Shown here: in pieces, positions 1 to 43,973 of the stretch
How the letters are laid out: each line of letters opens with the position of its first letter
How positions within the stretch are numbered: the first letter of the stretch is position 1
NCBI GenBank assembly: GCA_902772915.1
Contig: CACYCE010000013.1
Span: forward strand, 1-43,973
From: an uncultured Erysipelotrichaceae bacterium
GTDB taxonomy: Bacteria > Bacillota_I > Bacilli_A > RFN20 > CAG-288
Reading direction: 5' to 3'
DNA length: 43,973 nucleotides
Notes under the pieces: model-generated
The model's database searches: none
Told to the model about the DNA's origin: nothing
The model's input: the letters and a program-made list of their open reading frames with translations, nothing else
Program-made: the position numbers and the translations under genes

Positions 1-51
1 ACTGAAGATAGACATATAATTATCATTTGTAATAATACTGACTCAATAAAC

Positions 52-83
52 AAAAAAAGCGAACAACTTAATAAAGTGTTCGC
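52..83 (-). terminator. Rho-independent terminator of the tRNA-Lys gene
   Basis: On the minus strand a 7-bp stem (GCGAACA at 83-77 with its complement at 65-59) is followed by seven T residues (58-52). It lies just downstream of the tRNA 3' end, as expected for a single-gene tRNA transcript. Confidence 0.8.
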
Positions 84-95
84 ATTCTAATTAAA

Positions 96-171
<76 letters not shown>

Positions 172-192
172 AAAGCACTTTCGTGCTTAGTT

Positions 193-222
193 ATAATAAA
201 TCAAATAGGGAATATATTTCAA
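193..222 (-). promoter_or_regulatory. Putative promoter of tRNA-Lys
   Basis: On the minus strand there is TTGAAA (222-217), an 18-bp spacer and TATTAT (198-193), about 21 nt before the tRNA 5' end. This fits a vegetative sigma promoter, read by eye only. Confidence 0.55.
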
Positions 223-253
223 GTAAAAATTTATAAATATATTTTAAGACAAC

Positions 254-275
254 AAAAAAAGCACCTTTCGGTGCA
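254..275 (-). terminator. Terminator of the HPr-like gene
   Basis: On the minus strand GCACC (274-270) and GGTGC (265-261) form a short stem with a GAAA loop, followed by a run of T (260-254). It starts about 15 nt after the HPr-like stop codon. Confidence 0.85.
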
Positions 276-289
276 TTCTTGGTTTGGGT

Positions 290-562
290 CTAGAGAGGTA
301 ATGATTCCAATAGATGGAAGAAAGCCATATAGGCGGATTCTTCATCAGCTCCCTCAATAACAATATCGAAACTTCCACCTTTAGGAATGGAAAGAGTGAA
401 AACGTTCATTATTGATTTTAAGTCCGCTTGTTGAGAAGGATCATCTTTATCAACGACCATAGTACATCTAGCGATGTGCTTATTCGCTTCAGCAACTAAT
501 TCCGCGGCAAGTCTGGAAGTCAAGCCATTCTCGTTAGTAACTTTAATACTTAAAGTTTTCAT
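290..562 (-). CDS. HPr-family protein lacking His15 (Crh-like regulatory HPr)
   Basis: A 90-residue protein with the HPr fold pattern throughout. In ordinary HPr the PTS site reads GIHARPA. Here it reads GLTSRLA, so the phosphorylated histidine is Thr15, Arg17 is kept and Pro18 is Leu. The second regulatory site is intact: LKSIMNV with Ser50 aligns with Ser46 of HPr (four extra residues, DPSQ, lie before it). Seryl phosphorylation by HPr kinase is therefore possible but phosphotransfer to EIIA is not. Bacillus Crh has the same logic with Gln15. The gene stands alone with a promoter, an SD of AGGAGG type at 572-580 and a terminator. hprK lies at 12211-13161. The family call is certain; the regulatory role is inferred from the residues. 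Confidence 0.9.
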   Translation of the reverse strand: MKTLSIKVTNENGLTSRLAAELVAEANKHIARCTMVVDKDDPSQQADLKSIMNVFTLSIPKGGSFDIVIEGADEESAYMAFFHLLESLPL

Positions 563-589
563 ATATATCAGACTCCTCCTTATAGGAAG

Positions 590-619
590 ATTATAAACAA
601 ATTACATTTAAAAAAACAA
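590..619 (-). promoter_or_regulatory. Putative promoter of the HPr-like gene
   Basis: Minus strand: TTGTTT (619-614), 18-bp spacer, TATAAT (595-590). Transcription would start around 583, just before the AGGAGG ribosome binding site. Confidence 0.6.
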
Positions 620-680
620 TGAAATATAAGTCTACCTAACTAAATTGCCCGTATTTTTAATACCTAAGCACAAAATAAGA

Positions 681-1940
681 TTAATCTAATTCGTAATTTA
701 AGGGGAATCTATTTAATAATTGGCTAATAGAAGCCTTTATCTTTTCTTTAATTTCTACAGAATCGACATTTCTTAAAGCCTCGATAATATAGTGGCCAAT
801 TTGTTTAAATTCTTCTTCTTTAAACCCACGAGTAGTCATAGCTGGAGAACCGATTCTAATACCAGAACAGTAAGCCGGACGCTCAGTATCACCAGGGATA
901 GAATTCTTATTTAAGGTGATGTTAATCTCTTCTAAGGTGGTTTGAGCTTTTAAGCCGGTGATACCAAAAGAAGATTTGACATCAACTAATAAGAGGTGGT
1001 TGTCAGTACCGTTAGTAATGACCTTAACTCCGTTTTCCATAAATACGTTAGCGATTGCTTGAGCGTTAGCTTTAACTTGCTTCATATATTCTTTATAAGC
1101 AGGTTGTAAATCTTCGTAGAAGCAGACAGCTTTTGCAGCGATTATATGTTCCAAAGGTCCTCCTTGAGTTTCAGGGAAGACGACTTTGTCAATTTTCTTA
1201 CCTAATTCGACATCGTTAGAGAGGATGATACCTCCTCTAGGGCCACGTAAGGTTTTGTGAGTGGTCGAAGTAACAACGTGAGCGTAAGGAACAGGGTTTT
1301 GATGGAGATTAGTACAGCAAAAACCAGCGATATGAGCCATATCAACCATTAAATAAGCCCCGACTTCATCAGCGATTTCTCTAAATTTTTTAAAGTCTAT
1401 TGCGCGAGGATATGCGGAAGCTCCTGCGATGATTAATTGAGGTTTAACTTCTGAAGCGATCTTTCTGACTTCTTGATAATCTATTAATCCGGTTTCAGTA
1501 TTAACTCCGTAAGTGAAAGATTGGTAATCTTTACCTGAAAAGGAAAGAGGATAACCGTGAGTTAAATGACCCCCAGCATCTAGTGACATACCTAAGATTC
1601 TATCACCGTGGTTTATTAAAGCTCTAATAGCTGCCATGTTAGCTTGGGAACCGGAGTGAGGTTGAACGTTGACATAGTTGGCGTTAAATAATTTCTTTAA
1701 TCTTTCTCTAGCTAAATTTTCAGCGACATCGACATTGACGCATCCGCCGTAATATCTCTTTCCAGGATATCCTTCAGCGTATTTATTAGTCATAATTGAA
1801 GCTTGAGCTTCTCTAACGGCGTTGGAAACAAAGTTTTCTGAAGCGATTAATTCAATGTTATTTTCTTGTCTTAATCTTTCAGCTTTTATAGATTGATATA
1901 ATTCAGGATCGAATTCCTGTAGTTCTTTGTTGTTAATCAT
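681..1940 (-). CDS. glyA: Serine hydroxymethyltransferase
   Basis: A 419-residue cytosolic PLP enzyme that interconverts serine and glycine while loading one-carbon units on tetrahydrofolate. Full length for the family. The PLP lysine is K229 in the motif [14 protein letters not shown], and the N-terminal IELIASENF and the HSGSQAN segment near residue 95 are typical substrate and cofactor contacts. The start at 1940 is supported by GAGGAA on the minus strand just upstream. The gene precedes the HPr-like gene on the same strand, but the 118-nt gap holds a separate promoter for HPr and I see no clear terminator for glyA. Confidence 0.97.
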
Positions 1941-2040
1941 TTTATGTTCCTCTTCAATATATATAAGTATACTATTTAATTACATTATTAATGATAAATT
2001 CATTTCCTATGATATATAATTTTTTATATAAGGATTGCTT
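1941..2040. promoter_or_regulatory. Divergent promoter region, glyA / MBL hydrolase
   Basis: AT-rich gap between divergently read genes. On plus, TATAAT lies at 2015-2020 upstream of the AAGGA ribosome binding site at 2030-2034. On minus, TATACT lies at 1971-1966 upstream of glyA. Convincing -35 boxes are not visible for either, so exact starts are uncertain. Confidence 0.4.
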
Positions 2041-2667
2041 ATGATAAAGGCTTTTAAAGAAGAGAATGATTTTGATGAATTAGTCGCTAATACTTATGTG
2101 GTGGGAGTGGGAGATGATTGCATAGTTGTCGATTTAGGCAAATGTAGTCAGAGATTAATTGATTATATCAATCACACTTACAAAAAAGTTTTAGGTATTT
2201 TATTAACTCACGCTCACGTCGATCACATTAGAGGGGTCGTGCCTTTTTTAAAACACTTTAATTACGATATACCTGTTTATTTACACGGCGATGATTATGA
2301 AATGATTGTCAATCCTTCTTTAGCCAGTGCGGGAATGGATACTCCTGATACTAATTTTGATCCTCAATTAGTCAAAGATGATGAAATATTGGAATTTAAT
2401 GATTTGAAGATAAAAGTAATTCATACTCCTTTCCACACTAAAGGGAGCGTGTGTTATTTAGATGAAGAAGATAACGCTCTATTTACTGGGGATACTTTAT
2501 TTAAAGAATCTATAGGTAGAACCGATTTGTATGGGGGAGATTCTTCCTCAGTCTATCCTTCTTTAACTAAATTAACTTGCTTAAATGAAATGTTAGTATG
2601 CTTTCCTGGACATGGAAGCGTAACAACAATTAAAGCTGAGAAGGCTAATAATCCCTTCTTGCATTAG
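2041..2667 (+). CDS. Metallo-beta-lactamase-fold hydrolase (glyoxalase II-like)
   Basis: A 208-residue MBL-fold hydrolase. The metal-binding motif THAHVDH places H57, H59, D61 and H62, and further ligands are visible at H132, D151 (FTGDTLF) and H191 (PGHGS). This is the layout of small YcbL/glyoxalase II-like thioester hydrolases; the substrate cannot be told. An in-frame TTG at 2035 could extend the protein by two residues, but AAGGA at 2030-2034 is correctly spaced only for the ATG at 2041. It is the first gene of a compact plus-strand run with the DUF368, pseudouridine synthase and phosphatase genes. Confidence 0.9.
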   Translation: MIKAFKEENDFDELVANTYVVGVGDDCIVVDLGKCSQRLIDYINHTYKKVLGILLTHAHVDHIRGVVPFLKHFNYDIPVYLHGDDYEMIVNPSLASAGMDTPDTNFDPQLVKDDEILEFNDLKIKVIHTPFHTKGSVCYLDEEDNALFTGDTLFKESIGRTDLYGGDSSSVYPSLTKLTCLNEMLVCFPGHGSVTTIKAEKANNPFLH

Positions 2668-2677
2668 AAAGGCGATA

Positions 2678-3658
2678 ATGATGTCTGAAGAAAAAGTCGA
2701 AAAAGTAGATGATAGTTCTAAGAGAAAGAAAATCTTGGCTTGGTTTTTAGATTTATTAAAAGGTGCTTTAGTAGGTCTATCTAGCAATATTCCTGGTGGT
2801 AGTGGAGGTACTACCGCTTTAATTGTAGGAATCTACGATAGATTGATTAATGCAGTAGCATCTTTAATTAAGCATTTTAAAGAATCATTCTTGATACTTC
2901 TTCCTATTGGTATAGGTGTTATAGGTGGATTTGCTGCTACTATTAAACCTATGGAATTGGCTATGGGCAATATACCTTTTGGGATATCTTGCGTCTTTGT
3001 TGGATTGATTTTAGGAACTAGCCCTATTCTAATTAACAAAGTTAAAGGCCCTGTTAAAATTAGCGGTATCATACCTTTTATAATCGGTCTAGGTCTAATG
3101 ATCGGCTTGTGTTTTGTACCTGGTATGGCTCAATTTGATTTATCTAAGGTAACTGTTGGAGCTATATTCATGACTCTAGCTATGGGTATAGTGGCGTCTT
3201 TCGCTTTAATTATCCCTGGAGTAAGCGGAGCGATGTTGCTGTTTGTCTTCGGCTTTTACAATCCTATTTTAGGAGTCTTAAATGACTTTATTAAATACCA
3301 TAACAATATGGGTTTAGATGTAATCTTTATTATCGTATTTGTCGTTGGAGTTTTAGTGGGATTCTTCGGAGCGAGCAAAGCCATGAAGTTCTTATTAACT
3401 AAATATTCCTACCAGACGTACATGGGTATATGCGGATTTGTTTTAGGATCTATATTCTCAATCTTCTATCCTTTTATTGTATCTAAAGATACTACAGGTA
3501 GGTTCGTCAATGGTTTATATCCTTCTACTTTAAATATGAATATGCACATCGTTTTAGGTGTGATTTTATTAGTGGTAATAAGTGTAGGCTTATTCTTCTT
3601 AACTAGATGGGCTCAAAAGAAGAAAGAAACTAGTGTAAAAGAAGATGAGACTCGATAA
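2678..3658 (+). CDS. DUF368 membrane protein (PopT-type undecaprenyl-phosphate translocase family)
   Basis: A 326-residue multi-spanning membrane protein. Two related half-motifs mark an internal repeat: IPGGSGGTTALIVGIYDRLI at about residues 38-57 and IPGVSGAMLLFVFGFYNPIL at about 179-198. These are typical of DUF368. Some members (PopT) have been shown to recycle undecaprenyl phosphate across the membrane, so a role in envelope lipid-carrier recycling is likely but inferred. Charged tails lie at both ends. An adjacent second ATG (2681) is equally possible. Its 3' end overlaps the following pseudouridine synthase gene by 14 nt, which indicates co-translation. Confidence 0.88.
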   Translation: MMSEEKVEKVDDSSKRKKILAWFLDLLKGALVGLSSNIPGGSGGTTALIVGIYDRLINAVASLIKHFKESFLILLPIGIGVIGGFAATIKPMELAMGNIPFGISCVFVGLILGTSPILINKVKGPVKISGIIPFIIGLGLMIGLCFVPGMAQFDLSKVTVGAIFMTLAMGIVASFALIIPGVSGAMLLFVFGFYNPILGVLNDFIKYHNNMGLDVIFIIVFVVGVLVGFFGASKAMKFLLTKYSYQTYMGICGFVLGSIFSIFYPFIVSKDTTGRFVNGLYPSTLNMNMHIVLGVILLVVISVGLFFLTRWAQKKKETSVKEDETR

Positions 3659-4373
3659 ATTTCTCTCTGACTCCGGTTTAGGAAGTAGAAGGCACGTGCG
3701 TAAATTCTGTCGACATGGTTTTGTTAAAGTCGACGGAATTGTTATTAAAGATGAAGCTTATAAAGTTGAACCTTCTATAAATAAAGTTACTTATTTAGAT
3801 GAAGAAGTAATCTACGAAGAACACTTTGTCATATTAATTAATAAACCTAAAGGGTATATGTCTTCTAATATCGATGAAGCTTATCCTTCAATATTGAGAA
3901 TTTTACCGGAAAAGTACGCTAAAAGGGCAGTCTTAGTCGGAAGATTAGATGTTGATACTACCGGAGTATATTTAATTACTGACGATGGTAAATTGGCTAA
4001 TAGAATTATCAATCCTCACTTCGGATTTGAGAAAGAATATCAAGCTAGGTTAACTCGTTCTTTAGAAGAGAAGACTAAAAATGAAATTCTTCTTAAGGGA
4101 GTGGATTTAGATGGTGATATTGTCATACCTAAGAAGATAGAAATTATCGAACCTGATTTAGTAAATATCATCGTCTCTGAAGGTAAATATCATGAGATTA
4201 AAAGAATATTTAAAAGATATGGTAACGAAGTTATTGATCTTAAAAGGACCAGGTTAGCGTATATCACTTGTGAAAATCTCAAAGAAGGGGAATATAGATT
4301 GTTTTCTGAAGAGGAGATTGATAAACTTAGAAAAGAAGTCGGGTTACCTTCTTACGAAGAGGAGTTTAATTAA
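3645..4373 (+). CDS. RsuA/RluB-family rRNA pseudouridine synthase
   Basis: A 242-residue enzyme that isomerises a uridine in rRNA. The N-terminal S4 RNA-binding domain starts MRLDKFLSDSGLGSRR (residues 1-50). The catalytic motif GRLDVDTTGVYLIT has Asp102, and a later segment GKYHEIKRIFKRYGNEV is the usual RsuA/RluB C-terminal pattern. The length fits RsuA (16S U516) slightly better than RluB, but I cannot assign the target. It overlaps the DUF368 gene by 14 nt and is followed after 2 nt by the phosphatase, so all three are probably one transcript. Confidence 0.92.
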   Translation: MRLDKFLSDSGLGSRRHVRKFCRHGFVKVDGIVIKDEAYKVEPSINKVTYLDEEVIYEEHFVILINKPKGYMSSNIDEAYPSILRILPEKYAKRAVLVGRLDVDTTGVYLITDDGKLANRIINPHFGFEKEYQARLTRSLEEKTKNEILLKGVDLDGDIVIPKKIEIIEPDLVNIIVSEGKYHEIKRIFKRYGNEVIDLKRTRLAYITCENLKEGEYRLFSEEEIDKLRKEVGLPSYEEEFN

Positions 4374-4375
4374 AT

Positions 4376-5461
4376 ATGATTAAGTCAGATTTTTCTAATA
4401 ACATAATCACTATCTCTAATTCTATTTTGAAATATTACGGAGTAGAACCTCTTCACGAGACTAATAAGTATTTAGATGAGATATTATCTAAAAAAGGACC
4501 TTCTAGAAAGATATGTTTATTTCTTTTAGATGGATATGGAACTTATATTCAAGAAAACTTTAAAGACGAAACTCCTTTAATTTATAAGAATAAGAAGTTT
4601 GAAATAACTTCAGTTTTCCCTCCCTCTACTGTTCCTTCTACAACTGGCTTACTTTCTGCGACTTACCCTTGTGAAAATGGCTATTTAGCCTGGACTAGAA
4701 AATTCAAAGAATTCGATATCCCTATTACAGTTTTTCCTTCAACTTATATAGGAGGGGATGTCGTCTGCTCACCTAGAGTTGAAGAATTGTTACCTTGTAA
4801 AGATATCTTTACGATGATTAATGAAAAAGGAAAATATAAAGCTTTAGAAATTAAAGGTCTAGATCATCTTTATCATCGCGATGTTAATTCTTTCTTTAAA
4901 GCTGTTAACAAAGGTTTAAAACGTTATGATTTCACTTACGCTTACTGGGTTGATCCTGATGCAACTTTACACGAAAAAGGCACCAAGTCTCCAATAGTTG
5001 GAGAAAAGCTCCACATTTTAGATGAGAAGATAAATAAACTCGCTAAAGAGAATAAAGATGTTACTTTTGTAATATTAGCGGATCACGGTCATATCGATGC
5101 TAAATATTATGATATTGAAGATTATCCTGATGTTTTAGAGCTTCTATCCAATCCTTATTTAGGTTTAGAGCCTCGCTGTCCTTGCTTCTATGTATCTAAG
5201 GAGAATAAAGAGATACTTTACAATAAATTAAAAGATTATTTTGGTCAACATTTCGATGTTTTTTACAAAGAAGAAGTTTTACAACAGCAATTGTTCGGTA
5301 AAGGTAAATTTCACCCTAGTTTTGAAGAAGGCATAGGAGATATCTTAATGGTTTCTAACGATGAGTGGTGTTTAGCTCAAAAGACTAATTACAAATTAGT
5401 ATCCGCTCATTCTGGAGGAACTAAAGACGAGATGTACATCAACGTTGCAATCTTAAATTAA
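4376..5461 (+). CDS. Alkaline-phosphatase-superfamily phosphodiesterase/nucleotide pyrophosphatase-like enzyme
   Basis: A 361-residue soluble protein with the metal-site layout of type I phosphodiesterase/nucleotide pyrophosphatases: D52 in FLLDGYG, the Thr nucleophile region STVPSTTG (about 84-91), D193 and H199 in YWVDPDATLHEKG, D236-H237 in ILADHGH, and H345 in SAHSGGT. There is no signal peptide, so it should act in the cytosol. The substrate is unknown; it could be a nucleotide, phospholipid headgroup or sugar phosphoester. It closes the run that starts at 2041 and is followed by a terminator. Confidence 0.88.
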   Translation: MIKSDFSNNIITISNSILKYYGVEPLHETNKYLDEILSKKGPSRKICLFLLDGYGTYIQENFKDETPLIYKNKKFEITSVFPPSTVPSTTGLLSATYPCENGYLAWTRKFKEFDIPITVFPSTYIGGDVVCSPRVEELLPCKDIFTMINEKGKYKALEIKGLDHLYHRDVNSFFKAVNKGLKRYDFTYAYWVDPDATLHEKGTKSPIVGEKLHILDEKINKLAKENKDVTFVILADHGHIDAKYYDIEDYPDVLELLSNPYLGLEPRCPCFYVSKENKEILYNKLKDYFGQHFDVFYKEEVLQQQLFGKGKFHPSFEEGIGDILMVSNDEWCLAQKTNYKLVSAHSGGTKDEMYINVAILN

Positions 5462-5490
5462 CTGCATTTAGAAATGAATGCAGTATTTTT
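5462..5490 (+). terminator. Terminator after the phosphatase gene
   Basis: CTGCATT (5462-5468) pairs with AATGCAG (5477-5483), followed by a T-rich run. It begins immediately after the stop codon and separates this operon from the metal-resistance operon. Confidence 0.8.
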
Positions 5491-5508
5491 ATTTTGATAT
5501 AAATTTTC

Positions 5509-5537
5509 TTTACATGTATTAGTAGGGGTGCTATATT
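5509..5537 (+). promoter_or_regulatory. Promoter of the metal-sensor/ATPase operon
   Basis: TTTACA (5509-5514), a 17-bp spacer and TATATT (5532-5537). The expected start of transcription falls at the beginning of the palindromic operator, so repressor binding would block initiation. Confidence 0.75.
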
Positions 5538-5543
5538 ATAAAT

Positions 5544-5569
5544 AACGTATGAACATTTATTCATACGTT
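5544..5569 (+). promoter_or_regulatory. SmtB/ArsR-type operator palindrome
   Basis: A perfect inverted repeat with 10-bp arms, AACGTATGAA (5544-5553) and TTCATACGTT (5560-5569), separated by CATTTA. The core TGAACATTTATTCA matches the 12-2-12 operators known for SmtB/CzrA/CadC-type metal sensors. It sits between the -10 box and the start codon of the sensor gene. Confidence 0.88.
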
Positions 5570-5585
5570 CAAAAGAGGTGCGCTT

Positions 5586-5930
5586 ATGGCTGATTTGGAA
5601 AACAAGGTTCATCCTGAATTAATTAAAAAAGTTCAAGAGCAGATGTTAGTCGATGAAGAATTTAATAAATTAGGAAATTTATACTACGTCTTTTCCGATC
5701 CTGTTCGTATTAAGATTATTTTTTTGTTAGTTATTTCTGAAATGTGCGTTTACGATATTTCAACTTTAATTAATGCGACTCAATCTAATGTCTCTCATCA
5801 TTTAGCAATTTTAAAAAGCAACGACTTGGTATCTTTCTACAAGAAAGGTAAGCAAGTTATTTATTTTCTTAAAGACGATCACGTCAAGAGAATCTTCCAA
5901 CTTGGCTTAGAGCACATCAGAGAAAAATAA
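5586..5930 (+). CDS. ArsR/SmtB-family metal-sensing repressor (alpha5-site type)
   Basis: A 114-residue winged-helix repressor. The recognition helix region is ATQSNVSHHLAILKSNDL (about residues 64-81). Near the C terminus D97, H99, H110 and E113 reproduce the D-x-H-(10)-H-x-x-E alpha5 metal site of SmtB/CadC, which binds Zn(II) and related ions. The alternative alpha3N cysteine site is not complete: EMCVYD keeps one Cys and there is no N-terminal Cys. The protein probably releases its own operator upon zinc (or Cd/Pb) binding. It is followed after 12 nt by the P-type ATPase gene that it presumably controls. Confidence 0.92.
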   Translation: MADLENKVHPELIKKVQEQMLVDEEFNKLGNLYYVFSDPVRIKIIFLLVISEMCVYDISTLINATQSNVSHHLAILKSNDLVSFYKKGKQVIYFLKDDHVKRIFQLGLEHIREK

Positions 5931-5942
5931 TAGGTGATTTTT

Positions 5943-7871
5943 ATGGAAGAAAAATCTTGTTCTTGCTGCAAAATAGATGAAGATGAGGGGGAAGAAGGAG
6001 AATTTTTAGGCTGGCCTTTTAAGGAAGGATTAGCAAGAGGTATTTTTACTTTCGCTAAAGTTATTATTTCTCTAGCCTTGGTCTTATGTGCTGAATATAT
6101 TCCTAATATACCTGTAAGTTGGTTTTACTTCATGGTTTATTTTGGGTACGCTTTAATCTCTTACGATGTTATTGTTACGGCGATTTATTCTATAATCCAC
6201 AAAGAATTCTTCAATGAAACTATCTTGATGCTTTTAGGTACAGGAGGAGCTTTATATATTAAAGCCTTCCCGGAAGCTATATTCGTTTTATCTTTCTATC
6301 AGATAGGTGAATTCTTTGAAGATCTAGCATCGGATAAAGCTAAAGACTCAGTCGAGAAGTTAATTAACGATATGCCTTTATATGCGCATTTTGTTAACGA
6401 CAATGATCAAATCATCGAGAAACAACCGGAAGATTTGAAAATAAACGATATTATCAAGATCCTTCCTGGAGAGAAAATACCAGTTGATGGGATCGTTATT
6501 AAAGGTTCTTCAGAATTAGATACTTCTTCTTTAACTGGTGAATCTATTCCTTTGAGAGTAGAAGAAAATAACCAAGTAATCTCCGGATCTATAAATATGG
6601 ATGGAGTTTTATTTATTAGAGTAAATAAAGAATTTAAAGATTCTACTTTATCTAAAATTTTAGATTTAATTAATTCTGAAGAAAAAGGAAAATCTAAATC
6701 GGAGAAATTCATCACTAAATTTTCTAGATATTACACTCCTATTGTTATCTTATTGGCCATATTAGGATTTGTAATCTTGTTTGGATTAAGCGGATGGAAT
6801 GTTAACGAAGGTTTAAACAAGGCTATATATCAAGCTTGTAATATGTTAATTATTTCTTGTCCTTGCGCTTTAGTTATTTCTATTCCTCTATCTTTCTTTA
6901 TATCTATAGGACGTAGTTCTAAAGACGGCATTTTAGTAAAAGGAGGGCAATCTTTAGAAAATTTATATAGAGCTAAAACTTTCGTCTTTGATAAAACCGG
7001 AACTTTAACCCAAGGGAAGTTTGAGGTTAAAGAATATTCTTCTGAGGAAGCTCTAAAATTGATAGCATCTATAGAGAATAATTCCACTCACCCTATAGCT
7101 AAATCTATTTTGGATAAATATGGAAAGAATGAATTTGTGAATTTTGATTCTATCGAGAATATTCCTGGTAAAGGTATTAAAGCTACTAAAGATAAAAAAG
7201 ATTATTATTTAGGGGATTATTCTTATGCTGTTAAATACAATCCTTCTATAGAAAAGAAAGATACTCCTTATAAAGTTATTTATTTAGTAAGTGAAAACGA
7301 AAATTACGGATATGTAATTATCTCTGATATCATCAAGAAAGAAGCTAAAGAATCTCTTTTCCGATTAAAACAAGAAGGGGTGGAGAAATTAGTGATGCTT
7401 TCTGGAGATAATTCTTCTATAGTCGAAGAAATTAAGAGTGAATTAAATTTAGATTACGCTAAAGGAGAATTGCTACCTGAAGGTAAGTTAGATGAATTAA
7501 ATATTATTAAATCTGAAAGCAAGAAAAAAGTAGCCTACGTTGGAGATGGTATCAATGATGCTCCTTGTCTTTTAGCTAGCGATGTAGGAATATCTATGGG
7601 ACAAGTAGGCTCGGATGCTGCGAATGAATCCAGCGATGTAGTCATAGTTAACGATGATTTAAAATCTCTAGTAAAAGCCAAGAAAATCGCATCGAAAACG
7701 ATGTTGATAGTATTTGAGAATATAGCTTTTATTCTCTTAGTTAAATTGATTATTTTAATTTTATCTTTCTGTGGTATTTCTAATATGTATTTAGCCGCGG
7801 GAGCGGATACTGGTACTCTATTGTTATCCATTCTTAATTCAATGAGATTGTGGCTCCCTTGTAAGAAGTAA
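5943..7871 (+). CDS. P1B-type heavy-metal-exporting ATPase (Zn/Cd/Pb class)
   Basis: A 642-residue membrane pump. Visible motifs: TGES at about 198, the CPC metal-transport motif at 306-308, the phosphorylated Asp350 in DKTGTLT, the HP locus at 383, and GDGINDAP at about 534. Lys601 in the next-to-last TM and Asp622 (GADTG) in the last TM match the P1B-2 Zn/Cd/Pb signature. There is no N-terminal HMA domain; instead a short CSCC segment (residues 6-9) and an acidic stretch are present. A GTG at 5934 could add three residues, but AGGTGA at 5932-5937 is spaced for the ATG at 5943. Second gene of the sensor operon and followed by a terminator. Confidence 0.93.
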   Translation: MEEKSCSCCKIDEDEGEEGEFLGWPFKEGLARGIFTFAKVIISLALVLCAEYIPNIPVSWFYFMVYFGYALISYDVIVTAIYSIIHKEFFNETILMLLGTGGALYIKAFPEAIFVLSFYQIGEFFEDLASDKAKDSVEKLINDMPLYAHFVNDNDQIIEKQPEDLKINDIIKILPGEKIPVDGIVIKGSSELDTSSLTGESIPLRVEENNQVISGSINMDGVLFIRVNKEFKDSTLSKILDLINSEEKGKSKSEKFITKFSRYYTPIVILLAILGFVILFGLSGWNVNEGLNKAIYQACNMLIISCPCALVISIPLSFFISIGRSSKDGILVKGGQSLENLYRAKTFVFDKTGTLTQGKFEVKEYSSEEALKLIASIENNSTHPIAKSILDKYGKNEFVNFDSIENIPGKGIKATKDKKDYYLGDYSYAVKYNPSIEKKDTPYKVIYLVSENENYGYVIISDIIKKEAKESLFRLKQEGVEKLVMLSGDNSSIVEEIKSELNLDYAKGELLPEGKLDELNIIKSESKKKVAYVGDGINDAPCLLASDVGISMGQVGSDAANESSDVVIVNDDLKSLVKAKKIASKTMLIVFENIAFILLVKLIILILSFCGISNMYLAAGADTGTLLLSILNSMRLWLPCKK

Positions 7872-7878
7872 AATAAAG

Positions 7879-7903
7879 CCTCACTTCAAAGTGAGGTTTT
7901 TTT
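7879..7903 (+). terminator. Terminator of the metal-resistance operon
   Basis: CCTCACT pairs with AGTGAGG around a 4-nt loop, followed by seven T residues (7897-7903). Confidence 0.92.
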
Positions 7904-7995
7904 AATAATAAAAGCGTTTAATTGTTTGCTCTTTTTGAAGTCTAAATCTTCAACATATTGTAAACTATATATGTTAAATAGAAAGAAGATAATTT

Positions 7996-8793
7996 ATGGA
8001 AAGAGAAGAAGCGCTGAGATTGTTAAATGGTCAAGAAAAATTAACTGCCGAACAAGTTAAAGAAATCTTCCAAGGTTGTTTGATGTCTTTGAAAAGCTAT
8101 CAGACTAAAGGCGTAGGAGAAATGTTAATTAAATTAAAAGAGAAACTAGCTTTACAAAACAATCTTCAAGATGAACAAGATGTCGCAGCTTTAGATTTAA
8201 TAATAGTTCGCGCTTTTAGACAAGATATGCATCCTTGGAGAGGGAGAAAATACGCTAACGAAGCTTTAAGACTAATTAAATCTTACGCTGATGAAATTAA
8301 AGATAATAAACAGATTGAAGAAGTAGCTAAAAATCTTGCTGAATTAGGTGATAGCTTTATGTCATTTATGGATTTTAGACATTCTTACGATGCTTATTAT
8401 TTTGCCGACAATTTACTTAGGGATAATTCTCTACCTTTAAAAATGGCGGCAAATTACGCTAATAAATGGATTATCGCTTTGAAGTTAATGAATACTCAAG
8501 AAGGGGAATTACCTACTAAAGAGGAATTGGAAGCCGTTTATAAAGAACACAGTTCTCTTCCTATTTCTGCATTAGAAGGAAGAGGTTATTTAAAACACGA
8601 TCCTATTGAAGCTAGTGAAGAATTTCAAAAGGTTTACGATGAAGTTATGGAAGATGCTTATATTATCATCGACGCTTTTAAAGGGGCCTCAACTCCCTCT
8701 AATAGATTTAGAGCGATTAAACAATCTTTCTTAAATTACGGAGTAGAGTGGAAGACTCCTGAAGAGATGAATCCTGGCATAATGTTCAAATAA
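7996..8793 (+). CDS. Helical protein of unknown function
   Basis: A 265-residue protein that I do not recognise. It has no signal peptide or membrane segment and is predicted by eye to be almost all helix, with TPR-like amphipathic stretches. A distinctive stretch FRQDMHPWRGRKYANEALRL lies at about residues 75-94. Codon use matches the neighbours. The ribosome binding site is weak (AGAAAGAAG). It stands alone between the metal-pump terminator and a small membrane protein gene; no operon partner suggests a function. Confidence 0.75.
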   Translation: MEREEALRLLNGQEKLTAEQVKEIFQGCLMSLKSYQTKGVGEMLIKLKEKLALQNNLQDEQDVAALDLIIVRAFRQDMHPWRGRKYANEALRLIKSYADEIKDNKQIEEVAKNLAELGDSFMSFMDFRHSYDAYYFADNLLRDNSLPLKMAANYANKWIIALKLMNTQEGELPTKEELEAVYKEHSSLPISALEGRGYLKHDPIEASEEFQKVYDEVMEDAYIIIDAFKGASTPSNRFRAIKQSFLNYGVEWKTPEEMNPGIMFK

Positions 8794-8847
8794 TTATTGT
8801 ATTTTTATTCACATTAACTAGAATAGAGATGTGAAAGGAGAAAAGAT

Positions 8848-9159
8848 ATGCAGAAATACTATGATTTCATGGATAATTTGCCTTATGTATTAAAAGTCTT
8901 AATCGCGATTTTCCTCAATATCTTATGGGTTATATACAGATTGTTCAAAGATATTGAAGCTAACGATGTAACATTGATATTGTTTGATGTTTTATTTGGC
9001 ATAGTACCTATTCCTGTTGTTTTCTGGGTCTTGAATCTAATTTGGATCATTGTTAAGAAAGAAGTATTTTCTTTCCAAGAATTGGTCACTACTGTTCAAG
9101 CTGCAGAAGCAAAAGAAAAAGAAGAGAAGCCTTCTGATTCTGAATCTTCCGATAAATAA
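8848..9159 (+). CDS. Small two-TM membrane protein of unknown function
   Basis: A 103-residue protein with two hydrophobic segments (about 12-32 and 40-68) and a charged, Glu/Lys/Ser-rich tail that is probably cytosolic. It is preceded by a good ribosome binding site (AAAGGAG) and followed by a terminator, which supports a real gene. No family is recognised. It lies 54 nt after the helical protein gene on the same strand; co-transcription is possible. Confidence 0.75.
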   Translation: MQKYYDFMDNLPYVLKVLIAIFLNILWVIYRLFKDIEANDVTLILFDVLFGIVPIPVVFWVLNLIWIIVKKEVFSFQELVTTVQAAEAKEKEEKPSDSESSDK

Positions 9160-9170
9160 TAATTTTAAAG

Positions 9171-9205
9171 AAACATCTAATTCCTAAAGAATAGATGTTT
9201 TTTTA
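9171..9205 (+). terminator. Terminator after the small membrane protein gene
   Basis: AAACATCTA (9171-9179) pairs with TAGATGTTT (9192-9200), and the stem runs into a T tract. Confidence 0.8.
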
Positions 9206-9269
9206 TGTCTAAAAATTGTTAGATTTTTAATATGAATTTTTTCGCGTATGGTATATGAGCAATTCTATT

Positions 9270-9295
9270 AATATTTGGGCCAAATATTTTATAAT
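9270..9295 (+). promoter_or_regulatory. uvrA promoter region with inverted repeat
   Basis: AATATTTG (9270-9277) and CAAATATT (9281-9288) form a perfect inverted repeat around GGC. A TATAAT box (9290-9295) follows directly. No good -35 box is visible at the proper distance. The repeat is not the Gram-positive LexA box (CGAAC-N4-GTTCG). A regulator may bind here, but its identity is unknown. Confidence 0.45.
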
Positions 9296-9327
9296 AATAG
9301 ATGGTCAAAAATAGGAGAAGGCAAGTT

Positions 9328-12156
9328 ATGGATAATAAGGAAATAGTCATTAAAGGGGCTAGAGAAAATAACCTCAAAAACGTCGATCTTACTTTACCTA
9401 AAGATTCTTTAATTGTTTTCACAGGTGTTTCTGGTTCAGGTAAATCTACTTTAGCTTTCGATACTATTTTTGCAGAAGGTCAAAGAAGATACGTCGAGTC
9501 TCTTTCCTCTTATGCAAGGCAGTTTTTAGGCAGTTATGAAAAACCCGATGTCGATTCTATCGACGGCTTGACTCCTACAATTTCCATTGATCAAAAGACC
9601 AAATCTCACAATCCTCGTTCTACTGTTGGAACAGTTACAGAAATATACGATTATTTAAGATTGTTATATGGTAAAATCGGGGAAGCTTACTGCCCTAATC
9701 ATCATCGTAAAATCGAAGCTTTAACTCCTCAACAAATCTTAGGTTTAGTAATGGGACATGAAATGGGAAGTCACGTTACTGTTTTAGCTCCTTTTGCAAG
9801 AAATGAAAAAGGAACTTTCTACGAAGAAATGACTAAGTTCTTCAAAACTGGTTTCAATAGAATGAGAGTTGATGGAGCTGCAGAATCTAGATATCCTGCT
9901 GTACCTATTTTAGATAAAAACAAAAAGCACACTATATCTATTGTTGTCGATCGTGTTATTTTAAAACCTGAATCTAAAGATAGATTGTCTGAAGCTATTA
10001 AAGCGGCTTTAGATTTAGCTAACGGGTATGTTTTAATCGATGTTGAAGGTCATGAACATCTCTATTCTGAACACCATTCTTGCCCTGATTGCGGATTCTC
10101 AGTCCCGGAGATTGAACCTCGTTTATTTTCCTTTAATAATCCTTTAGGATGCTGTCCTGATTGTAAAGGTTTAGGGGTAAATATCACGGCGGATCCCTCT
10201 TTATTAGTCCCCAATGAAGATTTATCTATTGAACAGGGAGCGATAAAATTCTTCTCAATTAAAAAGCAGGAAGTTGAAACTATGGATTGGGAAGATATTA
10301 AACATATTATTCAAGCTTATAACATTCCTATGGATGTTCCTTTTAGAAAGCTTACTAAGGCTCAAAAAGATATTATTTTTTACGGGCCTAAAGAACCGGT
10401 TAAATATACTTTAGTAACCAGAAATGGTTCGAGAATGAACAAAGTCGCTTCTGAAGGTGTCATAGTTAGATTAAATAGACTTTATTCTAATACTGACTCG
10501 CAATTCATGAAAGATTATTATGGAACTTTCATGACTACTAAGACTTGTCAGACTTGTCATGGAGCTAGGTTAAATGACAAGGTTTTATCTATCTGTGTAG
10601 GAGGGAAGAACATTTGGGAATTATGCCAAATGTCTCTAGATAAATTATTAGATTTCTTCAAGAATATCGATTTAACTCCAACTCAAAGAGAAATCTCCGA
10701 TTTAGTAATTAAAGAAATAGTCTCGAGATTATCTTTCTTATGCAATGTCGGATTGGATTATTTAACTTTATCTAGAGAAGCTATGACTTTATCAGGAGGA
10801 GAATCTCAACGTATTAGATTAGCCACACAAATAGGATCTAAATTATCCGGTATTATTTATGTTCTAGATGAACCTAGTATAGGTTTACATCAAAGAGACA
10901 ACGATAAATTAATTAAAACTATGCAAGATATGAGAGATTTAGGTAATACTTTGATTGTTGTAGAACATGATGAAGACACCATGAGAGCTGCTGATTTTTT
11001 AGTTGATGTTGGCCCTGGAGCGGGAGATAGAGGTGGAGAAATTATATACGCTGGTAAACCTAGTGAGATAGGTTCGTGTCCTCAATCTATAACAGGTCAA
11101 TATTTAACTGGTAAAAAGAAAATTCCCGTTCCTGAATTTAGAAGAAGCGGTATTCACGATTTGAAAATTATAGGTGCTAAATGTCATAACTTGAAAAATA
11201 TTGATGTCACATTCAAAACTGGAGCTTTGAATCTAGTTACTGGTGTTTCTGGTTCTGGTAAGTCTTCTTTAGTAACTGAGATTCTATTTAAAGCTATGAA
11301 GAAGCAACTAGGTATTGGAAAAGATATTCCTGGGGAATATTCCGATATTAAAGGTTTGAAATACTTTGATAAGGTAATTAATGTAGATCAAGATCCTATA
11401 GGCAAAACAAGTAGAAGTAACCCTGCTACGTATATTAAAGTTTTTGACGATATTAGAGCTTTATTCGCCTCGACTAACCAAGCGAAGATGAAGGGTTTTG
11501 ATAAATCTTCTTTCTCTTTTAATACAAAAGGAGGAAGATGCGAAACTTGCCAAGGAGATGGAGTAGTAACCATTTCTATGGCTTTCTTACCTGATGTTTA
11601 CGTCACTTGTCCTGTCTGCCATGGTCATAGATACACCGATGAGATATTAGAGTGTCAGTATAAAGGTAAGAATATCTATGAAGTTTTAAACATGAGAGCA
11701 GAGGAGGCCTATGAATTCTTCAAGAACGTTCCTTCTATTGAGAAAAAATTAAAAACTTTACTCGATGTAGGTTTAGGATACATTAAGTTAGGTCAAACAT
11801 CTCCTACTATTTCCGGAGGTGAAGCTCAACGTGTTAAGTTAGCTTATGAATTAGAAAAGGTCGCTTCTGGGAACACTCTTTATATTTTAGATGAGCCTAC
11901 TACTGGTTTACACACTGACGATATCGCTAGATTAGTTAAAGTTTTAAATAAGTTTGTAGAAGGTGGTAATACTGTGATTGTCATTGAGCATAACTTAGAT
12001 TTTATTAAATGCGCTGATTGGATTGTCGATTTAGGACCAGAAGGTGGAGATAAAGGTGGATATTTAGTTGCACAAGGAACTCCTGAAGAAATTATGGAAA
12101 ATGAGAATTCTTACACAGGTATGTATCTAAAGCGACATTTGAACAAACAATTTTAG
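9328..12156 (+). CDS. uvrA: Excinuclease ABC subunit A
   Basis: A 942-residue damage-recognition ATPase of nucleotide excision repair. Two ABC modules are complete: Walker A GVSGSGKST at residue 33 and GVSGSGKSS at about 638, with signatures LSGGESQR at about 488 and ISGGEAQR at about 828. Zinc modules are visible at CPDCG...CCPDC (about residue 250) and CETC...CPVCHG (about residue 740). An in-frame ATG at 9301 would add nine residues, but the strong AGGAGAAGG at 9312-9320 fits only the ATG at 9328, and the shorter start agrees with family length. uvrA followed by hprK and lgt is a known Gram-positive order. Confidence 0.97.
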   Translation: MDNKEIVIKGARENNLKNVDLTLPKDSLIVFTGVSGSGKSTLAFDTIFAEGQRRYVESLSSYARQFLGSYEKPDVDSIDGLTPTISIDQKTKSHNPRSTVGTVTEIYDYLRLLYGKIGEAYCPNHHRKIEALTPQQILGLVMGHEMGSHVTVLAPFARNEKGTFYEEMTKFFKTGFNRMRVDGAAESRYPAVPILDKNKKHTISIVVDRVILKPESKDRLSEAIKAALDLANGYVLIDVEGHEHLYSEHHSCPDCGFSVPEIEPRLFSFNNPLGCCPDCKGLGVNITADPSLLVPNEDLSIEQGAIKFFSIKKQEVETMDWEDIKHIIQAYNIPMDVPFRKLTKAQKDIIFYGPKEPVKYTLVTRNGSRMNKVASEGVIVRLNRLYSNTDSQFMKDYYGTFMTTKTCQTCHGARLNDKVLSICVGGKNIWELCQMSLDKLLDFFKNIDLTPTQREISDLVIKEIVSRLSFLCNVGLDYLTLSREAMTLSGGESQRIRLATQIGSKLSGIIYVLDEPSIGLHQRDNDKLIKTMQDMRDLGNTLIVVEHDEDTMRAADFLVDVGPGAGDRGGEIIYAGKPSEIGSCPQSITGQYLTGKKKIPVPEFRRSGIHDLKIIGAKCHNLKNIDVTFKTGALNLVTGVSGSGKSSLVTEILFKAMKKQLGIGKDIPGEYSDIKGLKYFDKVINVDQDPIGKTSRSNPATYIKVFDDIRALFASTNQAKMKGFDKSSFSFNTKGGRCETCQGDGVVTISMAFLPDVYVTCPVCHGHRYTDEILECQYKGKNIYEVLNMRAEEAYEFFKNVPSIEKKLKTLLDVGLGYIKLGQTSPTISGGEAQRVKLAYELEKVASGNTLYILDEPTTGLHTDDIARLVKVLNKFVEGGNTVIVIEHNLDFIKCADWIVDLGPEGGDKGGYLVAQGTPEEIMENENSYTGMYLKRHLNKQF

Positions 12157-12210
12157 TTTGTTTTATTTATTAATAAATATTATGATTTTAGAAGAAAGGT
12201 AATTTCGTTA

Positions 12211-13161
12211 ATGGCAGGATGTACAATTGGTGAACTAGCGGAAAACTTCGGTCTTGTCACTGTCGTTTCTTCCCCTAAATCAATAAGTAAAAAAATCTCA
12301 GTAATCGAAGTTGATAGACCTGGTTTGGAATTAGCTGGCTTCTACGAATACCACCAGAAGACTAGATTGGTTTTAATTGGTAAGAAAGAATTGGCTTTTA
12401 TTTCTCACATGCAATCTTTTTCAGCTTACCAAGCTATTTTACAAATCTGCGCTCCTGAAACTCCTGGTATTGTTATCTGTCATGGTTTACCTTGCCCTGA
12501 AGAAATTAAAAGAGCTGCAGAGAAGAAAGATTGCGCTGTCTTCCAAACTTTAGAAGATACTTCCACTTTTGAAGCGGACGTCTTAAATTTCTTGTCGGAG
12601 AAATTAGCTCCTAAAACTTCTATTCACGCAAACTTGATGGAAATCTTCGGCTGTGGAACTTTGATGATTGGTGATTCTGGTATAGGTAAATCTGAAGTAT
12701 CTTTGGATCTACTTAAAAGAGGGCACGTTTTAGTTTCTGATGACAAAGTTGAAATTTTAAATGTCAGAAATAAATTAGAAGGTTCTTCTCCCGCTATAAC
12801 TTTCGGAATGATGGAAGTTAGAGGTATTGGTATTATCGATGTTTCTAGAATGTTTGGCATCAATGCCGTTAAGAGAAAATCTCAAATCACTTACTGCGTA
12901 GATATGCGTCTATTTAACCCTAAAGAAGTGGTTGATAGATTAGGTAGCACTTCTAAGACTATCGAATATCTAGGAGTTAAAGTTCCTTATGTTAAATTGC
13001 CTGTTAGCTCTGGTAGAAGTATGGCGGAATTAGTAGAGATTGCCATTACTAATTTCAAACTTAAAGATTCCGGTTTTGATTCAGCTCGTGAATTTGAAAG
13101 AAGAATGGATGTTGAAAGAGAAAAGGCCAGAATTGCTTTAGAAGCGAAGAATAAAATTTAG
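12211..13161 (+). CDS. hprK: HPr kinase/phosphorylase
   Basis: A 316-residue cytosolic enzyme that phosphorylates and dephosphorylates the regulatory serine of HPr-type proteins according to metabolic state. The N-terminal domain covers about residues 1-130. The catalytic part has His139, Walker A GDSGIGKS at 154-161, the Asp pair at 177-178 and the family signature EVRGIGIIDV at 202-211. All key residues are present, so it should be active. The natural substrate visible in this window is the HPr-like protein at 290-562, which keeps the serine but not the histidine. It is followed after 17 nt by lgt. Confidence 0.97.
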   Translation: MAGCTIGELAENFGLVTVVSSPKSISKKISVIEVDRPGLELAGFYEYHQKTRLVLIGKKELAFISHMQSFSAYQAILQICAPETPGIVICHGLPCPEEIKRAAEKKDCAVFQTLEDTSTFEADVLNFLSEKLAPKTSIHANLMEIFGCGTLMIGDSGIGKSEVSLDLLKRGHVLVSDDKVEILNVRNKLEGSSPAITFGMMEVRGIGIIDVSRMFGINAVKRKSQITYCVDMRLFNPKEVVDRLGSTSKTIEYLGVKVPYVKLPVSSGRSMAELVEIAITNFKLKDSGFDSAREFERRMDVEREKARIALEAKNKI

Positions 13162-13178
13162 ATTGGAATTATTGATAT

Positions 13179-14090
13179 ATGATTTTAGCTACAAATCCGA
13201 TGTTCGGTTGGATGGATAATGGAGTGGGATTTTATTTTTTTACTCTCCCTATACGTTGGTACGCCATTTGCATTATCACTGGCGCTGTTTTAGCATTGTT
13301 AGCTTCTAATTATAGAGCGCATAAAAGAGGTTTACCTCGCGATGTTTTTAACTCTTTATTTTTGATAGCCTTTCCCGCGGGTATTATCGGCGCAAGAATT
13401 TGGTATGTTATCGCTACCTGGCCTGGACCTGGAGGTAATTATGAATACACTACTAATTTCTGGAACGTTTTTAAAATCTGGGAAGGTGGTCTAGCTATCC
13501 AAGGTGGTGCAATAGGAGGAGTCTTAGCTGGTATTCTATTCTTAATCTTCAGAAGAAAAGGATGGGATGTTCTCGATGCTCTAGATTGTGCGATTCCTAC
13601 TATCTTGATTGGTCAAATTATTGGAAGATGGGGAAATTATGTCAACCAAGAAGTCTACGGTCTAGCTGTAAGTGAACAAGCCTGGGGATTTTTAGGTATT
13701 ATTAACCAAAGAATGTATATCTATTCACCTTCAGATTCTTCAACGTTATATAGAGCCCCTCTATTTTTCTTAGAGGCTATTATGAATGTAGGTGGTTATT
13801 TCTTTATTACGAGAATTATTCCTATATGTTTCTCTAAATTTTATAAAACTGGTGACCAAGCTTTCTCTTATTTCATTTGGTACGGACTTATCAGAATGGT
13901 CTTGGAACCTTTAAGAGACACTCAATTCAATATGGGAGCGGATACTCCTCAAGCTGCCGCAACAAATAATATGCAAGCGATGTGGATGGGTTTAGTCTTT
14001 GTAATCGCTGGTATAGTCGCCATTGTAGCAAATCATTTGATAAGAGCGAAGATAGATCAGCGTAAATCTCACTCGACCAACAGTAATTAG
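13179..14090 (+). CDS. lgt: Prolipoprotein diacylglyceryl transferase
   Basis: A 303-residue multi-spanning membrane enzyme that attaches diacylglycerol to the lipobox cysteine of prolipoproteins. The signature GRWGNYVNQEVYG begins at Gly149 and includes Arg150, Asn153 and Glu158. The segment GGLAIQGG has Gln108 where the E. coli enzyme has His103; other Gram-positive Lgt proteins also vary here. Four lipoprotein precursors in the window (26549-28654, 28660-30357, 30390-33143, 33369-34994) would be its substrates. It is co-directional with hprK and followed by a strong terminator. Confidence 0.96.
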   Translation: MILATNPMFGWMDNGVGFYFFTLPIRWYAICIITGAVLALLASNYRAHKRGLPRDVFNSLFLIAFPAGIIGARIWYVIATWPGPGGNYEYTTNFWNVFKIWEGGLAIQGGAIGGVLAGILFLIFRRKGWDVLDALDCAIPTILIGQIIGRWGNYVNQEVYGLAVSEQAWGFLGIINQRMYIYSPSDSSTLYRAPLFFLEAIMNVGGYFFITRIIPICFSKFYKTGDQAFSYFIWYGLIRMVLEPLRDTQFNMGADTPQAAATNNMQAMWMGLVFVIAGIVAIVANHLIRAKIDQRKSHSTNSN

Positions 14091-14122
14091 AGAGCATTTT
14101 TAAAGTTTAAAATGCTCTTTTA
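14091..14122 (+). terminator. Terminator after lgt
   Basis: AGAGCATTTT (14091-14100) pairs with AAAATGCTCT (14109-14118), followed by T residues. It directly adjoins the lgt stop codon. Confidence 0.85.
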
Positions 14123-14154
14123 TGTTTTATTAATTATGTAAGGAGAATTACATT

Positions 14155-15075
14155 GTGGAATTAAATAAAGTTGCAATTATCGGTATGGGTCCTAGTGGTA
14201 TCACTGCGGCTATATATTTAAAAAGAAGCGGGATCACTCCTGTCTGCTTTGAACAAAACGACATTGGAGGAAAACTCAATATTTTAAAGGAAATCGAAAA
14301 TTATCCCGGCTATATTGGTGATGGGAAAGGTTTATCTGAAAAATTCATTGAACAAATAAAACACTTTGATATCGATGTTAAAAAAGAAGCGGTTCAATCT
14401 ATCAACAAGAATCCCGATAATACTTTCACCATCAAGACTGATGCGGGAAGTTATCTTTTCCAAGCTGTCATTATCGCTACTGGTATTAGAGAAAAGCCTT
14501 TTAAAGTCCCTGGCTCTGAAGCTTATTTTGAAAACGGTATCTCTAGATGCGCTGAATGCGATGCAAACTTCCACAAGAACAGACCTGTAGCAGTTATAGG
14601 TAATTCACAAGAGGCTATTAAAGATACCATCTATTTAGCTTCTATCTGCTCACCTGTCTATCTAATTAACTCCACTTCTGAATACAAAGCTAATCAAGAA
14701 GAGGTCGAGAAATTAAAAGCTCTTAGTAATGTTACTATCTACAATCCTTATAAGATTGTTGGATCTTCTGGTCAAAGATTAATTTCAAAATTAGTTATTG
14801 AGAATGTTGAAACTAAAGAACAAAAGACTTTAGATGTCGAAGGTTTATTCATTTTCTTAGGGGCTACTCCGATGACTGAATTTTTAGGATATATGGATAT
14901 TTTAGATGAAAAAGGAAATATTGCTGTAGATGAACATATGAAAACTAGAGTTGACGGATTGTTCGCTATAGGCGATATTAGAAATGCGGTCTTAAGACAA
15001 GTAATCACCGCTGTAAGTGATGGTGGAGTTGCCGCGGTATCCGCAAGAAATTATTTAAATAGTTTAAAGAAATAA
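14155..15075 (+). CDS. Thioredoxin-reductase-like flavoprotein with degenerate NADPH motif
   Basis: A 306-residue FAD protein of the low-Mr thioredoxin reductase family. The FAD-binding GMGPSG is at residues 10-15, the redox pair CAEC at 132-135, and the C-terminal FAD motif FAIGDIRNAVLRQVITA is complete. In the NADPH domain, however, the usual GGGDSA is GNSQEA (149-154), and the HRRDxFR segment that reads the 2'-phosphate is replaced by NSTSEYK (about 172-178). The electron donor may therefore not be NADPH; ferredoxin- or other-donor reductases of this family show similar losses. The start is GTG with AAGGAG at 14140-14145. Its stop overlaps the whiA start by one base. Confidence 0.88.
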   Translation: MELNKVAIIGMGPSGITAAIYLKRSGITPVCFEQNDIGGKLNILKEIENYPGYIGDGKGLSEKFIEQIKHFDIDVKKEAVQSINKNPDNTFTIKTDAGSYLFQAVIIATGIREKPFKVPGSEAYFENGISRCAECDANFHKNRPVAVIGNSQEAIKDTIYLASICSPVYLINSTSEYKANQEEVEKLKALSNVTIYNPYKIVGSSGQRLISKLVIENVETKEQKTLDVEGLFIFLGATPMTEFLGYMDILDEKGNIAVDEHMKTRVDGLFAIGDIRNAVLRQVITAVSDGGVAAVSARNYLNSLKK

Positions 15076-16046
15076 TGGCTAAAGGAATAACGTTTACTAA
15101 AAAAGTCAAAGAGGAAATTACTTTAGATACTTTTTCTCTCGAAGAGAAAAGGGCGATTTTATCTGGATTCATACGTTATTCTGGAACCTTATCAATCTCT
15201 CCGAAGATGATGATTAGTTTTTCATCATCTTCTGCTTCCGTTTCTAAATTTATGTTTCAAGCTTTGAAAGAAGTCTATGGAATTAAACCTAAATTGAATT
15301 TTACTAAGCAACTTAGATTGGATAAAAATACAATCTATCACGTTGAAGTAAATGAGAAGACTTTAGAAATCTTAGAAGATTTAGAAATCTACAAAGATTT
15401 CGAACCTATGATTTCCACCAAGAAGTTTTTAAATAACGAATTATTTAGATTCTTTATAATTGGAACTTTCTTAGCTTCAGGTCAAGTTAGCGATCCTAAT
15501 TCTGGAAGATATTTCTGCGAGATGGTCTTTAACGAGGGAGAAGAAGCTGACGTCGTATTAAAGAAGTTGCATTCTTACAAAGATGAAAACACTATGTCTT
15601 TTAAGAAAATTAATAGAAGGAACAAGTGGGTTTTGTATTTAAAACAATCGGATCAAATTTCCGTCTTCTTGAATTTCTTAGGGGCTGTAGGTATGATGTT
15701 TGAATTTGAAAATGCCAGGTTGGAAAGAGATTTTATAAATAATGAAAATAGACTTACCATCTGTGCGCAAGCTAATTACTCTCGTTCATTAAAAAACGGA
15801 GAAGAGAACATCAAAGATATTCAATTGCTTAAAGAAAAAATCGGGGATGTTTATTTTAATGAAAAAACTAGACTTCTAGCGGAAGTGAGAATGGAACATA
15901 AAGATGCTTCGTATCAAGAACTTTCGGAATTTGCAGCGAATAAAGGTTTAGTTATGTCTAAATCAGGAGTGGTCCACGTTTTTAAAAAGATTCACGAGGA
16001 TGCACTTCGTATTCAAAAGGAAATGAGTAGTACAGAAGATAAATAA
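15075..16046 (+). CDS. whiA: DNA-binding protein WhiA
   Basis: A 323-residue protein with the N-terminal LAGLIDADG-like domain (about 90-200) and the C-terminal helix-turn-helix (about 275-310: ASYQELSEFAANKGLVMSKS with SGVVHVFKKI following). WhiA proteins affect cell division and chromosome segregation in Bacillus and sporulation in Streptomyces. The ATG uses the last A of the preceding stop codon, so translation is coupled to the reductase-like gene. The usual rapZ and yvcK/gluconeogenesis-factor genes that separate trxB and whiA in many Firmicutes are not present here. Confidence 0.95.
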   Translation: MAKGITFTKKVKEEITLDTFSLEEKRAILSGFIRYSGTLSISPKMMISFSSSSASVSKFMFQALKEVYGIKPKLNFTKQLRLDKNTIYHVEVNEKTLEILEDLEIYKDFEPMISTKKFLNNELFRFFIIGTFLASGQVSDPNSGRYFCEMVFNEGEEADVVLKKLHSYKDENTMSFKKINRRNKWVLYLKQSDQISVFLNFLGAVGMMFEFENARLERDFINNENRLTICAQANYSRSLKNGEENIKDIQLLKEKIGDVYFNEKTRLLAEVRMEHKDASYQELSEFAANKGLVMSKSGVVHVFKKIHEDALRIQKEMSSTEDK

Positions 16047-16112
16047 CAATATTCTATTTTAATGAGTCGAGAATTTATTTATAATCTTCTTTGTGAGTGA
16101 GGAACAGATAAA

Positions 16113-17531
16113 ATGGATAAAGTTAAGTTTGATTGCGTAATCATCGGGGCAGGGCCCGCAGGTATTTTTACTGCCTTGAAATTAAATAAACTTAATAAAG
16201 ATGCTAACATTTTGATCGTCGATATGGGTCGTAAGCTTTCATCTAGAACTTGTCCGGCTCGTAAGACTGGAGTCTGCGTTCACTGTAAACCTTGCGGAAT
16301 TGTTTCTGGATGGTCGGGAGCCGGAGCTTTTTCCGATGGTAAATTATCTTTATCTAGGGAAGTCGGTGGTCATTTAGCTGAATATGTCGGAGATGACAAA
16401 GCTGATGAATTAATCAAAGAGGCTGATGATATTTATTTGAGCTTTGGAGCGGATAAAGAAATTCATGGCTTAGACGATAAAAAAGTAGAAGAAATTAGCT
16501 ATGAAGCTAGTAAATACAATATTAAATTGATTCCTTGCCCTGTTCGTCATTTAGGTACTGAACGCGCTTTTGATGTCTTAGGTAAAATGTACGACGCTTT
16601 AATGGAAAGTGGGAAAGTCACTTTCTGGGAATTATCAGAGGCTAGAGATATTTTAATAGAAGGTAATTCAGTAAGAGGAGTTATCGTTCATAAAGGTAAA
16701 GAGGATATTGAAGTTGAGACTTCTTCTTTAGTAGTCGCTCCTGGTAGAGGTGGGGCAGAGTGGTTAGAAAAAACTTGTAAGACTCTCAATATCAAAAGAA
16801 CAAATAATGAAGTTGATATCGGTTTAAGAGTAGAAGTTCCTAATTCAGTTATGGATCACTTAACTAAATATCTCTACGAAGCTAAATTAGTCTATTACGG
16901 AGATACTTACGAAAATAAAGTTAGAACTTTCTGTATGAATCCTGGAGGAGTTGTCTCTGAAGAACATTACGAATCTGGTATTGCTGTAGTTAACGGCCAT
17001 TCTTACGGGGATAAATCTAAGTGGACAGGTAATACTAATTTTGCAGTTTTAGTCTCGACAAAATTCACTGAGCCATTTAATCAACCTATTGAATTTGGTC
17101 AATATATCGCTAGATTAGCAAATATGTTAACTGGAGGACCTATCATGGTTCAAAGATTAGGTGATTTATTAAAAGGAAGACGTACAACTAAAGAGAGATT
17201 GGCTAAATCTACTACCGTCCCTACTTTAAAAACGGCGGTTCCAGGTGACTTATCTTTCGTCTTACCACCTAGACAATTAACTTCTATTTTAGAAGCTTTA
17301 AAAGCTTTCGATAAATTGTGTCCAGGTCTATATTCAAAAAACACTTTACTCTATGGTATTGAAGTGAAATTCTATTCTTCTAGAGTTAACGTCGACGATA
17401 AATTGATGACTAGCATCGAAGGTATGTACGCTATAGGAGATGGGGCAGGTGTTACTAGGGGATTGATGCAAGCTTCCGCTACAGGGATTTACGTCGCCAA
17501 TACTATCGCAGAAAAATTAAATAAAAAATAA
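16113..17531 (+). CDS. NAD(P)/FAD-dependent dehydrogenase (COG2509 type)
   Basis: A 472-residue flavoprotein. GAGPAG at residues 12-17 binds FAD. A cysteine-rich segment has C47, C55, C58 and C61 (CPARKTGVCVHCKPC) followed by GWSGAGAFSDGKLSLS, which is diagnostic for the uncharacterised COG2509 dehydrogenases. The C-terminal GMYAIGDGAGVTRGLMQA closes the FAD site. Substrate and partner are unknown; the four cysteines could hold a metal or take part in redox chemistry. A TATAAT at 16080-16085 suggests its own promoter. No terminator is obvious downstream. Confidence 0.9.
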   Translation: MDKVKFDCVIIGAGPAGIFTALKLNKLNKDANILIVDMGRKLSSRTCPARKTGVCVHCKPCGIVSGWSGAGAFSDGKLSLSREVGGHLAEYVGDDKADELIKEADDIYLSFGADKEIHGLDDKKVEEISYEASKYNIKLIPCPVRHLGTERAFDVLGKMYDALMESGKVTFWELSEARDILIEGNSVRGVIVHKGKEDIEVETSSLVVAPGRGGAEWLEKTCKTLNIKRTNNEVDIGLRVEVPNSVMDHLTKYLYEAKLVYYGDTYENKVRTFCMNPGGVVSEEHYESGIAVVNGHSYGDKSKWTGNTNFAVLVSTKFTEPFNQPIEFGQYIARLANMLTGGPIMVQRLGDLLKGRRTTKERLAKSTTVPTLKTAVPGDLSFVLPPRQLTSILEALKAFDKLCPGLYSKNTLLYGIEVKFYSSRVNVDDKLMTSIEGMYAIGDGAGVTRGLMQASATGIYVANTIAEKLNKK

Positions 17532-17823
17532 CAAGGTTTTAAAGTTGTAATATTTATAAATTCTCATATATCTTTTCGAAATATGAAATAGAATATCACT
17601 CTACTTATATTTTTGATGTGCAAATTTGATTGATTCTAATAAATTAAGTTTGTTAGTAATGATTAATTCACATTATTTTTATGCTTTTTATTAAAATTTA
17701 AAATGATTAGTAGACTAACTTTTTAAATTAGTTATACATTTGTTTAAATTTGAATTTTATTTCTTTAAATTATTATTTTTCTACTCTATAATATATTTGT
17801 TTAAAAAGGAGGACATTTATAGA
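17532..17823 (+). other. AT-rich gene-free stretch and gap leader
   Basis: About 290 nt with no convincing gene. It holds short imperfect inverted repeats near 17557-17590 but no clear terminator with a T tract. A TATAAT box at 17787-17792 and AGGAGG at 17807-17812 precede gap. An open frame running upstream from gap to 17740 is AT-rich low-complexity sequence and is not a plausible N-terminal extension. Confidence 0.6.
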
Positions 17824-18894
17824 ATGTCAGTAAAAGTTGCTATTAATGGTTTCGGACGTATCGGACGTCTCGCTTTCAGACAAATGTTTGGCGCTGAAGG
17901 TTATGAAGTTGTCGCTATCAATGATTTAACTAGCCCTAAGATGTTAGCTAACTTATTGAAATACGATACCGCTCAAGGTGGTTACTGTGGCTTTATTGGT
18001 GAAAATAAGCACACCGTCACTTCTAAGGAACCTGTTTTAGGTGAAGATGGCAAGACTGTCGTCGTTCCTGGCTCCATCACTGTCGATGGTAAGGAGATCA
18101 CCATTTATGCCGAACCTAAGGCTCAAAACTTACCTTGGGGTAAAATCGGTGTTGATGTCGTCTTAGAATGTACTGGTTTCTACACTTCTAAAGAGAAATC
18201 TATGGCGCACATCGAAGCTGGTGCGAAGAAAGTCGTCATTTCCGCTCCCGCTGGTAAAGATTTAAAGACAATTGTCTATTCAGTTAATGAAAAGACCTTA
18301 ACCAAAGAAGATAAAATTATCTCTGCGGCTTCTTGCACCACTAACTGCTTAGCTCCTATGGCTAAAGCTTTGAATGATGCTTATCCTATTCAATCTGGTA
18401 TCATGACCACCGTTCACGCTTACACTGGTGATCAAATGATCTTAGATGGACCTCACAGAAAAGGTGATTTAAGAAGAGCCAGAGCTGGTGCGGCTAATAT
18501 CGTTCCTAACTCTACTGGTGCGGCTAAAGCTATCGGTTTGGTCATTCCTGAATTAAACGGTAAGTTAATCGGTTCCGCTCAAAGAGTCCCTGTTCCTACC
18601 GGTTCCACCACTATCTTAGTCGCGGTTGTTAAAGGTGAAGATGTCACTGTTGAATCCGTCAACGCTGCTATGAAGAAAGAAGCTTCCGCTTCCTTTGGTT
18701 ACAACGAAGAACCTATCGTTTCTTCTGATGTCATCGGTATGAGATACGGTTCCTTATTTGATGCCACTCAAACTATGGTTACCAAGATTGCTGATGGCTT
18801 ATTCCAAGTCCAAGTCGTCTCTTGGTATGACAATGAGAATTCTTATACTTCTCAAATGGTCAGAACCATCAAATATTTCGCTGAACTTGCCTAA
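17824..18894 (+). CDS. gap: Glyceraldehyde-3-phosphate dehydrogenase
   Basis: A 356-residue glycolytic enzyme that oxidises glyceraldehyde 3-phosphate with NAD. GFGRIGR at 9-15 starts the Rossmann fold, Asp34 (INDLTS) favours NAD, and catalytic Cys171 lies in SAASCTTNC with His198 in [10 protein letters not shown]. It is a little longer than the usual 335-340 residues because of a loop at about residues 60-90. Codon use is strongly biased (GTC, ATC, TTC, GCT), as expected for a highly expressed gene. The start at 17824 is set by AGGAGG and the universal N-terminal pattern. A terminator-like hairpin separates it from pgk. Confidence 0.97.
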
Positions 18895-18911
18895 TATCAT
18901 CTCTGATACTA

Positions 18912-18968
18912 GGGCGTAGCATTTAATTAAACTTATTTGAGAACGCCCATCACGGGCGTTTTCTTTTT
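18912..18968 (+). terminator. gap-pgk intercistronic terminator with a competing hairpin arm
   Basis: AACGCCC (18942-18948) pairs with GGGCGTT (18954-18960), followed by TTCTTTTTT: a typical terminator. A second copy of GGGCGT at 18912-18917 can pair with the same ACGCCC instead, which would break the terminator. The two folds are mutually exclusive. Confidence 0.7.
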
Positions 18969-18985
18969 TAAAAAAGGAGAAATTT

Positions 18986-20200
18986 ATGAAACATTCCGTC
19001 AAAGAATTACAAGTCAAAGGAAAGAAAGTTATCGTCAGAGTCGACTTTAATGTTCCTTTCAAAGATGATGGTTCCATCCGTGATGACAACAGAATCGTCG
19101 CTGCTTTACCTACCATTAACGAATTGATCAACAAAGGTGCGAGAGTCATCTTGATGTCTCACTTAGGTAAGATTGATTTCAAGAAGGAACCTGAAGAAAT
19201 CGAAAAGGCTAAAAAGAAGAATAGCTTAGCTAGTGTCGCTAAGAGATTATCTGAATTGTTAAAGCAAGAAGTTATTTTCTCTTCTGTCACTAGAGGTGAA
19301 GAATTAGAGTCTAAAGTTGCTGCATTAAAAGATGGCCAAGTCTTATTAATGCAAAATTCTAGATATGAAAAAGGCGAATCTAAAAACGATCCCGCTTTAT
19401 CTGAATACTGGGCTTCTTTAGGGGATGCTTACGTCATGGATGCTTTCGGTTCTGCTCACAGAGCCCACTGCACCACCGTCGGTATTCCTGAATTTATGAA
19501 AAAAGAAGGCAAACCTGTCGCTTATGGTTATTTAGTTGAAAAAGAAATTCACGCTTTAGGTAGATGCGTCAATCCTCAAGAAAACGAAAGACCTTATATC
19601 GCTATCTTAGGTGGATTCAAAGTCTCTTCTAAGATTCAAGTTATCGACGCTTTATTAAAGAAGTGCGACAACGTCTTAATCTGCGGTGCTATGGCTTATA
19701 CTTTCTTCCGCGCTCAAGGTTACAAGACTGGTAATTCTTTCGTTGAAGAAGATCAATTAGAATACGCTAAACAATGTTTAAATTCCGGTAAGATTGTCTT
19801 ACCTGTTCAAACTGTCGTCGCTAATTCTTTCGATAATCCTACCGATGTTAAGACTGTCAATGTCTATGATTTACCTGATGGTATGGAAGGTATGGATATC
19901 GGTCCTAACACTTTAGATGTCTTTGAAGGCTACATCAAGAACGCTAAGACTATCTTCTGGAACGGCCCGGCTGGTGTTTTTGAAAAAGAAGGCTTCCAAG
20001 CTGGAACTTTAGGTATTTGTAAAGCTATTGCTGCTAACAAAGGCGCTTTCTCTGTAGTTGGTGGAGGAGATTCTGCTGCCGCTGTTAAACAATTTGGATA
20101 TTCTAATGAATTCTCTCACGTCTCTACTGGTGGTGGAGCGTCCTTAGAGATGATTCAATTTGATGGTCAATTGCCTGGTATCGTCGTTTTGGAGGACTAA
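18986..20200 (+). CDS. pgk: Phosphoglycerate kinase
   Basis: A 404-residue glycolytic kinase that makes ATP from 1,3-bisphosphoglycerate. The N-terminal VIVRVDFNVPF (about 15-25) holds the substrate site, and the C-terminal VVGGGDSAAAV (about 357-367) is the nucleotide-binding loop. Strong AAGGAG lies upstream. Codon use is biased as in gap. The ribosome binding site of tpiA lies inside the end of this gene (GGAGGA), so pgk and tpiA are translated from one message. Confidence 0.98.
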   Translation: MKHSVKELQVKGKKVIVRVDFNVPFKDDGSIRDDNRIVAALPTINELINKGARVILMSHLGKIDFKKEPEEIEKAKKKNSLASVAKRLSELLKQEVIFSSVTRGEELESKVAALKDGQVLLMQNSRYEKGESKNDPALSEYWASLGDAYVMDAFGSAHRAHCTTVGIPEFMKKEGKPVAYGYLVEKEIHALGRCVNPQENERPYIAILGGFKVSSKIQVIDALLKKCDNVLICGAMAYTFFRAQGYKTGNSFVEEDQLEYAKQCLNSGKIVLPVQTVVANSFDNPTDVKTVNVYDLPDGMEGMDIGPNTLDVFEGYIKNAKTIFWNGPAGVFEKEGFQAGTLGICKAIAANKGAFSVVGGGDSAAAVKQFGYSNEFSHVSTGGGASLEMIQFDGQLPGIVVLED

Positions 20201-20203
20201 AAA

Positions 20204-20959
20204 ATGGCTAGAAAGAAAGTACTTATCGGCAACTGGAAGATGAACAATACTTTGGCTCAAACCGAAGAATTTGTCAAAGCCAGTGATGAATTAGTATCTT
20301 TAGCAAATAAGAAGGGCGTTGTTATCGGTGTTGCTCCTACTTATTTATCTTTAGCTTACGTTGCTTCTAATACAAAAGGTTTAAAAGTCTTCGCTCAAGA
20401 AGTTCACTATAAACAAAAAGGCGCTTACACTGGTAATGTCTCAGTTGAGATGGTTAAAGAAGTCGGCGCTATCGGTTCTTTAGTTGGTCACTCTGAAAGA
20501 AGAACTTACGAAAAAGAAACCGACTTAGATTGCAATTTGAGGGTTAAATCTTTACTTAGCCAAGGGCAAGAAGCGCTCTTATGTGTAGGTGAAACTTTAA
20601 AAGAATATGAAGAAGGCTTAGCTTACACTGTCATCTCTTCTCAAATCTACGCTGGATTAAATGGCGTTAAAAAAGAGGATATGTCTAAAGTTACTATCGC
20701 TTATGAACCCGTCTGGTCTATAGGTACTGGTAAAAATGCTTCTGAAGAGATCGCCCAAGATATCTGCAAATTCATTCGTGGCTTGGTTGAAAAACTCTAT
20801 TCTAAGGAAGTTGCAGATAACATCACTATCCTCTACGGCGGTTCAGTTAAACCTAATAATATTCACGGCTATCTAACTCAAGAAGATGTCGATGGAGCTT
20901 TAGTTGGAGGAGCATCCTTAACTGGTGAATCTTTCAAAGCTTTAATTGAAAATATCTAA
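20204..20959 (+). CDS. tpiA: Triosephosphate isomerase
   Basis: A 251-residue TIM barrel that interconverts dihydroxyacetone phosphate and glyceraldehyde 3-phosphate. Catalytic residues are all present: Lys12 in NWKMN, His96 in GHSERR and Glu168 in AYEPVWSIGTG. It begins 3 nt after pgk and is followed by a terminator, closing the pgk-tpiA unit. Confidence 0.98.
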   Translation: MARKKVLIGNWKMNNTLAQTEEFVKASDELVSLANKKGVVIGVAPTYLSLAYVASNTKGLKVFAQEVHYKQKGAYTGNVSVEMVKEVGAIGSLVGHSERRTYEKETDLDCNLRVKSLLSQGQEALLCVGETLKEYEEGLAYTVISSQIYAGLNGVKKEDMSKVTIAYEPVWSIGTGKNASEEIAQDICKFIRGLVEKLYSKEVADNITILYGGSVKPNNIHGYLTQEDVDGALVGGASLTGESFKALIENI

Positions 20960-20967
20960 TTTAAAAT

Positions 20968-20995
20968 AATGCGGTTACTAATGTAATCGCATTTT
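20968..20995 (+). terminator. Terminator after tpiA
   Basis: AATGCGGTTAC (20968-20978) pairs with GTAATCGCATT (20983-20993) with one G-T pair and a 4-nt loop, followed by a short T run. Confidence 0.8.
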
Positions 20996-21083
20996 GATTA
21001 AATGTAAAAAAAATTAGAGATTTTCAATAGATTTTAAAGTCGATTTAATGTATAACTATATTACGTAAAAAGGAGGCTTAAAA

Positions 21084-21845
21084 ATGGAAATTTACAACGT
21101 TAATGAAAAAGATAAAAGAGTGTCGAGTCCTCAAGATTTACAAAAGAAAGCTGTAACTTTAAATTTAACTAAAGTTTATCTCTGGTTCGCTTATGGTTTA
21201 GCCTTAACTGGAGGAATGGCTATGGGATGGCCTTATATAGTTTCCTCTATTTGGGGTTCGGGTCAAGCCGGATATGATGTCTTCCTTAGTTCCTTAATTG
21301 CCTATGGAATTATCGCTATTGTTTTCGCTTTGTTATCTAGCTTTGCTGGTTTGTCGAAAAAATCTTGGATAATTGCTACTTTTTATACTATATTCGCTAT
21401 TGCTATGGGCGGAGTCTTATCTTCTGCAGTAGTTTATTTTGCGAGAAGTGAAGGCAATTTAAATACATTGCTATACGCTTTCTTAGTAACTGCAGGTTCC
21501 TTTATGATAATGGGATTTTTAGGTATATTTACTAAAGGGAAGATTGGGGTATTCTTACCTTTCTTGATTTCTTTCCTCTTCGGTGTAGCTTTAATTTCTC
21601 TATTTAATTTATTGTTTTTTAGAGGTAGTACTTACTTCGTTTGGTACTGGGTTATCTCCATTGGCATTCTAGCTTTATATCTAATAGTCGCCGCTGTAGA
21701 TATCAATAGAATCTACAGAATCGCCGCTCAAAGAGGATTTGAAAACGACAGCACTTTAGCAATCTATTGTGCTTATAATCTCTACGCTGATTTCATTATT
21801 ATCTTCATGTACATATTGAGAATCTTCGCAGCGAGCAAGAGATAA
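21084..21845 (+). CDS. Bax inhibitor-1 / YetJ-like membrane protein
   Basis: A 253-residue protein with about seven membrane segments and a soluble N terminus. The conserved C-terminal part reads VAAVDINRIYRIAAQRG...NLYADFIIIFMYILRIFA; the two aspartates there match the di-aspartyl pH sensor of bacterial BI-1 family calcium-leak proteins such as YetJ. The role in this organism is not known. It has its own ribosome binding site (AAAGGAGG) and terminator and sits between tpiA and gpmA as a single-gene unit. Confidence 0.9.
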   Translation: MEIYNVNEKDKRVSSPQDLQKKAVTLNLTKVYLWFAYGLALTGGMAMGWPYIVSSIWGSGQAGYDVFLSSLIAYGIIAIVFALLSSFAGLSKKSWIIATFYTIFAIAMGGVLSSAVVYFARSEGNLNTLLYAFLVTAGSFMIMGFLGIFTKGKIGVFLPFLISFLFGVALISLFNLLFFRGSTYFVWYWVISIGILALYLIVAAVDINRIYRIAAQRGFENDSTLAIYCAYNLYADFIIIFMYILRIFAASKR

Positions 21846-21858
21846 TTAAATTAATCTA

Positions 21859-21880
21859 GGTCACATCAGTGACCTTTTTT
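21859..21880 (+). terminator. Terminator after the BI-1 gene
   Basis: GGTCAC (21859-21864) and GTGACC (21869-21874) enclose ATCA, followed by six T residues. Confidence 0.88.
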
Positions 21881-21957
21881 AATTAATTTATATCTATAGA
21901 TTAACTTTCTTGTTAAAATAATATATGGTTAATACCACGAAAGGAATTATTTATTAA

Positions 21958-22707
21958 ATGAAACAATTAGTCCTAATTCGCCACGGCGAATCTGAATGGA
22001 ACAAATTAAATCTCTTCACCGGTTGGACCGATGTCGAACTTTCTGACAAGGGAAGAGAAGAAGCTGCTAACGGCGGTAAATTATTAAAAGAAGGTGGATA
22101 TGATTTCGATCTCTGTTACACTTCTTATTTAAAAAGAGCTATCCACACTTTAGAAATAGTCTTAGATAACATGGACAGAAATTTCTTACCTGTTATCAAG
22201 ACTTGGAAATTAAATGAAAGACACTACGGAGCTTTACAAGGTTTAAATAAAGCTGAAACCGCTGAAAAGTACGGCGAGGCTCAAGTTAAAGTTTGGAGAA
22301 GATCTTTCGATGTCGCTCCTCCTGCTTTGAAAAAAGACGACAAGAGAAATCCCGCTTTAGATCCTCATTATAGAGATGTCGAAGATAAATCTGTCTTACC
22401 TTTATGCGAATCTCTAAAGACCACTATTGAAAGAGTCGTTCCTTTCTATGAAAGTGAAGTCGTCCCTCAAATCAAGGCTGGTAAGAGAATCTTAATTGCT
22501 GCTCACGGTAATTCTTTAAGAGCTTTAGTTAAATATTTAGATAAGATGTCTGATGATGAAATCGTCAATGTCAACATTCCTACTGGTGTCCCTCTTGTCT
22601 ACACTTTCGATGATGATTTAAATGTTGTTAAGAAAGAATATTTAGGAGACCAAGCTGCCTTACAAGCGAAGATGAACGCCGTCGCTAACCAAGGTAAAGC
22701 AAAATAA
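21958..22707 (+). CDS. gpmA: 2,3-bisphosphoglycerate-dependent phosphoglycerate mutase
   Basis: A 249-residue histidine phosphatase superfamily enzyme that interconverts 3- and 2-phosphoglycerate. [10 protein letters not shown] carries the phosphorylated His9, Glu87 lies in [12 protein letters not shown], and His183 is in [10 protein letters not shown]. This is the cofactor-dependent type, not the manganese-dependent GpmI found in many Bacilli. It is followed by a terminator. Codon use is biased as in gap and pgk. Confidence 0.97.
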
Positions 22708-22725
22708 GTTATTTAAAATTTATAT

Positions 22726-22756
22726 GCACCCTTAAATTCTTAATAGGGTGCTTTTT
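22726..22756 (+). terminator. Terminator after gpmA
   Basis: GCACCCT (22726-22732) pairs with AGGGTGC (22745-22751), followed by five T residues. Confidence 0.85.
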
Positions 22757-22822
22757 ATGTATAAAAAATTCAAATATAACCTTTTTATATTGATAAATTA
22801 GGTTTGTCAGCCCAATAAATAG

Positions 22823-22852
22823 TTAAATAATAGATTATTTTCTTAGTATAAT
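22823..22852 (+). promoter_or_regulatory. Putative promoter and operator of the galactan/starch operon
   Basis: TTAAAT (22823-22828), an 18-bp spacer and TATAAT (22847-22852). A perfect palindrome, AAATAAT (22825-22831) and ATTATTT (22834-22840) around AG, overlaps the -35 box and spacer. It could be a repressor site, though AT-rich palindromes arise easily by chance. Confidence 0.45.
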
Positions 22853-22899
22853 AATTGGTGATGAGCTTCTCTGCTATCTAAAAAATGAAAGGAATTTAT

Positions 22900-24705
22900 A
22901 TGGGAGACGATTTTATTGTAAATATCATTCATAGACCTGAACTTTCCCCTGAATACGCTGAAAAATCAGGTGGGAAGAAAAAGAAGGCGGTATCTGAAGA
23001 ATCTTTAGATATTTTTTTATTCCAACAAGAATGTGCGCATAAGAATGGCTTAAAGACAACTATTCACATTACATACGCTTCCTTATTTAACGATTTGATT
23101 GTGAAAGTCGCTAAGGAACATCACGAAAAATACGGTGATGAAATTGCTTTATCTTTATTGGGCTTACCTTGCAAAGAATTTAGAGATAAATACAAAACTG
23201 AAGATTTCTGTATCTGGATGTTTTCTAAAGAAGACAAGAGAAAGATTATCGATGATGTCTTCTCTTTGTTCTATGAGAAGTTCGGGTTCTATCCTGAATC
23301 TACGGGTTCTTATTTCTTAGATGCTTACACTATCAATTACATCAAAGAAAAATACCCTTCTATCATCTGCGCTGTTGCTACTTGCTGGGAAGAAGGTTCG
23401 AAAGCTTACCACACATGTAACAATTCTTGGTATACCTTTTTAGATGGAGGACCTTGGAATCCTTGGATTCCTTCCAAGATTAATTCTCATTGTCCAGCTT
23501 TTGATAAAGACGACGATTCAGGTATAGTTGCTATACCTCACTTATCTAGAGATTTATTAGCGTGTTTTGATGGCAACGGCTCTAATTTTGGTACTCACCC
23601 TCAAAATGTCATTAGAGGCATGATTTATTACAAAGACGAAAAAGGTTGGCACTTGCCTTATTTATATAATTTAGTTGATCAATATAGACATCTAGCTAAA
23701 TACAACAACGGCTATTCTTACAATATGATGTTTGTTGGACCTGGTTGGTTGAATAAAATGGGTAGATGGGAAGCTCCTTACGAACTGTTAAAGCAATCCT
23801 ATGAAGATGGTATGGCTTATTACGGATTATTGAAAAAGCAGGGTAAATTGAAAGATATGACGATGGCGGAATTCGCTAGATATTACCGTAAGAAACATCC
23901 TTCTTATTCAACTCCTGAATGCGCTTTGTGGAAAGATATCTTATATGGATCTAACAAGCAATATTTCTGGTATGCTGATCCTTATATGAGAACTTGCTTA
24001 GATTTCAATCAAGGTGGAGCGATGATTGATTTAAGACCTTACGCAGCGAGGATTCCTTTTGAAACTGGTATAGGTACAGATCACGTTTACGATGCTACTT
24101 ATCCTTATTTAATTCAAGCTAACTACAGAGCAGGATATTTTACTCACTATGCTGGAGCAGGTACTGTTAAATCTTGCAAAGTTACTTACAAAGGTGAATC
24201 TACCGACTTGTGTTTAACTAGAACTATGGCTAAATATGAGAAGGTTGATCAAGGGACTAGAATCACCACTAATCCTGTCAGTTTAGTTCTAGCAGGAGAG
24301 GAGATTTTAATCCAATCTGTATTCACTTTCTTAGAGGGGAAAGGTAGTTTACAAATTGAAAGAAAGTTGTTGACTCAAACTCAAGAACCAGTTGTATTTA
24401 CTGAATATATTACTGCGGCTTTTGGTGTTAACGAATATCAAGACGATATGTCTAAATTGATCTTGAGAGTCGATGATGAAAAGATGAATTATCTCTATAA
24501 AGGTAGAAAAATTATCCATCAAGGAGGTAAAGAAGCGGAAGTTATCATTCCCGATATTCAAACTTCAGTCTCCATGTGTGGAGATAACGATGAAATGGTC
24601 GTTGAAGAAGGCATCGCTTTCTCACCTATCTACCATATAGAATTACGCAAAGCTATCACTAAAGGGGAGGTTAAAACATGGCTCAATCTACGAAAGGCAA
24701 ATTAA
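22900..24705 (+). CDS. Unrecognised 601-residue protein, possible carbohydrate-active barrel enzyme
   Basis: No signal peptide, so it should stay in the cytosol. The N-terminal half (to about residue 350) has features of a beta/alpha barrel related to NodB/GH57-like enzymes: FGFYPESTGSYFLDAYTINY at about 125-144, then CAVATCWEEGS, and a Trp/Pro-rich loop GGPWNPWIPSK. The C-terminal part (about 400-601) is beta-rich. It may belong to a DUF3863/DUF3864-like group, but I am not sure. An upstream ATG at 22885 is in frame, but AAAGGAA at 22888-22894 is spaced for the ATG at 22900. Its 3' end overlaps the zinc-ribbon gene by 28 nt, and a cytosolic GH53 follows. A role in intracellular glycan processing is inferred from context only. 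Confidence 0.7.
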   Translation: MGDDFIVNIIHRPELSPEYAEKSGGKKKKAVSEESLDIFLFQQECAHKNGLKTTIHITYASLFNDLIVKVAKEHHEKYGDEIALSLLGLPCKEFRDKYKTEDFCIWMFSKEDKRKIIDDVFSLFYEKFGFYPESTGSYFLDAYTINYIKEKYPSIICAVATCWEEGSKAYHTCNNSWYTFLDGGPWNPWIPSKINSHCPAFDKDDDSGIVAIPHLSRDLLACFDGNGSNFGTHPQNVIRGMIYYKDEKGWHLPYLYNLVDQYRHLAKYNNGYSYNMMFVGPGWLNKMGRWEAPYELLKQSYEDGMAYYGLLKKQGKLKDMTMAEFARYYRKKHPSYSTPECALWKDILYGSNKQYFWYADPYMRTCLDFNQGGAMIDLRPYAARIPFETGIGTDHVYDATYPYLIQANYRAGYFTHYAGAGTVKSCKVTYKGESTDLCLTRTMAKYEKVDQGTRITTNPVSLVLAGEEILIQSVFTFLEGKGSLQIERKLLTQTQEPVVFTEYITAAFGVNEYQDDMSKLILRVDDEKMNYLYKGRKIIHQGGKEAEVIIPDIQTSVSMCGDNDEMVVEEGIAFSPIYHIELRKAITKGEVKTWLNLRKAN

Positions 24706-24938
24706 ATTTCCGCTGTCCTTGTTGCTTCATGAGAGATATCGATATGGATATGTTCTACGATGAAGAAAAGAAGGAATATTACTGCCTTAGATGCGGATAT
24801 AAAGGCGATGAAAAAGACGTCTTGAGATTGAATGAACAAGCTAAATATAGATATAAGAATCTTAAAAAGAGAGTCGTCTCTTTCAATGAAGATAACGAAC
24901 CTATAACTTTTGAAGACTACAAAGGAGATAAAAGATGA
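24678..24938 (+). CDS. Small zinc-ribbon protein
   Basis: An 86-residue protein with two CxxC pairs, C13/C16 (FRCPCC) and C36/C39 (YCLRCGY), typical of a single zinc ribbon, followed by a basic and then acidic tail. Strong GGGGAGG lies just upstream, inside the end of the preceding gene. It overlaps its neighbours at both ends (28 nt upstream, ATGA overlap of 4 nt with the GH53 gene), so it is firmly embedded in the operon. Its stop is TGA, the only one I find among the genes here. Function unknown; it could be a regulator or an accessory protein of the sugar enzymes. Confidence 0.82.
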   Translation: MAQSTKGKLNFRCPCCFMRDIDMDMFYDEEKKEYYCLRCGYKGDEKDVLRLNEQAKYRYKNLKKRVVSFNEDNEPITFEDYKGDKR

Positions 24939-26041
24939 TACTCGGCATCGATACTTCGACCTATTTTGAGGAAGAAGAAGTCAAGGCTAAATATTATAGA
25001 GACGGGAAAGAAGTTGATCCTCTTAAAGAATTTAGAAACAACAATGTAAGTCACATGAGAATAAGAATTTGGAATGATCCTTATTCTGAAGATAAGAAGC
25101 CTTATCTAGGAGGAACTTCCGATTTAGATAAAGCCATTAGATTATCTAAGATAGCTTCATCTTACGGCTATAAATTGCTCTGGGATTTCCATTATTCAGA
25201 TTTCTGGGCTGATCCAGGTAAACAAATTTGCCCTAAAGCGTGGAAAGATTTAACTTTCGAACAAGTTTGCAAAGAAGTTTATAAATTTACTAAAGAGTGC
25301 TTAATTAAGGCCAAAGAAAACGATTTAGATATCAGCTTGGTTCAAATCGGTAATGAAATCACTAATGGTATGATTTGGCCTTTTGGTAAATTAGATGAAT
25401 CTACTACTCCTAGAGGTAATTATGAACATCTAAGTTTGTTACTTAAAGAAGGTATTAAAGCCGCTAGAGAAGTCTTTCCTAAAATTAAGATTATCATTCA
25501 TTTAGAGAGAAGTTACGATCAAGTAGTCTACGCTGAATATTTCGATCATTTGAAGCAATACAACGTCGATTACGATATTATCGGTATGTCATATTACCCT
25601 TATTGGCACGGAACTTTCAAACAATTCTTCGCTAATGTGAATATGTGCCAACAGAGATTTAATAAAGATGTCATGGTCATGGAATTAGGATATAGCTTCA
25701 CTTTAGAAGACTATATTTTAAATAACAACGGCCAAGCTCAATTGGTAGTTAATGGTAATAGTAAGGATTTAATATCTAATTTGCCTTATCCTATAACTAA
25801 ACAAGGGCAAGCTCAATTTATAGAAGAATTTCTAAAATTAGCTAAAGAAAACAATGTTAAAGGTGTCTTCTATTGGGAACCTATGTGGATTCCTTGCGAG
25901 GACAAGATTTGCTGGGCTTCTAAAGAAGGTCAAGCTTACATTCACGAAGAAGGTAAATCTACTAGAAACGAATGGTCTAATCAATGCCTATTCGATTACA
26001 AAGGTGAAATGAATCCTTCCTTCGATAAATTCAAAATTTAA
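24935..26041 (+). CDS. GH53 endo-beta-1,4-galactanase without signal peptide
   Basis: A 368-residue TIM-barrel glycosidase that cleaves beta-1,4-galactan chains. The protein starts directly at the first barrel strand (ILGIDTSTY), so it is cytosolic. The acid/base Glu141 is in VQIGNEITNG and the nucleophile Glu250 in [23 protein letters not shown] and [10 protein letters not shown] are further GH53 hallmarks. GH53 enzymes are usually secreted, so this one probably trims imported galacto-oligosaccharides. It overlaps the zinc-ribbon gene by 4 nt. A secreted relative is encoded at 26549-28654. Confidence 0.93.
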   Translation: MILGIDTSTYFEEEEVKAKYYRDGKEVDPLKEFRNNNVSHMRIRIWNDPYSEDKKPYLGGTSDLDKAIRLSKIASSYGYKLLWDFHYSDFWADPGKQICPKAWKDLTFEQVCKEVYKFTKECLIKAKENDLDISLVQIGNEITNGMIWPFGKLDESTTPRGNYEHLSLLLKEGIKAAREVFPKIKIIIHLERSYDQVVYAEYFDHLKQYNVDYDIIGMSYYPYWHGTFKQFFANVNMCQQRFNKDVMVMELGYSFTLEDYILNNNGQAQLVVNGNSKDLISNLPYPITKQGQAQFIEEFLKLAKENNVKGVFYWEPMWIPCEDKICWASKEGQAYIHEEGKSTRNEWSNQCLFDYKGEMNPSFDKFKI

Positions 26042-26047
26042 TAAAAT

Positions 26048-26533
26048 ATGGAAAAAATGAATAGACGAGAGAAAACATATATCAAATCGTTCTTCGCGAT
26101 GATAATAATTCTATTGATATTAGGAATAGTTTCTTTCGTCTATTCCATTGTTGAAATTTTCAACACTCAAACCCTAAACAACAATATCTTCGAACTTATT
26201 TACATGGGTCTACATTTAATCATAGTAGTCTTTATACTCATGATGACTAAATCCAGTTTAAATAAGGAAGAGTCGGTGGTTTTTAAACCTCTGATGATGC
26301 AAAAGGGAGATAGATTTCCCAATAGAAAAGCTCAAGTAATAGCTTTGATATTAGGAATAGGAGGATTATTTTGCGCTATTTATTTCTTCTTAGTGCAAAT
26401 AGGTGTGTCTTTGCCTAAACCTAACTTTCCTATTACACTGATATTAGATTTAGTCAATTCACCTTTAACTGTTGCAATATTAGGATTCTACAGTTTTTTT
26501 TACCCGTATGTACTTTTAAAAAAGGATAACTAA
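26048..26533 (+). CDS. Four-TM membrane protein of unknown function
   Basis: A 161-residue protein with hydrophobic segments at about 13-34, 48-65, 94-115 and 125-153, and a basic loop between the second and third (GDRFPNRKAQ). No family is recognised. It begins 6 nt after the cytosolic GH53 gene and ends 15 nt before the GH53 lipoprotein gene, so it belongs to the operon. A strong ribosome binding site is not visible before it, which suggests translational coupling. Confidence 0.7.
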   Translation: MEKMNRREKTYIKSFFAMIIILLILGIVSFVYSIVEIFNTQTLNNNIFELIYMGLHLIIVVFILMMTKSSLNKEESVVFKPLMMQKGDRFPNRKAQVIALILGIGGLFCAIYFFLVQIGVSLPKPNFPITLILDLVNSPLTVAILGFYSFFYPYVLLKKDN

Positions 26534-28654
<2,121 letters not shown>

Positions 28655-28659
28655 ACAAT

Positions 28660-30357
28660 ATGAAAAGAGGATATAAATTATTAATAACCTTAGTCAGTTT
28701 CGGATTCCTGGCTTCTTGTTCTTCTCCTACTTCTTCAGCTGCAGCTTCTAGTGTTGTTTCAAGCGCTGCTATTTCTTCTGAGGCTTCTTCCTTAATTTCA
28801 TCTTTGTCAATTTCTTCTCAGGAACCTGATTACGATGAATATACAGGTTACAAGATGGCTGATGACCCTAGTGAAAATTATGGAATCGATACTACTATCT
28901 CCAATGAAAATAGTACGGTAAATTACGAAATCTTCGTCAGATCTTTTTACGATACTGATGGAAATGGCATAGGTGATTTAAATGGGGTTAAAGCTAAATT
29001 GCCTTATTTAAAATCTATGGGATTTAAGACTTTGTGGTTGATGCCTATTTTCCCTTCACCTACTTATCACGGCTACGATGTAACTGATTATTATAGAATC
29101 AACTCTGCTTTTGGTAGCATGGATGATTTCGAATCTCTAGTTAACGAAGCGAAAAACTACAATATCGACATCATGTTAGATATGGTTTTAAATCACTGTT
29201 CTACAAAATCAGATTACTTTAAGCAATCTAAAGAGGATTACTTGAAAGAGAAACAAGGCTTAGTAGTAGAAAACAGCAAAGCTGATTGGATCAATTGGAA
29301 AGATGATTCTGCTACAAATTACGAAGCTAGCTTTGCTGGAGGTATGGCTGATTTCAATTTAGATAGTGAAGGTGTCCGTGCAGAATTTGAAAATATCTGT
29401 AAATTTTGGATTGAAAAAGGTGTTAAAGGGTTCAGATTAGACGCGGTTTTATATTATTACAATAACACTTCTAAAAATGTCGCTTTCTTAAACTGGTTAG
29501 AAGATACTTGTCACAAATACGATGAAAACTTTTACATGGTTGGTGAATGTTGGACTTCTGATGCTGTATTAAATAGTTACGCCAATTCTAAATGCGATTC
29601 TTTCTTTAGATTTGGAAATTCTCTTAACGGTGAATACAATCCTATCAATTTACTTAAAGAGAGAACTAAATCTAGCTTGTACGCTGAATATATCGAAAAG
29701 AACGAGAAAATTGCTAAGAGCAATAGATCTACTTTCTATTCATCTTATTTCTTATCTAATCACGATGAGGATCGTCCTTCTAAGAGCTTAGATGGTGATA
29801 AATATAAAGCGGCTCTTTCGTTAAATTATTTAATGCCTGGTACTCCTTATATGTATTATGGTGAAGAAATCGCTATGAAAGGTCAAAGGAAGACTGCTCC
29901 TGATGATTACTCTGATGTTAAAAGAAGATTGCCCATGATTTGGTCTTCTTCATCAAAAACAGGTCAATGCAATTTCCCTGAATCGGGAAGGGAAGATTTA
30001 GATACTACTGTTCAAGTTACTCAAGGGGTGGAAGATTTAGAAAAAGATCCTTTCTCTTATTTAAATCACGCTAAGAAAGTAATCAACATTAGAAATAAAT
30101 ACAGCAAACTATTTAAAGAAGGTGTATTTACTTCTATGGTTTCTTCTTTAAAAACCGAAGAAAGACCTTTGATGGCTTACAAGATTGCCAATGGTGAAGA
30201 CTATCTAATAGTAGTTCATAATTTCTCTTCTAAGAATGCGGAAGTTACTTCACCTGGAAGTGAAATAGTAGAATCTATAAACACCAATCATAAGATTCCT
30301 TCTTTAAAGGATGGGAAACTTAGAATAGGTGCGTGTTCTACTGTCATAATGCGATAA
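28660..30357 (+). CDS. Surface alpha-amylase-family (GH13) lipoprotein
   Basis: A 565-residue lipoprotein with lipobox LASC (Cys20) and a Ser/Ala-rich linker to about residue 55. The GH13 barrel shows YEIFVRSFYDTDGNGIGDL at about 89-107, nucleophile Asp261 in GFRLDAVL, acid/base Glu296 in MVGECW and Asp369 in SNHDEDRP. It most likely cuts starch or maltodextrin; exact specificity cannot be told. An upstream TTG at 28630 is in frame but would put ten odd residues before a perfect signal peptide, so ATG 28660 is chosen. The start lies 5 nt after the GH53 lipoprotein stop. Confidence 0.93.
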   Translation: MKRGYKLLITLVSFGFLASCSSPTSSAAASSVVSSAAISSEASSLISSLSISSQEPDYDEYTGYKMADDPSENYGIDTTISNENSTVNYEIFVRSFYDTDGNGIGDLNGVKAKLPYLKSMGFKTLWLMPIFPSPTYHGYDVTDYYRINSAFGSMDDFESLVNEAKNYNIDIMLDMVLNHCSTKSDYFKQSKEDYLKEKQGLVVENSKADWINWKDDSATNYEASFAGGMADFNLDSEGVRAEFENICKFWIEKGVKGFRLDAVLYYYNNTSKNVAFLNWLEDTCHKYDENFYMVGECWTSDAVLNSYANSKCDSFFRFGNSLNGEYNPINLLKERTKSSLYAEYIEKNEKIAKSNRSTFYSSYFLSNHDEDRPSKSLDGDKYKAALSLNYLMPGTPYMYYGEEIAMKGQRKTAPDDYSDVKRRLPMIWSSSSKTGQCNFPESGREDLDTTVQVTQGVEDLEKDPFSYLNHAKKVINIRNKYSKLFKEGVFTSMVSSLKTEERPLMAYKIANGEDYLIVVHNFSSKNAEVTSPGSEIVESINTNHKIPSLKDGKLRIGACSTVIMR

Positions 30358-30389
30358 TTTAAAGTAATTTTATAGGAGGTTAATTTTAT

Positions 30390-33143
30390 ATGAAAAGAAA
30401 ATTTTGTGCACTTTTAATCGCTGTTGCTTCTTTGTCTTTAGTTGGATGTAACAATCAAAATACTAGCGTAGTTAGTTCTGCTAATCAAAGTTCTCAAGTT
30501 TCTTCTGTTGCTTCTTCAGCTGCTTCATCAGCTGTTGTTTCTTCAGTTGCAGCTTCTTCAGCTAGTTCCTCACTTGTCTCTTCTGAAAATCATTCAGTAG
30601 ATATTGATGTTGGTCAAGCTCCTACTTTCCAAGAAGATGCTTTATATATCCATTATTGGAGAGCAGATGGAACGTATAAAAATTGGGATCTTTGGCTTTG
30701 GGATAATAGCAAATCCGGAGCAGCTTACGCATTTAACGGCAAAGATGATTGGGGAGTCATTATGGCTATACCTCTATCTACCTTTGCTAAATTAGATAGT
30801 GATAATCAATTAGGTTTGATTGTCAGAAAAGGTGGAGATTCCTGGGCTGAAAAAGATTTGAACGGCTCAGATACTTACGTTGATTTATCTAAATTCAAAA
30901 AAGATGAAAATGGTATCTATCACCTCTATTTAATCTCCGGAGAAGCTTCGGTTTATTACAATAAGGAAAGAGGAGTAATAGGAGCAATTAGAATGGCGAC
31001 TTTCGTCTCTGAAACTTCCATTTCTTTAAAGGCTACTATAGGTATTACTAAATACGTCTTGAAGAAAGATGGTGTAGATTTACTTTCTAAAGATATTAAT
31101 AAGACTAAATCTACTTCTATAACTTTACCTGCTCCATTAGATTACATGGCTGGTTATACTGTCGAAGCGACTTTAGAAAATGGAGATACTTTAACTTCTT
31201 CTGTTACTAAGACTTTGTTATTCAATTCAAAGTCTTTCAATGACACTTACAACTACGATGGAGATGACTTAGGTGTCACTTACACTAGTTCTAAATCTAC
31301 TTTCAAAGTCTGGTCACCTCTATCCAGCAAGATTGTTTTAAGAATTTATGAATCAGGTACTCCTAAATCTGTAGATGCTTCTAAAGGTGATGATACTTTC
31401 GCTTCTTACGATATGACTAAAGGTGAAAAGGGAGTCTTTTCTGCTGAAGTACCTGGAGATTTAGATGGTAAATATTACACCTATGTAGTAACTAATGGTG
31501 AATATAAAGAAAAAGAAACTATCGATCCTTACGCTAAAGCTTGTGGTGTCAACGGTATTAGAGGTATGATTGTTGACTTCGATAAAACCAATCCTGAAAA
31601 TTGGGATTTAACCGCTCCTTCACCTTACGATAGAAAAGAATTGACCGTCTATGAAACTCACGTTGCTGATGTTACTTCTTCAAAGACCTGGCAAGGTATA
31701 GAAGGGAATAGAAAACTCTTTTCAGGTATGCATGAAAAAGGCACTACTTACACTGAAGGTGGAGTTACTGTTAAGACCGGGTTTGACCATATTAAAGAAT
31801 TAGGTGTCAACGCTGTTCAAATCTTACCTTTCTTTGATCAAGCTAACGATGAGGTTAATCCTACTTTCAACTGGGGTTACAATCCTTCTAATTACAATTG
31901 TTTAGAAGGTAGTTATTCTTCTAATCCTTATGATGGTTATGTTCGTATTAGAGAAATGAAATCTCTAATCAAAGATTTCACTGACAATGGTATGAATATC
32001 ATCATGGATGTTGTTTATAATCACACTAACGGTGCTATAGGTTCTAATTTTGATATTATCATGCCTGGCTATTATTACAGATATACTGGAACTCTAGAAT
32101 TATCTAATGGTAGTGGATGTGGCAACGAAACTGCTTCTGATCACTATATGTTTAGAAAGTTCATGATTGATTCCGCTAAATTCTGGGCTAAAGAATATAA
32201 GTTGGGTGGTTTCAGATTTGATTTGATGGGTTTACATGATATTGAAACTATGAACCAATTAACTGCTGCTGTTAAAGAAATCAATCCTAATATCGTGATT
32301 TATGGTGAACCTTGGGCAGGAGGAACTTCTACTTTAGGTGGCTCCTATGCTACTGGCGTTCCTGCTAACCAGCAAAATGGTGGTAAATATGTCGGATATG
32401 GTGCTTTCAACGATAAGATTAGAGACAGCTTAATTAAAGGTGGCTTATCAGCTGCTACTGAACTAGGCTGGATCACTACTAAGGATCCTATTGCTGGAAG
32501 TGATCAAGGTGCTTTAATTAAAGGTGTTAGAGGTGTGGCTAATGCTACTCCTATTGATGATCCTGATAAAGTAGTAACCTATGTAACCTGCCACGATAAT
32601 TACACTTTATATGATCGTGCTATCGCTACTAAAGAATACACTTCTGAAGATGATGCTATCTTAGCAAAGATGAATGTCTTAGCTAACTCTGTGGTCTTTA
32701 CATCTCAAGGTACTTCCTTCATGTTAGCAGGTGAAGAATTCTTAAGAACCAAGCAAGGTAATTCTAACTCTTACAACGCTTCTTATGAAGTTAATGAATT
32801 AGATTATTCTTTGAAGATTAAGCATCAAGATATGTTTAAGTCATATCAAAAGATGATCGCTTTAAAACAGACTTTAGATGGCTTACATCTAGATAAAGAA
32901 GGAATTAAAAACTTCAATCCTGTTTTATCTAGCGACACCTCTACCTTGTCTTATTCTTTGAAGGATAATAGTGGAAATAGGGAATTCAAAGTCTTCCATG
33001 TTAACGGCTTAGGAACTAATCAAAAAGTCGATTTAAGCGGATATAATTTGTATTATTCCACTATTGATGGTGAGTCTAAGATTCTCTCTGATGCGACTGA
33101 ATTGAAGCCTTATGAGACGTTAGTTGCCTATAAAAGTTTGTAA
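30390..33143 (+). CDS. Surface type I pullulanase lipoprotein with CBM41
   Basis: A 917-residue lipoprotein with lipobox LVGC (Cys20) and a long Ser/Ala/Val linker to about residue 68. Next is a CBM41 alpha-glucan-binding domain (about 84-190: YIHYWRADGTYKNWDLWLW), an Ig-like segment (about 200-280), a CBM48-like region (about 290-400) and the GH13 barrel. The type I pullulanase motif NWGYNPSNY is at 494-502, nucleophile Asp611 in GFRFDLMG, acid/base Glu640 in YGEPWAGG and Asp736 in TCHDNY. It cleaves alpha-1,6 branches of glucans. Last gene of the operon, followed by a terminator. Confidence 0.95.
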   Translation: MKRKFCALLIAVASLSLVGCNNQNTSVVSSANQSSQVSSVASSAASSAVVSSVAASSASSSLVSSENHSVDIDVGQAPTFQEDALYIHYWRADGTYKNWDLWLWDNSKSGAAYAFNGKDDWGVIMAIPLSTFAKLDSDNQLGLIVRKGGDSWAEKDLNGSDTYVDLSKFKKDENGIYHLYLISGEASVYYNKERGVIGAIRMATFVSETSISLKATIGITKYVLKKDGVDLLSKDINKTKSTSITLPAPLDYMAGYTVEATLENGDTLTSSVTKTLLFNSKSFNDTYNYDGDDLGVTYTSSKSTFKVWSPLSSKIVLRIYESGTPKSVDASKGDDTFASYDMTKGEKGVFSAEVPGDLDGKYYTYVVTNGEYKEKETIDPYAKACGVNGIRGMIVDFDKTNPENWDLTAPSPYDRKELTVYETHVADVTSSKTWQGIEGNRKLFSGMHEKGTTYTEGGVTVKTGFDHIKELGVNAVQILPFFDQANDEVNPTFNWGYNPSNYNCLEGSYSSNPYDGYVRIREMKSLIKDFTDNGMNIIMDVVYNHTNGAIGSNFDIIMPGYYYRYTGTLELSNGSGCGNETASDHYMFRKFMIDSAKFWAKEYKLGGFRFDLMGLHDIETMNQLTAAVKEINPNIVIYGEPWAGGTSTLGGSYATGVPANQQNGGKYVGYGAFNDKIRDSLIKGGLSAATELGWITTKDPIAGSDQGALIKGVRGVANATPIDDPDKVVTYVTCHDNYTLYDRAIATKEYTSEDDAILAKMNVLANSVVFTSQGTSFMLAGEEFLRTKQGNSNSYNASYEVNELDYSLKIKHQDMFKSYQKMIALKQTLDGLHLDKEGIKNFNPVLSSDTSTLSYSLKDNSGNREFKVFHVNGLGTNQKVDLSGYNLYYSTIDGESKILSDATELKPYETLVAYKSL

Positions 33144-33205
33144 AAGCTAAAAATTTTTGTACGCAAAGCATAAATGTAAACGCTCTCATAGAAAATATAT
33201 ATTAT

Positions 33206-33235
33206 AAAAAAAGCCCGAGAAATTGGGCTTTTTTT
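33206..33235. terminator. Terminator after the pullulanase gene
   Basis: GCCC (33213-33216) pairs with GGGC (33225-33228), extended by a run of A on one side and T on the other. The flanking A and T tracts could make it work in both directions. Confidence 0.85.
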
Positions 33236-33262
33236 AAATAGTTAATATATAAATTATATATG

Positions 33263-33291
33263 TTGCAAAATATAACTACCGAGATTATATT
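33263..33291 (+). promoter_or_regulatory. Promoter of the sugar ABC-transporter operon
   Basis: TTGCAA (33263-33268), a 17-bp spacer and TATATT (33286-33291). The leader to the start codon is about 70 nt. AGGAGG is at 33347-33352, which leaves an unusually long 16-nt gap to the ATG. Confidence 0.7.
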
Positions 33292-33368
33292 TATGTTATG
33301 GAATTATCTTTTGCCTAATGTATTATTGGTAAAGGACTATTTGATGAGGAGGTTAATCTAAAAGATAT

Positions 33369-34994
33369 ATGAAAATCAAAAAATTCCTTACTACTTCACT
33401 TTCAGCTACCGCTTTAATGCTCGGTTTAGCTGCTTGTAACGGTGGAGGGGGCTCTAGTGCTGCCACTTCTTCTGCTGCTACTTCTTCTGCTGCTTCAATT
33501 GCTTCTAGTGCGGCAAGCGCTACTTCTACCAACCCTTTAGCTGGTAAATACACTATCACTGTTTGGGTTTCTGAAGCTGATGGTGTCACTGATTTGACCG
33601 AAGATCAAATCGAAGCTTTTGAACAAGCTAACCCTGGAATCGATATCGAAGCTACTATCGAAGGTGTTTCCGAATCTAACGCCGCAGGTCAAATGTTATT
33701 AGATATCGATGCTGGTGCGGATATTTATTGTTTCGCTCAAGACCAATTTGCGAGATTAGTTCAAGGTCAGGCTTTATCTCAATTGGGTCAAGGTGCTGCT
33801 TCTTATGTAGTTACTAACAACTCTGCTTCTTCCGCCAACGCCGTTAAATCTGGAGATGCTTACTACGCTTATCCTTTAACTGCGGATAATGGCTACTTCA
33901 TGTACTATGATAAGAGTGTTATTCAAGAATCTAGTTTAGGTGATTTAGATAAAATTATTGCTGATGTCAAAGCTGCAAACAAGAAGATTTCTTGGAATTT
34001 AGGTACTGATGGCGGCTGGTACATCGCCGGTTGGTTCTTCGGTAATGGTTGTGTCTCTAACTGGACTACCGATGCCGATGGAAACTTCACTTCCGTTTAC
34101 GATACATTTAATTCAGACGAAGGTTTAGTCGCTGCTAAAGCTATGAAAGCTTTCTTCGATTCTGGTGTTTATAATCACTCCGCTTCTGCGGCTGATTTTG
34201 ATGCTGCCATTCCTTCTGCTGCTGTTGTCTCTGGTACTTGGGATTACAAGACCGCTAAAGATATCTTAGGTAATAACTTAGGTGCTGTTGAATTACCTAA
34301 AGTCAAAGTTGGTGATCATTCTTATCACCTCGGTTCTTTCTCCGGTATGAAATTAATGGGTGTCAAACCTCAAACTGATGCTAAGAGAAACGCTGTCTTA
34401 CATCAATTAGCTCAATACTTAACTGGTGAAACTTGCTCTGTTCAAAGAGCTACTGAATTCGGTTGGGGTCCTTCTAACTTAGCCGCTCAAAAATCTTCTG
34501 TCGTTACAAGCAACCCTGCTTTATCTGCTTTAGCTGCTCAAAGCGCTTATGCGGTTCCTCAAGGTCAAATTTCCGGTGGATGGTGGGATTTAGCTGTTGC
34601 TTTAGGTACTTCCATCCAAGCTGCTACTGATGAAGATGGTCTTAAAGCTGCTTTAAAGACTTACGAAGATGCTACTAAAGAATTAGCTAAACCTTTCGTC
34701 TTAGAGAAGGTCTCTTTAATCGGTTCTATCGGTGGAGAAACCTGGAATAATGATCACGATTTAGTTAAACAAAACGATGGTTCATATGTTTTAGAAAGCA
34801 TCGCTTTAACTGCAGGTGAAGAATTCAAAGCCAGAGCTAACCACGGTTGGGATAAATCTTTAGGTTTTGATAATTTAACTTCAAGCGAAAACTTTGAAAG
34901 TGCTAACGGAAATATTAAAGTTGTAAAATCTGGCACTTATAGAGTTGTTGTTGATAAAGATTTCACTAAGATCACTATTTCTGAACTTCAATAA
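33369..34994 (+). CDS. Sugar-binding lipoprotein of the ABC importer with C-terminal starch-binding-like module
   Basis: A 541-residue extracytoplasmic solute-binding protein of the MalE class. The lipobox is LAAC (Cys23), followed by a Gly/Ser/Ala linker to about residue 53. The periplasmic-binding-type fold runs to about residue 435 (start ITVWVSEADGVTDL; later SGTWDYKTAK and GGWWDLAVALG). From about 447 to the end is an extra beta module with the pattern IGGETWNND...GEEFKARANHGWDKSLGF...GTYRVVVD, which resembles SusE/SusF-type starch-binding domains. Binding proteins normally end before this. Heads the operon with permeases and ATPase. Confidence 0.92.
   Translation: MKIKKFLTTSLSATALMLGLAACNGGGGSSAATSSAATSSAASIASSAASATSTNPLAGKYTITVWVSEADGVTDLTEDQIEAFEQANPGIDIEATIEGVSESNAAGQMLLDIDAGADIYCFAQDQFARLVQGQALSQLGQGAASYVVTNNSASSANAVKSGDAYYAYPLTADNGYFMYYDKSVIQESSLGDLDKIIADVKAANKKISWNLGTDGGWYIAGWFFGNGCVSNWTTDADGNFTSVYDTFNSDEGLVAAKAMKAFFDSGVYNHSASAADFDAAIPSAAVVSGTWDYKTAKDILGNNLGAVELPKVKVGDHSYHLGSFSGMKLMGVKPQTDAKRNAVLHQLAQYLTGETCSVQRATEFGWGPSNLAAQKSSVVTSNPALSALAAQSAYAVPQGQISGGWWDLAVALGTSIQAATDEDGLKAALKTYEDATKELAKPFVLEKVSLIGSIGGETWNNDHDLVKQNDGSYVLESIALTAGEEFKARANHGWDKSLGFDNLTSSENFESANGNIKVVKSGTYRVVVDKDFTKITISELQ
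33465..33494 (+). repeat. Tandem repeat in the lipoprotein linker
   Basis: Two exact head-to-tail copies of the 15-bp unit ACTTCTTCTGCTGCT, which encode TSSAA twice in the linker after the lipid anchor. Similar but imperfect Ser/Ala codon repeats occur in the linkers of the three enzyme lipoproteins upstream. Confidence 0.85.
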
Positions 34995-35013
34995 TTAAAT
35001 CAATTTGTTAATG

Positions 35014-35050
35014 TGGGTTGGGGAAAACTTTACCCCAACCCATTCTTTTT
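35014..35050 (+). terminator. Intra-operon terminator between binding-protein and permease genes
   Basis: TGGGTTGGGG (35014-35023) pairs perfectly with CCCCAACCCA (35033-35042), followed by TTCTTTTT. Position between a highly produced binding protein and its permeases suggests partial termination or message stabilisation to set protein ratios. Confidence 0.88.
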
Positions 35051-35064
35051 AGAGAGGAGATAAT

Positions 35065-36630
35065 ATGGGACAATCAAATAACGCCACTCTCGAATCAAAA
35101 GAAGAAAGATTGCAAAAGGATTTAGCTTATCTCAAACTAACTAAATTTAAAAAGATATTATTTAAAACCAAAAAATTCTTCCGTGGAATTTTACCTTGGT
35201 TACGTAATCTCTTATTTGCTATCCTTAATTTCTTTAAGAAAGTTGGTTTAGGAATTGCACATGAATGTGTCAATATCGTACAGACATTTATCCATGGTGA
35301 TTGGAAGACTAAAGTGTCTTACGTCATTATGGGTTTTGGCAATCTAGCCCGTGGACAATGGGGTAGAGGCGTTTTATTTTTAGCTCTTGAAGTCATCTTC
35401 ATCATCTACATGATTTTCTGGGGTGGGAATTGGCTGTCACAGATGGGTACTTTAGGTACGCAAGGCCCTGAAAAGATTTACGATCCTATCTATGATACCT
35501 ATACCACTATCTATCACGATAATTCCTTCAAGATTCTTTTATATTCAGTTTTGACTTTATTCTTTATTGTCGCTGTAGTTTACACTTGGAGAGTCAATAT
35601 CAAACAAAATCAAATCGCTGAAGCTATTATTAAGAGTGGTAAACCCCTTAGATCAACTAAAGGTGACTTACATTCTTTAATTGACGATCAATTCCATAAG
35701 ACTTTATTAGCTTTACCTACTATTGGTATTCTGATATTCACAGTCTTACCTATTATCTTCATGATTCTTATCGCTTTTACTAATTACTCTGGTAAGAATA
35801 ATGGTTATAGTAACAATCTATTTACTTGGGTTGGTTGGGATAACTTCAATACGTTACTCAACTGGAACAGCGGTAACAAAGCTTACTCTGCTGCCTTTGG
35901 TGAAATCTTAGCGTGGACGTTAATTTGGGCATTCTTCGCTACGTTCTCCAACTACTTCCTAGGTATGTTAGTCGCTATTATGATTAACAAGAAGGGAATT
36001 AAGCTTAAGAAAGTTTGGAGAACAATATTAGTTCTAACTATCGCTATTCCACAATTTATTTCCTTGCTATATGTTTCTAAGATGTTTGCTGATAATGGCA
36101 TTATCAACGGATGGATTGTTAGATGTGGAGGTGAAGCTATAGGCTGGTTCTCATCAGATCCTAACTTAGCTAGAACTATGGTAATCGTGATTAACATTTG
36201 GATTGGTATTCCTTACTTAATGTTGATTGCCACTGGTATCTTAATGAACATTCCTGAAGACTTATATGAATCTGCTAAGATTGATGGCGCTAATGTCTGG
36301 CAACAATACACAAAGATTACCTTGCCTTACATGTTATTCATTACTGGTCCTTACTTGTTGACAAGTTTCATTGGTAATATGAATAACTTCAACGTTATCT
36401 TCTTACTGACAGGTGGTGCCCCTGTTAATACTGCTGCTTCTTCAGCCGCAGGTAACGCCGGCTACACCGACTTGTTAGTAACTTGGCTGTTTAAGATTAC
36501 TACTGGTACTGATGCTTTGTATTACATGGCTTCTGTCATCGGTATCTTAGTCTTCGTTGTCGTCGCTTTTATTTCTATAATTGTCTATAACTTCATGCCG
36601 TCTAATAAGAATGAGGAGGATTATCAATAA
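35065..36630 (+). CDS. Sugar ABC-transporter permease (MalF type)
   Basis: A 521-residue membrane subunit. The EAA-type loop EDLYESAKIDGANVWQQYTK at about 401-420 contacts the ATPase. The N-terminal third is unusual: about 80 basic, amphipathic residues, then extra membrane segments at about 102-120 and 155-175 before the core permease (about 215-515). This matches the long MalF/GanP group more than the short MsmF type. The gene overlaps the next permease by one base. The substrate is inferred from the neighbouring starch and galactan enzymes. Confidence 0.93.
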   Translation: MGQSNNATLESKEERLQKDLAYLKLTKFKKILFKTKKFFRGILPWLRNLLFAILNFFKKVGLGIAHECVNIVQTFIHGDWKTKVSYVIMGFGNLARGQWGRGVLFLALEVIFIIYMIFWGGNWLSQMGTLGTQGPEKIYDPIYDTYTTIYHDNSFKILLYSVLTLFFIVAVVYTWRVNIKQNQIAEAIIKSGKPLRSTKGDLHSLIDDQFHKTLLALPTIGILIFTVLPIIFMILIAFTNYSGKNNGYSNNLFTWVGWDNFNTLLNWNSGNKAYSAAFGEILAWTLIWAFFATFSNYFLGMLVAIMINKKGIKLKKVWRTILVLTIAIPQFISLLYVSKMFADNGIINGWIVRCGGEAIGWFSSDPNLARTMVIVINIWIGIPYLMLIATGILMNIPEDLYESAKIDGANVWQQYTKITLPYMLFITGPYLLTSFIGNMNNFNVIFLLTGGAPVNTAASSAAGNAGYTDLLVTWLFKITTGTDALYYMASVIGILVFVVVAFISIIVYNFMPSNKNEEDYQ

Positions 36631-37619
36631 TGTCTGAAAAAGATTTAAAAAATAATGAACCTCAAGTCGTAGAGGAATTTGAAGAAGAGAAGCTTGAACA
36701 ACCTGAATCAGATTTACGACAAGAAGTAGCTTTCGATGACACCGCTGTTGTCTCTAGAGAAAAAAGACACATGGGTATGAAAGCTAAGACTCGTGCTGCT
36801 AATATTACTATTTACGTAATCTTAGTCATCATGAGTGCTGTGTGGTTAGTTCCTTTCATCTTCATCGTCTTACAGTCGTTTAGATGTGAATCAACTTATT
36901 TAACTGGTTATGTTATCCCTAAACAATGGGGTTTTGATAATTACGCTAGATTATTCACAGAGACCAAGTTCCCTAGATGGTTCTTAAATACTTTCATTAT
37001 CTCTGTGGTCGCCGCTGTAATTCAATTAATCATGGTCTTGTGTATGTCTTACACATTATCTAGATTGAGATTTAAAGGCCGTAAAGCGTTGATGAACGCC
37101 ATGTTAATCTTGGGTATGTTCCCTGGTATGTTAACTATGATTGTTCTATATAGAATCTTAGCTGATGCGGGTATGACTCAAGGGAATTCTATAGCTGGTT
37201 TGATTCTAGTTTATGTTGCTTCTTCAGGTATGGGATATTACGTATCTAAAGGTTTCTTTGATACCATCCCTAAGTCATTAGATGAAGCAGCTAGAGTCGA
37301 CGGTGCAAATAGGGCACAAGTCTTATACAAGATTATCTTACCTTTGTCTAAACCTATTGTTATTTACACCCTCTTAACTGCCTTTATGGGTCCTTGGGGT
37401 GATTATGTATTTGCGAGTTACGTAGCCTTTAACGTTTCTGATGGTTACAACGTTGCTGTTGGTTTACAATGGTTGATTTCCACTCCGAGCAATATTGCTG
37501 CTAACTACACAATATTCTGCGCCGGTGGTGTTATTGTCGCTATTCCCATCACCTTATTGTTCATGTTCTTGCAAAAGTATTATGTCGAAGGTGTTACGGG
37601 TGGAGCTGTTAAAGGATAG
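36630..37619 (+). CDS. Sugar ABC-transporter permease (MalG type)
   Basis: A 329-residue membrane subunit with six core membrane segments and the EAA loop KSLDEAARVDGANRAQVLYK at about 195-214. The first 45 residues are an acidic extension not usual for MalG. The ATG uses the last A of the MalF-type stop codon, and GAGGAGG lies within the end of that gene, so translation is coupled. Confidence 0.94.
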   Translation: MSEKDLKNNEPQVVEEFEEEKLEQPESDLRQEVAFDDTAVVSREKRHMGMKAKTRAANITIYVILVIMSAVWLVPFIFIVLQSFRCESTYLTGYVIPKQWGFDNYARLFTETKFPRWFLNTFIISVVAAVIQLIMVLCMSYTLSRLRFKGRKALMNAMLILGMFPGMLTMIVLYRILADAGMTQGNSIAGLILVYVASSGMGYYVSKGFFDTIPKSLDEAARVDGANRAQVLYKIILPLSKPIVIYTLLTAFMGPWGDYVFASYVAFNVSDGYNVAVGLQWLISTPSNIAANYTIFCAGGVIVAIPITLLFMFLQKYYVEGVTGGAVKG

Positions 37620-37630
37620 GAGAAATATTT

Positions 37631-38812
37631 ATGGCTAATGTTAAATTAACTAATGTTAAAAAGATATATCAAGGTAATGTCGTAGCGGTTCACGATTTCA
37701 ATTTAGATATTGCTGATAAGGAATTTATCGTCTTCGTCGGTCCTTCTGGCTGCGGCAAATCTACTACTTTAAGAATGATTGCAGGTCTAGAAGAAATCTC
37801 CGAAGGTACAATTGAATTCGACGGAGAAGTAGTCAATGACTTACAACCTAAAGATCGTAAGATCTCCATGGTCTTCCAAAACTACGCTTTGTATCCTAAC
37901 TACACCGTATTTGAAAACATGGCTTTCCCTTTACGTCTAATTAGGCCTAAGATGTCTCAAGATGAAATTTATGAAAGAGTCACTAAAGCTGCCGAAATCT
38001 TAGGTATCACCGAATATTTAACTAGAAAGCCTAGGGCGTTGTCTGGTGGTCAAAGACAGAGAGTCGCTATTGGCAGAGCAATGGTTAAAGATTGTAAGGT
38101 CTTCTTGATGGATGAACCTCTATCTAACTTGGATGCGAAATTACGTAATCAAATGAGAGCGGAAATCATCCTCTTAAGAAAGAAAATTAACACTACTTTC
38201 GTCTACGTTACTCACGATCAGACTGAAGCTATGACTTTAGGTGATAGAATCGTCGTTATGAAAGATGGTTATATTATGCAAGTCGGCACTCCTACTGAAG
38301 TTTTTGATAGACCTAGAAATCTATTCGTCGCTGAATTTATCGGTGCTCCTAAGATGAACACTTTCAAGACTAACTTAGTCAAGAAAGATGGAAAATATTT
38401 CGTTACTCCTTTTGGAGCAGAAATTCCTGTAACTGGTCAAAAAGCTGATTTGTTAGCAGAAAATGGTATTGATTCTCAAGAAATTATATTGGGTGTCAGA
38501 CCTGAGCATGTCGTCTTAGCAGACAAACCTTCTAAAGAAACTATCAGAGTTATTTTGCAAGTTAACGAAATGATGGGTAATGAATTGCATCTACACCTTT
38601 TAACTGATGATAACACTCCTTTAATTGTCAGAGTACCTACAATGAATTTAACTGATGAATTTAGAAATGAATTAGTTATGGGCAAAGAACTTTACATTAC
38701 TTTTGAAAGTAAAGTTATGCACTTCTTCGATACCGTGACTGAAAAATCACTTCTTTATATTGATAAAGAAGAGCCTGTTCAAGAAGATGAAGAAGAAATA
38801 AATGCTGAGTAA
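37631..38812 (+). CDS. Sugar ABC-transporter ATPase (MalK/MsmK/UgpC family)
   Basis: A 393-residue ATPase that powers the importer. Walker A GPSGCGKST at 37-45, signature LSGGQ at 137-141, Walker B ending DE at 161-162 and switch His195. The C-terminal half (about 240-375) is the regulatory TOBE/OB region of MalK-type proteins, ending in an acidic tail. In Gram-positive bacteria such ATPases may serve several sugar importers; here the gene is linked directly to its permeases. AGGAG lies just upstream. Confidence 0.95.
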   Translation: MANVKLTNVKKIYQGNVVAVHDFNLDIADKEFIVFVGPSGCGKSTTLRMIAGLEEISEGTIEFDGEVVNDLQPKDRKISMVFQNYALYPNYTVFENMAFPLRLIRPKMSQDEIYERVTKAAEILGITEYLTRKPRALSGGQRQRVAIGRAMVKDCKVFLMDEPLSNLDAKLRNQMRAEIILLRKKINTTFVYVTHDQTEAMTLGDRIVVMKDGYIMQVGTPTEVFDRPRNLFVAEFIGAPKMNTFKTNLVKKDGKYFVTPFGAEIPVTGQKADLLAENGIDSQEIILGVRPEHVVLADKPSKETIRVILQVNEMMGNELHLHLLTDDNTPLIVRVPTMNLTDEFRNELVMGKELYITFESKVMHFFDTVTEKSLLYIDKEEPVQEDEEEINAE

Positions 38813-38823
38813 TTACAATTAAC

Positions 38824-38858
38824 AAAAAGGTCAAGAAATTTAATTTCTTGGCCTTTTT
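38824..38858. terminator. Convergent terminator between the ABC operon and the acyl-ligase gene
   Basis: AGGTCAAGAAAT (38828-38839) pairs with ATTTCTTGGCCT (38843-38854) with one G-T pair, flanked by an A run on the left and a T run on the right. It can serve both converging transcripts. Confidence 0.88.
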
Positions 38859-40492
38859 TATTTGTTTTTATTTTCCAAATATTGGTGTAATTCTTTTTGC
38901 AATATTACGTAATCAATCTTACCTACATTAGTGTGCACAAATTTATCTTTAATGATTATAAAATCAGGTAATTCGTAAGAATCAAACTTACCTTTTAAAT
39001 CTCTGATGATAGTTTGTTCGACGCTGTTTTTATAAGAAGGATCTGAGAGAGAGACGAATAAGCAAATGTTATCTCTTCCTTTATAAGTTTCCCCTAATAA
39101 AGAACATTCTTCAACTTCATCTAAAGAAGACACTTCTTTTTCAATAGCGAGAGGATAGACATTCATCCCTTTTTTCTTAAGCATTCTCTTATATCTAGAG
39201 ATGAAATAGAGATAATTATCTTCATCTAGCATACCCATATCACCAGACTTAACGTACTTTTCACCGTCTATAGTGATAAAAGGATCTTCTTTTTCTTCAT
39301 AATATCCATTCATTAAAGTCTCACCAGTTATAGCTATTTCTCCTTTGGTGTTGTTAGGAAGAACTTTGTTTGTTTCGTGATCTATTATTTTGACTTTAAC
39401 GTTAGGTAGAGGCTTACCTATAGTTCCTTCTTTGTGGTCTTTAATGGTGTTAACCGAAAGAACTGTAACAGTCTCAGTTAAACCGTAACCTTCTAATAAC
39501 ATACCTTTAGAGCCGTTTTCTTTAAGTCGTTGATTAAATCTCTCTAATAGAGAAGGAGAGATGAAATCTCCTCCTATGAAGCAGACCTCGATGTTTTTTA
39601 ACATCTTACCTTTGAATTTACGATTCTTAAGTAGAGCTTCGTAAATGGCAGGAACCCCAATCATCATACTTAGATGACCTTTTTTTAGTAACTTAATAAC
39701 TTTCTTAGTTCTAAAAGAAGGTAAGACTCCTATTCGCGCTCCCCATAAGATACAAGCTAACACTCCCATAGTTAGACCAAATCCGTGGAACATAGGTAGA
39801 GCTGCTAACATTGTTTTATGCGTTAATTCTTCTTGCGTGCAACCTAAGATATAGGGGACAGTAGAAATTAATGATACAAAAGAGAAATCGGATAGAACAA
39901 TGGATTTACTAATCCCCGTTGTTCCTCCTGAAGATAAGAATATTCTTCCTTTTTTAGGATCGTAAGTTTTATATTCTTTTTTACCTTTAATGTTATAAGT
40001 AAAATGAGGAATATCTTTTCTATTTTTGTAAGTTTGTAATTTATCTTTATTTAAAATAGAGAATCCTAATCTTTTGACAATATTCAAAGAAGATGTAGGA
40101 TCTAAAACTAAAATAGGCATCTTCTCTTTTAGTATTTTGTCGTAATTATTTAAAAATAATGAAACAGTAATCAATAATTTAGAATGTTTATCTTTATATT
40201 CATGCAAGATGTTTTCTTGAATAGATAGAGGGTGGAGAAGGTGAATATTGATATTTAATTTAGAAGCTGCAAAAAAGCAAGCGATAGCTTCAGGAGTATT
40301 AGGAGCAACTAAAGTTATTAAATCATCTTCTTTTAGACCTATAGAAGTAAAATAAGCACTTACTTTATCAATCAAGGAATTGAATTTGTTGTAAGAAATG
40401 GTTTTCCCTTCGTAATAAATGCAGTCGTTATTTTTTCTGTTGTTAACTTGAAGAAGGAAATTCTCATATATTGTCTTTGATTTATCTACCAT
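38858..40492 (-). CDS. AMP-forming acyl-CoA synthetase/ligase family protein
   Basis: A 544-residue adenylate-forming enzyme. The ATP loop SSGGTTGISKS is at about 187-197, EGYGLTET and SGDMGMLDEDNYLYFISRYK are the A5 and A7/A8 motifs, and the C-terminal catalytic Lys525 lies in TNVGKIDY. It probably activates a carboxylic or fatty acid as acyl-AMP and then acyl-CoA; chain length is not evident. It starts 14 nt after the membrane acyltransferase gene on the same strand, so a shared lipid or envelope-modifying pathway is likely but inferred. Confidence 0.9.
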   Translation of the reverse strand: MVDKSKTIYENFLLQVNNRKNNDCIYYEGKTISYNKFNSLIDKVSAYFTSIGLKEDDLITLVAPNTPEAIACFFAASKLNINIHLLHPLSIQENILHEYKDKHSKLLITVSLFLNNYDKILKEKMPILVLDPTSSLNIVKRLGFSILNKDKLQTYKNRKDIPHFTYNIKGKKEYKTYDPKKGRIFLSSGGTTGISKSIVLSDFSFVSLISTVPYILGCTQEELTHKTMLAALPMFHGFGLTMGVLACILWGARIGVLPSFRTKKVIKLLKKGHLSMMIGVPAIYEALLKNRKFKGKMLKNIEVCFIGGDFISPSLLERFNQRLKENGSKGMLLEGYGLTETVTVLSVNTIKDHKEGTIGKPLPNVKVKIIDHETNKVLPNNTKGEIAITGETLMNGYYEEKEDPFITIDGEKYVKSGDMGMLDEDNYLYFISRYKRMLKKKGMNVYPLAIEKEVSSLDEVEECSLLGETYKGRDNICLFVSLSDPSYKNSVEQTIIRDLKGKFDSYELPDFIIIKDKFVHTNVGKIDYVILQKELHQYLENKNK

Positions 40493-40506
40493 ATTAATTG
40501 AGCCTT

Positions 40507-41493
40507 CTAGAATATACGATAACCCAAAATTTCACAAATTCCAATAAGTAACCCCATTAAAATGAACTGGTGAGTTATATAAACTATCAAAGCGTGATTA
40601 CCAAAGAAATCGATGGGTTTATGCCATTTTCCATCTAACTTAGGTAAGAGCGATTTCTTTTCTTTGTAGACTGTTTGACCTAGAAAAGCTCCAAGGAAAG
40701 AAAAGCCTACCCAAGGTATTAAAGCAAAGTAATCAGATCCAACGTTTACTAAACCAATTCCAGCTTTTAAAAAATTAACAAAACTCATACCTGTAATATT
40801 AGTAAACCAATCGTAATTAAATGGAGGAAGAGTAAGGCTGAGAACGGGTTGTTGATCAAAGATTCTAAATATGAATATCCACATTTCATCTCCGGAAGAA
40901 AAATGTAGATTTCTACTAGTTAAACCAAAGACTAATCCGTAAGTAAAACAACCTAGAGCTAAAACTAAATTAATCCATTTGCTGTAAGGTAATTTTTTGG
41001 TAAGGGTTATCAATAATGCTCCTATAGCTAAAGGCCACAAGACTCCAAATACGATTCTAATATCAACGGAGATTAATTCGCTTAGAGTAATGACTTTATT
41101 AGTATATAAAGCTGAAGCAACCCAGAAGATTATATAAGTGATTAAATCTATGATGATTCCAGCTATAAGAATCTTTATACCATGCTTGAGGTTATTTTTT
41201 GAAAATAGACATGAGATACCTGAAATTAAGAGGAATAAAAAGGCTAGAGAATGAAAGAAAGCGTGAGTAGGGGTTTGAATATAAGCGCTAACCGAATCGT
41301 AAAGCCACCTTATGAAACTATTGTCAACAGAATAAAAATTAGAAAAGATGCTAGGAAGCAAAGCTATATCGTATAGGAGATGATTGATAATCATCCCTAT
41401 GATTGCTACACCTCTAATAGTGTCAATTTCCCAGACTCTTTTCGATAACTTCTCGGCTTTTAAAGATTCTTTAATTGCTTTATTTCCGCTCAT
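40507..41493 (-). CDS. Membrane acyltransferase (DUF1624 / HGSNAT-like)
   Basis: A 328-residue protein with about eight or more membrane segments. The N-terminal WEIDTIRGVAIIGMIINHLL (21-40) with His38 is the hallmark of the DUF1624 / heparan-alpha-glucosaminide N-acetyltransferase catalytic family, which moves acetyl groups across membranes to sugars. The substrate is unknown; cell-surface glycans are plausible. It is the first gene of a two-gene unit with the acyl ligase. No ribosome binding site is visible upstream and the promoter lies so close that the message may be leaderless. Confidence 0.85.
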   Translation of the reverse strand: MSGNKAIKESLKAEKLSKRVWEIDTIRGVAIIGMIINHLLYDIALLPSIFSNFYSVDNSFIRWLYDSVSAYIQTPTHAFFHSLAFLFLLISGISCLFSKNNLKHGIKILIAGIIIDLITYIIFWVASALYTNKVITLSELISVDIRIVFGVLWPLAIGALLITLTKKLPYSKWINLVLALGCFTYGLVFGLTSRNLHFSSGDEMWIFIFRIFDQQPVLSLTLPPFNYDWFTNITGMSFVNFLKAGIGLVNVGSDYFALIPWVGFSFLGAFLGQTVYKEKKSLLPKLDGKWHKPIDFFGNHALIVYITHQFILMGLLIGICEILGYRIF

Positions 41494-41500
41494 ATGAATT

Positions 41501-41529
41501 AATATAATCTATTTTCTATTAGTTAACAA
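41501..41529 (-). promoter_or_regulatory. Promoter of the acyltransferase/acyl-ligase unit
   Basis: Minus strand: TTGTTA (41529-41524), 17-bp spacer, TATATT (41506-41501). Transcription would begin at about 41494, next to the ATG at 41493. Confidence 0.6.
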
Positions 41530-41540
41530 ACCTTTATAAT
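41512..41540 (+). promoter_or_regulatory. Putative promoter of the 41564 gene
   Basis: TATAAT (41535-41540) with a weak -35 box TTTTCT (41512-41517) at 17 bp. It overlaps the divergent promoter, so the two could interfere. Confidence 0.4.
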
Positions 41541-41563
41541 TTAAATAGTTAGGAATAAAAAAT

Positions 41564-42544
41564 ATGGCTGAAAATAAAACTAATAGTTATATGGCTTTCA
41601 TGGAAAGCGAAAGTGAACTATCAACTAAAGAGCAAGCTGCTTACGGTTATGTCAAAGAAGTTCAAGAATTGATGAGGATGATTTCTACTAAGGTTGAACC
41701 TAGCCAAATTAAAGATTACATCTCTAAGAATTTGAACACTCTTTTTACTTACGCTCCCCACATGACTTTGCAAATATATCTAGCAATTAAAATTGCTAAC
41801 AATGAATTATACGATTTCAATTCTGATTTAGAGACTCTTTTACATAGGCCGGATTTACCTGCTAAAGCATATTCGGTCGTCTCTTCTTATATGAATGTTT
41901 TACAAAATCAGATGGAGAATCCCACTAGCATTTCTCCTTCGGAAATGGCTGGAGATGACAAGATTCTAGAATTGTTAAAGAACATGTCTCCTGACAAGAT
42001 TAACAAACTCGTATTCGCTTTATCTTACCGTTTACAAACTGGAGCGGATATGGATCATTTTGTAAATTTATTAAACCCTTATTTTTCCACTCCTAATAAC
42101 GAGACAGTTTTTAAATTGAGTTTGCTTCAACAGTTGTTGAATCTATCTAGTAAATATAAAGCTACTAAGCCTTTCTTATTGAATGTCAACGATGAGATAT
42201 ACGAGATATTGATGGATGGAAGTTTCGATTCCTCTTCGGATTCTTTCTTACGTGCGATTGATTATTACGGGAAATCTTTAAATCTCCCTTACAATTTAAA
42301 TGCTATGTTACAATCTTTCGCTTCTATGTATAGAATCATTCATTTAAATCAACCTAAAGTTCTTTCTTCGGAATTGGGAATTAAATCTTTCAGCGCTAGA
42401 TTAATTGAAGCTTACAATCAATCTATGTCTTTATTTTCTAAAAACAGCGTTTTCCCTTACACTTACCCAGAAGAATATAAACAGGAGTACGGTTATAAAG
42501 AAGCTGATAAATTTATCAATATCATCTTCAAACCAAGGTATTAA
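41564..42544 (+). CDS. Helical protein of unknown function
   Basis: A 326-residue soluble protein that looks largely helical, with no signal peptide and no recognised motif. The first 60 residues are polar with a likely coiled region (KEQAAYGYVKEVQELMRMI). The middle (about 125-200) contains leucine-rich helices. AGGA at 41551-41554 supports the start. It ends 2 nt before the tocopherol-cyclase-like gene, so the two probably work together or are at least co-expressed. Confidence 0.75.
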   Translation: MAENKTNSYMAFMESESELSTKEQAAYGYVKEVQELMRMISTKVEPSQIKDYISKNLNTLFTYAPHMTLQIYLAIKIANNELYDFNSDLETLLHRPDLPAKAYSVVSSYMNVLQNQMENPTSISPSEMAGDDKILELLKNMSPDKINKLVFALSYRLQTGADMDHFVNLLNPYFSTPNNETVFKLSLLQQLLNLSSKYKATKPFLLNVNDEIYEILMDGSFDSSSDSFLRAIDYYGKSLNLPYNLNAMLQSFASMYRIIHLNQPKVLSSELGIKSFSARLIEAYNQSMSLFSKNSVFPYTYPEEYKQEYGYKEADKFINIIFKPRY

Positions 42545-42546
42545 AA

Positions 42547-43674
42547 ATGTTTAACAAGCACGATTTGAATAGAGATCAGTATATGTTGACTGGTATTTTT
42601 GCTAACCACGGTTATGATTGGTGGTGGCATTCTTTTACCGCTATAGATGCTCAGACTAAAAAGGAGCAAGCTTTCTTTGTTGAATTCTTCTTAATTAACC
42701 CTGCTATTGATCAAGGGAAAGAAATTATTCACGGAGAAAATGGTAAAAATCACCCTTCTTATTTAATGGTAAAATGCGGTACTTGGGGTGAAGAGAATAA
42801 ATGTCAGCTCCATCGTTTCTTTCCTATTTCTCAAGTAGAGATTCATAAAAAAGCCCCTTATTCAATTAAAGCTGAAGATTGTCTAGCTTGTGAAACTGCT
42901 CTTAAAGGTAAAGTGGAAGTAAGTGAGAAAGAAGAGGAAGAACATCCTGAATATTTATCAGATTACGGAAGCATGTCCTTTGATTTAAAACTAGAAAAGG
43001 ATATTACTTTTAACGTCGGATATGGAGCGGGGAAGTTATTTAGAGACTTAAAAGCTTTCGAGATGTATTGGCACGCCGAAGGTATTAAGACCTTATATGA
43101 AGGAGAAGTTATTTTAAATGGAAGAAAGTATATAGTAACTAAAGATACTTCTTACGGCTACGCTGATAAGAACTGGGGAAGTAATTTTACTTCACCCTGG
43201 GTTTGGTTAGCTTCTTCCAACATGTATTCTAAAAAATACAATAAGCCATTAACTAATTCCGCTTTTGATATAGGTGGAGGTAAACCTAGAGTTTTTGGAA
43301 TCCCTCTAAATAGGAAATTGTTAGGTGTACTTTATTATGAAGGTCAACAGATGGAATTTAATTTCTCTAAATTTTGGGATAACGTCAAGACTGAATTTAA
43401 TTTTGATGACTCTAATGAACAAGTCCATTGGTTTGTTCATCAACAAAATAGAAATAATGAAATTGAAGTAGATATTTACGCTATGAAAAAAGATCTTCTC
43501 TTTATCAACTATGAAGATCCTGATGGTTTGAAGAAATTTAACAAATTATATAACGGTGGAAATGGAAAGGGAACTATAAAAGTCTATAAAAAAATTGGAA
43601 ATAAAAAGAGAGAATTAATCGACGAAATAGAAGTTAACAATGTTGGGTGTGAATACGGCGAGTTCTCTAGTTAA
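42547..43674 (+). CDS. Tocopherol-cyclase-like protein
   Basis: A 375-residue protein with no signal peptide. It resembles the tocopherol-cyclase-like family of large lipocalin-like beta barrels: an N-terminal YDWWWHSFTAIDAQ pattern, a central MSFDLKLEKDITFNVGYG segment, then YGYADKNWGSNFTSPWVWLASS (about 204-225 region), which is the strongest family hallmark. Bacterial non-photosynthetic members have no established function; a lipid-binding or hydrophobic-ligand role is possible. It follows the helical protein gene by 2 nt and is followed by a terminator before an rRNA promoter. Confidence 0.78.
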   Translation: MFNKHDLNRDQYMLTGIFANHGYDWWWHSFTAIDAQTKKEQAFFVEFFLINPAIDQGKEIIHGENGKNHPSYLMVKCGTWGEENKCQLHRFFPISQVEIHKKAPYSIKAEDCLACETALKGKVEVSEKEEEEHPEYLSDYGSMSFDLKLEKDITFNVGYGAGKLFRDLKAFEMYWHAEGIKTLYEGEVILNGRKYIVTKDTSYGYADKNWGSNFTSPWVWLASSNMYSKKYNKPLTNSAFDIGGGKPRVFGIPLNRKLLGVLYYEGQQMEFNFSKFWDNVKTEFNFDDSNEQVHWFVHQQNRNNEIEVDIYAMKKDLLFINYEDPDGLKKFNKLYNGGNGKGTIKVYKKIGNKKRELIDEIEVNNVGCEYGEFSS

Positions 43675-43849
43675 TATTTATAATTATATATCATATATAA
43701 TATTTATCTTTATATAATACGAATGTCCAGTTTAGAAACTGGGCATTTTAAATGGGTTTCCTAGACTCTCTAAGACAACCCTTCTTAGCGTGTCAATTTT
43801 AGAGAAAAATCACTTTCAAAAAAATTTTTAAAAAAGTTTAAAAAAGTTG
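43675..43849 (+). other. Gene-free stretch between the tocopherol-cyclase-like gene and the rRNA promoter
   Basis: It holds the terminator at 43724-43749 and then an A/T-tract-rich segment (43815-43849) that fits an UP element for the strong promoter just downstream. No gene is seen. Confidence 0.65.
43724..43749 (+). terminator. Terminator after the tocopherol-cyclase-like gene
   Basis: TGTCCAGTTT (43724-43733) pairs with AAACTGGGCA (43736-43745) with one G-T pair, followed by four T residues. The innermost pair probably opens to form a 4-nt loop. Confidence 0.75.
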
Positions 43850-43878
43850 TTGACTTATAGTTGAAAGATGAGTAATAT
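43850..43878 (+). promoter_or_regulatory. Strong promoter, probably of an rRNA operon
   Basis: TTGACT (43850-43855), a 17-bp spacer and TAATAT (43873-43878), preceded by phased A and T tracts that fit an UP element. The start would be near 43885. Confidence 0.82.
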
Positions 43879-43884
43879 CTATAC

Positions 43885-43973
43885 TTGCGAGCGCTAGAAA
43901 ATAGCCTTGCGGGACTTGAATAAAGTTCCTCAGCTGGTCTTTGAAAACTGAATAGACAAATAATCATCAAAGT
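43885..43973 (+). other. Probable 16S rRNA operon leader (cut by the window end)
   Basis: The leader contains a hairpin, GGGACTT (43911-43917) with AAGTTCC (43923-43929), and a small GCTA/TAGC hairpin before it. The segment CTTTGAAAACTGAATA near 43938-43953 is typical of the sequence just before 16S rRNA in low-GC Gram-positives. The 16S gene itself would start just beyond the window. Confidence 0.75.

Follow-up and report, generated by a model that had tools for sequence, protein, structure and literature searches.

The HPr-like gene and its genomic context

The window, i.e. the whole stretch of 43,973 nucleotides analysed here, is contig C13 of a 1.27-Mb MAG with 93% completeness. It encodes an HPr-like protein, an HPr kinase/phosphorylase (HprK), and a maltodextrin-type ABC importer, and the same genome encodes a CcpA-like regulator on another contig (Table 1).

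Table 1. Features of the window and of its genome that bear on the role of the HPr-like protein.
Feature	Position	Strand	Remarks
HPr-like protein, 90 aa	290..562	-	ATG start; Thr15, Leu18, Ser50 (= Ser46); sole HPr found in the genome
hprK, HPr(Ser) kinase/phosphorylase	12211..13161	+	TIGR00679, 318.6 bits vs. equivalog cut-off of 240
cre-like operator ATGTAAACGCTCTCAT	33174..33189	+	strict consensus match; between the pullulanase-type gene and the ABC importer
Maltodextrin-type ABC importer, proposed target	33369..38812	+	Pfam: SBP_bac_8, two BPD_transp_1 permeases, MalK-like ATPase
CcpA-like LacI-family regulator	L027:658-1671	-	best family ccpA; outside the window

The small protein is recognized as an HPr by both Pfam PF00381 (61.1 bits vs. 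a cut-off of 23) and NCBIfam TIGR01003 (50.6 bits vs. 47.9). Its AlphaFold2 model (pLDDT 93.4) has HPrs as Foldseek neighbours in the PDB (1kkl, 1sph, 2fep; TM 0.79–0.89), with a TM of 0.89 to the HPr of 1kkl, which is bound there to HPr kinase. The phosphocarrier histidine of the GLHARP motif is absent, and residues 15–18 are Thr, Ser, Arg, and Leu (motif GLTSRL). In an alignment with 32 solved HPr-type chains, Ser50 (in DLKSIM) occupies the position of Ser46. The initial annotation had read the replacement of His15 by Thr and of Pro18 by Leu, as well as the equivalence of Ser50 and Ser46, from this sequence alone, and the alignments bear out these assignments.

The same residues recur in the family, in which 23 genomes yielded 22 HPrs (41–86% identity to the window protein), all lacking His15 and retaining the regulatory serine. 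Thr occupies position 15 in 21 of them (the window protein and 20 relatives), with Val in the remaining one, so a sequencing or binning error does not account for the loss of the histidine. Arg17, A20-E21-L22-V23, and D47-L48-K49-S50-I51 are invariant, and the GLTSR motif that replaces the histidine motif is itself conserved. The insertion of four residues before the serine, flagged as unusual in the initial annotation, is real but limited to the genus of the window, where one species has three residues, and in a second family the regulatory serine lies at position 46 or 47. It is therefore best seen as loop variation at the genus level and is probably not functionally telling.

The hprK gene was described as intact, and an alignment of its product with 30 relatives and 1ko7, 1knx, and 1jb1 agrees with this, as the catalytic motifs are kept (P-loop GDSGIGKSE, DD, and EVRGIGIID). 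This HprK also carries the sequence PVSSGRS, which corresponds to PVRPGRN in the solved enzyme of S. xylosus and to PISPGRK in the HprK of M. pneumoniae; most HprKs of the window's group read PVSxxRS.

Absence of PTS components

Whether a second HPr with His15, EI, or EII genes, or CcpA occur elsewhere in the genome had been left to a genome-wide search. HPr profiles retrieved no second HPr from the window's genome, and no PTS_EIIC domain, by which the EII families were judged, was found. The single match to the EI model is a pyruvate phosphate dikinase; matches of about 900 aa to this model were considered as hidden EI and rejected on the same identification. Scanning 956 kb of this genome for motifs likewise revealed neither a GLHARP-type HPr nor an EI active-site motif, and the only LacI-family gene is the one encoding the CcpA-like protein. 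Without His15 and without an EI to charge it, the window's HPr would be unable to carry phosphate. Most such uncultured gut and environmental lineages have been noted to have lost the PTS and to depend on ABC importers, with HPr unmentioned (PMC7301438), and no description of an HPr of this kind emerged from our search of open-access papers.

Distribution of HPr variants

In a sample of 222 genomes with at least 80% completeness from the order, probably RFN20 of GTDB, 47 carry HPr; most other genomes of the order have none. HPrs without His15 but with Ser46 were found in the family of the window (n = 22), in a second family (n = 15), and in three further cases. The corresponding 35 genomes of the sample (families f1, f2, f6, and f7; 80–98% complete) lack both EI (0/35) and any EIIC over the cut-off, all have Ser46 (35/35), and 31 encode HprK, whereas genomes with a His15 HPr mostly encode EI (10/12), have no HprK (0/12), and mostly show Arg or Lys in place of Ser46 (9/12). 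The p values of Fisher's exact test are about 1e-8 (EI) and 3e-8 (HprK); they ignore shared ancestry, owing to which the genome counts are not independent. Families f1, f2, and f6 have the HPr gene within about 7–27 kb of hprK and close to uvrA, lgt, trxB, and whiA.

Phylogenetically, the HPrs without His15 form one group (SH-aLRT 99) separate from a ptsI-linked group (100), in a tree of a short protein with many unresolved forks and with Bacillus Crh left out. Genomes of family f4 (L069-L073, L075-L078) present the reverse of the window protein, with a ptsI-adjacent HPr that has His15 and Arg/Lys46, and with no HprK found. Judged by these residues, the f4-type HPr is a carrier not open to serine phosphorylation.

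Elsewhere in the class Bacilli, the HPrs inspected have His15 throughout, except in one genus of family f27 with Gln15. In all three of its genomes (L262/G313, L263/G325, and L264/G307), a GLQARP-containing protein is the sole HPr match, EI was not found, and HprK is kept. Since these Gln15 HPrs are placed among His15 relatives in the tree, His15 and EI appear to have been lost jointly, with HprK retained, at least twice.

Two further observations concern EI. In a less complete relative, G021 (65%), whose HPr has Thr15, part of a true EI (L023:3-1088) is encoded on a contig of 3.1 kb that was possibly binned from another organism. In addition, ORFs of about 225–245 aa in three genomes (G396:C30:64482-65123, G319:C50:39469-40131, and G355:C114:10469-10954) match only the N-terminal part of the EI model (about positions 5–228); no full-length EI was found in G396 and G355, yet their HPr keeps His15.

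The CcpA-like candidate partner

The candidate partner of the HPr scores 228.3 bits against TIGR01481 and thus does not reach the equivalog cut-off of 442.35, which is passed by no genome of the order, and the solved structures closest to it are CcpAs. An alignment with the CcpA of 3oqm shows that it has both R303 and K307. From CcpA-HPr structures we take K307 to be a second contact of Ser46-P, and D69 and D296 to face the side of His15 and Arg17. R303, which is R304 in B. subtilis numbering, contacts Ser46-P (PMC4591507). Both R303 and K307 are kept in all 34 genomes examined from the lineages without His15 (f1, f2, f6, and G225), plus two genomes of f7, and the pair occurs in none of the 34 genomes examined from f3 and f4, families in which HprK was not found. 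D69 is mostly A, S, or G in the genomes without His15 and D296 is mostly E or K, changes that may have weakened or rebuilt the contact between HPr and CcpA.

Operator-like sites and candidate targets

The initial annotation proposed that sugar uptake relies on ABC importers and named the one in the window, which is preceded by a predicted cre-like site where 0.10 strict matches would be expected by chance in the window. About 180 bp separate this site from the start codon, with a terminator-like hairpin downstream of it. Because of this distance and the hairpin, it is not in a classical position for repression, and its role in control of the importer is uncertain. The homologous importer operon of G013, the only one found by synteny, has no strict cre before it. 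Directly upstream of the importer, positions 24935-33143 contain two GH53 galactanase genes, an alpha-amylase gene, and the pullulanase-type gene, and constitute a cluster for secreted starch and galactan degradation.

Over 956 kb of the genome, the strict operator TGNAANCGNTNNCA has five matches, one inside the small gene rpmC and four intergenic, compared to 0.26 intergenic matches expected from scrambled patterns (maximum 2 in 200; the script count of 5 includes the rpmC match). The intergenic sites precede the window's ABC importer, an opp-type importer, a cluster running from a glycerol-3-phosphate-oxidase-like gene to glpK (glpO-glpK-type), and a gene for an EF-G-like GTPase. The last of these (L301:2766-2781; TTGTAATCGCTTACAA) is a near-perfect palindrome about 20 bp before the start of the GTPase gene. 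Strict sites are also found before the HPr gene itself in G226 (L203:10034) and before gapA-pgk-tpi in G022 (L274:14062). When up to two mismatches to a loose consensus were allowed, matches in the window were no more frequent than expected by chance, and so only strict patterns were used. GlpK was also considered as a former target of P-His-HPr that has lost its regulation; its loop SSIFGFVNLFDTDIPISG lacks a His, but so does that of E. coli GlpK, its closest solved relative, and we regard this candidate as weak.

Proposed role of the HPr-like protein

Based on its sequence, the gene content, the co-occurrence pattern with its Gln15 parallel, the matching residues of the CcpA-like protein, and the operator-like sites, we consider it likely that the window's HPr is the sole and dedicated corepressor linking HprK to CcpA in a bacterium without a PTS, with a function like that of Crh. 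HprK would phosphorylate Ser50 at high levels of glycolytic intermediates and ATP, and the phosphorylated HPr would dock on the CcpA-like regulator via the Arg/Lys pair at 303 and 307. The complex would bind cre sites and control ABC importers and glycerol catabolism, presumably in such a direction that the genes are released when energy is low and HprK strips the phosphate. HPr thus appears to survive in this PTS-less group only as a serine-phosphorylated switch of carbon control.

The serine-phosphorylated protein could instead act mainly away from CcpA, on a MalK-type importer by inducer exclusion or on another partner through the GLTSR surface. The conservation of GLTSR and the dependence of the window's genome on ABC importers fit such a role, and in lactobacilli Ser-P HPr is known to exert inducer exclusion on non-PTS permeases (cited in PMC3526391). 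However, the perfect co-occurrence of HprK lineages with R303 and K307 in CcpA points to the regulator as the main partner while being compatible with extra targets. In the same direction, 956 kb of the genome contained no motif resembling MgsA, which is known as a target of Crh. We thus regard action chiefly off CcpA as unlikely.

It is less probable still that the HPr is a decaying relic of a lost PTS in which Ser46 and HprK persist by inertia. The genomes are small, their PTS is gone, and HprK escaped detection in four of the 35, as decay might predict, but a relic gene would hardly show invariant residues around Ser50 and Arg17 among proteins as divergent as those of the family, nor a conserved new motif at the former histidine, nor the parallel retention of HprK and the Ser-P contacts of CcpA; we rejected it on the residue conservation. 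The least credible explanation is that a normal PTS exists and that the assembly, being incomplete, lacks its EI and second HPr. Although the MAG is 93% and not fully complete, and although G021 has a partial EI, neither EI nor EIIC reached its cut-off in any of the 35 genomes from four families, and G021 itself has a Thr15 HPr and an EI contig that may be foreign.

For the order as a whole, we tentatively suggest that evolution has split HPr into two single-purpose proteins: a regulator, which lacks His15, has Ser46, and occurs with HprK and CcpA but without a PTS, and a carrier, which has His15 and Arg/Lys46 and occurs with EI and EII but without HprK. In the regulator branch, the interface with CcpA may also have been remodelled where the histidine was lost, GLTSR and the changed D69 and D296 of CcpA forming a new docking surface; this broader scenario is possible rather than probable. 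HPr couples sugar transport and catabolite control via antagonistic phosphorylation of His15 and Ser46. These two jobs appear uncoupled here, with related lineages having gone opposite ways, and apparently for a second time in the Gln15 genus. Such lineages make it testable whether control by HprK and CcpA needs the PTS as a sensor or responds to the glycolytic state alone, and which CcpA residues serve to read His15. They also offer a model of regulation, open to testing, for those uncultured gut Bacilli that are known to be PTS-less.

Comparison with known systems

Crh of Bacillus, Geobacillus, and Parageobacillus is a CcpA corepressor phosphorylated by HprK and without a role in transport (PMC9631020, PMC3526391). 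Like the window's HPr, it has an HPr fold, lacks His15, and keeps Ser46, and the sequence of the window's protein is compatible with Crh-type phosphorylation by HprK and binding to CcpA. Unlike Crh, which has Gln15 and, as a paralogue, backs up a true HPr in the presence of a complete PTS, the window's protein has Thr15, is the sole HPr in a genome without EI, and belongs to a lineage-specific clade. The Crh-like signalling role assigned to it in the initial annotation is thus supported as a function, by the sole HPr, the lack of EI, and the CcpA contacts, but not as an identity with Crh.

The genome also contains all parts of the control by HPr-Ser46-P and CcpA in Bacillota, i.e. HprK, Ser46, R303 and K307 in CcpA, and cre-type operators. 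As there is no His15 branch, the antagonism between His15-P and Ser46-P that ties HPr to PTS activity is gone in the window's lineage. Rare isolated cases of ptsH without ptsI are reported for Bartonella and Ureaplasma urealyticum (PMC2405797), a likeness at the level of an HPr gene in EI-less genomes. PTS proteins are also kept for regulation without PTS permeases in the regulatory-only PTS of proteobacteria, but in contrast to the window's genome, which has neither EI nor His15, organisms such as Brucella keep EI and a phosphorylatable HPr/NPr (PMC2937029).
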